The translations under genes and the position numbers were made by a program. A model generated the notes under the pieces. That model saw only the letters and a list, made by a program, of their open reading frames with translations. It had not been told where the DNA came from and did no database searches. A stretch of DNA of 38,630 nt, from contig NATW01000099.1 in the NCBI GenBank assembly GCA_003094555.1, positions 1 to 38,630 of the forward strand, in the 5' to 3' direction. Position 1 is the stretch's first letter. Each line of letters starts with the position of its first letter. The stretch is from a gamma proteobacterium symbiont of Ctena orbiculata. GTDB lineage: Bacteria > Pseudomonadota > Gammaproteobacteria > Chromatiales > Chromatiaceae. Shown here piece after piece: positions 1 to 38,630 of this stretch.

Positions 1-28
1 CGGCGACCACAGGATGCTTTTTGGACAT
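1..28 (-). CDS. prkB: Phosphoribulokinase, N-terminal 9 codons only (cut by window edge)
   Basis: Reading leftward from an ATG at 26-28 gives MSKKHPVVA and runs off the window. A GGGAG ribosome binding site lies a few bases upstream (about 34-39 on the minus strand). The peptide matches the conserved start of proteobacterial phosphoribulokinases of the PrkB type (MS.KHP.. followed by the P-loop). The family phosphorylates ribulose 5-phosphate to ribulose 1,5-bisphosphate in the Calvin cycle, which would suit an autotroph; some heterotrophs (E. coli) also carry PrkB, so carbon fixation is not proven. Only nine residues are visible, so the call rests on a short but characteristic stretch and a well-placed start. 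Confidence 0.55.
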
Positions 29-338
29 ATGCTTCTCCCTTATCTAATTAATTATATTGTGCTGTCCGGTTGGCCTGTAACGAGGCTCTTTTAGTCTCAC
101 CGGACTAGGTTATGGGTAAAAAATTGCAGCCAACTATAACACGGGAAAATCCGATTTCCAGAAACAATGGAGTGTTGGCATGGACTGATTTCCACCCCAG
201 GGCTTTGCTAATGATGGCTTAAAATCTTCTGATTACCTTTTATGCTCAGCCATGGGAAGGAGGTTGTGACAGTTGTTTAACCTACTGAAAAATAAAGAAT
301 TATTTATACGGATTGAGGGCTAAAATAATAATGATCCA
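29..338. other. Non-coding leader region upstream of prkB
   Basis: No convincing gene is seen. The region should carry the prkB promoter on the minus strand. A TATAGT with an upstream TG (minus strand, 133-138) is a possible extended -10 without a good -35. A 7-bp inverted repeat, GTCCGGT (64-70) and ACCGGAC (99-105), would form a stem in the prkB leader. The stretch 240-338 is AT-rich and lies beyond the stop codon of the antiporter remnant. Confidence 0.4.
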
Positions 339-602
339 TCAAAATAGGCTGGTGTTCAACCAGAGGTGGAGCAGGATACTGGCGATGAAGCCGAGGGCGA
401 TTACGGGGGTCCAGCGGAGGTGAGAAAAGAAGGTGTATCTTCCCTGTGCCTAGCCCATGAGGGCGACTCCGGCTGCCGATCCAATCGAGAGTAGGCTGCC
501 GCCGATGCCAGCAGTGAGGGTGACCAAGAGCCATTGGCCGAGTGACATATCGGGACGCATGTTGAGCACCATGGTCATGGTGGGAATGTTTTCGACTGTT
601 GA
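339..602 (-). pseudogene. Remnant of NhaD-type Na+/H+ antiporter (C-terminal end, in-frame stop)
   Basis: On the minus strand one frame reads VENIPTMTMVLNMRPDMS, then GQWLLVTLTAGIGGSLLSIG, SAAGVALMG, a TAG stop at 450-452, AQGRYTFFSHLRWTPVIALG and a final TGA at 339-341. This is the C-terminal part of NhaD-family sodium/proton antiporters, in which the stop position normally holds Gln (MGQA.G.YTFF). About 88 codons survive; the N-terminal three quarters are absent and sequence upstream of about 602 no longer matches. A nonsense codon plus a missing 5' portion marks a decayed gene. A sequencing error could explain the stop but not the missing N-terminus. Confidence 0.75.
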
Positions 603-620
603 CGGGGCTGGGTGTGGTAA

Positions 621-642
621 GTGTCAAGTGAAAAAGTCACAC
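621..642. promoter_or_regulatory. Repeated 17-nt element, copy 1, upstream of the hypothetical gene at 732
   Basis: CAAGTGAAAAAGTCACA at 625-641 is identical to 1487-1503. Outer bases give an imperfect dyad (GTGT at 621-624, ACAC at 639-642). It lies 90 bp before a start codon, and the second copy lies 109 bp before the next gene, as expected for a shared regulator-binding site. Its function is inferred only from position and symmetry. Confidence 0.4.
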
Positions 643-731
643 CTTGGATGGTGTCATGTCATATGGGATCCGGTCTGAGAGGTGAATAGTTTAACTGAGA
701 GGGTTTAACGCGTTGCATCGAGGACCTGCTG

Positions 732-1391
732 ATGGATCACCTAGTGACAGAAGAGTACGAAGAAAACAGTCTCAATGAATTGGTATTGACAAGAAACATT
801 CTTTTGGCGCACCTCTTTGCCGGTAAACTTGCGCCGAGCGAGGTTTTGCGGATCGCAAGAAGATATTCAAACGTAACCCACTGGGAAGAGTTGCTTTGTG
901 CGGTATTCAATCCCAATGCATCACGCTTGATGGCAGTGGTCAGTATCCGTCAGCTGGATGGCTACAGCGGGGTGTTGCGTCGCCATGGCTCGCTAGAGTA
1001 TGTCAGGTTTTATGTCGATTGGGGCGACACTCATGGTCTGCAGGCGGTAGGGCTGAACCACTTCAAAGTGTGTGACGCGATCGAGGAGGGTGTAAAGCGA
1101 TCGCTCCCGTCCTATCATCTCGTCTCCTGTAGTTTCGAGGCCGAACGCTATAGGCAGGCTATTCGGCATGGCGTTCAACCCAAACTGAGGGCAGTCCTCT
1201 CCTGGAACCAGGTGCCGGATATCGATGTTGAATTCACACCGGTATTCGGTAATCAGGTGGATTCGCACATCAGTATCGATTCTATCGATGAGTTAACATC
1301 CCTGTTCAGTATCGCCGAGGATATATCTGAAAAAGCCATGTTGCATTTAGGGTATCGGCAATCATCCACACTCGAAGCGGGTGTCCAGTGA
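732..1391 (+). CDS. Conserved hypothetical protein, 219 aa
   Basis: Start ATG 732 has GAGGA at 720-724, seven bases upstream. No signal peptide or membrane segment is apparent. The central part reads VVSIRQLDGYSGVLRRHGSL, then EYVRFYVDWGDTHGL, and later LPSYHL and LRAVLSWNQVPD, followed by P-x-FGNxxDSHI. I recall this order (S.EYVRFY.D.G, then V.AILSWN..P.......GN..D) from an uncharacterised bacterial family, but I cannot name a domain or function. It precedes a sugar-phosphate transferase and shares an upstream 17-nt element with it, so co-regulation is possible. Codon use looks ordinary for the window. Confidence 0.7.
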   Translation: MDHLVTEEYEENSLNELVLTRNILLAHLFAGKLAPSEVLRIARRYSNVTHWEELLCAVFNPNASRLMAVVSIRQLDGYSGVLRRHGSLEYVRFYVDWGDTHGLQAVGLNHFKVCDAIEEGVKRSLPSYHLVSCSFEAERYRQAIRHGVQPKLRAVLSWNQVPDIDVEFTPVFGNQVDSHISIDSIDELTSLFSIAEDISEKAMLHLGYRQSSTLEAGVQ

Positions 1392-1481
1392 GAGAAGTCG
1401 ACTGGGCGCAATAGCAAACAACGATAAAGAACCTCTAGCTTACTCCAAAGCTGTCTCCTGACTGATGTGAGAACCTATCGA

Positions 1482-1503
1482 TGTGACAAGTGAAAAAGTC
1501 ACA
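1482..1503. promoter_or_regulatory. Repeated 17-nt element, copy 2, perfect dyad upstream of the sugar transferase
   Basis: TGTGAC (1482-1487), ten bases, then GTCACA (1498-1503) form a perfect 6-bp inverted repeat. The right 17 bases are identical to copy 1. The next start codon is at 1613. The spacing of the half-sites (TGTGA-N12-TCACA) is longer than a standard CRP site (N6), so a different dimeric regulator or an RNA hairpin is more likely. Confidence 0.45.
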
Positions 1504-1612
1504 AATCTCAAGTGCTTCATTCGATACTTACAAGCAGTCACTATCTGAAATCATATTACCCATAGGATCCTAAACACAGCTGATTGGTAATAAGCCTGGA
1601 AGTGGTAGATCC

Positions 1613-2422
1613 ATGCAGTTGGCAAGGGCTGTGAATGAGATCAATAACAGAATATTCGGAACGAGGATCGTGGCTATGAGCAGAGATTACCAGTCTACTT
1701 CCAGTGACTTCAATACTGATTACCAACTGGATCAAATCGATACGACCGATTCGCTAGGTGTTATCCATCCTGTCGCTTCGATCAGGGATTATCTTGATTT
1801 CAACAAATTGGTTCTTGGTAAAACAGCGGCACACAGGATATTCGGTAAAAGACAGTTTGATATCATCATGAGTCTTTTGATCCTTGTGCTCGCGAGTCCA
1901 GTCATGCTCACCATCATGGCCCTGATCTGGTTGAGCACATATGGGCGTGATCCTGTCTTCTACCGACAGCTTCGCGTTGGTTACAAAGGCCGGGAATTCT
2001 ATGTATTGAAATTCAGGAGCATGCGGGTCGATGCAGAGAAGTCAGGGCCTCAGATGGCAAGCGTGAATGATTCACGTGTAACCTGCATTGGTCGGGTCAT
2101 ACGCAGTACACGTATTGACGAGCTACCGCAACTGTTGAATGTCCTGAAAGGCGAGATGAGTCTGGTCGGTCCGAGACCGGAGAGGCCGGAGTTTGTTTCG
2201 GGTTTTCAAAAACAGATCAATGGGTATGCACTCAGGCATCAGGTGAAGCCAGGTATCACTGGTTGGGCCCAGGTGCGATATCCCTATGGTGAGACGGTCG
2301 AAGATGCCGCCAACAAACTTTACTACGACCTGACTTACATTCGTCGAAGCAGTCTGTGGCTGGATATCCTCATTCTTATGCAAACCATACCGGTTGTATT
2401 GACCGGGCATGGCGCGAGATAG
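1613..2422 (+). CDS. Undecaprenyl-phosphate sugar-1-phosphate transferase (EPS/PEP-CTERM-associated type)
   Basis: A 269-aa bacterial sugar transferase (Bac_transf family). It moves a sugar 1-phosphate from a nucleotide sugar to undecaprenyl phosphate, the priming step of exopolysaccharide or O-antigen synthesis at the inner membrane. Visible signs: KRQFDII before one membrane helix (about residues 85-105), then [18 protein letters not shown], the catalytic Asp-Glu in [11 protein letters not shown], and [11 protein letters not shown]. The end ([20 protein letters not shown] through GHGAR) resembles the EpsB-like family linked to PEP-CTERM/exosortase clusters. It lacks the N-terminal multi-helix half of long WbaP-type enzymes; about 80 unrelated residues precede the core. 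The start at 1613 follows a GGAAGTGG stretch; ATG 1676 is an alternative. No glycosyltransferase or exosortase gene lies nearby. Confidence 0.85.
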
Positions 2423-2489
2423 AGGAGGGTATGCGTGGAGTATCAGGTTCCCGGAAACAGGTTTCTCTAACGAGATAGAGGTCAAAATC

Positions 2490-2933
2490 ATGTGGGAGAC
2501 GCGTAACAATTCATTGTGTATCGATGTGCGCAGTAGTGTGGAAGTCCTGTTGTTAGGCTCCCTGGAGATGGCTGATGCGCATATTCCCTATGCCGACGTT
2601 GATATGGATGAGTGGTGTGAATACATGAAGGCCTATAGAAGTCAGTCAAACAATGCCTTTCTGCTTTGTGTTGATGAACTGTTAATTGAACGTGGATTGA
2701 ACAGAAGCTGCGCTTTGAGTCTCGTTGCCTCATCTTATCGCCAGGGTGTCATGGCGGCCAACATTCTTTCTGTCGCGGGTTATGGAAACGTGGCAGTTAC
2801 CTTTGGCAGGAAAAGCGATTCTGTCTTTGGTCCGGCTGGAATTGGCAATAATCGCGATTTCAAGCAGGGGCGTCAAACCAATAATATATCGACAAGATCC
2901 TTCAATAGGCAAATGGGAGAGCGCTTGCATTGA
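2490..2933 (+). CDS. Rhodanese-like domain protein lacking the catalytic cysteine
   Basis: 147 aa from ATG 2490, chosen because AGAGG (2477-2481) sits upstream; the frame is open back to 2409, which would overlap the transferase. The fold pattern is rhodanese-like: CIDVRSSVEVLLLGSLEMA, then DAHIPYADVDMDEW, a strand NAFLLCVDE, and ALSLVASSYRQGVMAANILS followed by VAGYGNVAVTFG. In active rhodaneses the loop reads CR-x-G-x-R-S; here VASSYRQG aligns with no Cys, so sulfur transfer by the usual route is unlikely. The last 35 residues are polar and unrelated to the domain. It lies 67 bp after the sugar transferase and could be co-transcribed. The domain call is moderate, the loss of Cys is seen directly. 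Confidence 0.6.
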   Translation: MWETRNNSLCIDVRSSVEVLLLGSLEMADAHIPYADVDMDEWCEYMKAYRSQSNNAFLLCVDELLIERGLNRSCALSLVASSYRQGVMAANILSVAGYGNVAVTFGRKSDSVFGPAGIGNNRDFKQGRQTNNISTRSFNRQMGERLH

Positions 2934-2983
2934 GTTTTATACGTGTCTTAGCAGCGCATGGATTCGTAAATTGCGTGGGGCGC

Positions 2984-5137
2984 TCAAACCAGATTTTGCC
3001 GTGATCTCCTGCGTTCCCGGAACTGATTCACATAGTACTGCGTGGGTCCATCATTGGGGTGATCTTTCAGGATAAGCTTGAATTGTTGGTATGCTGTCTC
3101 CCGATCACCGTATATCCATTCCGCAAGGGCTTTGGCAAAATCCTCATGCAACTGGCGTAGCTGGGGTGTGACATCCACACTCATGGCGGAGATCTCGTAG
3201 ATTGTGACGGATTGCTGTTTACCGGCAACAGCGAATTCCCCCACCTCACGCGTCGCAATACCCATAAGTCCTTCCACTGCCACGTTTGAGGCGAGGATTG
3301 CGGTTCCCAGTTGTTTATTGAGATTTTCGATACGTGATGTAGTGTTCACCATATCGCCTACAGCCCGGTATTCGAAATGGTCGATGGCACCAACATGGCT
3401 CATGACCAATTCGCCGGCATGTAGACCTATGCGGGTGAAGAGTTTTGGTTCCAGTTGAGACTGTTGCAGGGAACGATTGATAGCCAATGCCGCTTCGCAA
3501 GCCTGCTGGTGCAGGGAGATATCGGGTTCGGTGGATGGCCAGATCGCAAACATCGCATCACCGACCACGTCTGAAACCACACCATTTCTGGTTCGCACCG
3601 GTTTAAACAGGACTTCATAGTAGCGGTTGAGGTAGGCTTGCAGATCCACCGGATCCATGTTTTCCGCAAATTTCGTGTAGCCTTGCGCGTCGGTTGCCAA
3701 GCATACACCGAAGGCGGAACTGGTATCCGTCATAGGTTCCCTTTTTTGTTGGGCAAGGTTATCGATGACATCTCCAGGGAGATAGTAACCAAACAGCTCC
3801 CGCAGCCGCTCTCGACTGCTGCGCATTTGACGATAGTGCAAGGTTTGGCCCAGGATCAGCGCCAGCGTGGTTTGTACTACAAGCGGAACAAACAAGGGAA
3901 GCCAAACATGCAACTGGTTGAAAAGATTGTAAACAAGAATGAAATAGGCCGAGGAAACGAGCAGTCCCGCGAGGATGCCGCGTATCCCCGGCAGCCAACG
4001 GAACAGCAGGGTTATACCCAAACCGTAGATGAGTAGAAGCAGCGCCATATAGAAATCGTCCAGTATCGAGAGTGTCTCTGATGTCAGTAGATTGGCGAAC
4101 GCTGTGGCTGCAATCTCAACACCACTCAGGTCGAGGCCGTTGGGTTGTGAGAAAACCGTATAGAAGCCGTCCTTCTGTCTTGGCTGGTAGGTGCCCGCAT
4201 ATCCGACGAAGACAACCTTGCCTTTGAGATTGGCAAGCTCTTCCGGTGCGGCTTGAAGGGCATGATGTATCGGTATTGTGGGTATGCTTCCTGGAGGGCC
4301 GTAAAAATTTAAATAGGGGTGTGCATCACCTGTATAGAGTTTCAGTAGTGCGTTGAAGCGTTGTCGCTGAAGCGTGGTTTGTTGTGACGCTTGGCCGGCA
4401 GAGAAGGCCTCCAGGAGGCGTGCTTGAAGGGAGCTGTCGTCGCGTATGCGACTCACAATGCGCGCATGGGTCTGCTTGTCGTTGACTAGATTGGATGACT
4501 CACCTATGGATTGCAGTAGACCATTCAGCAGCCTGCCATCAGGGTCAACTAACAGCTGTAGTGCAGCGGCCGGCAGGGAGATCAACCTGTTTTCACCTGT
4601 GAATGTCCAAAAACGGCTCACCCTGACCGGGATCTTAGGCAATACGAAAGGGGCAATACCCACCGCTGCATCGACAAGTGTTTCTGTCGGTGGTAGCAAT
4701 CTTTCGATATCTACATTAGCCTGCTCTTCCGTCAGCCGTTGCTGCTCCAGATAGGCGACGAGCAGGACGTTTCCGGCACGCTGTATGGCCCTTGCCATGG
4801 TCTGATCGGGGCCGGGTTGGCGTGACTTCTTAAAGAAGATATCGTATGCGATTACCGCCACACCTGCTTGGGTCAAGCGATCGATCAACTTGGCATGGAG
4901 TGATCGGGGCCACTCTGGAATCTCCTCACCCAACCCGAGCTGTTCTGCCGTCTGGCCATTGATTGAGATAATCGCGATCTGCTCTGGAGGCGGGCGCTGT
5001 CCACGCATTTCAAACAACAGACTGAGACCTATGCTCTCCTCCCAGGAAGCACTACCTGGCGTGAAGCTGATCACAATTCCAATCAGACCAATGAACATGC
5101 CAAACAAGGTTGAACGAAGAACGGTCTCTCTATTCAT
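2984..5137 (-). CDS. CHASE2-domain class III adenylate/guanylate cyclase
   Basis: 717 aa. Residues about 10-30 are a membrane anchor, followed by a long extracytoplasmic CHASE2 sensor (PPEQIAIISINGQTAEQLG, WPRSLHAKLIDRLTQAG, VIAYDIFF, and later LKGKVVFVGYAGTYQ). Three hydrophobic segments follow at about 350-430. The cytoplasmic cyclase domain covers about 470-650. The two metal-binding Asp are present (ATDAQGYT; VVGDAMFAIW), as are the transition-state Asn and Arg in GDMVNTTSRIE. The usual purine-selecting Lys before the second metal Asp aligns with Asp (SDVVGD) and the second selector position with Arg (EYRAVGD), so nucleotide specificity cannot be assigned by rule. The C-terminal tail is helical (QLHEDFAKALAEW through about 717), TPR-like in feel. 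The gene diverges from a Crp-family regulator, 128 bp apart. Confidence 0.9.
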   Translation of the reverse strand: MNRETVLRSTLFGMFIGLIGIVISFTPGSASWEESIGLSLLFEMRGQRPPPEQIAIISINGQTAEQLGLGEEIPEWPRSLHAKLIDRLTQAGVAVIAYDIFFKKSRQPGPDQTMARAIQRAGNVLLVAYLEQQRLTEEQANVDIERLLPPTETLVDAAVGIAPFVLPKIPVRVSRFWTFTGENRLISLPAAALQLLVDPDGRLLNGLLQSIGESSNLVNDKQTHARIVSRIRDDSSLQARLLEAFSAGQASQQTTLQRQRFNALLKLYTGDAHPYLNFYGPPGSIPTIPIHHALQAAPEELANLKGKVVFVGYAGTYQPRQKDGFYTVFSQPNGLDLSGVEIAATAFANLLTSETLSILDDFYMALLLLIYGLGITLLFRWLPGIRGILAGLLVSSAYFILVYNLFNQLHVWLPLFVPLVVQTTLALILGQTLHYRQMRSSRERLRELFGYYLPGDVIDNLAQQKREPMTDTSSAFGVCLATDAQGYTKFAENMDPVDLQAYLNRYYEVLFKPVRTRNGVVSDVVGDAMFAIWPSTEPDISLHQQACEAALAINRSLQQSQLEPKLFTRIGLHAGELVMSHVGAIDHFEYRAVGDMVNTTSRIENLNKQLGTAILASNVAVEGLMGIATREVGEFAVAGKQQSVTIYEISAMSVDVTPQLRQLHEDFAKALAEWIYGDRETAYQQFKLILKDHPNDGPTQYYVNQFRERRRSRQNLV

Positions 5138-5153
5138 TCGGCATTCTCTGGAT

Positions 5154-5173
5154 TGGTGAGACCGTCATCACCA
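5154..5173. promoter_or_regulatory. Inverted repeat between cyclase and Crp-family genes, candidate operator
   Basis: TGGTGA (5154-5159), eight bases, TCACCA (5168-5173) is a perfect 6-bp dyad in the divergent promoter region, 17-36 bases before the cyclase start. It resembles a CRP-type site (TGTGA-N6-TCACA) in half-site sequence but is two bases wider. A second short dyad, CAGTT-TTTG-AACTG, follows at 5172-5185. Binding by the neighbouring regulator is inference. Confidence 0.35.
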
Positions 5174-5253
5174 GTTTTTGAACTGCTAACATCGATTTCG
5201 ACCTGGTATGTAGAATTTTTTCTGTTAAAGTCATATAAGGTGTTTAGAGAGTA

Positions 5254-5259
5254 TATAAT
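5254..5259 (+). promoter_or_regulatory. Consensus -10 TATAAT just before the Crp-family start; possible leaderless mRNA
   Basis: TATAAT at 5254-5259 ends six bases before ATG 5266, so transcription from it would begin at or near the start codon. No Shine-Dalgarno sequence lies at normal distance before this ATG, which agrees with leaderless translation. No convincing -35 box is seen 16-18 bases upstream (TCATAT), suggesting an activated promoter or a chance match. Confidence 0.35.
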
Positions 5260-5265
5260 ACGATT

Positions 5266-5910
5266 ATGATTGAGAACGTCTCCATCTTCGAGGGTATGGC
5301 GCCAAGTGATCTGGCAGTGATTGAACAACGGATGGTTCGCAGGACCTATCCAAGAAACACCATTATTCTTTCTGAAGGGGATAATAGTGATTCACTGTAT
5401 GTCATCCTCAGTGGCAGAGTGAAGGTTTACCTGAATGATGAAAATGGCAAGGAGGCGATCATCAACTATCAGGAAGAGGGTGAGTATTTCGGAGAACTTT
5501 CGCTGATCGATGATTACAAACGATCAGCTTCAATCATGACCATGGTCAAATCAACCATGGCTATTATGTCCAAGCAGGCATTCCATCAGGTGTTAAAGAG
5601 CAATCCCGATATTGCCATTCATCTGTTGAAGGATATGGTGCAGAGGGTGAGAAACTTGACCGATGAGGTCAAGAGTCTGGCCCTTTCGGATGTCTATGGG
5701 CGGCTGAGCAAGACCCTTATGAGCCTGGCGACGGAGCGGGATGGCATGCTGGTGATAGAGGGTCACGTCACTCAGCAGGAACTGGCAAATCGGATTGGCG
5801 CATCGCGGGAAATGGTCTGTCGTATCTTCAAGGACCTGGTCAAAGGTGGTTATATCACGACCAGTTCCAATCAGTTCACCATCAACAAGCAGCTGCCTGC
5901 ACGCTATTGA
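5266..5910 (+). CDS. Crp/Fnr-family transcriptional regulator
   Basis: 214 aa. The N-terminal cyclic-nucleotide-binding domain begins right at the usual point (VSIFEGMAPSDL), supporting the start. The phosphate-binding cassette reads GEYFGELSLID with R-S following: Gly76-Glu77 and Arg86-Ser87 correspond to the cAMP ligands Gly71-Glu72 and Arg82-Ser83 of E. coli CRP, so cyclic nucleotide binding is plausible. No Fnr cysteine cluster is present. A helical linker leads to a Crp-type winged helix at about 150-210 with TQQELANRIGASREMVCRIF as the recognition region and a C-terminal wing (GGYITTSSNQFTI). Divergence from a class III cyclase suggests that the neighbour makes its ligand; this is inference. 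Confidence 0.92.
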   Translation: MIENVSIFEGMAPSDLAVIEQRMVRRTYPRNTIILSEGDNSDSLYVILSGRVKVYLNDENGKEAIINYQEEGEYFGELSLIDDYKRSASIMTMVKSTMAIMSKQAFHQVLKSNPDIAIHLLKDMVQRVRNLTDEVKSLALSDVYGRLSKTLMSLATERDGMLVIEGHVTQQELANRIGASREMVCRIFKDLVKGGYITTSSNQFTINKQLPARY

Positions 5911-5942
5911 GTCGCCTGCCAGGCAAAACCCCCTGAAACGCA

Positions 5943-6116
5943 ATGTGCTGTTTTACAGATAAACAGCGCACTCTTCCTGTGTGAACTATTCACTGTCAAC
6001 GCTAGCTGCAAAACCTTACTCTATCGGCATAGAGAATTTATTCTCATTCGAGCCAAAGATTGCCGGGTACCGGCCGCTAAGGATTTAAAGGGGGGTAATG
6101 CCTCCATTTTGGGTAG
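5943..6116 (+). other. Structured 3' region between the Crp-family gene and its terminator
   Basis: About 200 bases separate the Crp-family stop from the terminator at 6117. They hold several stems: GTGCTGTTT (5945-5953) with AAACAG-C-GCAC (5961-5971), GAGAAT-TT-ATTCTC near 6031-6044, and the palindrome CCGGGTACCGG near 6063-6073. No protein-coding frame is convincing. It may be a long 3' UTR or a separate small RNA using the same terminator; I could not match it to a riboswitch class I know. Confidence 0.3.
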
Positions 6117-6148
6117 CGCTCTCCGTTTCTACGGAGAGTGTTTTTTTT
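6117..6148 (+). terminator. Rho-independent terminator
   Basis: CTCTCCG (6119-6125), loop TTTCTA, CGGAGAG (6132-6138), with two further closing pairs (C6117-G6140 and a G-T pair), directly followed by eight T (6141-6148). It faces the plus strand and would end transcription from the Crp-family gene or a small RNA in its 3' region. The convergent dehydrogenase gene ends at 6155. Confidence 0.85.
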
Positions 6149-6154
6149 ACCCAT

Positions 6155-7552
6155 TTAAGACTCTGTATCGGGAAATCCGATGCCAGGGTTCAGGATCAGA
6201 TGTGGGTCGAACTGACGTTTTATTGCACGCATCAGATTTAGCGATACTGGCTCGATCTCCTGTTCCACATATTCCCGCTTCACCACCCCAATACCATGTT
6301 CTCCAGATAGGGTTCCACCCAAACTCAATACCAGACTGAAAAGTGATTTCAGGCAGTATTCACCGGCTTCAAGCTGCTTCGGATCATCAGGGTCCAGCAG
6401 TAGGTTGACATGGATATTTCCATTGCCTGCATGTCCAAAATTAACGATGGTGATACCGCTCTCCTGGGATAGATTTTGCAGGGATTCAATCAGTTTTGGG
6501 ATGCACGAGACAGGCACCACCACATCTTCATTGATCTTCTTTGGTGCGATATTTCTCAAGGCGGGGGAGAGGGCCTTGCGTGTTTTCCAAAGGCGCGCGA
6601 CCTCTTCCTGGGTCTCGGCCGTGTGGATCTCCAGCAGACCCTCCGTCTGTGCTGCACGGGCCAATGCATCGGTATCCTGCCTGATGCTGTGTTCCGAGCC
6701 GTCGACCTCTATCATTAACAGGGCCCCAACCCGGCTGTCGAGTCGTAGATCGGAGAATCCTCTAACCATTTCCAGTGCGGCACCATCCATAAACTCCAGT
6801 GCGCAAGGAATGACCGGCTGGCGCATGATCGAAGAGACGGCATTCGCTGCGCTGTGAATATCTCTGTAGCTGGCCTGAAGGGTACGCTTGGTTTGAGGTT
6901 TGGGTGTCAGTTTGAGGGTTGCCTCGGTAATGATTGCCAGGGTGCCTTCTGAGCCGATCAACAGTCGAGTAAGATCGTAGCCGACAACCCCCTTGGTGGT
7001 CCTTACCCCGGTAGTCATCGAATCACCACTGCCGGTAACCGCCTTCAGACCGAGGGTGTTGCCGCGAGGTGTGCCATATTTTACTGCCCGTGGACCAGCT
7101 GAATTGTACGCCAGGTTGCCACCGATGGTGCAGACCGCTGCGCTGGACGGGTCCGGTGGCCAGAAAAAGCCCTCTTCGCCAATATGATCCTGCAACTGCT
7201 TGTTGGTCACACCTGGCTGTACCCGTGCCAGTCTGTTCGCCACATCGAACTCGAGGATGCGGTTCATGCGTTCAAGGGAGAGAACAATACCGCTCTGCTG
7301 AGGAACAGTGGCACCGGTGGTACCGGTTCCCTTACCCCTTGTGACCAGAGGTATCCGATGTTGATGGCATAACCGGGCTATGGCAACGATCTGATCATGC
7401 TCCAGGGCAAACAGTACTGCCTCAGGGGTTGCCTGCAGACGGCTGTTGTCATACCCATAGGGCAGGCAGTCAGCGGGATCGGTAAAAAGACTCTCTTCGC
7501 CGACGATTGCCTTGAATTGCCTGATAAGGCCACTATCGAGATGGGTGTTCAA
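6155..7552 (-). CDS. FAD-linked D-2-hydroxyacid dehydrogenase (GlcD/D-lactate dehydrogenase type)
   Basis: 465 aa, the normal size for the GlcD/D-LDH family. The N-terminal FAD-binding domain (about 40-220) shows VTRGKGTGTTGATVP, VQPGVTNKQLQ, CTIGGNLAYNSAGPRAVKYG and LIGSEGTLAIITEATL. The C-terminal FAD-oxidase domain has the metal-binding NFGHAGNGNIHVNLL and the end motif GTLSGEHGIGVVKREYV. The family oxidises D-lactate, glycolate or 2-hydroxyglutarate and passes electrons to quinone or cytochrome. No iron-sulfur partner (GlcF) is seen here, favouring a D-LDH-like single subunit; the substrate is not resolved. The start lies four bases after the dolP stop, so it is translationally close to the envelope genes upstream. 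Confidence 0.9.
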   Translation of the reverse strand: MNTHLDSGLIRQFKAIVGEESLFTDPADCLPYGYDNSRLQATPEAVLFALEHDQIVAIARLCHQHRIPLVTRGKGTGTTGATVPQQSGIVLSLERMNRILEFDVANRLARVQPGVTNKQLQDHIGEEGFFWPPDPSSAAVCTIGGNLAYNSAGPRAVKYGTPRGNTLGLKAVTGSGDSMTTGVRTTKGVVGYDLTRLLIGSEGTLAIITEATLKLTPKPQTKRTLQASYRDIHSAANAVSSIMRQPVIPCALEFMDGAALEMVRGFSDLRLDSRVGALLMIEVDGSEHSIRQDTDALARAAQTEGLLEIHTAETQEEVARLWKTRKALSPALRNIAPKKINEDVVVPVSCIPKLIESLQNLSQESGITIVNFGHAGNGNIHVNLLLDPDDPKQLEAGEYCLKSLFSLVLSLGGTLSGEHGIGVVKREYVEQEIEPVSLNLMRAIKRQFDPHLILNPGIGFPDTES

Positions 7553-7555
7553 GGA

Positions 7556-8137
7556 TCAGATATACTCGAAGACACGCACAACGCGACGTACGCCACTGAT
7601 ATGACGAACCACATCGGTAACGGCATCCGCTTCCTGTTTGGTGATCAGTCCCAGCAGAAATACTGTCCCTCGTTCTGTAACCACCTTCACTCTGAGTGGA
7701 TCGAAATCGGGAATCCTGACCTTTGCGAGCCTCAGCTTGACCTCCGTGGTCAGGGCGACATCACGGCTGTTCTCAACCAGGGTGGATGTGCTGCCTATCT
7801 CAATTTCATTTACGACCCGGCGCACCCGGTCGATACTGGATGCCAGCTGTTCGGCCTTACTGCGTAGCGCTTGATCAGCCGCCTGTCCGGTCAGTAGTAC
7901 AACCAAGTTGTAGCTGGTGACATGTATACTGCTCTGTTGTTTGAATCTCGCATCATTGGCCATCGAGTCATAGACCTTAAGTTCGATGCTCTGGTCCTCG
8001 ACAATGGTGCCAGTAGTGCGTCTGTCATGGGCAACCGCCGCGGTGGCGGCCGCACCCCCTACAACAGCTGCAGTGCAGCCCTGCAGAATCAGTATGGTGA
8101 TGCAGATGGCAAGCAGTGAAGCGATTTTGTTTTGCAT
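7556..8137 (-). CDS. dolP: BON-domain outer-membrane lipoprotein (DolP/YraP)
   Basis: 193 aa from ATG 8137, preceded by GAGGAAGG; an upstream start at 8182 would spoil the signal peptide. The signal peptide MQNKIASLLAICITILI ends in a lipobox LQGC. Gly/Ala-rich residues follow, then two BON domains (about 45-110 and 120-190: LKVYDSMANDARFKQQSSIH, VVLLTGQAADQ; VKLRLAKV, VKVVTERGTVFLLGLITKQE, VRHISGVRRVVRVFEYI). E. coli DolP (191 aa) is an outer-membrane lipoprotein that binds anionic phospholipid at division sites and supports envelope integrity. Gene order lpoA-yraN-diaA-dolP is the same as in E. coli, which supports the name. Confidence 0.9.
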   Translation of the reverse strand: MQNKIASLLAICITILILQGCTAAVVGGAAATAAVAHDRRTTGTIVEDQSIELKVYDSMANDARFKQQSSIHVTSYNLVVLLTGQAADQALRSKAEQLASSIDRVRRVVNEIEIGSTSTLVENSRDVALTTEVKLRLAKVRIPDFDPLRVKVVTERGTVFLLGLITKQEADAVTDVVRHISGVRRVVRVFEYI

Positions 8138-8181
8138 GACCTTCCTCAGAGAGTAAAACCTTAAAAATGATTTGTAGTACA

Positions 8182-8799
<618 letters not shown>

Positions 8800-9162
8800 C
8801 TACCAGGCGATCTGAATCGCATTCTTTATCCACTCGATAGGTGTTGATCCCGAACCGTTGAGTGCAATAACGTCAAAACGACAGGCACTATCAATATGCT
8901 TCATTTGAAGATATCGATTTGCGGTGTTGAGTAGTTTTCGCTGTTTGCCTGCAGTCACTGTTTCCAATGCGCGACCATAATCGTTTGACTGGCGAAAACG
9001 TACCTCAACAAAAACCAATGTCTGGGCATCGCGCATTATCAGGTCAATCTCACCTGTTTTGCAGCGAAAATTTCGTTCCTGAAGCCTAAGCCCTTTGCTT
9101 TGCAGGAAGTCGAGCGCCTGCTGTTCCGCCTCTTGTCCATATGCCAGGTGATTGGCAATCAT
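8800..9162 (-). CDS. yraN: YraN family (UPF0102) putative endonuclease
   Basis: 120 aa, the usual family size. The nuclease-fold signature is intact: YGQEAEQQALDFLQSKGLRL, then TGEIDLIMRD and LVFVEVRFRQ (the D and E-x-R equivalents of the PD-(D/E)xK core), followed by K-Q-R-K in TAGKQRKLL and CRFDVIAL. The biological role of YraN is not settled. Its ATG overlaps the lpoA stop by four bases (ATGA), so it is translationally coupled to lpoA. Placement between lpoA and diaA is conserved in Gammaproteobacteria. Confidence 0.92.
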   Translation of the reverse strand: MIANHLAYGQEAEQQALDFLQSKGLRLQERNFRCKTGEIDLIMRDAQTLVFVEVRFRQSNDYGRALETVTAGKQRKLLNTANRYLQMKHIDSACRFDVIALNGSGSTPIEWIKNAIQIAW

Positions 9163-11156
9163 GGCCGACTGTCCGGTGGGGGTAGGGTGTGATCAGTCAC
9201 CGGGGGCATCCCATCGGTCGGGGGTGCTAAGTAGCCTGATGATCTAGGGGTGTCAAAGGTCTGTCCGCTGCTGCCAGGCCGCTCCATGCGCGGGGCGTAA
9301 CCGCTGATCTTGGCCGATCCATTCTCCATGTCCGCCCAGGCGAGCAGTCTGTGTAGCCGGTTGCTCTGATCCAGATAGAGACTGCCACTCTTACCGCTGA
9401 AGGTACGGCCTGGTTGAGTCTGTAAATCCTGCAGCTGAGTCAACAGATTGTAGCTGTCGATGCCCATGGCGAATAGTCGGGCGTAACGCCCCTTGACACC
9501 GGGCATGAGCTTTTCCAGATTGTTGCGTGACAGTGGCCCACCCTGGCCCTCTTCAAATAGCCAGGGTGTATCGACAAAACTGATTTTGCCCAGATCCCGG
9601 TCTAGGTCTGCCTGATTCACCCCGGTGTAGATATGCGAAGTGGATAGGATCGGCAGGTTGCCGGCATGAAAGAATCTCAGTTGTGGTCTTAGTTGCCTGG
9701 CTTTCTGGGGACGAGCGGCGAGAAAGATAAAGTCAGCATCCTTGCGTGCGCGGGATTGCGTCTCCAATTGACGCCCCAAGAGTTTCTTCAGGGCATGGCT
9801 CCTTGCTTCACTCTCATTAATGTTGAGCAGCATGCGAATCGGGGAGGAGAAGTCATTCTCTTTGGCATTGTAATGCTGTTGCTCCATCACCTGTCCGCCC
9901 AGATCTGACCAACGCTGCTGGAAGCTTCTGGCGATGCGCTCGCCCCAACGTCCTGTGGGAGTCAAGATAAGTGCGGTCCTGTGGCCCTCCAGCCAAGCGC
10001 GCTCTGCGGCCTGGCGTGCCTCGTCTTCGGGAGCGAGGCCGAACTGAAACAGGTTTGGGTGATAGAGTTCCGCATCATCAACCTGGTTCAGGGCCAAGAT
10101 GGGGTTATCCAGATGCTCCAGACCGAGTAACATCCTGACCGCATCCTTATTCAGGGGGCCGACGATCATTTTCGCCCCTTGCAGTAAGGCCTGTTGATAG
10201 ATATGCAGGGTATCTTTCAGTTCACTGCTGTCGTAGAACTGCAGGGTGGGTCTTTGTGGCGCCGGTTGCTGATACCAGGCGGCCATGAAACCATCTCTGA
10301 CGGCCGCCGCTACTTTTGCATAGGGCCCGCTGCGGGGAAGCAGAATGGCGATATGATCTTCACTGCTCAAGCCCTGTTGTTGCAGATATCCGGCGAGCAG
10401 GGATTGTAATGCGGGGTGTTGGGGAAATCGATCCCGCCATATGGCCAATTGGGCGCTCAATTCAGTTGCATCGGTGATCTGCAGCTTGATGACCTTGGCC
10501 AGTTCCATCCACCCGATCAAGCTGGCGGGAGGTTGAGGCTGCAGCATACTGAGAGCCGTGTCGGTCATACTCGCCAGGGTCTGCACCAATAACTGTTGGA
10601 TAGCCAGCCGCGACTCTTCGTCCTGCTCCAACAACAGGTCGAGTACATCGAGTTCACTCGCACTTTCCAGGAGGTTTCCCGACAGGCGGAATATCTCCGC
10701 CATGTTTCTGTGATAGTGCTGACGCAGGATTAGTGGGGCATCCTTATCCGGTGGCGGTTCCATCAGATTGAGAGCGGTTTCGATATCCCCCTCAGAAACA
10801 GCGATTTCGGTGCGGAGCATGCGCCATTTCAGGACGAAGTCCGGGTCACTATCAAAGGATTGAAGCTGCTCTATCAGTAGCAGGCTCCTTGTCTGGTTAC
10901 CCGCCTTGAGCCAATACTCGGTGGCTTCCAGCAGCAGCCATTCACGCTGGGGTGATAGGCGTTCACTGGCCAGGGATTCGAGCTGTTGTGCCGCCGCGGC
11001 ATACTCGCCGCTCTCCAGCATCAGCTCAATCTGAAGCCTGACATGCGCCGGTAGCTCCAGGGGTTCAGCGGGAGCGATCTTGGGAGTGGTCGTACAACCC
11101 TGCACTACAAGGAACAAGACGAGAGTTAACAGCAATAAGCGTCGATCAATTTGCAT
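9159..11156 (-). CDS. lpoA: Penicillin-binding protein activator LpoA
   Basis: 665 aa from ATG 11156, close to E. coli LpoA (678 aa). This start gives a clean lipoprotein signal (MQIDRRLLLLTLVLFLVVQG, then C); an in-frame ATG at 11189 would add eleven residues. The N-terminal part (about 30-260) is helical and TPR-like (LESGEYAAAAQQLESLASER). The C-terminal half is a periplasmic-binding-protein-like domain with IAILLPRSGPYAKVAAAVRD, AKMIVGPLNKDAVRMLL and DADFIFLAARPQKARQLRPQ. LpoA reaches from the outer membrane to activate PBP1A in peptidoglycan synthesis. It heads the lpoA-yraN-diaA-dolP run and diverges from rsmI with only 51 bases between starts. Confidence 0.92.
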   Translation of the reverse strand: MQIDRRLLLLTLVLFLVVQGCTTTPKIAPAEPLELPAHVRLQIELMLESGEYAAAAQQLESLASERLSPQREWLLLEATEYWLKAGNQTRSLLLIEQLQSFDSDPDFVLKWRMLRTEIAVSEGDIETALNLMEPPPDKDAPLILRQHYHRNMAEIFRLSGNLLESASELDVLDLLLEQDEESRLAIQQLLVQTLASMTDTALSMLQPQPPASLIGWMELAKVIKLQITDATELSAQLAIWRDRFPQHPALQSLLAGYLQQQGLSSEDHIAILLPRSGPYAKVAAAVRDGFMAAWYQQPAPQRPTLQFYDSSELKDTLHIYQQALLQGAKMIVGPLNKDAVRMLLGLEHLDNPILALNQVDDAELYHPNLFQFGLAPEDEARQAAERAWLEGHRTALILTPTGRWGERIARSFQQRWSDLGGQVMEQQHYNAKENDFSSPIRMLLNINESEARSHALKKLLGRQLETQSRARKDADFIFLAARPQKARQLRPQLRFFHAGNLPILSTSHIYTGVNQADLDRDLGKISFVDTPWLFEEGQGGPLSRNNLEKLMPGVKGRYARLFAMGIDSYNLLTQLQDLQTQPGRTFSGKSGSLYLDQSNRLHRLLAWADMENGSAKISGYAPRMERPGSSGQTFDTPRSSGYLAPPTDGMPPVTDHTLPPPDSRP

Positions 11157-11207
11157 GGTTCGATATCTATGGCAGGATGGTGCGTCCATTCTACATCAGG
11201 AACAGTT

Positions 11208-12050
11208 GTGTCAAAGGGCGTACTTTACGTTGTTGCTACACCGATCGGCAATATTGAGGATATTTCCCAACGCGCACTGGATACGCTGCAGCAGGTCGAT
11301 CTCATTGCAGCAGAGGATACACGACATACCCGGCCATTACTGAAACACTATGGCATCAATACCCCCTTGCGCGCATTTCATCAATACAACGAACACGCCC
11401 AGTTGGAACAGTTGCTACAGACCATCGATGAGGGGCAATCGATCGCCCTGGTCTCCGACGCGGGGACACCATTGATCAGTGATCCCGGCTTTCCGTTGGT
11501 CAGGGAGCTGATACAGAGAGGTGGGCGTGTGGTCCCCATTCCGGGTGCCAGTGCATTGACCTGTGCGCTTTGCGCATCCGGACTGCCTACCGACCGCTTC
11601 CTGTTTGTCGGTTTCCCGCCACGCCAGGCCGGTCAAAGACGCTCCTGGCTGCAAACTCTGGCGGATGAGGGCTCCACCCTGGTGTTTTATGAATCGAGTC
11701 ACCGGGTTGTGGAATCTCTCACGGCCATGGCAGAGGCATTCGGTCCTGAACGGGAGGGGGTGATTGCCCGGGAAATGACCAAACTCCATGAAACCATTCT
11801 CAGGGGAAGTCTGGACAGGCTGGTCGAGCAACTGCAGCAGGATAGTGATCAGCGGAGAGGGGAGTTTGTTATTCTTATCAAGGGTGCCGACAACCCGTCC
11901 GGGGAGCAGGTTGAGGTCGATGTCGAGCATATGCTGATCACACTGTTGGCGGAACTACCTCTCAAACAGGCTGTCGCATTGGCATCCCGGGTCTCAGGGA
12001 TTAAAAAAAATATTCTTTATAAACAAGCACTTAAGATATCAGGCGATTAA
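11208..12050 (+). CDS. rsmI: 16S rRNA 2'-O-ribose C1402 methyltransferase RsmI
   Basis: 280 aa from GTG 11208, chosen because AGGAA (11198-11202) lies five bases before it and because the family begins G-x-LY-V-VATPIGN; the open frame continues upstream but those residues look non-native. Tetrapyrrole-methylase-fold motifs: LYVVATPIGNIEDIS, AAEDTRHTRPLL, ALVSDAGTPLISDPG, PIPGASALTCALCASGLPTD, and FYESSHRV. RsmI methylates the ribose of C1402 in the decoding centre, using S-adenosylmethionine. Divergent from lpoA exactly as in E. coli. Confidence 0.95.
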   Translation: MSKGVLYVVATPIGNIEDISQRALDTLQQVDLIAAEDTRHTRPLLKHYGINTPLRAFHQYNEHAQLEQLLQTIDEGQSIALVSDAGTPLISDPGFPLVRELIQRGGRVVPIPGASALTCALCASGLPTDRFLFVGFPPRQAGQRRSWLQTLADEGSTLVFYESSHRVVESLTAMAEAFGPEREGVIAREMTKLHETILRGSLDRLVEQLQQDSDQRRGEFVILIKGADNPSGEQVEVDVEHMLITLLAELPLKQAVALASRVSGIKKNILYKQALKISGD

Positions 12051-12131
12051 GATGTGATGTGATGCCAGGTAATTTTCACTTTTCTTAACAATAATTGCAC
12101 GTATAAGTCGTTTATCCTGATTTTTGTTGCC

Positions 12132-12752
12132 ATGTACAGAGTCGCTTTTTTAACAGTCTGGTTGTCCCTGGTCGCGGGCTCATCGAGTCTATGGGCAGCC
12201 GGTGATCTCGAGTTCACCCCATTCACCGGGCACCGGTTCGGTGGCTCTTTCGAACTCGACAATCACTACCAGGGTCTGGATGTGGAGCACGCCGCGGATT
12301 GGGGTTTTACCATCAGCCAGGCTGCCTCCGATTCGACCCGTTACGAGTTTCTCTACAGCCACCAGGACTCTTCCCTGGCAGATTCCACCGATCCGAATAA
12401 TGCGTTCGGTCTGGATATCCACTATCTCCATCTTGGCGGCACCGTGGATGTCTCACCCTTCGATCATGCTGTGGACAAGGTCACCCCCTATATCACCGGT
12501 GGTCTCGGAATGACCATCATGAATCCCACCCACAGGGATTATAACGATGAAACCCGTTTCTCACTCAGTGTCGGGGGTGGGTTGAAATGGTATCCCACAC
12601 AGCGGCTGGGTATACGTTTTGAGATGCGCGGTTACAGCACCTTGATCGACTCCAACGAAACCCTGTTCTGCAATCCTGGATGCAATCTGCAGATCGAGGG
12701 TGATGCCTTTCCCCAGTTCGAAACCAATCTGGGCCTGATATTCAGCTTCTGA
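12132..12752 (+). CDS. Outer-membrane beta-barrel protein
   Basis: 206 aa. Signal peptide (MYRVAFLTVWLSLVAGSSSL, cut near WAA-GD). The mature part has alternating hydrophobic/polar strands typical of an 8-strand OmpA/OmpX-like barrel (LEFTPFTGHRFGGSFEL, YITGGLGMTIM, RFSLSVGGGLKWYPTQRLG, IRFEMRGYS) and ends in Phe (LGLIFSF), the signal recognised by the BAM machinery. Two Cys near the end (FCNPGC) could form a disulfide in an outside loop. No Shine-Dalgarno sequence is obvious before the ATG. The function is unknown; it stands alone after rsmI and before a terminator. Confidence 0.8.
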   Translation: MYRVAFLTVWLSLVAGSSSLWAAGDLEFTPFTGHRFGGSFELDNHYQGLDVEHAADWGFTISQAASDSTRYEFLYSHQDSSLADSTDPNNAFGLDIHYLHLGGTVDVSPFDHAVDKVTPYITGGLGMTIMNPTHRDYNDETRFSLSVGGGLKWYPTQRLGIRFEMRGYSTLIDSNETLFCNPGCNLQIEGDAFPQFETNLGLIFSF

Positions 12753-12859
12753 TCGCTACCGCCCCGATAGGTCACTGATCCTACCCGGAGCTATTGGCTC
12801 ATGGATGGAATGCCTGGGGGTGAATCCCATGCCTGTCTTGAAGTGGCAGAAGCCATAAA

Positions 12860-12887
12860 AAAACCCTCTCGGTGATGAGAGGGTTTT
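12860..12887 (-). terminator. Bidirectional terminator between barrel gene and hsp20
   Basis: AACCCTCTC (12862-12870), loop GGTGAT, GAGAGGGTT (12877-12885), a perfect 9-bp stem that extends by A-T pairs. On the minus strand it is followed by a run of T (complement of 12855-12861), a good terminator for hsp20. On the plus strand only TTTTC follows, so it may end the barrel-gene transcript less efficiently. Confidence 0.85.
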
Positions 12888-12921
12888 CAAAATTAGCGTC
12901 GTCTAAAAAAGACCCAATGCC

Positions 12922-13365
12922 TTAATGATGCACCTCAATGCGTTTTGGCTGTTTTTCCGCTGTCTTGGGGATGATGACCTCAATCACACCATCCTTACCG
13001 CTTGCCTGAACAGCCTCTGCATCGGTGTTATCCGGCAGTGAGAAACGACGATAGAAGATGCCGTGGGAGCGTTCGATGCGTCTGAAGTTCTCTTTCTCTT
13101 CGGTCTCTTCAAACCTGCGCTCACCGCGGATCGTCAATACACCATTCTCCATGGTGACCTCGATATCTTCCGGTTTTACACCCGGAATATCGGCTCGAAT
13201 GACATACCTGGCATCCTCTTCCTTGATATCCACCGCAGGTGCCCAATCGCCTCCTACTACGCGAGAGGTATCGTCATCTCGTTGCAGGAGCGGGTGGAAC
13301 GCACGGTCGATCTCCTGACGCCAATCTTCCATTGTGCGCCATGGGTCATAACGTGTGATGTTCAT
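12922..13365 (-). CDS. Small heat shock protein, Hsp20/alpha-crystallin family
   Basis: 147 aa. The alpha-crystallin domain covers about 38-140: WAPAVDIKEEDARYVIRADI, PGVKPEDIEVTMENGVLTIR, GERRFEE, SHGIFYRRFSLPDNTDAEA, and GVIEVIIPK before a short tail. The N-terminus (MNITRYDPWRTMEDW) is the class found in environmental bacteria rather than enteric IbpA/B. It should act as an ATP-independent holdase in the cytoplasm. AGGAGG lies in a strong Shine-Dalgarno position before the ATG, and a sigma-32-like promoter is found at 13403-13431. Monocistronic, closed by the terminator at 12860. Confidence 0.95.
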   Translation of the reverse strand: MNITRYDPWRTMEDWRQEIDRAFHPLLQRDDDTSRVVGGDWAPAVDIKEEDARYVIRADIPGVKPEDIEVTMENGVLTIRGERRFEETEEKENFRRIERSHGIFYRRFSLPDNTDAEAVQASGKDGVIEVIIPKTAEKQPKRIEVHH

Positions 13366-13402
13366 GATATACCTCCTTCATTACTACCCGTCCCTACTAT
13401 GA

Positions 13403-13431
13403 ATATGGTCCCATCATGCGCTTTTTTCAAG
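13403..13431 (-). promoter_or_regulatory. Heat-shock (sigma-32-type) promoter of hsp20
   Basis: On the minus strand CTTGAA (13426-13431) is followed by 15 bases and GACCATAT (13403-13410). The sigma-32 consensus is CTTGAA, 13-17 bases, CCCCATNT: the -35 matches fully and the -10 matches at six of eight positions. The -10 lies about 37 bases before the hsp20 ATG. Family knowledge and position agree. Confidence 0.7.
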
Positions 13432-13540
13432 CCGTTTATGGGGGTAATTGTTAGGTAATAATTGGGTGTTTAACGTACTGTAAATTAACAGGAAAAATAA
13501 CCTGAAACGGGTTGGTGGGCAGGGCTTGGGGCGAAGCGGG

Positions 13541-15667
13541 TTATTTGTGTCTTTGGCGGGCTCTTTTGATCCGGCTGGTGCTGTTTTTACCCGCTACCTT
13601 GGTTGATCGTTTTGCGTGACTCGGACGCGCTGGACGCTTTGTTTCTGATGCGTCATGTTCCATTCTTGGCTGCCATTTGGGGACAAGGTGTCGCTTGCCA
13701 TTGCCAATCAGATCCTGGCGGCCCATGCGGGTCAGGGTTTCCCGCAACAGAGGCCAGTTCTTAGGGTCATGAAAACGGAGCAACGCCTTGTGCAACCGCC
13801 GTTGCTTTAAACCTCGCACCACACCGACCCGCTCGCTGTGGCGGCGGATCTTGCGCAGCGGGTTAAGTCCCGTATGGTACATGGCCGAGGCGATGGCCAG
13901 GGGGGTGGGCAGGAAGGCCTGCACCTGGTCGGGACGCAGGTCGTTGCGCTTCAGCCAGATAGCCAGGTTGAGCATGTCTTGGTCGCTGGTCCCTGGGTGG
14001 GCGGCGATGAAGTAGGGGATCAGGTACTGTTCTTTACCCGCCTCCGCGGAGTATTTGTCGAATAATTTTTTAAAGCGGTCGTAGCTCTCTATACCCGGCT
14101 TCATCATCATGCTCAGGGGGCCGGACTCGGTGTGTTCCGGGGCGATCTTCAGATAGCCCCCCACATGGTGGGTGACCAGTTCGCGAATATACTCCGGCGA
14201 CCGAATCGCCAGATCGTAGCGCAGTCCCGAGGCGATAAAGACCCGTTTGATACCGGGTAGGGCGCGGGTGCGCCGATAGAGCCGGAGCAACGGCTGGTGA
14301 TCGGTATTGAGGTTTCCGCATATGTCGGGGTAGACGCAGGAGAGGCGGCGGCAGGCCGATTCGATCTTCTTGTCCTTGCAGGCCAGCCGGTACATATTGG
14401 CGGTAGGGCCGCCCAGGTCGGAGATAATACCGGTGAAGCCCGGTACCTGATCACGTATTGCTTCCACCTCCTGCACCACCGAATCCTCCGAGCGGCTCTG
14501 GATGATACGCCCCTCATGTTCGGTGATGGAGCAGAAGGTGCAACCGCCGAAACAGCCGCGCATGATGTTGACCGAGAAACGGATCATCTCCCAGGCCGGG
14601 TTGCGCGCATTGCCATAGGCCGGATGGGGCTGGCGGGTGTAGGGCAGTTCGTAGACCCGGTCCAGCTCCTCGGTGGTAAGGGGGATCGGCGGCGGATTGA
14701 GCCAGACGTCCCGCTTGCCATGGCGCTGTACCAGGGCACGGGCGTTGCCCGGGTTGGTCTCCAGGTGGAAGACCCGGGAGGCGTGAGCGTAGCAGACCTC
14801 GTCCTCAACGACCTGGTCGTAGGAGGGGAGGCGCACCACTGTATGGTTCCGCTCGAGCCCGGCCGGGCGTTGATGTGGCGTGAAACGCACAACCTTGGAT
14901 TCGCAGTCAGGCTCCGCCTGGTAAGGATCGGGGTGATGCGTCTTGGGGCCTGGCTTGTCGAGATGGGTTGAGTCGATCTCACTCCACCCCTCGGGCAGCC
15001 CCTGGCGCATCAAGCCAGTACCCCGGATGTCGGTGATCCCCCCGATCGGTTCCCCGGCGGCCAGCCGATGGGCCAGCTCCACGATCGCCCGCTCCGCGTT
15101 GCCATAGATCAGCAGATCGGCTTTCGAATCGGGCAGTACCGAGCGGCGCACCTTGTCCGACCAGTAGTCGTAGTGGGCGATACGGCGCAGGCTCGCCTCG
15201 ATGCCGCCGATCACCACCGCTACCCCCTTATAGGCCTCCCGCGCCCGCTGGGCATAGACGATCACTGAACGGTCGGGGCGTTTGCCCGCCTCACCGTCGG
15301 GTGTATAGGCATCATCGCTGCGGATACGCCGGTCGGCGGTGTAGCGGTTGACCATGGAGTCCATGTTGCCGGCGGTGATACCAAAGAAGAGATTGGGTCT
15401 TCCCAGTTGACGGAAGGCCTCGGCGCTGCTCCAGTCGGGCTGGGCGATGATCCCCACCCGGAATCCCTGGGTCTCCAGCAGACGTCCGATCAGGGCCATG
15501 CCGAAGCTGGGATGGTCCACATAGGCGTCACCGGTGACGATGATGATGTCGCAGCTGTCCCAGCCGAGTTGATCCATCTCCGCCCGGCTCATGGGCAGCA
15601 CCGGGGCGATACCGAAACGGGCGGCCCAGTAGGGGCGGTGGGAGAAGATGTGCTTTGGATTCGGCAT
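13541..15667 (-). CDS. ygiQ: YgiQ family radical SAM protein
   Basis: 708 aa, close to E. coli YgiQ (about 739). It starts with a cobalamin-binding-like region ([27 protein letters not shown]) and continues [20 protein letters not shown]. The radical SAM CxxxCxxC is at Cys372, Cys376 and Cys379 ([19 protein letters not shown]), followed by [16 protein letters not shown] and [15 protein letters not shown]. The C-terminal end is basic and low complexity ([18 protein letters not shown]). The substrate of YgiQ is unknown. It follows batD by 84 bases and may be read through from that operon, but it also has room for its own promoter. Confidence 0.95.
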
Positions 15668-15751
15668 AGGGGAGTCGATTATACCGCCCTTGAGAGCGGA
15701 ATAGACCTTAGAACGGGTGCCACTTACCGCCCAGGTTATTCAAAGACTGGA

Positions 15752-17482
15752 TTAGCTGCTTATGATTCTGTCCGGATTGAGGTTGGGTAGCAGCGTTTCA
15801 GATGCGGGCTGTTTTTCTGCTCGCCTGCGGTGCCACAATCTCAGGCTGGGGCGGATTTCGTGTTTAAAGGCCTCTTTCCAGCGATCGAAATCGAGTTCGC
15901 TGTGGCCATAGATTGCCTGTTCCAGTTCATGGATGAGGGAGTGGATGTTCCCTTCCTGGGCCTTGGGATGGAAGTCGACGATATGTTTGCCGATGACACT
16001 GAAGGGGACATTCGGTGGCAGGTTGAGATGCTTGTTGGCGAGAAACCTCAGGGTGTAGCCCCATACCTCCGGGTCTGTCTCTTCATCCACGAAGCGGACA
16101 CAGAAGTAGAAGCGCACCGAGAGGGGCAGCATGCCAACCAGGTTGCGGCGCCAGCGCTGCCAGTGGGTAGCCGGGTTGAGCACGGCGGTGGTAGTACGCA
16201 GTTTCGCCCTGAGGGGTGAGAAGGCCGGCGCCATCTGACGCATCGGGCGCTGCAGAAAGACCACCAATGGGGCCAATGGTGAGTGTTGTGTATCCCCTTT
16301 TCTACGGTGGGAGATCCAAATCGCAAGCCAGTAACCGAAGATCACGCCGAACACCACTCCCAGGGGTATCCAGAATGCTGAAGAGGCGCCGGCGGGAAAC
16401 AGGGTGCTCTCTTCATCGGAGCCAAAAAAGTCGTCGGATTTACGCGTGCCGCTGACAGCGATTGGATGCAGTGGGATAGAAGCGCGTTGGGGACCATGAA
16501 TGCGGGTATTCCACCAGTTCACACTCAATTGGGGGAGTTTCAGATCGCCGCCGTATAGGGGTACCAGGGTAAAGGTCTCCAGGCGGCGGCTGACGAGCTT
16601 GTTGTTGCTCTTGTTAAGGGTGGTCTCTACCCGGCTCTGATCCCGATAGACGCGAAAGGCATCGGTCTTCAGTTGCTGTTCAAGACTGGGAAGATGCTCA
16701 GCCACGATGCCGATGGCATCGATTTCAGTCGTCAGGGTAAAGGGTTTGCCGGCAGCGGCTTTGAGCTTTTGCGGCAGTTTGATTTTCAGATCGAGCTGTT
16801 CCACAGGCAACCAGGGGGAGCTGGTCGGGTCGGCTTCCCTGATCTCCAGTTGTGGCGGGTTGTTTATCGAGACATCGAATGACCTGTGGCCCCGACTGTA
16901 TGTGGCTAGCTGTTCTTCTTCTCCAGTGATGCTCAGTGTGGGAAGCTGATACAGGCCTGCCTTAAGCGGAGTCAGGGTGAAATAGAAATCGTTTACGATC
17001 TCCCTTTTCCCATTCCGGGTACGGGAGTAGGTAACAGGGCCCTCAAGCTGCTGCAGGATAAAGTGGTCGCTCTGGGGTATCTGTGGCGTTGCCGTGCGTA
17101 GGTTGTTTTGACTGACGACACTGATTTTCAGCACCACATTCTGCTGTATATAGGGGCTTTGCTGGGAAAGATCGGTTTCGATCTGTGGCGCCTGGGTCTG
17201 GGGAGCATAGTAGTTTTGCGGCGAATACCGGGGATATTGACTGCCGGGCCAACCCCCATAGGGTGATTGGGTTGTTGCTGGTTGAGTTTGAGATGGGGTG
17301 CCGGACTTACGATGATCAGGTGGCGCAAAGTTCCACTGCCCGGGCGGCATCCCCTGCCATGGTGAGTTGCTTGGGTAGGGGTTGGCCATGACTGAGCAAT
17401 GTGCTGACAACAAGGTCAACAAGATTATCGCTAGGCCCATGGGGCCCATGATTTTCCGGCGCCTGTAAGGTGGCTTTATCAC
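15752..17482 (-). CDS. batD: BatD family protein (oxygen tolerance/protease-complex-like)
   Basis: 576 aa. The GTG at 17482 overlaps the batC stop (GTGA); ATG 17449 with a close GGAA is an alternative that would place the signal peptide (MGLAIILLTLLSAHCSVMAN) at the very start. A Pro/Gln-rich linker (about 35-100) precedes BatD Ig-like domains (TDLSQQSPYIQQNVVLKISV, TYSRTRNGKREIVNDFYFTL, TPLKAGLYQLPTLSITGEEE; PLYGGDLKLPQLSVNWWNT). One transmembrane helix lies at about 370-390 (AFWIPLGVVFGVIFGYWLAI) and is followed by a cytoplasmic domain. It belongs to a MoxR-Bat operon and probably presents a periplasmic module to the membrane VWA proteins. A biochemical activity is not known. Confidence 0.88.
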   Translation of the reverse strand: MIKPPYRRRKIMGPMGLAIILLTLLSAHCSVMANPYPSNSPWQGMPPGQWNFAPPDHRKSGTPSQTQPATTQSPYGGWPGSQYPRYSPQNYYAPQTQAPQIETDLSQQSPYIQQNVVLKISVVSQNNLRTATPQIPQSDHFILQQLEGPVTYSRTRNGKREIVNDFYFTLTPLKAGLYQLPTLSITGEEEQLATYSRGHRSFDVSINNPPQLEIREADPTSSPWLPVEQLDLKIKLPQKLKAAAGKPFTLTTEIDAIGIVAEHLPSLEQQLKTDAFRVYRDQSRVETTLNKSNNKLVSRRLETFTLVPLYGGDLKLPQLSVNWWNTRIHGPQRASIPLHPIAVSGTRKSDDFFGSDEESTLFPAGASSAFWIPLGVVFGVIFGYWLAIWISHRRKGDTQHSPLAPLVVFLQRPMRQMAPAFSPLRAKLRTTTAVLNPATHWQRWRRNLVGMLPLSVRFYFCVRFVDEETDPEVWGYTLRFLANKHLNLPPNVPFSVIGKHIVDFHPKAQEGNIHSLIHELEQAIYGHSELDFDRWKEAFKHEIRPSLRLWHRRRAEKQPASETLLPNLNPDRIISS

Positions 17483-18939
17483 CAGGGTCTTGTCTCCGTG
17501 TCGCGGCCGCCTCGGCTACGCAGGTATTTATACTCTTCCAGCCTGAACTGTTGTTGCATCAGTTGTGCTGGGTCCCCCTCAACTTGATCGAGCCACTGCT
17601 CCATCAATGCATTGGCACCGCTCAAGCGGGTTTTGTCACTACCGCTGCCCTCGGTTTGGTCCTCTCCCTCTTGGGATTGGGGCTGGTCGCTTTGATCCAC
17701 CCGATCCACTGCATCCGCTCGGGCTTCGTCTTCCGGTTGGACATGACGTTCACCGCTATCCCGGCCCAGTTCGTCATGCCGGGGTGATCCAGGCGCCTGT
17801 TGCTCTTTATCTTCTCGCTTCGCTTCGAGACTAGCAGACTTTTCGTCATCTTGTTCGCCCATTGCCTGTTGCTCTCGTTGGGCTTCCTCCTCCTCTCCTC
17901 TCTGCTCGTCGTCCCTGGTCTCCTTACCCTCGCTTTTGTCCTGTTGCTGTTTTTGCTCCCCGCTCATTGCTTGCTGATCAGTCTCTGACTCACTCCCTTC
18001 CTGTTGCTCGTCCTTCTCCATCTGATCACCCGACTCACTCTCATCATCCTGATCTTTCTTGCCTTTTTCCGACAACTGCTCCTCGTCTCCGGATTGCTCT
18101 TGCTCTCCCTGTTGTTCACCAGACTGCTGCTGCTCCTCTTGCTGTTCCCCGGACTGCTGCTGTTGTTCCTCTTGCTGATCGCCGGACTGCTGCTGTTGTT
18201 CCTCTTGCTGATCGCCGGACTGCTGCTGTTGTTCCTCTTGCTGATCACCGGACTGCTGCTGTTGTTCTTCTTGCTGTTCCCCGGACTGCTGCTCTTGTTC
18301 CTGTTGCTGATCCCCGGACTGCTGCTCTTGTTCCTCCTGCTGCTCGCCGGACTGCTGCTGTTGTTCTTCTTGCTGCTCGCCGGATTGCTGCTGCTCTTCT
18401 TCTTGCTGTTCCCCGGATTCTTGCCGCTGCTCCTCTTGCTGTTCCCCGGATTGCTCCTGTTCCTCTTGCTCCTCGCTCGATTCCGACTCCTGTTGTTCCT
18501 TCTCGGATTCCTGATCCTGCTCTTTTTCCTCTTCCTCCTGTTCTTGATCTTTTTCCTGCTGCTCCAGCTTCTCTCTCGCCAGGGCCAGGTTATGGCGTGC
18601 ATCGGTATGATCCGGATCCCCTTCCAGCACCTCCTGGTAGGCTTGGATGGCGCCTTGGTAGTCCTCCAGTTTGTAGCGGCTGTTACCCAGGTTGTAACGG
18701 GCATCCTGCTTCACCTCTTCCCTCTCTACCTGGCTGAAATCCTCGCTGGCAGCCTGGTAGTCACCGGTGCGATAGTTTGCGACACCCCGGCGGTAGGGAT
18801 CTGCAAACCCCTGTGCCGCCTCATCGTAGTGGCCCTGGTTGTAGTTCTCGGCTGCCTGTTGTTCCTGGTTCAAAAACCAGTTGGCGCCGGCCAGGGCGGG
18901 AGTAAGCAGTAGCAGCATGGAGAGATAGAGCCCCTTCAT
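17479..18939 (-). CDS. batC: BatC-type TPR protein with Gln/Glu-rich tandem repeats
   Basis: 486 aa. Signal peptide (MKGLYLSMLLLLTPALAGA), then TPR units at about 25-125 (ENYNQGHYDEAAQGF, GVANYRTGDYQAASEDFSQV, ARYNLGNSRYKLEDYQGAIQ). From about residue 130 to the end the protein is extremely low complexity: E/K/Q runs and then about ten 11-residue units of the type SGDQQEEQQQQ, followed by an acidic, Asp/Glu/Arg-rich tail. The predicted state is extended or coiled-coil. The ATG overlaps the batB stop (ATGA) and its own stop overlaps batD (GTGA). The TPR part is usual for BatC; the length of the repeat tail is unusual. Confidence 0.85.
   Translation of the reverse strand: MKGLYLSMLLLLTPALAGANWFLNQEQQAAENYNQGHYDEAAQGFADPYRRGVANYRTGDYQAASEDFSQVEREEVKQDARYNLGNSRYKLEDYQGAIQAYQEVLEGDPDHTDARHNLALAREKLEQQEKDQEQEEEEKEQDQESEKEQQESESSEEQEEQEQSGEQQEEQRQESGEQQEEEQQQSGEQQEEQQQQSGEQQEEQEQQSGDQQQEQEQQSGEQQEEQQQQSGDQQEEQQQQSGDQQEEQQQQSGDQQEEQQQQSGEQQEEQQQSGEQQGEQEQSGDEEQLSEKGKKDQDDESESGDQMEKDEQQEGSESETDQQAMSGEQKQQQDKSEGKETRDDEQRGEEEEAQREQQAMGEQDDEKSASLEAKREDKEQQAPGSPRHDELGRDSGERHVQPEDEARADAVDRVDQSDQPQSQEGEDQTEGSGSDKTRLSGANALMEQWLDQVEGDPAQLMQQQFRLEEYKYLRSRGGRDTETRPW
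18119..18478. repeat. 33-bp tandem repeat array inside batC
   Basis: CCGGA recurs with an exact 33-bp period at 18149, 18182, 18215, 18248, 18281, 18314, 18347, 18380, 18413 and 18446; a degenerate unit starts at about 18119 (30 bp earlier). The units encode 11 residues with a Gln/Glu core and keep the frame. Three units (18182-18280) are nearly identical, which favours slippage or unequal crossing-over. No variable spacers are present, so this is not a CRISPR array. Confidence 0.95.
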
Positions 18940-19964
18940 ACCTGGGTCTCTCCCATTCGGTGGACTCTGAAGCGGTTCAGCAGGAACAGTAACAGGGGAA
19001 AAATCAGCCAGTAGAAGCGCTCATTCCAGACCCGTGTCTTCTCTTCCGTAGGGGTGGGTCTGCCAACCTCACCGCTGGCGAGTTGCAATATATTGCGACT
19101 GTCCTGGTCTCGAAAGTCCGCGCGTTGAAAGTATCCCCCCCCTGCCAGAGCGAGTTGTTGCAGCAGGGGTTCATTGAGTCGGGATTCAATCAGCTTGCCG
19201 CTGCGATCTCTCATCAATTCACTCTGGCCAGCACGGGCGGGTACCGGACCACCTCCGGTCGTGCCTATTCCCATGGTGTGCAGGACGACCCCCTGTTGGG
19301 CGAGTTTCTCGATCCGCGGCAAGAGTCCTGGTTCATCAAAATCACCATCGCTGATCAGCAGGATAGTGCGTGCATTCCCGCTGCCCTCACTGCCGAGCAG
19401 CTGCTCGGCACGTTCCAGGGCGGCGATCAGACGACTGCCCTGGAGATTGGCCAGCTCCGAGGAGACCGCCGGCAGGGCATTGAGAATGCTTTGGCTGTCC
19501 TCGGTGATCGGCGCGACCACATGCGGCACGGTTGCGAAGGCGATCATGCCGATACGCAGCTCCTGATTCAGCACGACCAGGTCCTGCACCTCCTGACGCG
19601 CTCTCGCCAGGCGTGATGGGGGCACATCCGCCACGTTCATGGAGCGGGAGATATCCATCAGAATGACCAGATCACTGGCCGGCGAGAAGGCCTCGATATC
19701 GGTGTAGTCCCAACGGGGACCGGCCAGGGCCAACACCAGCAAAATCCACAACAAGCCCCAGCGGGTGAAACGACTCCAGCGTTCATCCACGCTGAGTTCC
19801 CGCACCCCGGTCAGGTGTGGCAGCAGGTGGTCATCGGCATAACGATGGATAGGGCCTTTTGCGGGACGAACCACACTGTAGATCAACCAGCCAAGCACCG
19901 GGATCAGCCCAAGCAGGGCGAACAACCACTCCGGGCGGGCGAAGTGAAACAGGGATTCAGGCAT
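18936..19964 (-). CDS. batB: BatB-type membrane VWA-domain protein
   Basis: 342 aa. Two N-terminal membrane helices (about 12-32 and 65-82), a von Willebrand A domain with the MIDAS motif DISRS at 104-108 (LVILMDISRSMNVAD), the Thr region and ILLISDGDFDEPG, and a last helix at the C-terminus (FYWLIFPLLLFLLNRF). The VWA domain binds a divalent metal and mediates protein contact. The start overlaps batA by eight bases (ATGCCTGA) and its stop overlaps batC (ATGA). In MoxR-Bat operons paired VWA proteins are thought to be substrates or partners of the MoxR ATPase. Confidence 0.88.
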   Translation of the reverse strand: MPESLFHFARPEWLFALLGLIPVLGWLIYSVVRPAKGPIHRYADDHLLPHLTGVRELSVDERWSRFTRWGLLWILLVLALAGPRWDYTDIEAFSPASDLVILMDISRSMNVADVPPSRLARARQEVQDLVVLNQELRIGMIAFATVPHVVAPITEDSQSILNALPAVSSELANLQGSRLIAALERAEQLLGSEGSGNARTILLISDGDFDEPGLLPRIEKLAQQGVVLHTMGIGTTGGGPVPARAGQSELMRDRSGKLIESRLNEPLLQQLALAGGGYFQRADFRDQDSRNILQLASGEVGRPTPTEEKTRVWNERFYWLIFPLLLFLLNRFRVHRMGETQV

Positions 19965-20997
19965 ATCCGCCCCCTTTCAAACGTCGCTGCCTGCCCTCGG
20001 GATAGATGCCCAGTATCAGCAGCAACAACAGTGCAACGCCGAGGGGCCAGTAGTAGAGGGGTCGGGGAATGAATACGGTACGGGATTCGGCCTCGGTCTT
20101 TTCCAGCTCATCGATGTGCTGATAGATCTTTTCCAGGGCCGCGGTATCGGTTGCACGGAAGTAGGCGCCATCCGCGGCCTCCGCTATCTCACGCATCACC
20201 GCCTCATTGAATCCCAGGTCGGTGCGGGTAGTGATGCGGCCATTCTCAAGGATGGGCACCCGTTCCTTATCGCTGCCAACCCCTATGCTATAGATTCGGA
20301 TGCCCTCCTCTGCCGCCAGCTGGGCGGCCTTCAGGGGTGGAATGGTACCCGCGGTATTCTCACCGTCAGCAATCAGCAGTAGCACCCTTGAACCTTGCGG
20401 TCGTTCTCTGAGTTTTTTGATACCCAGACCCAGGGCGTCACCGATGGCGGTCCCGTCACCGGCGATGCGGGGAATCACTTCCCCCAGCAGACTGCTGACT
20501 GCTTTGCGGTCATAGGTGAGCGGAGAGAGTACGTAGGCTCGGCTGCCGAACACCACCAGGCCGAGACGATCCCCCTGCCGTCCCTCGATGAAGTTGGTCA
20601 CCACACCTTTCACCACCTGCATGCGACTGACCTGTTCATCGTTGAGGGTGAAATCGAGGGCGTTCATGGAGTGGGAGGCATCCACGGCCAGCATCAGGTC
20701 ATAGCCCGCGGTGCGGTTTTCGGTATAGGGTTCAAGCCATTGGGGGCGCATTACTGCCAACACCAGGGCCAGCCATAGGAGATAGAGCAGCCAGCTGTAC
20801 AGACGGGCACTCAGGGGCTGGCGGGGTTGGCGAGTGTGAAAAGCGTCCTGCAGGTGGGCTAGGCTTGGATGGAGCAGGGTGGTCTGCATTCCCTCCACCG
20901 ATTCGTGTTGCTCCCGGGATGGACGGGGCCAAAAGTGACGTATCAACAGGGGCAGCAGCAGTAACAGCCCCATCCAGGGCCAGTGAAACTCAAACAT
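19957..20997 (-). CDS. batA: BatA-type membrane VWA-domain protein
   Basis: 346 aa from ATG 20997, which has GAGGAAG upstream; earlier in-frame codons lie inside the preceding gene. A membrane helix at about 5-22 and another at 66-83 are followed by a VWA domain with MIDAS DASHS at 106-110 (LMLAVDASHSMNALDF), then GLVVFGSRAYVLSPLTYD, GTAIGDALGLG and VLLLIADGENTAG. A C-terminal helix (LYYWPLGVALLLLLILGIY) closes the protein. The start overlaps the DUF4381 gene by eight bases (ATGTTTGA). Sequence and position are as expected for BatA paired with BatB. Confidence 0.9.
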   Translation of the reverse strand: MFEFHWPWMGLLLLLPLLIRHFWPRPSREQHESVEGMQTTLLHPSLAHLQDAFHTRQPRQPLSARLYSWLLYLLWLALVLAVMRPQWLEPYTENRTAGYDLMLAVDASHSMNALDFTLNDEQVSRMQVVKGVVTNFIEGRQGDRLGLVVFGSRAYVLSPLTYDRKAVSSLLGEVIPRIAGDGTAIGDALGLGIKKLRERPQGSRVLLLIADGENTAGTIPPLKAAQLAAEEGIRIYSIGVGSDKERVPILENGRITTRTDLGFNEAVMREIAEAADGAYFRATDTAALEKIYQHIDELEKTEAESRTVFIPRPLYYWPLGVALLLLLILGIYPEGRQRRLKGGGYA

Positions 20998-21469
20998 GAC
21001 AGGCTTCCTCGCTGACCCAATGGATGGCGGCATCGATCAATTGCGCCAGCTGAGCCTTATCGGCACCACGCTCGGGTGGGGCATAGGGCAGCACCAGTAG
21101 GATCCGGCCTTTTTCACGCCACAGAAAGCCGGTGGAGTCGTTGCTCTGCAGCCAGTCGAGCCAGGCCTCGTCGGTGAGGGCGGCTGTCTCCTCCCGGCCG
21201 CAGCGGGCGATGGCGATGCGTCTCAGCAGCTCGGAGAGTTCACTGGCCACCTGTTTCGCCGGCTCGCGTTTCATGCGTCGACGCAAGGCGAGAAGGCTGC
21301 GCCGTGCATCCTGTTGCCAGCGTCCCAGTGGATAGAGCCTGCGCCATCTGAATATGAACCAAATCAACACCCCTGTCAGGAGTATCAGTGCCAACACTAG
21401 CCACCATCCTGGGGCGGGTGGCCACCAAGGGGCTTGATCAATGCCTCGAATGTCGCGTAGTGGATCCAT
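20990..21469 (-). CDS. DUF4381 membrane protein of the Bat operon
   Basis: 159 aa. One transmembrane helix at about 18-42 (APGWWLVLALILLTGVLIWF) follows the typical opening PLRDIRGIDQAPWWPPAPG; a cytoplasmic helical domain follows (SELSELLRRIAIARCGREET, LTDEAWLDWLQSND). This arrangement matches DUF4381, a small protein regularly found between DUF58 and BatA genes. Its ATG follows the DUF58 stop with no gap. The function is unknown. Confidence 0.85.
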   Translation of the reverse strand: MDPLRDIRGIDQAPWWPPAPGWWLVLALILLTGVLIWFIFRWRRLYPLGRWQQDARRSLLALRRRMKREPAKQVASELSELLRRIAIARCGREETAALTDEAWLDWLQSNDSTGFLWREKGRILLVLPYAPPERGADKAQLAQLIDAAIHWVSEEACHV

Positions 21470-22381
21470 TCAACGTCTGCCAAAATGTTTCGCCAATCCA
21501 TGGGAGAGGGCCAGATGGATCTCTTCATTGGTGGCAATCGGCATCAGGGGTATGCCCAGGGCATTGGTCAATTGGGTCAGGGTCTGGCGGCGCTTATGCC
21601 AGGTCTCTGTATAGCGCGCTCTGGCCTGATGGTCACGGGTGTCGATCTCCATTGCGTTGCCATCGGGGCCGACAAAGGTGATCTGTCCCATGTCGGGTAG
21701 CGCCTTGTCAGCGGGATCATCCACCGGTACCAGTACCAGGGTATGGTGTTGACAGAGCCGCCCCAAGGTCTGTTTCAGGTCCTGAATCTCACGATTCATG
21801 TCAGCGATGACAAAGATCAGAGAACCGGTTGCGGTGCCCCGGTCGGCCCGCTGCAGAGCCTCGGAGAGGCAGTCGATATGGGGCTGCTGAGTGGTGCCTT
21901 CCTGTGTCAGCGCATGCAGCAGACGCCATAAGGCACGACGATCCTTGGTGGGACGGAAGTACTGCATCCCCAGGTTTCTGTCGCCAAACAGCATACCCCC
22001 GACCCTGTCGTGCAGTTTGGATGCGGCCCAGCCAAGCAGCGCAGCCGCCTTGGCAGCCTGGATCGATTTGAATGTGCCGCGTGTACCAAAGCTCATGTGC
22101 GGGCCTCTATCGATGCAGAGCACCACACTGCGTTCCCGTTCTTCACGGAATATCTTCAGATGGGGCACATTGGTGCGGGCGGTGACGTTCCACTCCATGT
22201 TGCGAATATCATCCCCTTCTCGATACTCCCTCACCTCTTCAAAATCGAGGCCGGTGCCACGAAAAACGGAGGCATAGAGACCGCTGAAACTGGTATTTAC
22301 CAGATGGTGCGAGGCCAGGCCCAGGGTATGGGCTTGATGACGTAGTTCCAGCAGATCATCGATATGGGGATAGAGGCTCAT
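21470..22381 (-). CDS. DUF58 domain protein
   Basis: 303 aa. The DUF58 signature is clear: VNTSFSGLYASVFRGTGLDF, then EEVREYREGDDIRNMEWNVT and ART, PHLKIFREERERSVVLCIDR, which combines the family motif with a VWA-like strand. Later LIFVIADMNREIQDLKQTLG. No membrane helix is evident, so this is the soluble form. DUF58 proteins accompany MoxR AAA+ ATPases and Bat VWA proteins. The gene lies 21 bases after moxR and touches the DUF4381 start. Confidence 0.9.
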   Translation of the reverse strand: MSLYPHIDDLLELRHQAHTLGLASHHLVNTSFSGLYASVFRGTGLDFEEVREYREGDDIRNMEWNVTARTNVPHLKIFREERERSVVLCIDRGPHMSFGTRGTFKSIQAAKAAALLGWAASKLHDRVGGMLFGDRNLGMQYFRPTKDRRALWRLLHALTQEGTTQQPHIDCLSEALQRADRGTATGSLIFVIADMNREIQDLKQTLGRLCQHHTLVLVPVDDPADKALPDMGQITFVGPDGNAMEIDTRDHQARARYTETWHKRRQTLTQLTNALGIPLMPIATNEEIHLALSHGLAKHFGRR

Positions 22382-22402
22382 GCGAATACTAAGCCCGGTT
22401 GG

Positions 22403-23359
22403 CTAGGGGATGGCAACCATGTCCAGCAGGCGGGAGAGAAAATCGTCGGTGGTGATCCCTTCCGCCTCCGCTTCGAAGGTCAGCAGGATACGGTGGCGTA
22501 AGATGGCCGGTGCCACGGCCTGAATATGGTGGGGCGCCACGAACTCCTCGTCGTCCAGCCAGGCCTTTGCCCGTGCGCATCGCGCCAATGCGATACTGGC
22601 CCGGGGGGAGGCACCGAATCGGCACCAGCGGGCCAGGTCCTTGTCATAAGCCGAGGGGTTCCTGCTTGCCTGGACCAGATCGACGATATAGCTGTTGAGC
22701 TTAGGATCGAGATAGAGTTCGGCCACCTGCTGGCGAATGGAAGTCAACTTCTTTTGTGTCAATGGCTTATCTGGTGGTGTGGGTTTCTGCTTTTGCTGGG
22801 CGCTGTCCAGGTCCAGAATCTTGAGTTCCTCATCACGATTGGGGTAATCCACATTGGCCTGCATCAGAAAGCGGTCCAGCTGGGCCTCCGGCAGGTGATA
22901 GGTGCCTTCCTGTTCAACCGGATTCTGGGTCGCCAGCACCATGAAAAAAGCGGGCAGAGGGTAGGTTGTTTGACCGACGGTGATCTGTTGCTCTCCCATC
23001 GCCTCCAGGAGTGCCGACTGTACCTTGGCGGGTGCCCGGTTGACCTCATCCGCAAGCAGGATGTTGTGGAAAAGGGGGCCCTGACGGAATTCGAACTCCC
23101 CCTTCTCATGGCGGTAGATATCGGTGCCTATGAGGTCGGAGGGTAACAGGTCGGGGGTGAACTGGACGCGGTGAAAATCCCCTTCAATGGCCTCTGCCAG
23201 GGCCTTCACGGCGGTGGTTTTCGCGAGTCCCGGCAATCCCTCGATGAGCAGATGACCGTCACTGAGCAGGCAGATCAACATACTTTCGATAAAGTTTGTC
23301 TGACCGATGATACGCGAAGCCAAATGTTCGCGCAGCGGAGCAAGATCGGATGAATTCAT
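22403..23359 (-). CDS. moxR: MoxR-family AAA+ ATPase
   Basis: 318 aa from ATG 23359; a TTG at 23461 gives a 34-residue longer frame with an AGGA before it, but the usual family N-terminus begins about 20 residues before IIGQ, as it does from 23359. Walker A is GLPGLAKTT (41-49), Walker B NILLADEVNRA, sensor I LATQNPVEQEGTY, then PEAQLDRFLM and the helical lid (GASPRASIALARCARAKAWL). MoxR ATPases act as chaperones that mature or remodel metal-enzyme or membrane complexes, with the VWA proteins encoded downstream. It heads the seven-gene operon. Confidence 0.93.
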   Translation of the reverse strand: MNSSDLAPLREHLASRIIGQTNFIESMLICLLSDGHLLIEGLPGLAKTTAVKALAEAIEGDFHRVQFTPDLLPSDLIGTDIYRHEKGEFEFRQGPLFHNILLADEVNRAPAKVQSALLEAMGEQQITVGQTTYPLPAFFMVLATQNPVEQEGTYHLPEAQLDRFLMQANVDYPNRDEELKILDLDSAQQKQKPTPPDKPLTQKKLTSIRQQVAELYLDPKLNSYIVDLVQASRNPSAYDKDLARWCRFGASPRASIALARCARAKAWLDDEEFVAPHHIQAVAPAILRHRILLTFEAEAEGITTDDFLSRLLDMVAIP

Positions 23360-24023
23360 GAGTGATTCTACTTCATTTATTGCTTGTGATAATTCGCGCA
23401 ACACGAGGTATTGATCTGGTTTCTCAATCCCGGCTTTATGTTTGCTCAGGTTGCGTCGCAATCTATCCTGTCCATATTCGATCCAGAGTGCAAGCTTTAG
23501 AAGAAGTCCAATCTATTTGATTATTAGCAACTGTTTATCTAAGGCCCGTTGATCCTTAAGGGAATTCCTGCTGATAGACCAATCTTTTTGCAACTGAATT
23601 AGCTCCTCGTTAATGGATAACCGCGTGCTGGTGCGACAATGAAAACTGTGCACATGCGGAAAGGCCGAGGGATTGGCTCGGGCATATACCTATTTATAGG
23701 CTGGGGATAAGGCATTCATGTTTATCTAACTATATGTTTATTTTATAGAAAAACAAATTGTTCACTTTTTTTACGATTTAATGAAACTCCCCGTTCTATT
23801 GGGCTTTGATGGAGATTTTCAGGATTTATCAACAATGTTATCCACAGCGCATGTGGGTAATTCTGAAAGTTATGAAATGAAAGGGGGTTGTCGATAGAAG
23901 ATAACTATTGTCGTTTAGATTGTTCTCTAATCATCTGAATTAAATAGCATTTAAATTAAAAAACGACAATTTCCACAGGCAGGGTATAATCCGCCATCTT
24001 TTTACTCTGTATAGGCAGTTTCA
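23360..24023. other. AT-rich intergenic region with DnaA-box-like cluster (candidate origin or DnaA-controlled region)
   Basis: 664 bases without a supported gene. Sites close to the DnaA box TTATNCACA: TTATCCACA perfect at 23838-23846, TTATCAACA at 23826-23834, TGTGGGTAA (reverse box, one mismatch) at 23852-23860, TGGGGATAA (reverse, one mismatch) at 23702-23710, plus weaker AATGGATAA at about 23612 and ATTTCCACA at 23969-23977. The perfect box and the 23852 box form an inverted pair five bases apart. AT-rich blocks flank them (23716-23785, 23935-23965). Nearly all genes to the left read minus and those to the right read plus, as around a replication origin. No dnaA, dnaN, gyrB or mnmG is nearby, so origin function is speculative. 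Confidence 0.35.
23963..23990 (+). promoter_or_regulatory. Sigma-70 promoter of typA
   Basis: TATAAT at 23985-23990, with ACGACA at 23963-23968 as a -35 (four of six matches) and a 16-base spacer. Transcription would begin near 23997, giving a leader of about 27 bases before the GTG start. ATTTCCACA, a weak DnaA-like site, lies between the two boxes. Confidence 0.6.
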
Positions 24024-25835
24024 GTGATTGAAAACCTAAGAAATATCGCCATTATCGCGCATGTGGATCATGGCAAGACCACGCTGGTGGATGAACTGCT
24101 GAAGCAGTCCGGGACCCTGGGTGAGCGTTTTGGCGATGTGGAACGTGTCATGGACTCCAACGATCAGGAGAGGGAAAGGGGTATCACCATCCTGTCGAAG
24201 AACACGGCCATCCGCTGGAATGACTATCGAATCAATATCGTCGATACCCCCGGGCATGCGGATTTTGGTGGCGAGGTTGAGCGGGTGTTGTCGATGGTGG
24301 ATTCTGTGTTGCTGTTGGTGGATGCCCAGGAGGGTCCGATGCCCCAGACCCGGTTTGTCACTCAGAAGGCCTTCAAACACGGCCTGCGCCCGATCGTGGT
24401 GGTGAACAAGATCGATAAGCCTGGGGCGAGGCCGGACTGGGTCGTCGATCAGGTGTTTGAGTTGTTCGACCGTCTCGGGGCAACCGATCAACAGCTCGAT
24501 TTTCCCATCGTCTATGCCTCGGCCGTGAATGGCTACGCGGGACTGGAGAGCGATGTGCAGCAGGGGGACATGCGGCCGTTGTTTAAAACAATTGTCGATC
24601 ACTGCCCGCAACCCGATGTGGACCCGGACGGCCCTTTCCAGATGCAGGTCTCAAACCTGGACTACAACAGCTATGTGGGTGCGATCGCAGTGGGCCGGGT
24701 GACCCGGGGTACCATCCAGCCGAATCAACAGGTCAGCGTGGTGAAATACGACGGCGAGCAACATCGCGGGAAGATTGGCATCGTCTACGGTTACCTCGGT
24801 CTGGAACGTTTCGAGGTCGATCAGGCGAGTGCCGGTGACATCATCGCCATCAGCGGAATGGAGGCCCCGAATGTCTCCGATACCCTGTGTGATCCGGAAC
24901 ATGTGGAGGCGATGTCCCCGCTGACAGTGGACGAGCCAACCGTATCGATGACCTTCCAGGTGAATACCTCCCCCTTCGCCGGGCTCGAGGGCAAATATCT
25001 CACCTCCAGACAGCTCAAAGAGCGTCTCGAGCGAGAGCTGATACACAATGTGGCGTTGCGGGTCGAGGAGGGCACGGATCCGGAGAAATTCAAGGTCTCC
25101 GGGCGGGGTGAACTGCACCTGTCCGTGTTGATCGAGAACATGCGTCGTGAGGGCTATGAGCTGGCCGTTTCCCGACCCGAGGTGATCTTTCGAGAAGTGG
25201 ATGGTGAGGTCTGCGAACCCTATGAGCAGCTGACCGTGGATGTGGAGGAGAAGGACCAGGGCAGCATCATGGAGGCATTGGGTGCCCGCAAGGGTGAGCT
25301 CAAGGATATGGTGCCGGATGGTAAAGGCAGGGTCCGCCTCGACTACATCATACCTTCACGGGGACTGATCGGATTTCAGACCGAGTTCATGACCACCACT
25401 TCAGGTACAGGTCTGATCTACCATGTTTTCGACCACTACGGCCCGACCCAGCATGGGGGGATAGCACCGAGGAAGAATGGGGTTCTGATTGCCAATGGTC
25501 AGGGCAAGGTGCTTGGATATGCCCTGTTTAATCTCCAGGAGCGGGGCCGGCTCTTCTCATCACCCGGTGATGAGGTCTATGAGGGACAGATCGTGGGCAT
25601 CCATTCACGGGAAAACGACCTGGTGGTAAATCCGCTGAAAGGCAAGCAGTTGACCAACATACGCGCCTCCGGAAAGGATGATTCGATAATCCTGACCCCC
25701 CCGCTGCAGTACAGTCTCGAGCAGGCGCTGGAGTTCATCGAGGATGACGAACTGGTCGAAGTCACCCCGGGTGACATCAGGTTACGCAAGAAGCACCTCA
25801 AGGAGTTTGAGCGCAAACGTGCGTCACGGGAGTAG
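24024..25835 (+). CDS. typA: Ribosome-dependent GTPase TypA/BipA
   Basis: 603 aa, normal length. The start is GTG 24024, because [20 protein letters not shown] matches the invariant start of the family; the Shine-Dalgarno signal is weak (AGG ten bases upstream). G1 AHVDHGKTT, switch region [15 protein letters not shown]3 [14 protein letters not shown]4 [10 protein letters not shown]; then the beta-barrel domain, EF-G-like domains III and V ([34 protein letters not shown]) and the BipA-specific C-terminal domain ([19 protein letters not shown]). TypA binds 70S ribosomes and aids large-subunit assembly, particularly in cold and stress. Confidence 0.98.
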
Positions 25836-25902
25836 ATGCGCTAGTCTAACCATTGACCCTGGTTTGGATGGCTGGTGAGTCTAAGATATTGTAAGTGGGG
25901 CC

Positions 25903-25942
25903 AAAATAGAAGAAGCCCAACCGCAATCCTTGCAGTTGGGCT
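25903..25942 (-). terminator. Terminator of the candidate Rsm/Csr RNA, with GGA at its loop
   Basis: On the minus strand AGCCCAACTGCAA pairs with TTGCGGTTGGGCT (one G-T wobble), leaving GGA as loop; a T-rich tail (TCTTCTATTTT, 25913 to 25903) follows. On the plus strand no T run follows, so it is a minus-strand terminator. Confidence 0.75.
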
Positions 25943-26027
25943 CATGGTCGTCGGCTTGGTTGGCTAAGCTTTTCGTCCCTGTGCTCTCCTGAGCTGTGTG
26001 TCCTTTAAAGTTCATCCCTGATGACGA
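25903..26027 (-). ncRNA. Candidate CsrB/RsmZ-family small RNA sequestering CsrA/RsmA
   Basis: A predicted RNA of about 120 nt read leftward. It holds five GGA motifs (plus-strand TCC at 26015-26017, 26001-26003, 25987-25989, 25976-25978 and 25927-25929), four of which fit A-N-GGA. Two sit in hairpin loops: GCTC-AGGA-GAGC (25983-25994) and the apex of the terminator, a 13-bp stem closed by the triloop GGA (25914-25942). UCAUC-AGG-GAUGA (26012-26024) forms another hairpin. The 5' GTCGTC can pair with GACGAC (25947-25952). A weak -10 TATTAA lies at 26032-26037. Dyads like the GacA/UvrY box lie upstream (26084-26123). Length, GGA spacing, terminator and upstream box are all as in RsmY/Z/CsrB RNAs, which titrate the translational repressor CsrA. 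The exact 5' end is estimated. Confidence 0.75.
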
Positions 26028-26083
26028 CAACTTAATATTGACACAAAATGTAACTTTTGCTGTGGGATTCCGCACACATTGTT

Positions 26084-26123
26084 TGTGAGATTTTTCTCTA
26101 ATCGTTGTAGGATTTTTCCTACA
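26084..26123. promoter_or_regulatory. GacA/UvrY-type upstream activating dyads
   Basis: TGTAGG-ATTTTT-CCTACA at 26106-26123 is a perfect dyad with the geometry of the GacA box TGTAAG-N6-CTTACA. A second, imperfect copy TGTGAG-ATTTTT-CTCTAA lies at 26084-26101, its centre 22 bp away (two helical turns). Their centres fall near -67 and -89 of the estimated sRNA start. The right dyad also lies 17 bases before the pip start, so a role there, or as a hairpin, is possible. Confidence 0.55.
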
Positions 26124-26140
26124 CGACGGTCAAGATAGCG

Positions 26141-27091
26141 ATGAAAGACCTCTATCCGCCCATCGAACCATTCGCAACCCAGATGCTGGCTGTGGAGAAT
26201 GGCCATCGACTCTACCTGGAGCAGGTTGGCAATCCGGACGGGATTCCAGTGCTGTTTCTGCATGGCGGGCCGGGTGCCGGCTGTGAACCCTACCACCGCC
26301 GATTCTTTAATCCCGACCACTATCGCGTCGTGCTTTTCGATCAGCGGGGGTGTGGACACTCCACGCCGCATGCCTCCATTGAGTCCAATACCACCTGGGA
26401 TCTGGTGGATGATATGGAAAAGATCCGCCGGCAGCTGAATATCGAGCAATGGCTGGTGTTCGGCGGATCATGGGGATCGACCCTCGCCCTGGCCTATGCT
26501 CAAACCCACCCGCAACGGGTCACCGGTATGATCCTCAGAGGGATCTTTCTCTGTCGTGATGAAGAGATCGACTGGTTTTATCAACATGGGGCAAGTCAGG
26601 TTTTTCCCGACTATTGGGAGGATTTTGTCGCCCCCATCCCTGAACAGGAACGAGACGATCTGTTACATGCCTATCATCGTCGCCTGAGTGGTGACAACGA
26701 CATTGATCGAATGGCGGCAGCCAAGGCGTGGTCGGTGTGGGAGGGCCGCGCTGCCAGCCTCCACCCCAATCCCGCGGTGGTCGGGTTTTTTTCCAATCCT
26801 CACACAGCCTTGAGTCTGGCGCGTATCGAGTGCCACTATTTTATCAATCATGCGTTTCTGTACCCGAATCAGTTGTTACTGGAGAGCGACAGACTGGCGG
26901 ATATTCCTGGAATCATCGTGCAAGGTCGCTATGATCTTATCTGTCCCATGGCCTCCGCGTGGGCGCTTCATCGAGCTTGGCCTGGGAGTGAGTTGAAGGT
27001 GATCGGGGATGCCGGTCACTCCGCGGCGGAACCCGGCATACGCAGTGCTTTGATCGAGGCAACGGACAAATTTGCGAAGGCATTTTCATGA
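26141..27091 (+). CDS. pip: Proline iminopeptidase
   Basis: 316 aa, the standard length for the alpha/beta-hydrolase peptidase family S33. It removes N-terminal proline from peptides in the cytoplasm. Visible: PVLFLHGGPGAGCEPYHRRF (oxyanion region), VVLFDQRGCGHSTPHASIES, the nucleophile elbow GGSWGSTLALAYAQ, the catalytic Asp in VQGRYDLICP and His in GDAGHSAAEP. Trp-rich cap as in the family (AAKAWSVWEGRAASL). No strong Shine-Dalgarno sequence (AAGATAGCG) precedes the ATG. Its stop overlaps the dtd start by four bases (ATGA), so the two are co-translated. Confidence 0.95.
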   Translation: MKDLYPPIEPFATQMLAVENGHRLYLEQVGNPDGIPVLFLHGGPGAGCEPYHRRFFNPDHYRVVLFDQRGCGHSTPHASIESNTTWDLVDDMEKIRRQLNIEQWLVFGGSWGSTLALAYAQTHPQRVTGMILRGIFLCRDEEIDWFYQHGASQVFPDYWEDFVAPIPEQERDDLLHAYHRRLSGDNDIDRMAAAKAWSVWEGRAASLHPNPAVVGFFSNPHTALSLARIECHYFINHAFLYPNQLLLESDRLADIPGIIVQGRYDLICPMASAWALHRAWPGSELKVIGDAGHSAAEPGIRSALIEATDKFAKAFS

Positions 27092-27525
27092 TCGGTCTGC
27101 TGCAACGGGTGAATGGGGCAAGTGTGCACATCGACGCAGAACCGGTTGCTGAGATCAAGCGGGGCCTGTTGGTACTGGTTGGGGTACAGAAGGGTGACGA
27201 AACCGCCCAAGCGGATCGTCTGCTTGAACGTTTGCTGGGTTACCGAGTCTTCAATGATGAGGCCGGGCGCATGAATTTGAGCCTGAGGGATATCCAGGGT
27301 GGATTGCTATTGGTTCCCCAGTTTACCCTTGCGGCAGATACCAAGAAGGGGATGCGGCCGGGCTTCTCCGGTGCCGCTGAGCCGAGACTGGGGGAGCGTC
27401 TGTTTTCCCATATGGCTGAGCAGGCGTTAGTGCAGCACCAGCCAGTGGCATGCGGTGTTTTCGGCGCCGATATGCAGGTGGCGCTCATCAACGATGGTCC
27501 GGTTACGTTTTGGCTGGAAACTTGA
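27088..27525 (+). CDS. dtd: D-aminoacyl-tRNA deacylase
   Basis: 145 aa, the normal size. DTD hydrolyses D-aminoacyl-tRNAs (and Gly-tRNA-Ala mistakes), protecting translation. Conserved parts: MIGLLQRVNGASVHIDAEPV, GLLVLVGVQKGDE, RVFNDEAGRMNLSLRDIQGG, QFTLAADTKKGMRPGFSGAA and the C-terminal NDGPVTFWLET, which holds the GPVT motif that rejects L-amino acids. The first motif normally reads SQFTL; here it is PQFTL, a change at the first position only. Coupled to pip by ATGA overlap. Confidence 0.95.
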   Translation: MIGLLQRVNGASVHIDAEPVAEIKRGLLVLVGVQKGDETAQADRLLERLLGYRVFNDEAGRMNLSLRDIQGGLLLVPQFTLAADTKKGMRPGFSGAAEPRLGERLFSHMAEQALVQHQPVACGVFGADMQVALINDGPVTFWLET

Positions 27526-27580
27526 ATCAACAAATACCATAGTGTTGATAATCTCAATGTGTCAGGGTACATATAACATC

Positions 27581-28540
27581 ATGCTGATAAGTCGCCTTCC
27601 CAAATTTCTGATTTTCTCAATCCTGTTCGCATCGTTTGCAATGGCCGCTGAGCGGGGTCCCGCAGTGCCGGATTATCCCGCTGATCGGATCGCCGACAGG
27701 GTCTATGTCATACACGGTCCGCTGGGTGTGCCGTCGGTGGAGAATCAGGGTTTTATGAATAATCCGGGTTTTGTGATCGGCGATGCAGGGGTGATCGTTA
27801 TCGACCCGGGATCGAGCGTCCAGACAGGAGAGATGGTGCTGCGGCAGATCAGGAAATTGACCGACCTGCCTGTGCTTGCGGTGTTCAATACCCATATCCA
27901 CGGTGATCACTGGCTTGCCAATCAGGCTATACGTGAGGTCTTTCCCGATGTGGCTATCTATGCTCATGAAGAGATGCGTCGTTTGGTGGAAAAGGGCGAA
28001 GGTAAGGCCTTTCTTGCTACCTTGATGCGCATGACGGAAGGCGCGGTTGCAGGCACTGTAGAGGTTCCGCCCGACCGTTCGGCGGCACACGGAGATGAGA
28101 TGACTATTGGTGGGGTTGCGTTGCGGATTCATTTTGAAGCAAAGGCGCATAGTCGCTCGGATATCATGATTGAGCTACCCCGACAAAAGGTGCTTTTCCT
28201 TGGCGACAATGTGATGAGCAAGCGCCTGGGCCGTATGGATAGCGGTACCTTCGCGGGTAATATAGCCGCTATCGAACGTGCCCTTGGAACCCAGGCGGAG
28301 ATCTTTGTTCCCGGTCATGGAAAGACGGGTGGCCGTGATGTACCCCAGACCTATCTTGGCTACCTGAGCACCCTAAAGGGTGAGGTTGTAAAACACTTTG
28401 AAGAGGGGCTCAGTGATTTTGAGATGACCCCTCTGATCCTTGAATCCCTGAGCGACTTTCAAGACTGGGTCGATTTCAAGCGCAACGTTGGGCGGCATGT
28501 CAGCCTCGTCTATCTGGAGGTCGAGGAAGAGCTCTTCTAG
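27581..28540 (+). CDS. Secreted metallo-beta-lactamase-fold hydrolase
   Basis: 319 aa from ATG 27581, which begins a proper signal peptide (MLISRLPKFLIFSILFASFA, cut near AMA-AE); the frame is open further upstream, into dtd. Zinc ligands are present: HIHGDH in VFNTHIHGDHWLANQA, His in AKAHSRSD, Asp in VLFLGDNVM, His in IFVPGHGKTGG. The overall plan (YVIHGPLGVPSVENQGFMNN and so on) resembles SoxH-like or quinoprotein-relay metallohydrolases found in sulfur oxidisers, but the substrate is unknown. No strong Shine-Dalgarno sequence; it stands in its own transcription unit between dtd and hisB. Confidence 0.88.
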   Translation: MLISRLPKFLIFSILFASFAMAAERGPAVPDYPADRIADRVYVIHGPLGVPSVENQGFMNNPGFVIGDAGVIVIDPGSSVQTGEMVLRQIRKLTDLPVLAVFNTHIHGDHWLANQAIREVFPDVAIYAHEEMRRLVEKGEGKAFLATLMRMTEGAVAGTVEVPPDRSAAHGDEMTIGGVALRIHFEAKAHSRSDIMIELPRQKVLFLGDNVMSKRLGRMDSGTFAGNIAAIERALGTQAEIFVPGHGKTGGRDVPQTYLGYLSTLKGEVVKHFEEGLSDFEMTPLILESLSDFQDWVDFKRNVGRHVSLVYLEVEEELF

Positions 28541-28750
28541 TCACTCTTCGGGGCTTTATCCTGGCCCTGTTTAAACCATTCACCGGTATTCATGGGTCTG
28601 GCATGAATCCGGCACTGTCTTTTCAGTCGTTTTCCACTAAAATAAGCATCTTCTAATGGGTGTGGGTGCATAAATGCCAGACATCTAAAAAAAATTAGTA
28701 TCAGTTTCGGTCTATCAGTTTTCAGGTCGGACATTACCGGAGTCATCAAA

Positions 28751-29341
28751 ATGCAGCGTACCGCTCAGATAGAGCGCAATACCTTGGAGACCCAGATCAC
28801 AGTTTCACTGAATCTGGACGGGACTGGTGAGGCCTCCTTTGATACAGGGCTACCCTTTCTCGACCACATGCTGGATCAGGTGGCCCGGCATGGACTGGTG
28901 GACCTGAGTATTACTGCGAAGGGCGATCTGCACATCGATGCTCACCACACGGTAGAGGATGTGGGTATCTGTCTGGGGCAAGCCCTTGCCAAGGGGATTG
29001 GTGATAAAAAGGGTATTTGTCGTTACGGTCACGCCTATGTGCCGTTGGACGAGGCCCTGTCCCGGGTGGTGATCGATTTTTCCGGTAGACCAGGTCTGGT
29101 CTATAACCTCTCGTTTACCCGGGCACGCATCGGTGATTTCGACGTCGATCTGTTCCAGGAGTTTTTTCAGGGAGTGGTGAATCACGCCGGCGTAACCCTG
29201 CACATCGACAACCTGCGTGGCAGCAACGCCCACCATCAGGCAGAGACAGTGTTCAAGGCATTTGGTCGGGCGTTGCGCATGGCGCTGGAGACAGATCCCC
29301 GTATGGCTGAGCGAATACCCTCCACCAAGGGTAGTCTGTAA
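28751..29341 (+). CDS. hisB: Imidazoleglycerol-phosphate dehydratase
   Basis: 196 aa, the monofunctional form (the enteric enzyme is fused to a phosphatase). It dehydrates imidazole glycerol phosphate to imidazole acetol phosphate. Mn-binding histidine motifs: [34 protein letters not shown], and [26 protein letters not shown] lies nine bases before the ATG. It leads the hisB-H-A-F-I-E group; hisG, hisD and hisC are not in this window. Confidence 0.98.
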
Positions 29342-29359
29342 CATTTCACAGGTGTATCG

Positions 29360-30004
29360 ATGACACAGCGTATCACCGTGATTGACTACGGTATGGGTAA
29401 TCTGCGTTCCGTCGCCAAAGCAATTGAACATGTGGCGGCTGACAATGACGAGGTCTTGATCAGTGACGATCCGGAACTGATACTCGCATCCGATCGGGTC
29501 ATATTCCCAGGCCAGGGCGCGGCCAGGGACTGTATGGCGGCGATCTCCGATCACCACCTCAACCGGGCCGTGCTGGATGCCGCCCGGAGCAAACCATTCC
29601 TCGGAATCTGCATGGGGCAACAGGTGTTGCTCGAATTCAGTGAAGAGAATGACGGCACCCAGTTAATGGGCCTGATAGAGGGACGCGTACGGCGTTTTCC
29701 CGGGGGCACAGCCCCGGATGGTGAGGCATTGAAGATCCCCCATATGGGGTGGAATCAGGTGCACCAAGGTTACGATCATCCCCTTTGGCGGGATATCGAG
29801 CAGGATAGCCGCTTCTATTTCGTGCACAGCTACTATGTGGACCCCACCAATAGAGAACTGGTGGCGGCGACAACGGAGTATGGGGTCGGTTTTGCCAGTG
29901 CCATCGCCGACAGAAACCTTTTTGCGGTACAGTTCCATCCGGAAAAGAGTGCCGATGCGGGATTGCAACTGTTGAGGAATTTCATCAGCTGGAATCCGGC
30001 ATGA
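29360..30004 (+). CDS. hisH: Imidazole glycerol phosphate synthase, glutaminase subunit
   Basis: 214 aa. Class I glutamine amidotransferase that feeds ammonia to HisF. The catalytic Cys84 lies in FLGICMGQQVLL; the His-Glu pair is in FAVQFHPEKSADAG. Start motif VIDYGMGNLRSV and FPGQGAARDCM (oxyanion strand region) are intact. It follows hisB by 18 bases and is followed by an inverted repeat before hisA. Confidence 0.98.
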   Translation: MTQRITVIDYGMGNLRSVAKAIEHVAADNDEVLISDDPELILASDRVIFPGQGAARDCMAAISDHHLNRAVLDAARSKPFLGICMGQQVLLEFSEENDGTQLMGLIEGRVRRFPGGTAPDGEALKIPHMGWNQVHQGYDHPLWRDIEQDSRFYFVHSYYVDPTNRELVAATTEYGVGFASAIADRNLFAVQFHPEKSADAGLQLLRNFISWNPA

Positions 30005-30023
30005 TCAAGTTTTCACAATCAAC

Positions 30024-30080
30024 GGTGCGGCAAGCCGCACCCTGCACATAAACCTGAGGTAGGGTGTGGCTTGCCGCACC
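30024..30080. repeat. Inverted repeat between hisH and hisA (REP-like)
   Basis: GGTGCGGCAAGCCGCACCCT (30024-30043) and AGGGTGTGGCTTGCCGCACC (30061-30080) are 20-base inverted copies with one mismatch, 17 bases apart. The left arm is itself nearly palindromic. This type of GC-rich element often occurs many times per genome between genes; here it may stabilise or attenuate the his mRNA. Confidence 0.75.
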
Positions 30081-30103
30081 GATATTGAGATAGGAACGAA
30101 ATC

Positions 30104-30850
30104 GTGCTGTTAATACCTGCTATTGATCTGAAGGATGGCCAGTGTGTAAGACTGCGTCAGGGTCGTATGGAGGATGATACCGTCTTTTCGGATAATCCCC
30201 TGGAGATGGCGACCCGCTGGATAGACGAGGGCGCTCGTCGTCTGCACCTGGTTGATCTCAATGGCGCTTTTGCCGGTGAGCCGGTGAACGGCGGTGCAAT
30301 CCGCGCCATCGCCAACGCCTACCCTGAGACACCGATTCAGGTAGGCGGGGGAATTCGTGATGAAGCCACCATCGAGGCCTACCTGAATGCAGGGATCAGC
30401 TACTGCATAATCGGTACCCAGGCGGTGAAGGAGCCTGCATTCGTGAGCCGTGCCTGCAAGGCCTTCCCCGGGCATGTGATAGTCGGTCTCGATGCCGTAT
30501 CCGGCATGGTTGCCATCAACGGCTGGGCAGAGGTCACCGACCAGGATGTGTCCGGGCTCGCCAGGCGCTTTCAGGATGATGGAGTCTCCGCCATAGTCTA
30601 CACCGATATCGGACGCGACGGTATGTTGTCGGGACCCAACATCGAGGCGACAGCAGCACTGGCGAATGCCATAACCACGCCGGTGATCGCTTCGGGAGGT
30701 ATCACCTCTATCGGGGATATCGAATCCCTGTGCAAGGCGGATACAACAAATATCATGGGGGCCATTACCGGGCGGGCCATCTATGAGGGCACTTTGGACC
30801 TGGCTGCGGGTCAGAAGTTGGCGGATGAACTGGTTAAGGGCGCATGTTAG
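30104..30850 (+). CDS. hisA: ProFAR isomerase
   Basis: 248 aa. Phosphoribosylformimino-5-aminoimidazole carboxamide ribotide isomerase, a TIM barrel. GTG start at 30104 with AGGA eight bases upstream. Catalytic Asp8 in [16 protein letters not shown], and the second Asp in [12 protein letters not shown]; phosphate-binding [18 protein letters not shown] and [16 protein letters not shown]. It ends overlapping hisF by seven bases (ATGTTAG). Confidence 0.98.
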
Positions 30851-31614
30851 CCAAACGCATAATACCCTGCCTCGACGTGGACGCCGGCCGTGTGGTCAAG
30901 GGCGTGAAGTTCGTCGATATCCGTGATGCCGGCGATCCGGTGGAGGTGGCGCGGCGCTATAACGAGGAGGGGGCGGATGAGATCACCTTTCTCGACATCA
31001 CCGCCAGCTCGGACGACCGGGAGACGATTGTGCATGTTGTCGAGAATGTCGCCAGTGAAGTCTTCATTCCGCTTACTGTCGGCGGGGGCATTCGCAGCGA
31101 GGATGATATTCGGCGCATGCTCAATGCGGGCGCCGACAAGGTGGCCATCAATACCGCTGCAGTCTTCAATCCCGAGTTTGTGAAGCAGGCCACTGAGCGA
31201 TTCGGATCCCAATGTATCGTGGTTGCGATCGATGCCAAACAGGTGAGTGCGGCGGGTGAACCCCTGAAATGGGAGATCTTCACCCATGGTGGACGCAAGC
31301 CGACGGGACTCGATGCCATCGAATGGGCACAGCGTATGAGCGACTATGGTGCCGGGGAGATACTGCTCACCAGCATGGACCGGGATGGTACCAAGATCGG
31401 ATTCGACAATGCTCTTACCCGGGCAATCGTCGATAGCGTGCCGATTCCGGTGATCGCTTCCGGCGGTGTCGGCAATCTGCAACATCTGGTGGATGGAGTG
31501 AAACAGGGAGGAGCCGATGCAGTGTTGGCTGCCAGCATTTTTCACTTTGCCGAATACTCAGTGGGTGAGGCCAAGCAGTATATGCGGGATCAAGCCATCG
31601 AGGTGAGACTGTGA
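30844..31614 (+). CDS. hisF: Imidazole glycerol phosphate synthase, cyclase subunit
   Basis: 256 aa. TIM barrel that joins with HisH to make imidazole glycerol phosphate and AICAR. Catalytic Asp in [19 protein letters not shown] and a second in [11 protein letters not shown]; phosphate sites [18 protein letters not shown] and [18 protein letters not shown]. The start lies inside hisA, and its TGA overlaps the hisI GTG start (GTGA), so hisA-hisF-hisI are translationally coupled. Confidence 0.98.
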
Positions 31615-31994
31615 GTTGGCTCGATGCGGTTAAATGGGATAGCGATGGACTGGTGGCTGCGATTGCCCAGGAGTCCGGTAGCGGCAAGTTACTGATGATG
31701 GCGTGGATGAATGCCGAGGCATTGCGACTCACCAAAGAGAGTGGGCATGCCGTCTACTGGTCTCGTTCCCGGCAGAAACTCTGGCATAAGGGAGAGGAAT
31801 CGGGACATCAGCAACGGGTTAAATCGATCCGTATCGATTGCGACGGTGACGCGATCCTGCTGGAGGTGGAGCAGAAGGGGGGCATCGCCTGTCATACCGG
31901 GCGCCACAACTGTTTCTACCGGGAGCTGCAGGGTGATGACTGGGTTGAGATCCAGCCGGTCCTGAAGGATCCTGGCGCGATCTACAACAAATAG
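31611..31994 (+). CDS. hisI: Phosphoribosyl-AMP cyclohydrolase
   Basis: 127 aa. Opens the purine ring of PR-AMP. Zn/Mg motifs: [56 protein letters not shown], and [14 protein letters not shown]. The GTG start at 31611 overlaps the hisF stop. The domain is not fused to HisE, which is a separate gene after a 139-bp spacer holding a repeat. Confidence 0.97.
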
Positions 31995-31997
31995 ATA

Positions 31998-32097
31998 TTT
32001 ATAACGCAAAGCCCGCAAAGAAGCGCAATGCTCGCCAAGGCTTTTAATTAATGTTCTTTGCGCTCTTGGCGCTTCATGGCGCGCTTTGCGTTATAAA
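31998..32097. repeat. 100-bp imperfect hairpin repeat between hisI and hisE
   Basis: The ends TTTATAACGCAAAGCCCGC (31998-32016) and GCGCGCTTTGCGTTATAAA (32079-32097) are inverted copies with one mismatch; inner parts (AAGCGCAATGCTCGCCAAG and CTCTTGGCGCTTC) also pair in part. CGCAAAG and CTTTGCG words occur repeatedly. It looks like a MITE- or REP-type element inserted in the his operon. No protein is encoded. Confidence 0.7.
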
Positions 32098-32133
32098 CAA
32101 CATTTTGCCGGTTAAACGGTCCAAGGATTCAGC

Positions 32134-32451
32134 ATGAGTGATGTTTTGCAACAACTGGCCCAGGTTCTCGAGGAGCGCAAACAGGCCGAGCCTGACAGCT
32201 CCTATGTGGCGAAGTTGTATGCCAAAGGGCTGGATGCCATCCTGAAGAAGGTTGGCGAAGAGGCCACCGAGACGGTAATGGCGGCCAAGGACGGTGATCC
32301 GGAGAAGATTGTCTACGAGACCGCCGATCTCTGGTTCCACACCTTGGTCATGCTGGCGCATCAAGGGCTGGGCCCAGAGCAAGTGCTGGCTGAGCTGGAG
32401 CGTCGTTTCGGCCTCTCCGGGCTTGAAGAGAAGGCGCAAAGAGTCGATTAG
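32134..32451 (+). CDS. hisE: Phosphoribosyl-ATP pyrophosphohydrolase
   Basis: 105 aa. All-helical MazG-like enzyme that converts PR-ATP to PR-AMP. Signature [20 protein letters not shown] and [19 protein letters not shown] contain the Mg-binding E-x-x-E and E-x-x-D residues. It ends the his cluster and is followed after about 150 bases by tatA, the usual gammaproteobacterial order. Confidence 0.97.
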
Positions 32452-32608
32452 TCCGGAAGACAGAAGGTCATTATCTGGGTTATGATCCCAGACTTGATCG
32501 AGCTAACTACAGCGCCTTCACTAGGTTGATAGACGCACACAATATAACCTGAAACCTAAGCTTCAGGTTCAAATGAGAAACCGGCAAAGCCGGAGAGTGG
32601 AGAAGATT
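32452..32608 (+). promoter_or_regulatory. hisE-tatA spacer with three hairpins
   Basis: CTGGG-TTATGAT-CCCAG (32475-32491), AACCTGAA (32546-32553) with TTCAGGTT (32562-32569), and CCGGC-AAA-GCCGG (32581-32593) directly before the tatA Shine-Dalgarno sequence. None is followed by a T run, so they are not standard terminators; they may process or protect the mRNA between the his and tat parts. Confidence 0.3.
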
Positions 32609-32854
32609 ATGGGTTTTGGTGGTATCAGTATCTGGCAACTGTTGATTGTTCTTGCAATAGTCCTGCTGTTGTTTGGCACCAAGCGACTGAAAAATATCGG
32701 TTCCGACCTGGGTGGGGCGATCAAGGGATTCAAAGGTGCCATGAAAGATGGTGAGCAACAGGAACAGGAAAAGGCCAAGGAGCAGATCGAGAAGTCGGAG
32801 TCAGGTACGGTAGTCGACGGTGAGGTCACTTCCAAGGAGAGTGACAAGAGCTGA
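32609..32854 (+). CDS. tatA: Sec-independent translocase protein TatA
   Basis: 81 aa from ATG 32609 with GGAGA just upstream; an in-frame codon at 32573 precedes the native start. One transmembrane helix ([18 protein letters not shown]), the [20 protein letters not shown] amphipathic helix and an acidic, charged tail are typical. TatA forms the pore-like assembly that moves folded proteins with twin-arginine signals. It is followed by tatB (38 bases) and tatC. Confidence 0.96.
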
Positions 32855-32892
32855 AAGAGCGACCTCACAATCTTTTTTGATGAGAAAATAGC

Positions 32893-33231
32893 ATGTTTGA
32901 TGTTGGTTTCTGGGAACTGACAATCATCGCCTTGGTGGCATTGATAGTGATCGGTCCTGAACGTCTGCCCAAGGTTGCCCGTACCGCTGGTCTGTGGCTG
33001 GGACGCGGACGTCGGTTCGTTGCCAATGTGAAGGCGGATATCGATAAGGAGATCAAGGCCGAGGAACTCAGGGAGGTTATCGAAAAACAGGCCGCCCTGG
33101 CCAATCCGGTACATGAGATTGTTGAAGAGACCCGGAGCGATCTCAATGAGATCAAGCAGGAAACAACCAAGCAGGTAAAGGAGAGTCAGGATGCTCTCGA
33201 CGACCGCCAAGAGTCCGACAGTAAAAACTAA
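32893..33231 (+). CDS. tatB: Sec-independent translocase protein TatB
   Basis: 112 aa. Starts with the TatB signature MFDVGFWELTIIALVALIVI, then GPERLPKVARTAGLWLGRGR. The longer amphipathic helix and polar, Glu/Lys-rich tail separate it from TatA. TatB works with TatC in recognising the twin-arginine signal. It ends nine bases before tatC. Confidence 0.97.
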   Translation: MFDVGFWELTIIALVALIVIGPERLPKVARTAGLWLGRGRRFVANVKADIDKEIKAEELREVIEKQAALANPVHEIVEETRSDLNEIKQETTKQVKESQDALDDRQESDSKN

Positions 33232-33240
33232 TCATTAGAG

Positions 33241-34365
33241 ATGTCGGTGCAGAATACCCCCGATACAACCACCAAGGAACAACCCCTGGTCTCCCACCTG
33301 ATCGAATTACGCGATCGTGTATTGCGTATGGTCCTGGTTGTAATGGCAGTGTTCCTGGTGCTGTTCCCCTTCGCCAACGATCTCTACAGCGCCATTGCGG
33401 GGCCGATGCGGGCTGCACTGCCGGAAGGCAGCACGATGATCTCCACCAAGCCCATCGACCCCTTCCTCATACCCTTTAAACTCAGTCTGCAATTGGCCAT
33501 ATTCATTGCAGTGCCTTTCATCCTCTATCAATTCTGGGCCTTTGTGGCACCTGGTCTCTATAAGCATGAAAAGCGGCTGGTGATACCCCTGCTGATATCC
33601 AGCACCATGCTCTTCTACCTGGGGATGGCATTTGCCTATTTCGTCGTCTTTCCTCTGGTATTCACCTTTCTCGCCGGCACCGCACCCGAGGGTGTCGAGG
33701 TGGCGACCGATATGGGTAGTTATCTCGACTTTGTAATGACCCTGTTTTTTGCCTTCGGGGTCGCATTTGAGGTGCCGATTGCGACCATCATTCTTGTCTG
33801 GATGGGGATCACCACGCCGGAAAAACTGCGCCATAAACGGCCCTTCGTGATCGTTGGCGCTTTCGTGCTCGGGATGTTTCTGACCCCACCCGATGTTATT
33901 TCGCAGACCCTGCTGGCCCTGCCCATGTGGGTCCTGTTCGAGCTGGGGCTTATCTTTTCGAAGGGTTTTGTCAATCGACGCCCGGAGACCCCCGATGATC
34001 TGCCCGATGGGGCGGTCACCGCCCAAGCCGGGGCCGGGATGGAAGGGGCTGCGGAGAAGCAGCAGGAAGATGTGGTTGGCAGTGATATCGATCCCGCGAG
34101 CGACTACGTGGATCCGGACCGTTTTGTGCCCATGACCGATGATGAGATGGAGGCGGAGATGGATGCCATAGATGCGCTCGAACAGGCGGAGAGAGATGCA
34201 GAGGTCGACAGCGTCAAGGACAAACTTGAGCAGGTCAAGGCGTACCGCGACAACGGCGATGTGGATAGTGCCCGTGAACTGCTGTATGAGATTCTGGAGG
34301 AGGGCAATCCGGATCAACGCCTGGTGGCGCGTAACATCCTTGCGCAACTCGATTCAGACGACTAG
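33241..34365 (+). CDS. tatC: Translocase TatC with acidic C-terminal extension resembling the FimV end motif
   Basis: 374 aa; typical TatC is about 250. Residues 15-245 are a standard TatC with six transmembrane helices: [14 protein letters not shown] at the start (signal-recognition region), [20 protein letters not shown], and [20 protein letters not shown]. After [11 protein letters not shown] comes a tail of about 120 residues, strongly acidic and Ala/Asp/Glu-rich, ending in [20 protein letters not shown] and [20 protein letters not shown]. This last helical pair resembles the C-terminal motif of FimV (A.AYIEMGD.EGARELLEEVL.EG). The tail should lie in the cytoplasm. Whether it is common among relatives of this organism is not known to me. 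Confidence 0.95.
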
Positions 34366-34451
34366 CGCTCCCCGGAACCACCTCGATTCTCTTACCTGTG
34401 CGCTCCTGATTACCAGGGCAAAAAATCGCGAGTTCAGGTCGGTTGAGCCAA

Positions 34452-34790
34452 TCAACGATTGCGCAGACGGGTACCGTGCACCAGTGACAGGGTTATCTCC
34501 TCGGCAGAGAGTGTTGCAGCGAAATAGGTACCCGAAATCTTGGCACTGTTGATGCTCGCGCCCTCGAGATTGGTTTCACTCAGATTGAGTCCACGCAGGT
34601 CGGCATGACGCAGATAGGCACCGGACAAATCCAGGTTTCGCGCATCCAGATCCCTTAAGTCTGTCCCTCTCAGGTCGGCGTTGCGTAGGTCGCAAGGCTC
34701 ACCATCCGCACGCCGTTGGTTGAATTCCTCGATTTTTCCCTGTTTAAGAAGTTGATACATGGGGTCCTGTTTCAGCTGGGGTTTCTGCAT
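34452..34790 (-). CDS. Pentapeptide-repeat protein
   Basis: 112 aa. After a short helical N-terminus (MYQLLKQGKIEEFNQRRADG) come about eleven pentapeptides of the A(D/N)LxX type (CDLRN, ADLRG, TDLRD, LDLSG, AYLRH, ADLRG, LNLSE, TNLEG, ASINS, AKISG), which fold as a right-handed quadrilateral helix. No signal peptide. AGAGG lies seven bases before the ATG. The function of such small proteins is usually unknown; DNA mimicry as in Qnr is one possibility but this copy is much shorter. It converges on tatC and diverges from the LysR gene. Confidence 0.85.
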   Translation of the reverse strand: MQKPQLKQDPMYQLLKQGKIEEFNQRRADGEPCDLRNADLRGTDLRDLDARNLDLSGAYLRHADLRGLNLSETNLEGASINSAKISGTYFAATLSAEEITLSLVHGTRLRNR

Positions 34791-34978
34791 GGATACCTCT
34801 GTCTATGTATACCGGTAGATCGTGTTGAAACAATCTCTCCGTCCTGATCCTCAGGTAAAGGATAGCGAAATGTTGGCTCTATTTCCGAGCCGATCCAATA
34901 TTTTAGATGTATTTATTGTTGCCATTGGTGGTTGGTGCATCTAGTATTGATTTACTTAATACTTATCGGGCGGCTGAG

Positions 34979-35890
34979 ATGGCTGGAACACCACAGATTC
35001 ATTATAAACAAAACCGGTTAAAGCAGTTGCGAGCCTTCTGTCATGCGGCTCAGACTGGATCGATCAGCGAGGCTGCTGAGAGGCTATATCTGAGTCAACC
35101 GACGGTCTCTTTGCAGATTCAGGCCCTGGAGCGGGAACTGGAAACGGTTCTTTTTGAGCGGAGAGGGCCGAAAATCAAGCTGACCCCGGAAGGGGAGACC
35201 CTCTACAAGCTCTCACAGCCATTGGTAGAGGGGATGGATAAACTGCAGGAGACCTTCTCCGCCTCCTGTGGAAAACTCGAAAGTGGTGAACTGAATATCG
35301 CTGCGGGTGAATCAACAATTCTATACATCCTACCCGAACCCATCCGTCGTTTTGCCGAACGCTATCCCGGGATTCGGGTAAAACTCCATAATGTGACCGG
35401 AAGGGATGGCATGGCTATGTTGAGAGCCGACAAAACGGATCTCGCAATCGGTTCAATGCTGGAAATTCCAGACGATGTGACCTACCAGCCTGTGGTCAAT
35501 TATGCGCCTGTATTGATTACACCATTGGATCATCCCCTGGCAAAAAAGGAGTCGATTCAGTTACATGACATAAGCCCCTATGGGCTGATACTTCCCCCCC
35601 ATCATCTGAGTACATGGAGGATGGTGGATCTGGTATTCAAGCAGCACAATGCCAACTATAACGTAACCCTGGAGGCTGGCGGCTGGGAGGTAATCAAAAA
35701 ATATGTGGAGATCGGTTTAGGTATATCCATCGTCACCGATGTCTGTCTTACCGGAGAAGAGCAGATCTCCACCATCCATTTGGGTGAATATTTCCCCGAT
35801 CGCAGCTACGGTATCGTGTTGCGCCGTGGCAAGTTTCTTTCTCCCCAGGCAAAGCGGTTTCTTGAGATTGTGAAGGAGATGTTCAAGTAG
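34979..35890 (+). CDS. LysR-family regulator, CysB-like
   Basis: 303 aa from ATG 34979, which gives the usual length; the frame is open from 34907 but the extra residues (MYLLLPLVVGASSIDLL) look unnatural. Winged-helix N-terminus: RLKQLRAFCHAAQTGSISEA, AERLYLSQPTVSLQIQALER, ELETVLFERRGPKIKLTPEG. The effector domain (ELNIAAGESTILYILPEPIR, FAERYPGIRVKLHNVTGRDG, ADLAIG-type DKTDLAIGSM) resembles the CysB/Cbl branch, suggesting an inorganic sulfur or small-anion ligand; this is inference. It is followed after 12 bases by a sigma-54 activator gene, likely in one transcript. Confidence 0.9.
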   Translation: MAGTPQIHYKQNRLKQLRAFCHAAQTGSISEAAERLYLSQPTVSLQIQALERELETVLFERRGPKIKLTPEGETLYKLSQPLVEGMDKLQETFSASCGKLESGELNIAAGESTILYILPEPIRRFAERYPGIRVKLHNVTGRDGMAMLRADKTDLAIGSMLEIPDDVTYQPVVNYAPVLITPLDHPLAKKESIQLHDISPYGLILPPHHLSTWRMVDLVFKQHNANYNVTLEAGGWEVIKKYVEIGLGISIVTDVCLTGEEQISTIHLGEYFPDRSYGIVLRRGKFLSPQAKRFLEIVKEMFK

Positions 35891-35902
35891 CAACCAGCGG
35901 CC

Positions 35903-36952
35903 ATGGTCAAAGGTGGGTGCACTGTGCCAGGAAGGAAGGGTATTCCCAAGCTATTTTCCTCAATAGAAAAACTGTTCTACAATGGCCCAGGATTCGATCT
36001 GGAGATGGTTATGATAGGAAAGGCCCCTGAATTTCAGTCCTTGCTAAGGGCAATGCGTATTGTTTCTGCGACTGATGCCACTGTACTGGTCACTGGTGAG
36101 AGTGGTACAGGTAAGGAGTTGCTGGCTCAGGCACTACATCAGAACAGTCGTCGACGTGACAAATCCTTCATAACCGTCAACTGTGCGGCCCTTCCGACAC
36201 AATTGGCCGAAAGTGAACTTTTTGGTCACCGCAAAGGCGCTTTCACCGGTGCCTCCAGTGACAGCATTGGCAAAGTACAGGCTGCGAATGGGGGTACCCT
36301 GTTCCTGGATGAGATCGGTGAGTTGCCGCTGGCGGTTCAGGCGAAGCTACTACGTTTTCTAGAGACGGGGGAGTGCCAAACTGTCGGTAGAGCGAATAAT
36401 CAGCGAGTTGATGTACGGGTAATCGCAGCTACCAACTGTGATCTGACCCAGTTGATCGATGAGGGGAGTTTTCGTCGGGATCTGTTTTACCGGCTCCACG
36501 TCGTACCCCTTGAATTACCACCGTTACGACAGCGTCCGGGTGATATAAATCTGCTGCTTACCGGGCTGACAGCTGAACTTGCTGCAAATTACAAGCTTCT
36601 TCCTCCGCTCTATAGTAAGGCGGTAGTGAAGCTGCTGAACAGCTATCACTGGCCGGGAAATGTACGGGAGCTGAAAAACTTCTCTGAGCGTATGTTGATT
36701 CTGTTTTCTGGCCGCAAAGTCGAAGTGGATAATCTGCCCCAGGAGTTTCGGACACCCGCCAGCCAGCAGGATTACACCAACAATCGCTTTCTGCTACCGG
36801 ATCAAGGTCTTAATATGGATGAGCTCGAGGCCAGCTTGATTGAGCAGGCCTTGGTTAAAACATTCGGCAATCGTAGCAAAGCGGCAAGGATGCTTGGACT
36901 CAGTCGCGATACGCTGCTCTACCGGATAAAAAAATACGCTATCGAAGCTTGA
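35903..36952 (+). CDS. Sigma-54-dependent activator (AAA+ and Fis-type HTH), no receiver domain
   Basis: 349 aa. The AAA+ domain begins at about residue 37 (MIGKAPEFQSLLRAMR): Walker A GESGTGKE (65-72), GAFTGA (112-117) that contacts sigma-54, Walker B GGTLFLDEIGEL, the Arg-finger region FRRDLFYRLHVVPLELPPLR, and WPGNVRELKNF. The C-terminus has a Fis-like HTH (ALVKTFGNRSKAARMLGLSR). The N-terminus is only about 35 residues, with no receiver, GAF or PAS domain, so it resembles the stand-alone activator PspF and should be controlled by another protein or by its level. Start codon uncertain: ATG 35903 has no Shine-Dalgarno sequence; ATG 36005 is possible. Confidence 0.92.
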   Translation: MVKGGCTVPGRKGIPKLFSSIEKLFYNGPGFDLEMVMIGKAPEFQSLLRAMRIVSATDATVLVTGESGTGKELLAQALHQNSRRRDKSFITVNCAALPTQLAESELFGHRKGAFTGASSDSIGKVQAANGGTLFLDEIGELPLAVQAKLLRFLETGECQTVGRANNQRVDVRVIAATNCDLTQLIDEGSFRRDLFYRLHVVPLELPPLRQRPGDINLLLTGLTAELAANYKLLPPLYSKAVVKLLNSYHWPGNVRELKNFSERMLILFSGRKVEVDNLPQEFRTPASQQDYTNNRFLLPDQGLNMDELEASLIEQALVKTFGNRSKAARMLGLSRDTLLYRIKKYAIEA

Positions 36953-36954
36953 TG

Positions 36955-37581
36955 CTAATAGATACGGTAGCCACCGTGACGTTTTCGACTGCGATAGTCG
37001 AACAGCATGATACCGGCGATAATGCCCAGTATGAAAGTGATCCCGGCAGCAATCAGTCCCCAGTTCAGAGGGATGGCAGAGTGCATCTGATTTTGGCTAT
37101 TGCGTAGAGCCTCATTCTCCCGCTGAATCCGGTCGAGAGCGGCGACGACCCCTTCCGTGTTTGCCAGTTGGTCCTGTAATTCAGCGGTGGCTTGCTGCTC
37201 CTGATGTTTGAGATTGTCCAACTCGTTGCGGGATTTCTGTAACTTTGCTTTGCTTTGCTCCAGCTCCGTGGCCAGCGCTTCATGCTGTAGTTGGAGCTCC
37301 ATCAGTTGGGTGCGCGCAGGCTTCTGTTGGATGAGAAATCCGGCCTTTGTCCAGCCTTCGGTACCATCCTCGGCACGAACTTTGGCGTACAAGCCCTCTT
37401 GTTCCAACAGTTCTAGTTGATCGCCACTATTCAGACGTTTTAGAAGCTTGCCCTTGGAGTTGATCAACTCATACATGGAGAGTTGCAATTCATCCGTGAC
37501 GTATCTTGTCTCTGCTAGAGCGGTGTGGTTGCAAGTAATCAGGCATAGGCCCGAAAAAAAACAATTTTTAAAGTACTTCAT
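36955..37581 (-). CDS. SH3-domain and membrane-anchor protein (YgiM/TIGR04211 type)
   Basis: 208 aa. Signal peptide (MKYFKNCFFSGLCLITCNHT, cut near ALA-ET), a bacterial SH3 domain at about 25-90 (RYVTDELQLSMYELINSKGK, GDQLELLEQEGLYAKVRAED, GTEGWTKAGFL), a coiled coil at about 90-165 (QHEALATELEQSKAKLQKSR and on), and a C-terminal transmembrane helix (NWGLIAAGITFILGIIAGIM) followed by a basic tail with Arg/Tyr. Known family members are periplasmic, held in the inner membrane. It ends two bases from the convergent sigma-54 activator stop. Confidence 0.9.
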   Translation of the reverse strand: MKYFKNCFFSGLCLITCNHTALAETRYVTDELQLSMYELINSKGKLLKRLNSGDQLELLEQEGLYAKVRAEDGTEGWTKAGFLIQQKPARTQLMELQLQHEALATELEQSKAKLQKSRNELDNLKHQEQQATAELQDQLANTEGVVAALDRIQRENEALRNSQNQMHSAIPLNWGLIAAGITFILGIIAGIMLFDYRSRKRHGGYRIY

Positions 37582-37762
37582 TCAATCCATCCCTCGGAGA
37601 AACAGCGAGTAATGAAGATGTATGCGTGGTTGAATTTGAGTTTTTTGGTGCAAATTCTGTCCTGCAACATATTCATATATCGGCATTGAGGATAGCGAAT
37701 AGAGTGAATCTATGCCAGTGTCGAATTAGTACTTTTTGACCTGGCTATCTAAAACTGGCTCA

Positions 37763-37778
37763 TTCAGTTTTCGTTCAG
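37763..37778 (+). promoter_or_regulatory. Direct repeat TTCAG-N6-TTCAG, OmpR-class binding site candidate
   Basis: TTCAG at 37763-37767 and 37774-37778 lie 11 bp apart start to start, one helical turn, as for tandem OmpR/PhoB-family dimers. A possible -10 TATTCT is at 37790-37795, and no good -35 is seen, so the repeat would sit where an activator replaces the -35. The downstream gene at 37837 encodes a small secreted protein. Confidence 0.35.
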
Positions 37779-37836
37779 CATCAGCAGCATATTCTGTATT
37801 TGAGATTTGATGAATATCGATGACAGGAGAGCTACC

Positions 37837-38247
37837 ATGAAATTTGCTAGAACAACACTGATTGCAGTATCCCTAAGCCTTGTAATGGCTGCACCTTCAT
37901 TTGCCGGTAATTCCCACAGAAGTGAGTATTGTGACAATAAGAAGGTACACAAGATCGAAAAACGCTTGGATCGTCAATATCACAGAATCGAGCGAGGTAT
38001 AGATAGGGACAGGTTGACCCATAAAGAAGCCAGGAAACTGAAAAAAAGATATCGCAAGGTGCGCCGCTTATCGCGGGAGTATAGGAGTGATGGCTATCTA
38101 TCGAGAAGGGAGTTTAACCATTTAACACGGAAGTTAGATAAGAACAGCCGCCTGATAAGGGAGTACATGCATAACGGTATTGACCGCTATATTGCATATC
38201 ATGACGAATACTCAAGGCATCGTGACAATAAGTACTATTGGGATTGA
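37837..38247 (+). CDS. Small secreted basic helical protein, unknown function
   Basis: 136 aa from ATG 37837, preceded by AGGAGAG. Signal peptide MKFARTTLIAVSLSLVMAAP, cut near SFA-GN. The mature part is about 35% Arg/Lys/His with many Tyr and Asp, and is predicted all-helical. Two similar blocks are seen: RIERGIDRDRLTHKEARKLK and YRSDGYLSRREFNHLTRKLD, each a helix, a turn with Gly or Asp, L-T/S-x-x-E and a second helix, reminiscent of a periplasmic family with repeated LT..EA motifs. Spy/CpxP-like stress function is only a guess. A bidirectional terminator follows at 38291. Confidence 0.8.
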   Translation: MKFARTTLIAVSLSLVMAAPSFAGNSHRSEYCDNKKVHKIEKRLDRQYHRIERGIDRDRLTHKEARKLKKRYRKVRRLSREYRSDGYLSRREFNHLTRKLDKNSRLIREYMHNGIDRYIAYHDEYSRHRDNKYYWD

Positions 38248-38290
38248 TAGATCTGATCACCAGGTTGGCTGGCGCTTGGAATCTGAATAA

Positions 38291-38314
38291 AAATCCCGGC
38301 TGCTGCCGGGATTT
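38291..38314. terminator. Strong hairpin terminator after the secreted-protein gene
   Basis: AAATCCCGGC (38291-38300), loop TGCT, GCCGGGATTT (38305-38314), a perfect 10-bp stem. The plus-strand tail is ATTTATT-like, the minus-strand tail TTTATTC, so it may work in both directions. Confidence 0.8.
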
Positions 38315-38490
38315 ATTAATGTTCTGGTAATCTGGCGAGGAATTCAAGGTAGTATTTAAAGTGACAGGATAAATGAGTTCTCCGATCTATTTGACTATTC
38401 AGCTTTGGCAGGATTGGAGTAATGACGTTGGAATTGGCTGGTTTGTTCAAGCAGTCTAGTGGGCCAAGCGGGAAGTTCTGTAACTCTCAG

Positions 38491-38586
38491 CCAGTCCACA
38501 AGCCAAGGTGACAAGGCGTGCGAGCGCAGGACTGGCCGTAGCCAATTCAAGTGAGCACAACACGGTCAGCTTGGCTTGTGGGCTGG
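38491..38586. repeat. Inverted repeat near the window edge, possible part of a repeated element
   Basis: CCAGTCCACAAGCCAAGGTG (starting 38491) and, in reverse, CCAGCCCACAAGCCAAGCTG (complement ending 38586) match at 20 of 22 positions over 22 bases. A second pair, GAATTGGCT (38431-38439) and AGCCAATTC (38540-38548), is nested around it. On the minus strand a frame is open from the edge to a TAG at 38456-38458 (SLELATASPALARLVTLACG near the end), with a composition unlike a normal protein. The remaining 38315-38490 shows nothing else recognisable. Confidence 0.5.
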
Positions 38587-38630
38587 CCCATGGGGAGCCC
38601 CGCAAAGGGATCAATTCAGCGTTGCGCTTC

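What the first reader, a model, noticed from the sequence alone, without database searches (positions are those of the whole stretch)
25903..26123. Unannotated-looking CsrB/RsmZ-type sRNA with tandem GacA-like boxes between typA and pip
Five GGA motifs in about 100 nt, two of them exposed in hairpin loops (GCTC-AGGA-GAGC and a terminator whose loop is exactly GGA), a closing 5'-3' stem, a T-rich terminator tail and an upstream TGTAGG-N6-CCTACA dyad plus a second partial copy 22 bp away. Together these are the hallmarks of Rsm/Csr regulatory RNAs. If right, this is the RNA arm of a Gac/Rsm switch in this lineage. What is seen: motifs, stems, dyads. What is known: architecture of RsmY/Z/CsrB and the GacA box. 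Inference: CsrA binding.
Basis: partly seen in the sequence, partly recalled or inferred. Interest (0 to 1): 0.85.

Follow-up and report, generated by a model that had tools for sequence, protein, structure and literature searches.

The report
CsrA-sponge RNA that also targets csrA
Bacteria living in marine clams and tubeworms, and their free-living relatives, carry a small RNA built to soak up the master regulator CsrA, and one stretch of it also matches the messenger RNA that makes CsrA, so one RNA may act on both the protein and its own message.

Summary
The minus strand at 26030-25906, between typA and pip of a Candidatus Thiodiazotropha genome, carries a standalone RNA (inferred ~123 nt) with five GGA motifs, a closing stem that covaries across genera, a GGA hairpin with compensatory changes and a terminator with a GGA loop. 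Related RNAs occur in 129 of 210 genomes of the order (40 of 61 genera). Upstream lie a GacA-type box, mostly at -70 to -73, often a second half-site 22 bp on, and a -10 element. csrA and a uvrC-linked gacA homologue are present. No Rfam family matches.

The unexpected part: the most conserved stretch, UUUGCCAACCAAGC, has no GGA and is the reverse complement of a site in the csrA mRNA leader (12 bases here, up to 17 elsewhere). At least 9 nt of it is found in 49 of 52 sRNA-positive genomes (26 of 29 genera) and in 0 of 10 sRNA-negative ones of the order. I read it as a Gac-controlled CsrA sponge that also pairs with csrA mRNA. Expression, binding and the sign of the mRNA effect are untested.

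The parts
25906..26030 (-). small RNA gene, CsrA-sponge type (inferred 5' end near 26028, terminator end near 25906)
   Evidence: models R1 and R2 match 26030-25906; covariation
26106..26123 (-). GacA-type box 1, TGTAGG-N6-CCTACA (distal)
   Evidence: one of 2 perfect sites in the genome; aligned in relatives
26084..26101 (-). degenerate GacA-type box 2 (TTAGAG-N6-CTCACA), at the -71 position where the main box sits in most other genera examined
   Evidence: conserved in Thiodiazotropha copies; position profile
26061..26078 (-). degenerate GacA-type box 3 (TGTGTG-N6-CCCACA)
   Evidence: sequence; aligned in most Thiodiazotropha copies, missing in three
26035..26040 (-). -10 promoter element (inferred)
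   Evidence: conserved A at -9 and T at -5 in 62 loci
26023..26028 (-). 5' arm of closing stem GUCGUC
   Evidence: 97.3% of cells paired, C-G to U-A change across genera
25947..25952 (-). 3' arm of closing stem GACGAC
26015..26017 (-). GGA 1 (AUCAGGGAUG)
26001..26003 (-). GGA 2 (AAAGGAC)
25983..25994 (-). hairpin GCUC-AGGA-GAGC with GGA 3 in its loop
   Evidence: all 4 pairs show changes on both sides in 27 Thiodiazotropha copies, 86.1% of cells paired; GGA unpaired 1.0
25976..25978 (-). GGA 4 (ACAGGGACG)
25953..25964 (-). GCCAACCAAGCC, the invariant segment; exact reverse complement of a site in the csrA mRNA leader of the same genome
   Evidence: 11-mer of it
25913..25943 (-). intrinsic terminator hairpin with GGA 5 (25927-25929) as loop, followed by a U-rich tail
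   Evidence: fold; 9 of 11 pairs with changes on both sides across genera; GGA near the 3' end in 61 of 62 relatives
24024..25835 (+). typA, flanking gene on the opposite strand
   Evidence: TIGR01394 945.7 bits
26141..27091 (+). pip (prolyl aminopeptidase), divergent flanking gene
   Evidence: TIGR01249 435 bits

Best explanation
It is a GacA-activated small RNA of the CsrB/Rsm working type with a second, built-in target. Shown by sequence comparison: a conserved promoter with a GacA-type box at a fixed distance; a short structured RNA with several ANGGA motifs, two of the five GGAs here in hairpin loops, and a terminator; an invariant GGA-free segment that is complementary to the leader of the csrA mRNA. 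Inferred: phosphorylated GacA switches the gene on; the GGA motifs bind CsrA dimers and free CsrA's target mRNAs; the segment pairs with csrA mRNA about 60-117 nt upstream of the start codon, outside the usual ribosome footprint. Most likely the pairing removes or silences csrA mRNA, so that one transcript takes out both the protein and its supply. The sign of the mRNA effect is the least certain step: repression about 55%, sequestration of the sRNA by the abundant csrA mRNA about 25%, activation or CsrA delivery about 20%.
For: Family: 129 of 210 genomes, 40 of 61 genera of the order. Structure covaries. ANGGA 277 against 54 +/- 7 in shuffles over 62 RNAs. GacA-type box score 10 or more of 12 in 50 of 70 loci (some near-identical) against 14 of 1400 resampled sequences and 3 of 70 downstream controls, 43 of the 50 at -70 to -73. 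Half-site CYTACA (one mismatch allowed) at -59/-60 in 51 of 62 loci and again 22 bp downstream at -37/-38 in 23 of 62, both in 21, background about 1 per position; -10 element at -10 to -5. csrA beside lysC, and a gacA homologue separated from uvrC by one gene, in the same genome. csrA pairing: complement of 9 nt or more in the leader of the main csrA in 49 of 52 sRNA-positive genomes, 26 of 29 genera, and in 0 of 10 sRNA-negative genomes of the order and 0 of 5 other genomes of the class. Own sRNA against own leader 11 nt or more in 35 of 53 pairs, against 27 of 2404 control tiles. Lineage-specific matching changes, e.g. 17 contiguous pairs in G097 and a shifted segment in G076. Segment duplex -23.5 to -40.4 kcal/mol in the 9 genomes I picked. 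In 13 of 14 leaders examined an extended -10 was found, with the site 24-42 nt after the start inferred from it.
Against: No transcript, binding or mutant data were available. No Rfam CsrB/Rsm model matches. The swap test for co-variation (own against swapped partners, z 3.3-3.6) does not control for phylogeny; the register shifted by +1 gives z 2.7-3.5 and by -1 gives 2.1-2.5. Not all pairs fit: a perfect match of 9 nt or more inside the segment is present in 40 of 53 sRNA-leader pairs, 34 of 44 genomes. With wobble pairs allowed, runs under 10 are seen for G069 (8), G177 (9), G190 (4), the second copy of G119 (7), the fourth tandem copy of G008 (7), G457 (9) and G529 (2) among the 54 pairs displayed; G040 had too little leader. 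3 of 52 sRNA-positive genomes have under 9 nt. R2 includes the segment, so sRNA-negative genomes may hold sponges without it. The csrA site is partly paired in predicted leader folds (unpaired 0.20-0.70).
Confidence: 0.78

Rival explanations
1. An ordinary RsmX/Y/Z-like CsrA sponge only; the invariant segment serves the RNA itself (fold, RNase protection, a protein) and its match to csrA is incidental.
For: All sponge features are present; an 11-nt match by itself is not rare genome-wide (outside sRNA and csrA near the control level).
Against: The csrA leader match is present in 49 of 52 sRNA-positive and 0 of 10 sRNA-negative genomes of the order, lies at a similar place in the leader, and in several lineages follows changes of the segment.
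Confidence: 0.12
2. The shared motif is a DNA site for a regulator that binds both the csrA promoter region and the sRNA gene, in opposite orientation.
For: The motif lies just downstream of an extended -10 element at csrA; co-variation of two DNA sites would look similar.
Against: In the sRNA gene it lies about 65 nt inside the transcript, not in the promoter; the match extends over up to 17 nt in one genome; the 11-mer has 92 places in 20 genomes, of which 41 are sRNA or csrA by their coordinates, leaving 51 against 43 for the reversed control pattern.
Confidence: 0.07
3. A base-pairing (Hfq-type) sRNA for which the GGAs are incidental.
For: One conserved pairing segment with a conserved partner.
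Against: ANGGA enrichment is very strong, GGA sits in hairpin loops with covarying stems, and the promoter carries GacA-type boxes.
Confidence: 0.03

Closest known systems
RsmX/RsmY/RsmZ of Pseudomonas (Gac/Rsm)
   Same: Short RNA, about 5-6 GGA motifs as in RsmX, ANGGA in hairpin loops, palindromic GacA upstream sequence, more than one copy per genome and tandem duplication (rsmX; PMC7911923, passages and section 3.1 read); terminator (recalled).
   Different: No Rfam match; invariant GGA-free segment complementary to the csrA leader; second half-site phased 22 bp downstream in part of the loci; arrays of four tandem copies in five Thiodiazotropha genomes (typA and pip flanks checked in one).
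CsrB/CsrC of Escherichia coli
   Same: Csr sponge logic; UvrY/GacA control (recalled).
   Different: Shorter, fewer GGAs (CsrB and CsrC have 22 and 14; PMC11882849, passage); RF00018 does not match; E. coli CsrB has at most 8 nt complementary to the 235 nt upstream of csrA, near the shuffled mean of about 7 seen for the shorter RNAs here.
McaS and other base-pairing sRNAs that bind CsrA
   Same: Base-pairing and CsrA titration in one RNA (PMC10729762, passages).
   Different: McaS pairs with other mRNAs such as csgD; here the predicted partner is the mRNA of the titrated protein itself.
Pf1/Pf2/Pf3 and sRNA0654 of Pseudoalteromonas fuliginea (PMC11882849, passages)
   Same: Several Csr sRNAs per genome; an antisense RNA predicted for CsrA mRNA.
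   Different: There the predicted csrA antisense (sRNA0654) is a separate RNA with no GGA motif; the sponges Pf1-3 were predicted to pair with a few mRNAs that the passages do not name.

Membership tests
Rfam PrrB_RsmZ (RF00166) | covariance model score over gathering threshold | tested here: not met
   whole own genome: best 18.7 bits against 44, not at this locus; none of the 14 control genomes was over the cut-off, so there was no positive control
Rfam CsrB (RF00018) | covariance model score over gathering threshold | tested here: not met
   best 12.4 bits against 71; one of 14 control genomes over the cut-off, E. coli being among those that ring
any Rfam 15 family | gathering threshold in the window and in 20 related loci | tested here: not met
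   0 matches
CsrB/Rsm working class | several ANGGA motifs, some in hairpin loops | tested here: met
CsrB/Rsm working class | intrinsic terminator and free-standing gene | tested here: met
   flanking genes on the opposite strand
CsrB/Rsm working class | GacA/UvrY-type box upstream | tested here: met
CsrB/Rsm working class | csrA in the genome, with CsrA residues L4 and R44 (positions recalled, read by eye) | tested here: met
   L038 1474-1656, NF002469 115.8 bits over cut-off 73
CsrB/Rsm working class | gacA/uvrY in the genome | tested here: met
   best of 66 matches, 271 bits (next 193), just under the curated 280; one gene away from uvrC
CsrB/Rsm working class | gacS/barA sensor in the genome | not tested
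   not searched
CsrB/Rsm working class | RNA expressed, binds and titrates CsrA | not testable with these tools
   -
base-pairing sRNA of csrA mRNA | conserved complementarity to the csrA leader | tested here: met
base-pairing sRNA of csrA mRNA | compensatory changes between sRNA and leader beyond shared ancestry | tested here: inconclusive
   own against swapped z 3.3-3.6, phylogeny not controlled, neighbouring registers also positive

The most novel reading that the evidence does not exclude
A family of sponge RNAs in Chromatiales (clam and tubeworm symbionts, Sedimenticola and kin) attacks one regulator at two levels: it titrates CsrA protein through GGA motifs and pairs, through one invariant segment, with the leader of the mRNA that makes CsrA, forming a direct RNA-RNA feedback loop between the sponge and its target gene.
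Probability: 0.75. Interest if true: 0.85.

Novelty: new variant of a known kind. Interest (0 to 1): 0.8.

Why it matters
Gac/Rsm-Csr switches decide between lifestyles in many Gammaproteobacteria (general knowledge). In Ca. Thiodiazotropha endolucinida inside its clam hosts csrA is among the most abundant transcripts (median TPM about 78,000-85,000 in three hosts; PMC13137333, Table 1 passage), and I found no description of its antagonist RNA in the papers searched. This gives a candidate for the missing RNA arm in these symbionts and their relatives. It also makes a general question testable: whether a protein sponge can control the synthesis of its own target by pairing with that target's mRNA, instead of relying on protein titration alone.

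Tried and rejected
Rfam scan of the locus at a loose threshold gave only weak matches (Plastid-psbl-rps4 and Ocean-V, E 0.11 and 0.58), rejected as chance. blastn in the plasmid collection found nothing. Reading the element as the typA terminator: rejected, the U-rich tail is on the minus strand only and the promoter side is conserved. Reading it as a coding gene: rejected, relatives differ by single-base insertions and deletions. A hairpin GCUU-AGCCAACC-AAGC around the segment is invariant in 27 of 27 Thiodiazotropha sequences and so untested; in many other genera its outer pair is not kept, so a kissing-loop model is left as an idea. The other perfect GacA-type box in the genome (C70:6759) has no R2 match behind it (R2 finds two places in this genome, C99 and C131); three ANGGA follow it on one side (read by eye). 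The regex for csrA starts found nothing; the leader was read directly.

Rows left out before counts. L114 (short upstream), so 70 of the 71 loci given, some of them near-identical; of the 73 one search matches L097:3188 and L118 were not taken up. Searches used 62 of those 71 (8 near-identical or short loci and L103:5813 left out). One search used the main csrA of 52 sRNA-positive genomes: 51 from the handles and G012; the 5 other genomes of the class also come. Left out: G040 (52 nt of leader on the contig), G017 (paralogue only, 7 nt), G069b (no start found), the second csrA genes G049/L258 (6 nt), G215b (0), G057b (0), G007b (7), G008b (6), and three genomes outside the order with weak sRNA hits (G457 9 nt, G038 8 nt, G529 0). 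Further lower-scoring csrA paralogues listed were not fetched. G200, sRNA-positive, had only weak csrA paralogues and was not used. In one search, 67 of the 70 genomes given had a csrA match; G050, G080 and G083 had none. In one search one of the pairs per genus was drawn, 27 groups including three from outside the order. The genomes were picked after their match was known, so the call tests only how rare the motif is elsewhere; the consensus was written after the leader of G000 had been read.

Full report
What the window is. The window is one contig of a 4.07 Mb genome (G000:C99). Contigs of the same genus carry the title Candidatus Thiodiazotropha: for example L128 has the contig length of G014:C3. 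These are sulfur-oxidising symbionts of lucinid clams. typA (24024-25835, +) and pip (26141-27091, +) are confirmed by NCBIfam, with a D-aminoacyl-tRNA deacylase next to pip.

The observation. The minimum-energy fold of 26033-25905 has the closing stem, the GCUC-AGGA-GAGC hairpin and a terminator whose loop is exactly GGA, energy -41.9 kcal/mol, z -2.8. Taken alone, five GGAs are not significant against dinucleotide shuffles (p 0.21), but four ANGGA are (p 0.006). The evidence that matters is therefore comparative.

Conservation in the genus. A DNA search of 39 genomes found the region in all 21 of this genus and in none of the 18 others. I aligned 27 distinct copies (A1). All four pairs of the middle GGA hairpin show changes on both sides that keep the pair (for example C-G to A-U in 11 of 27), and the whole structure has 38 two-sided cells against 16 in shuffles. 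Five of the genomes (G002, G008, G011, G013, G016) have four copies in tandem and one elsewhere; in G008 the array lies between typA and pip, in the other four I did not check the flanks.

Conservation beyond the genus. Covariance model R1 found the RNA in 89 of 210 genomes of the order, 29 of 61 genera. R2, built from 44 diverse members, found it in 129 of 210, 40 of 61 genera, including a second copy in the own genome (G000:C131:21816-21942, next to folK). In the class sample 30 of 369 genomes rang, 3 of them of this family and most of the rest weak; the best from outside the order were E 1e-9, 5e-7 and 8e-7. Named carriers from one scan of public genomes: 37 of 38 stretches with the exact segment also match R2, among them Sedimenticola, the Solemya velesiana symbiont, tubeworm (Escarpia, Lamellibrachia) endosymbionts and two MAGs titled Cycloclasticus; the exception, a Coriobacteriaceae contig, is probably a chance match. 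typA lies in the fetched stretch around the RNA in 25 of 47 loci (20 of them from other genera), often with pip or the deacylase on the other side (loci that had been chosen from the R1 hits). Across genera the closing stem (C-G in 29 and U-A in 12 of 44 at one pair) and the terminator covary: 117 two-sided cells against 35 in shuffles and 12-22 in slid controls.

CsrA sites. In 62 RNAs ANGGA occurs 277 times against 54 +/- 7 in dinucleotide shuffles, on average 4.5 per RNA; GGA is in the 3' terminator region in 61 of 62. ANGGA exposed in loops is the recognition motif of RsmA/E (PMC7911923, section 3.1 read).

Promoter. A TGTARG-N6-CYTACA box scoring at least 10 of 12 is present in 50 of 70 upstream regions, against 14 of 1400 sequences resampled with their dinucleotide transitions and 3 of 70 downstream controls; 43 of the 50 are at -70 to -73 from the model start (some of the 70 are near-identical). 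Over 62 loci the CYTACA half-site (one mismatch allowed) is at -59/-60 in 51 and again 22 bp downstream at -37/-38 in 23, both in 21, background about 1 per position, and there is a -10 element with A at -9 and T at -5, which puts the start near the first G of the closing stem. A palindromic upstream sequence is known for rsmX/Y/Z as the potential GacA site (PMC2375449, passage). In the own genome only two perfect boxes exist, this one and one at C70 with no R2 match behind it.

Partners. The genome has csrA beside aspartokinase and a GacA/UvrY homologue with 271 bits against a curated cut-off of 280, by far the best of 66 matches (next 193), separated from uvrC by a glycosylase-like gene. The sensor gacS/barA was not searched.

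Rfam. No family reaches its threshold in the window or in 20 related loci. RsmZ and CsrB models fail on the whole genome; CsrB passes in one of the 14 control genomes, RsmZ in none of them, so the RsmZ search had no positive control.

The second target. The most conserved part of the RNA contains no GGA: UUUGCCAACCAAGC, exact or with one mismatch at GCCAACCAAGC in 47 of 62. Reading the csrA leader of the own genome showed GGCTTGGTTGGCAA, the reverse complement of the segment. I then took csrA leaders from genomes chosen by their sRNA status and not by their leader (six more loci already held). Of 52 sRNA-positive genomes with the main csrA and enough leader, 49 hold at least 9 nt and 39 at least 11 nt of the complement, 26 of 29 genera; in 10 sRNA-negative genomes of the order and 5 others of the class the longest is 7. 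Compared with its own leader, an sRNA has 11 nt or more of perfect complement in 35 of 53 pairs, against 27 of 2404 same-size tiles from around the sRNA loci, some of which are tandem copies; 9 nt or more inside the segment is seen in 40 of 53 pairs, 34 of 44 genomes, so not every copy fits. The site lies 62 to 117 nt before the start codon in the 49. In 13 of 14 leaders examined I found an extended -10, with the site 24-42 nt after the start inferred from it. Where the segment differs, the leader in several lineages differs to match: 17 contiguous pairs in G097, where the sRNA reads CTGAGTTTGCCAACCAA; AAGCCAACCAAA with TTTGGTTGGCTT in G076. In G069, G177, G190, the second copy of G119, the fourth tandem copy of G008, G457 and G529 the run is under 10 pairs even with wobble. 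Swapping partners between genera lowers pairing in the flanks (z 3.3-3.6), but the register shifted by +1 gives z 2.7-3.5 and by -1 gives 2.1-2.5, and relatedness is not controlled, so I count this as support, not proof. Outside sRNA and csrA the 11-mer has 51 places in 20 genomes against 43 for the reversed control, which speaks against a general DNA site or a large perfect-match regulon. E. coli CsrB shows no such match to its csrA upstream region (8 nt, near the shuffled mean of about 7 for the RNAs here).

How it probably works. Under Gac activation the RNA is made, binds CsrA dimers, and pairs with csrA mRNA. The pairing site is outside the usual ribosome footprint, so simple occlusion is unlikely; mRNA decay or refolding of the leader is the likeliest route to lower csrA. 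Two alternatives stay open: the very abundant csrA mRNA holds the sRNA back and sets a threshold, or the RNA carries CsrA onto its own mRNA. csrA is highly transcribed in Ca. T. endolucinida (PMC13137333, Table 1 passage: 85,248.5, 78,449.9 and 83,987.0 median TPM) and is among the top shared transcripts in another study of lucinid symbionts (PMC12172469, passage).

What is known. Tandem and multiple Rsm RNAs are known (PMC7911923, passages: up to five rsmX copies). Base-pairing RNAs that also bind CsrA are known (McaS and others, PMC10729762, passages), and in Pseudoalteromonas a separate GGA-free antisense RNA is predicted for CsrA mRNA, while its sponges are predicted to pair imperfectly with a few mRNAs not named in the passages I saw (PMC11882849). 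I found no paper that reports a CsrB/Rsm-type sponge pairing with csrA or rsmA mRNA, nor this RNA in Chromatiales (mostly listings; open-access library only; one planned search was not run).

Verdict. It is a widespread family of that kind in Chromatiales, new as far as Rfam and these searches tell, and a new variant because of the csrA-complementary segment. Everything is comparative sequence evidence; no experiment was available.

Noticed in passing
G000:C131:21816-21942 (L188:3001-3127): Second, diverged copy of the RNA in the same genome beside folK, with a box-like site at -72, a half-box about 22 bp downstream, and the csrA-complementary core kept.
   Followed up: partly
L112:2552-3710 (G008); similar arrays in G002, G011, G013, G016: Four tandem copies of the RNA, in G008 between typA and pip and each with its own box-like site; the outermost copy is degenerate (3 GGA, broken csrA segment). 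Flanks of the other four arrays not checked.
   Followed up: partly
L111:3001-3198 (G040): The RNA seems internally duplicated, with 9 GGA motifs and a second near-copy of the segment.
   Followed up: no
L094:5773-5906, L151:1402-1533, L133:4622-4755: A second type of GGA-rich RNA with a box-like site upstream, lacking the csrA segment, in three of the loci that also hold the main type.
   Followed up: no
L211:1501-1518 (G000:C70:6759-6776): The only other perfect GacA-type palindrome in the genome; no R2 match there, but three ANGGA follow within about 70 nt on one side; role unknown.
   Followed up: partly
csrA leaders, e.g. L038 minus strand, about 120 nt before csrA: An extended -10 (TGNTARAAT-like) lies just upstream of the pairing site in 13 of 14 csrA leaders examined.
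   Followed up: partly
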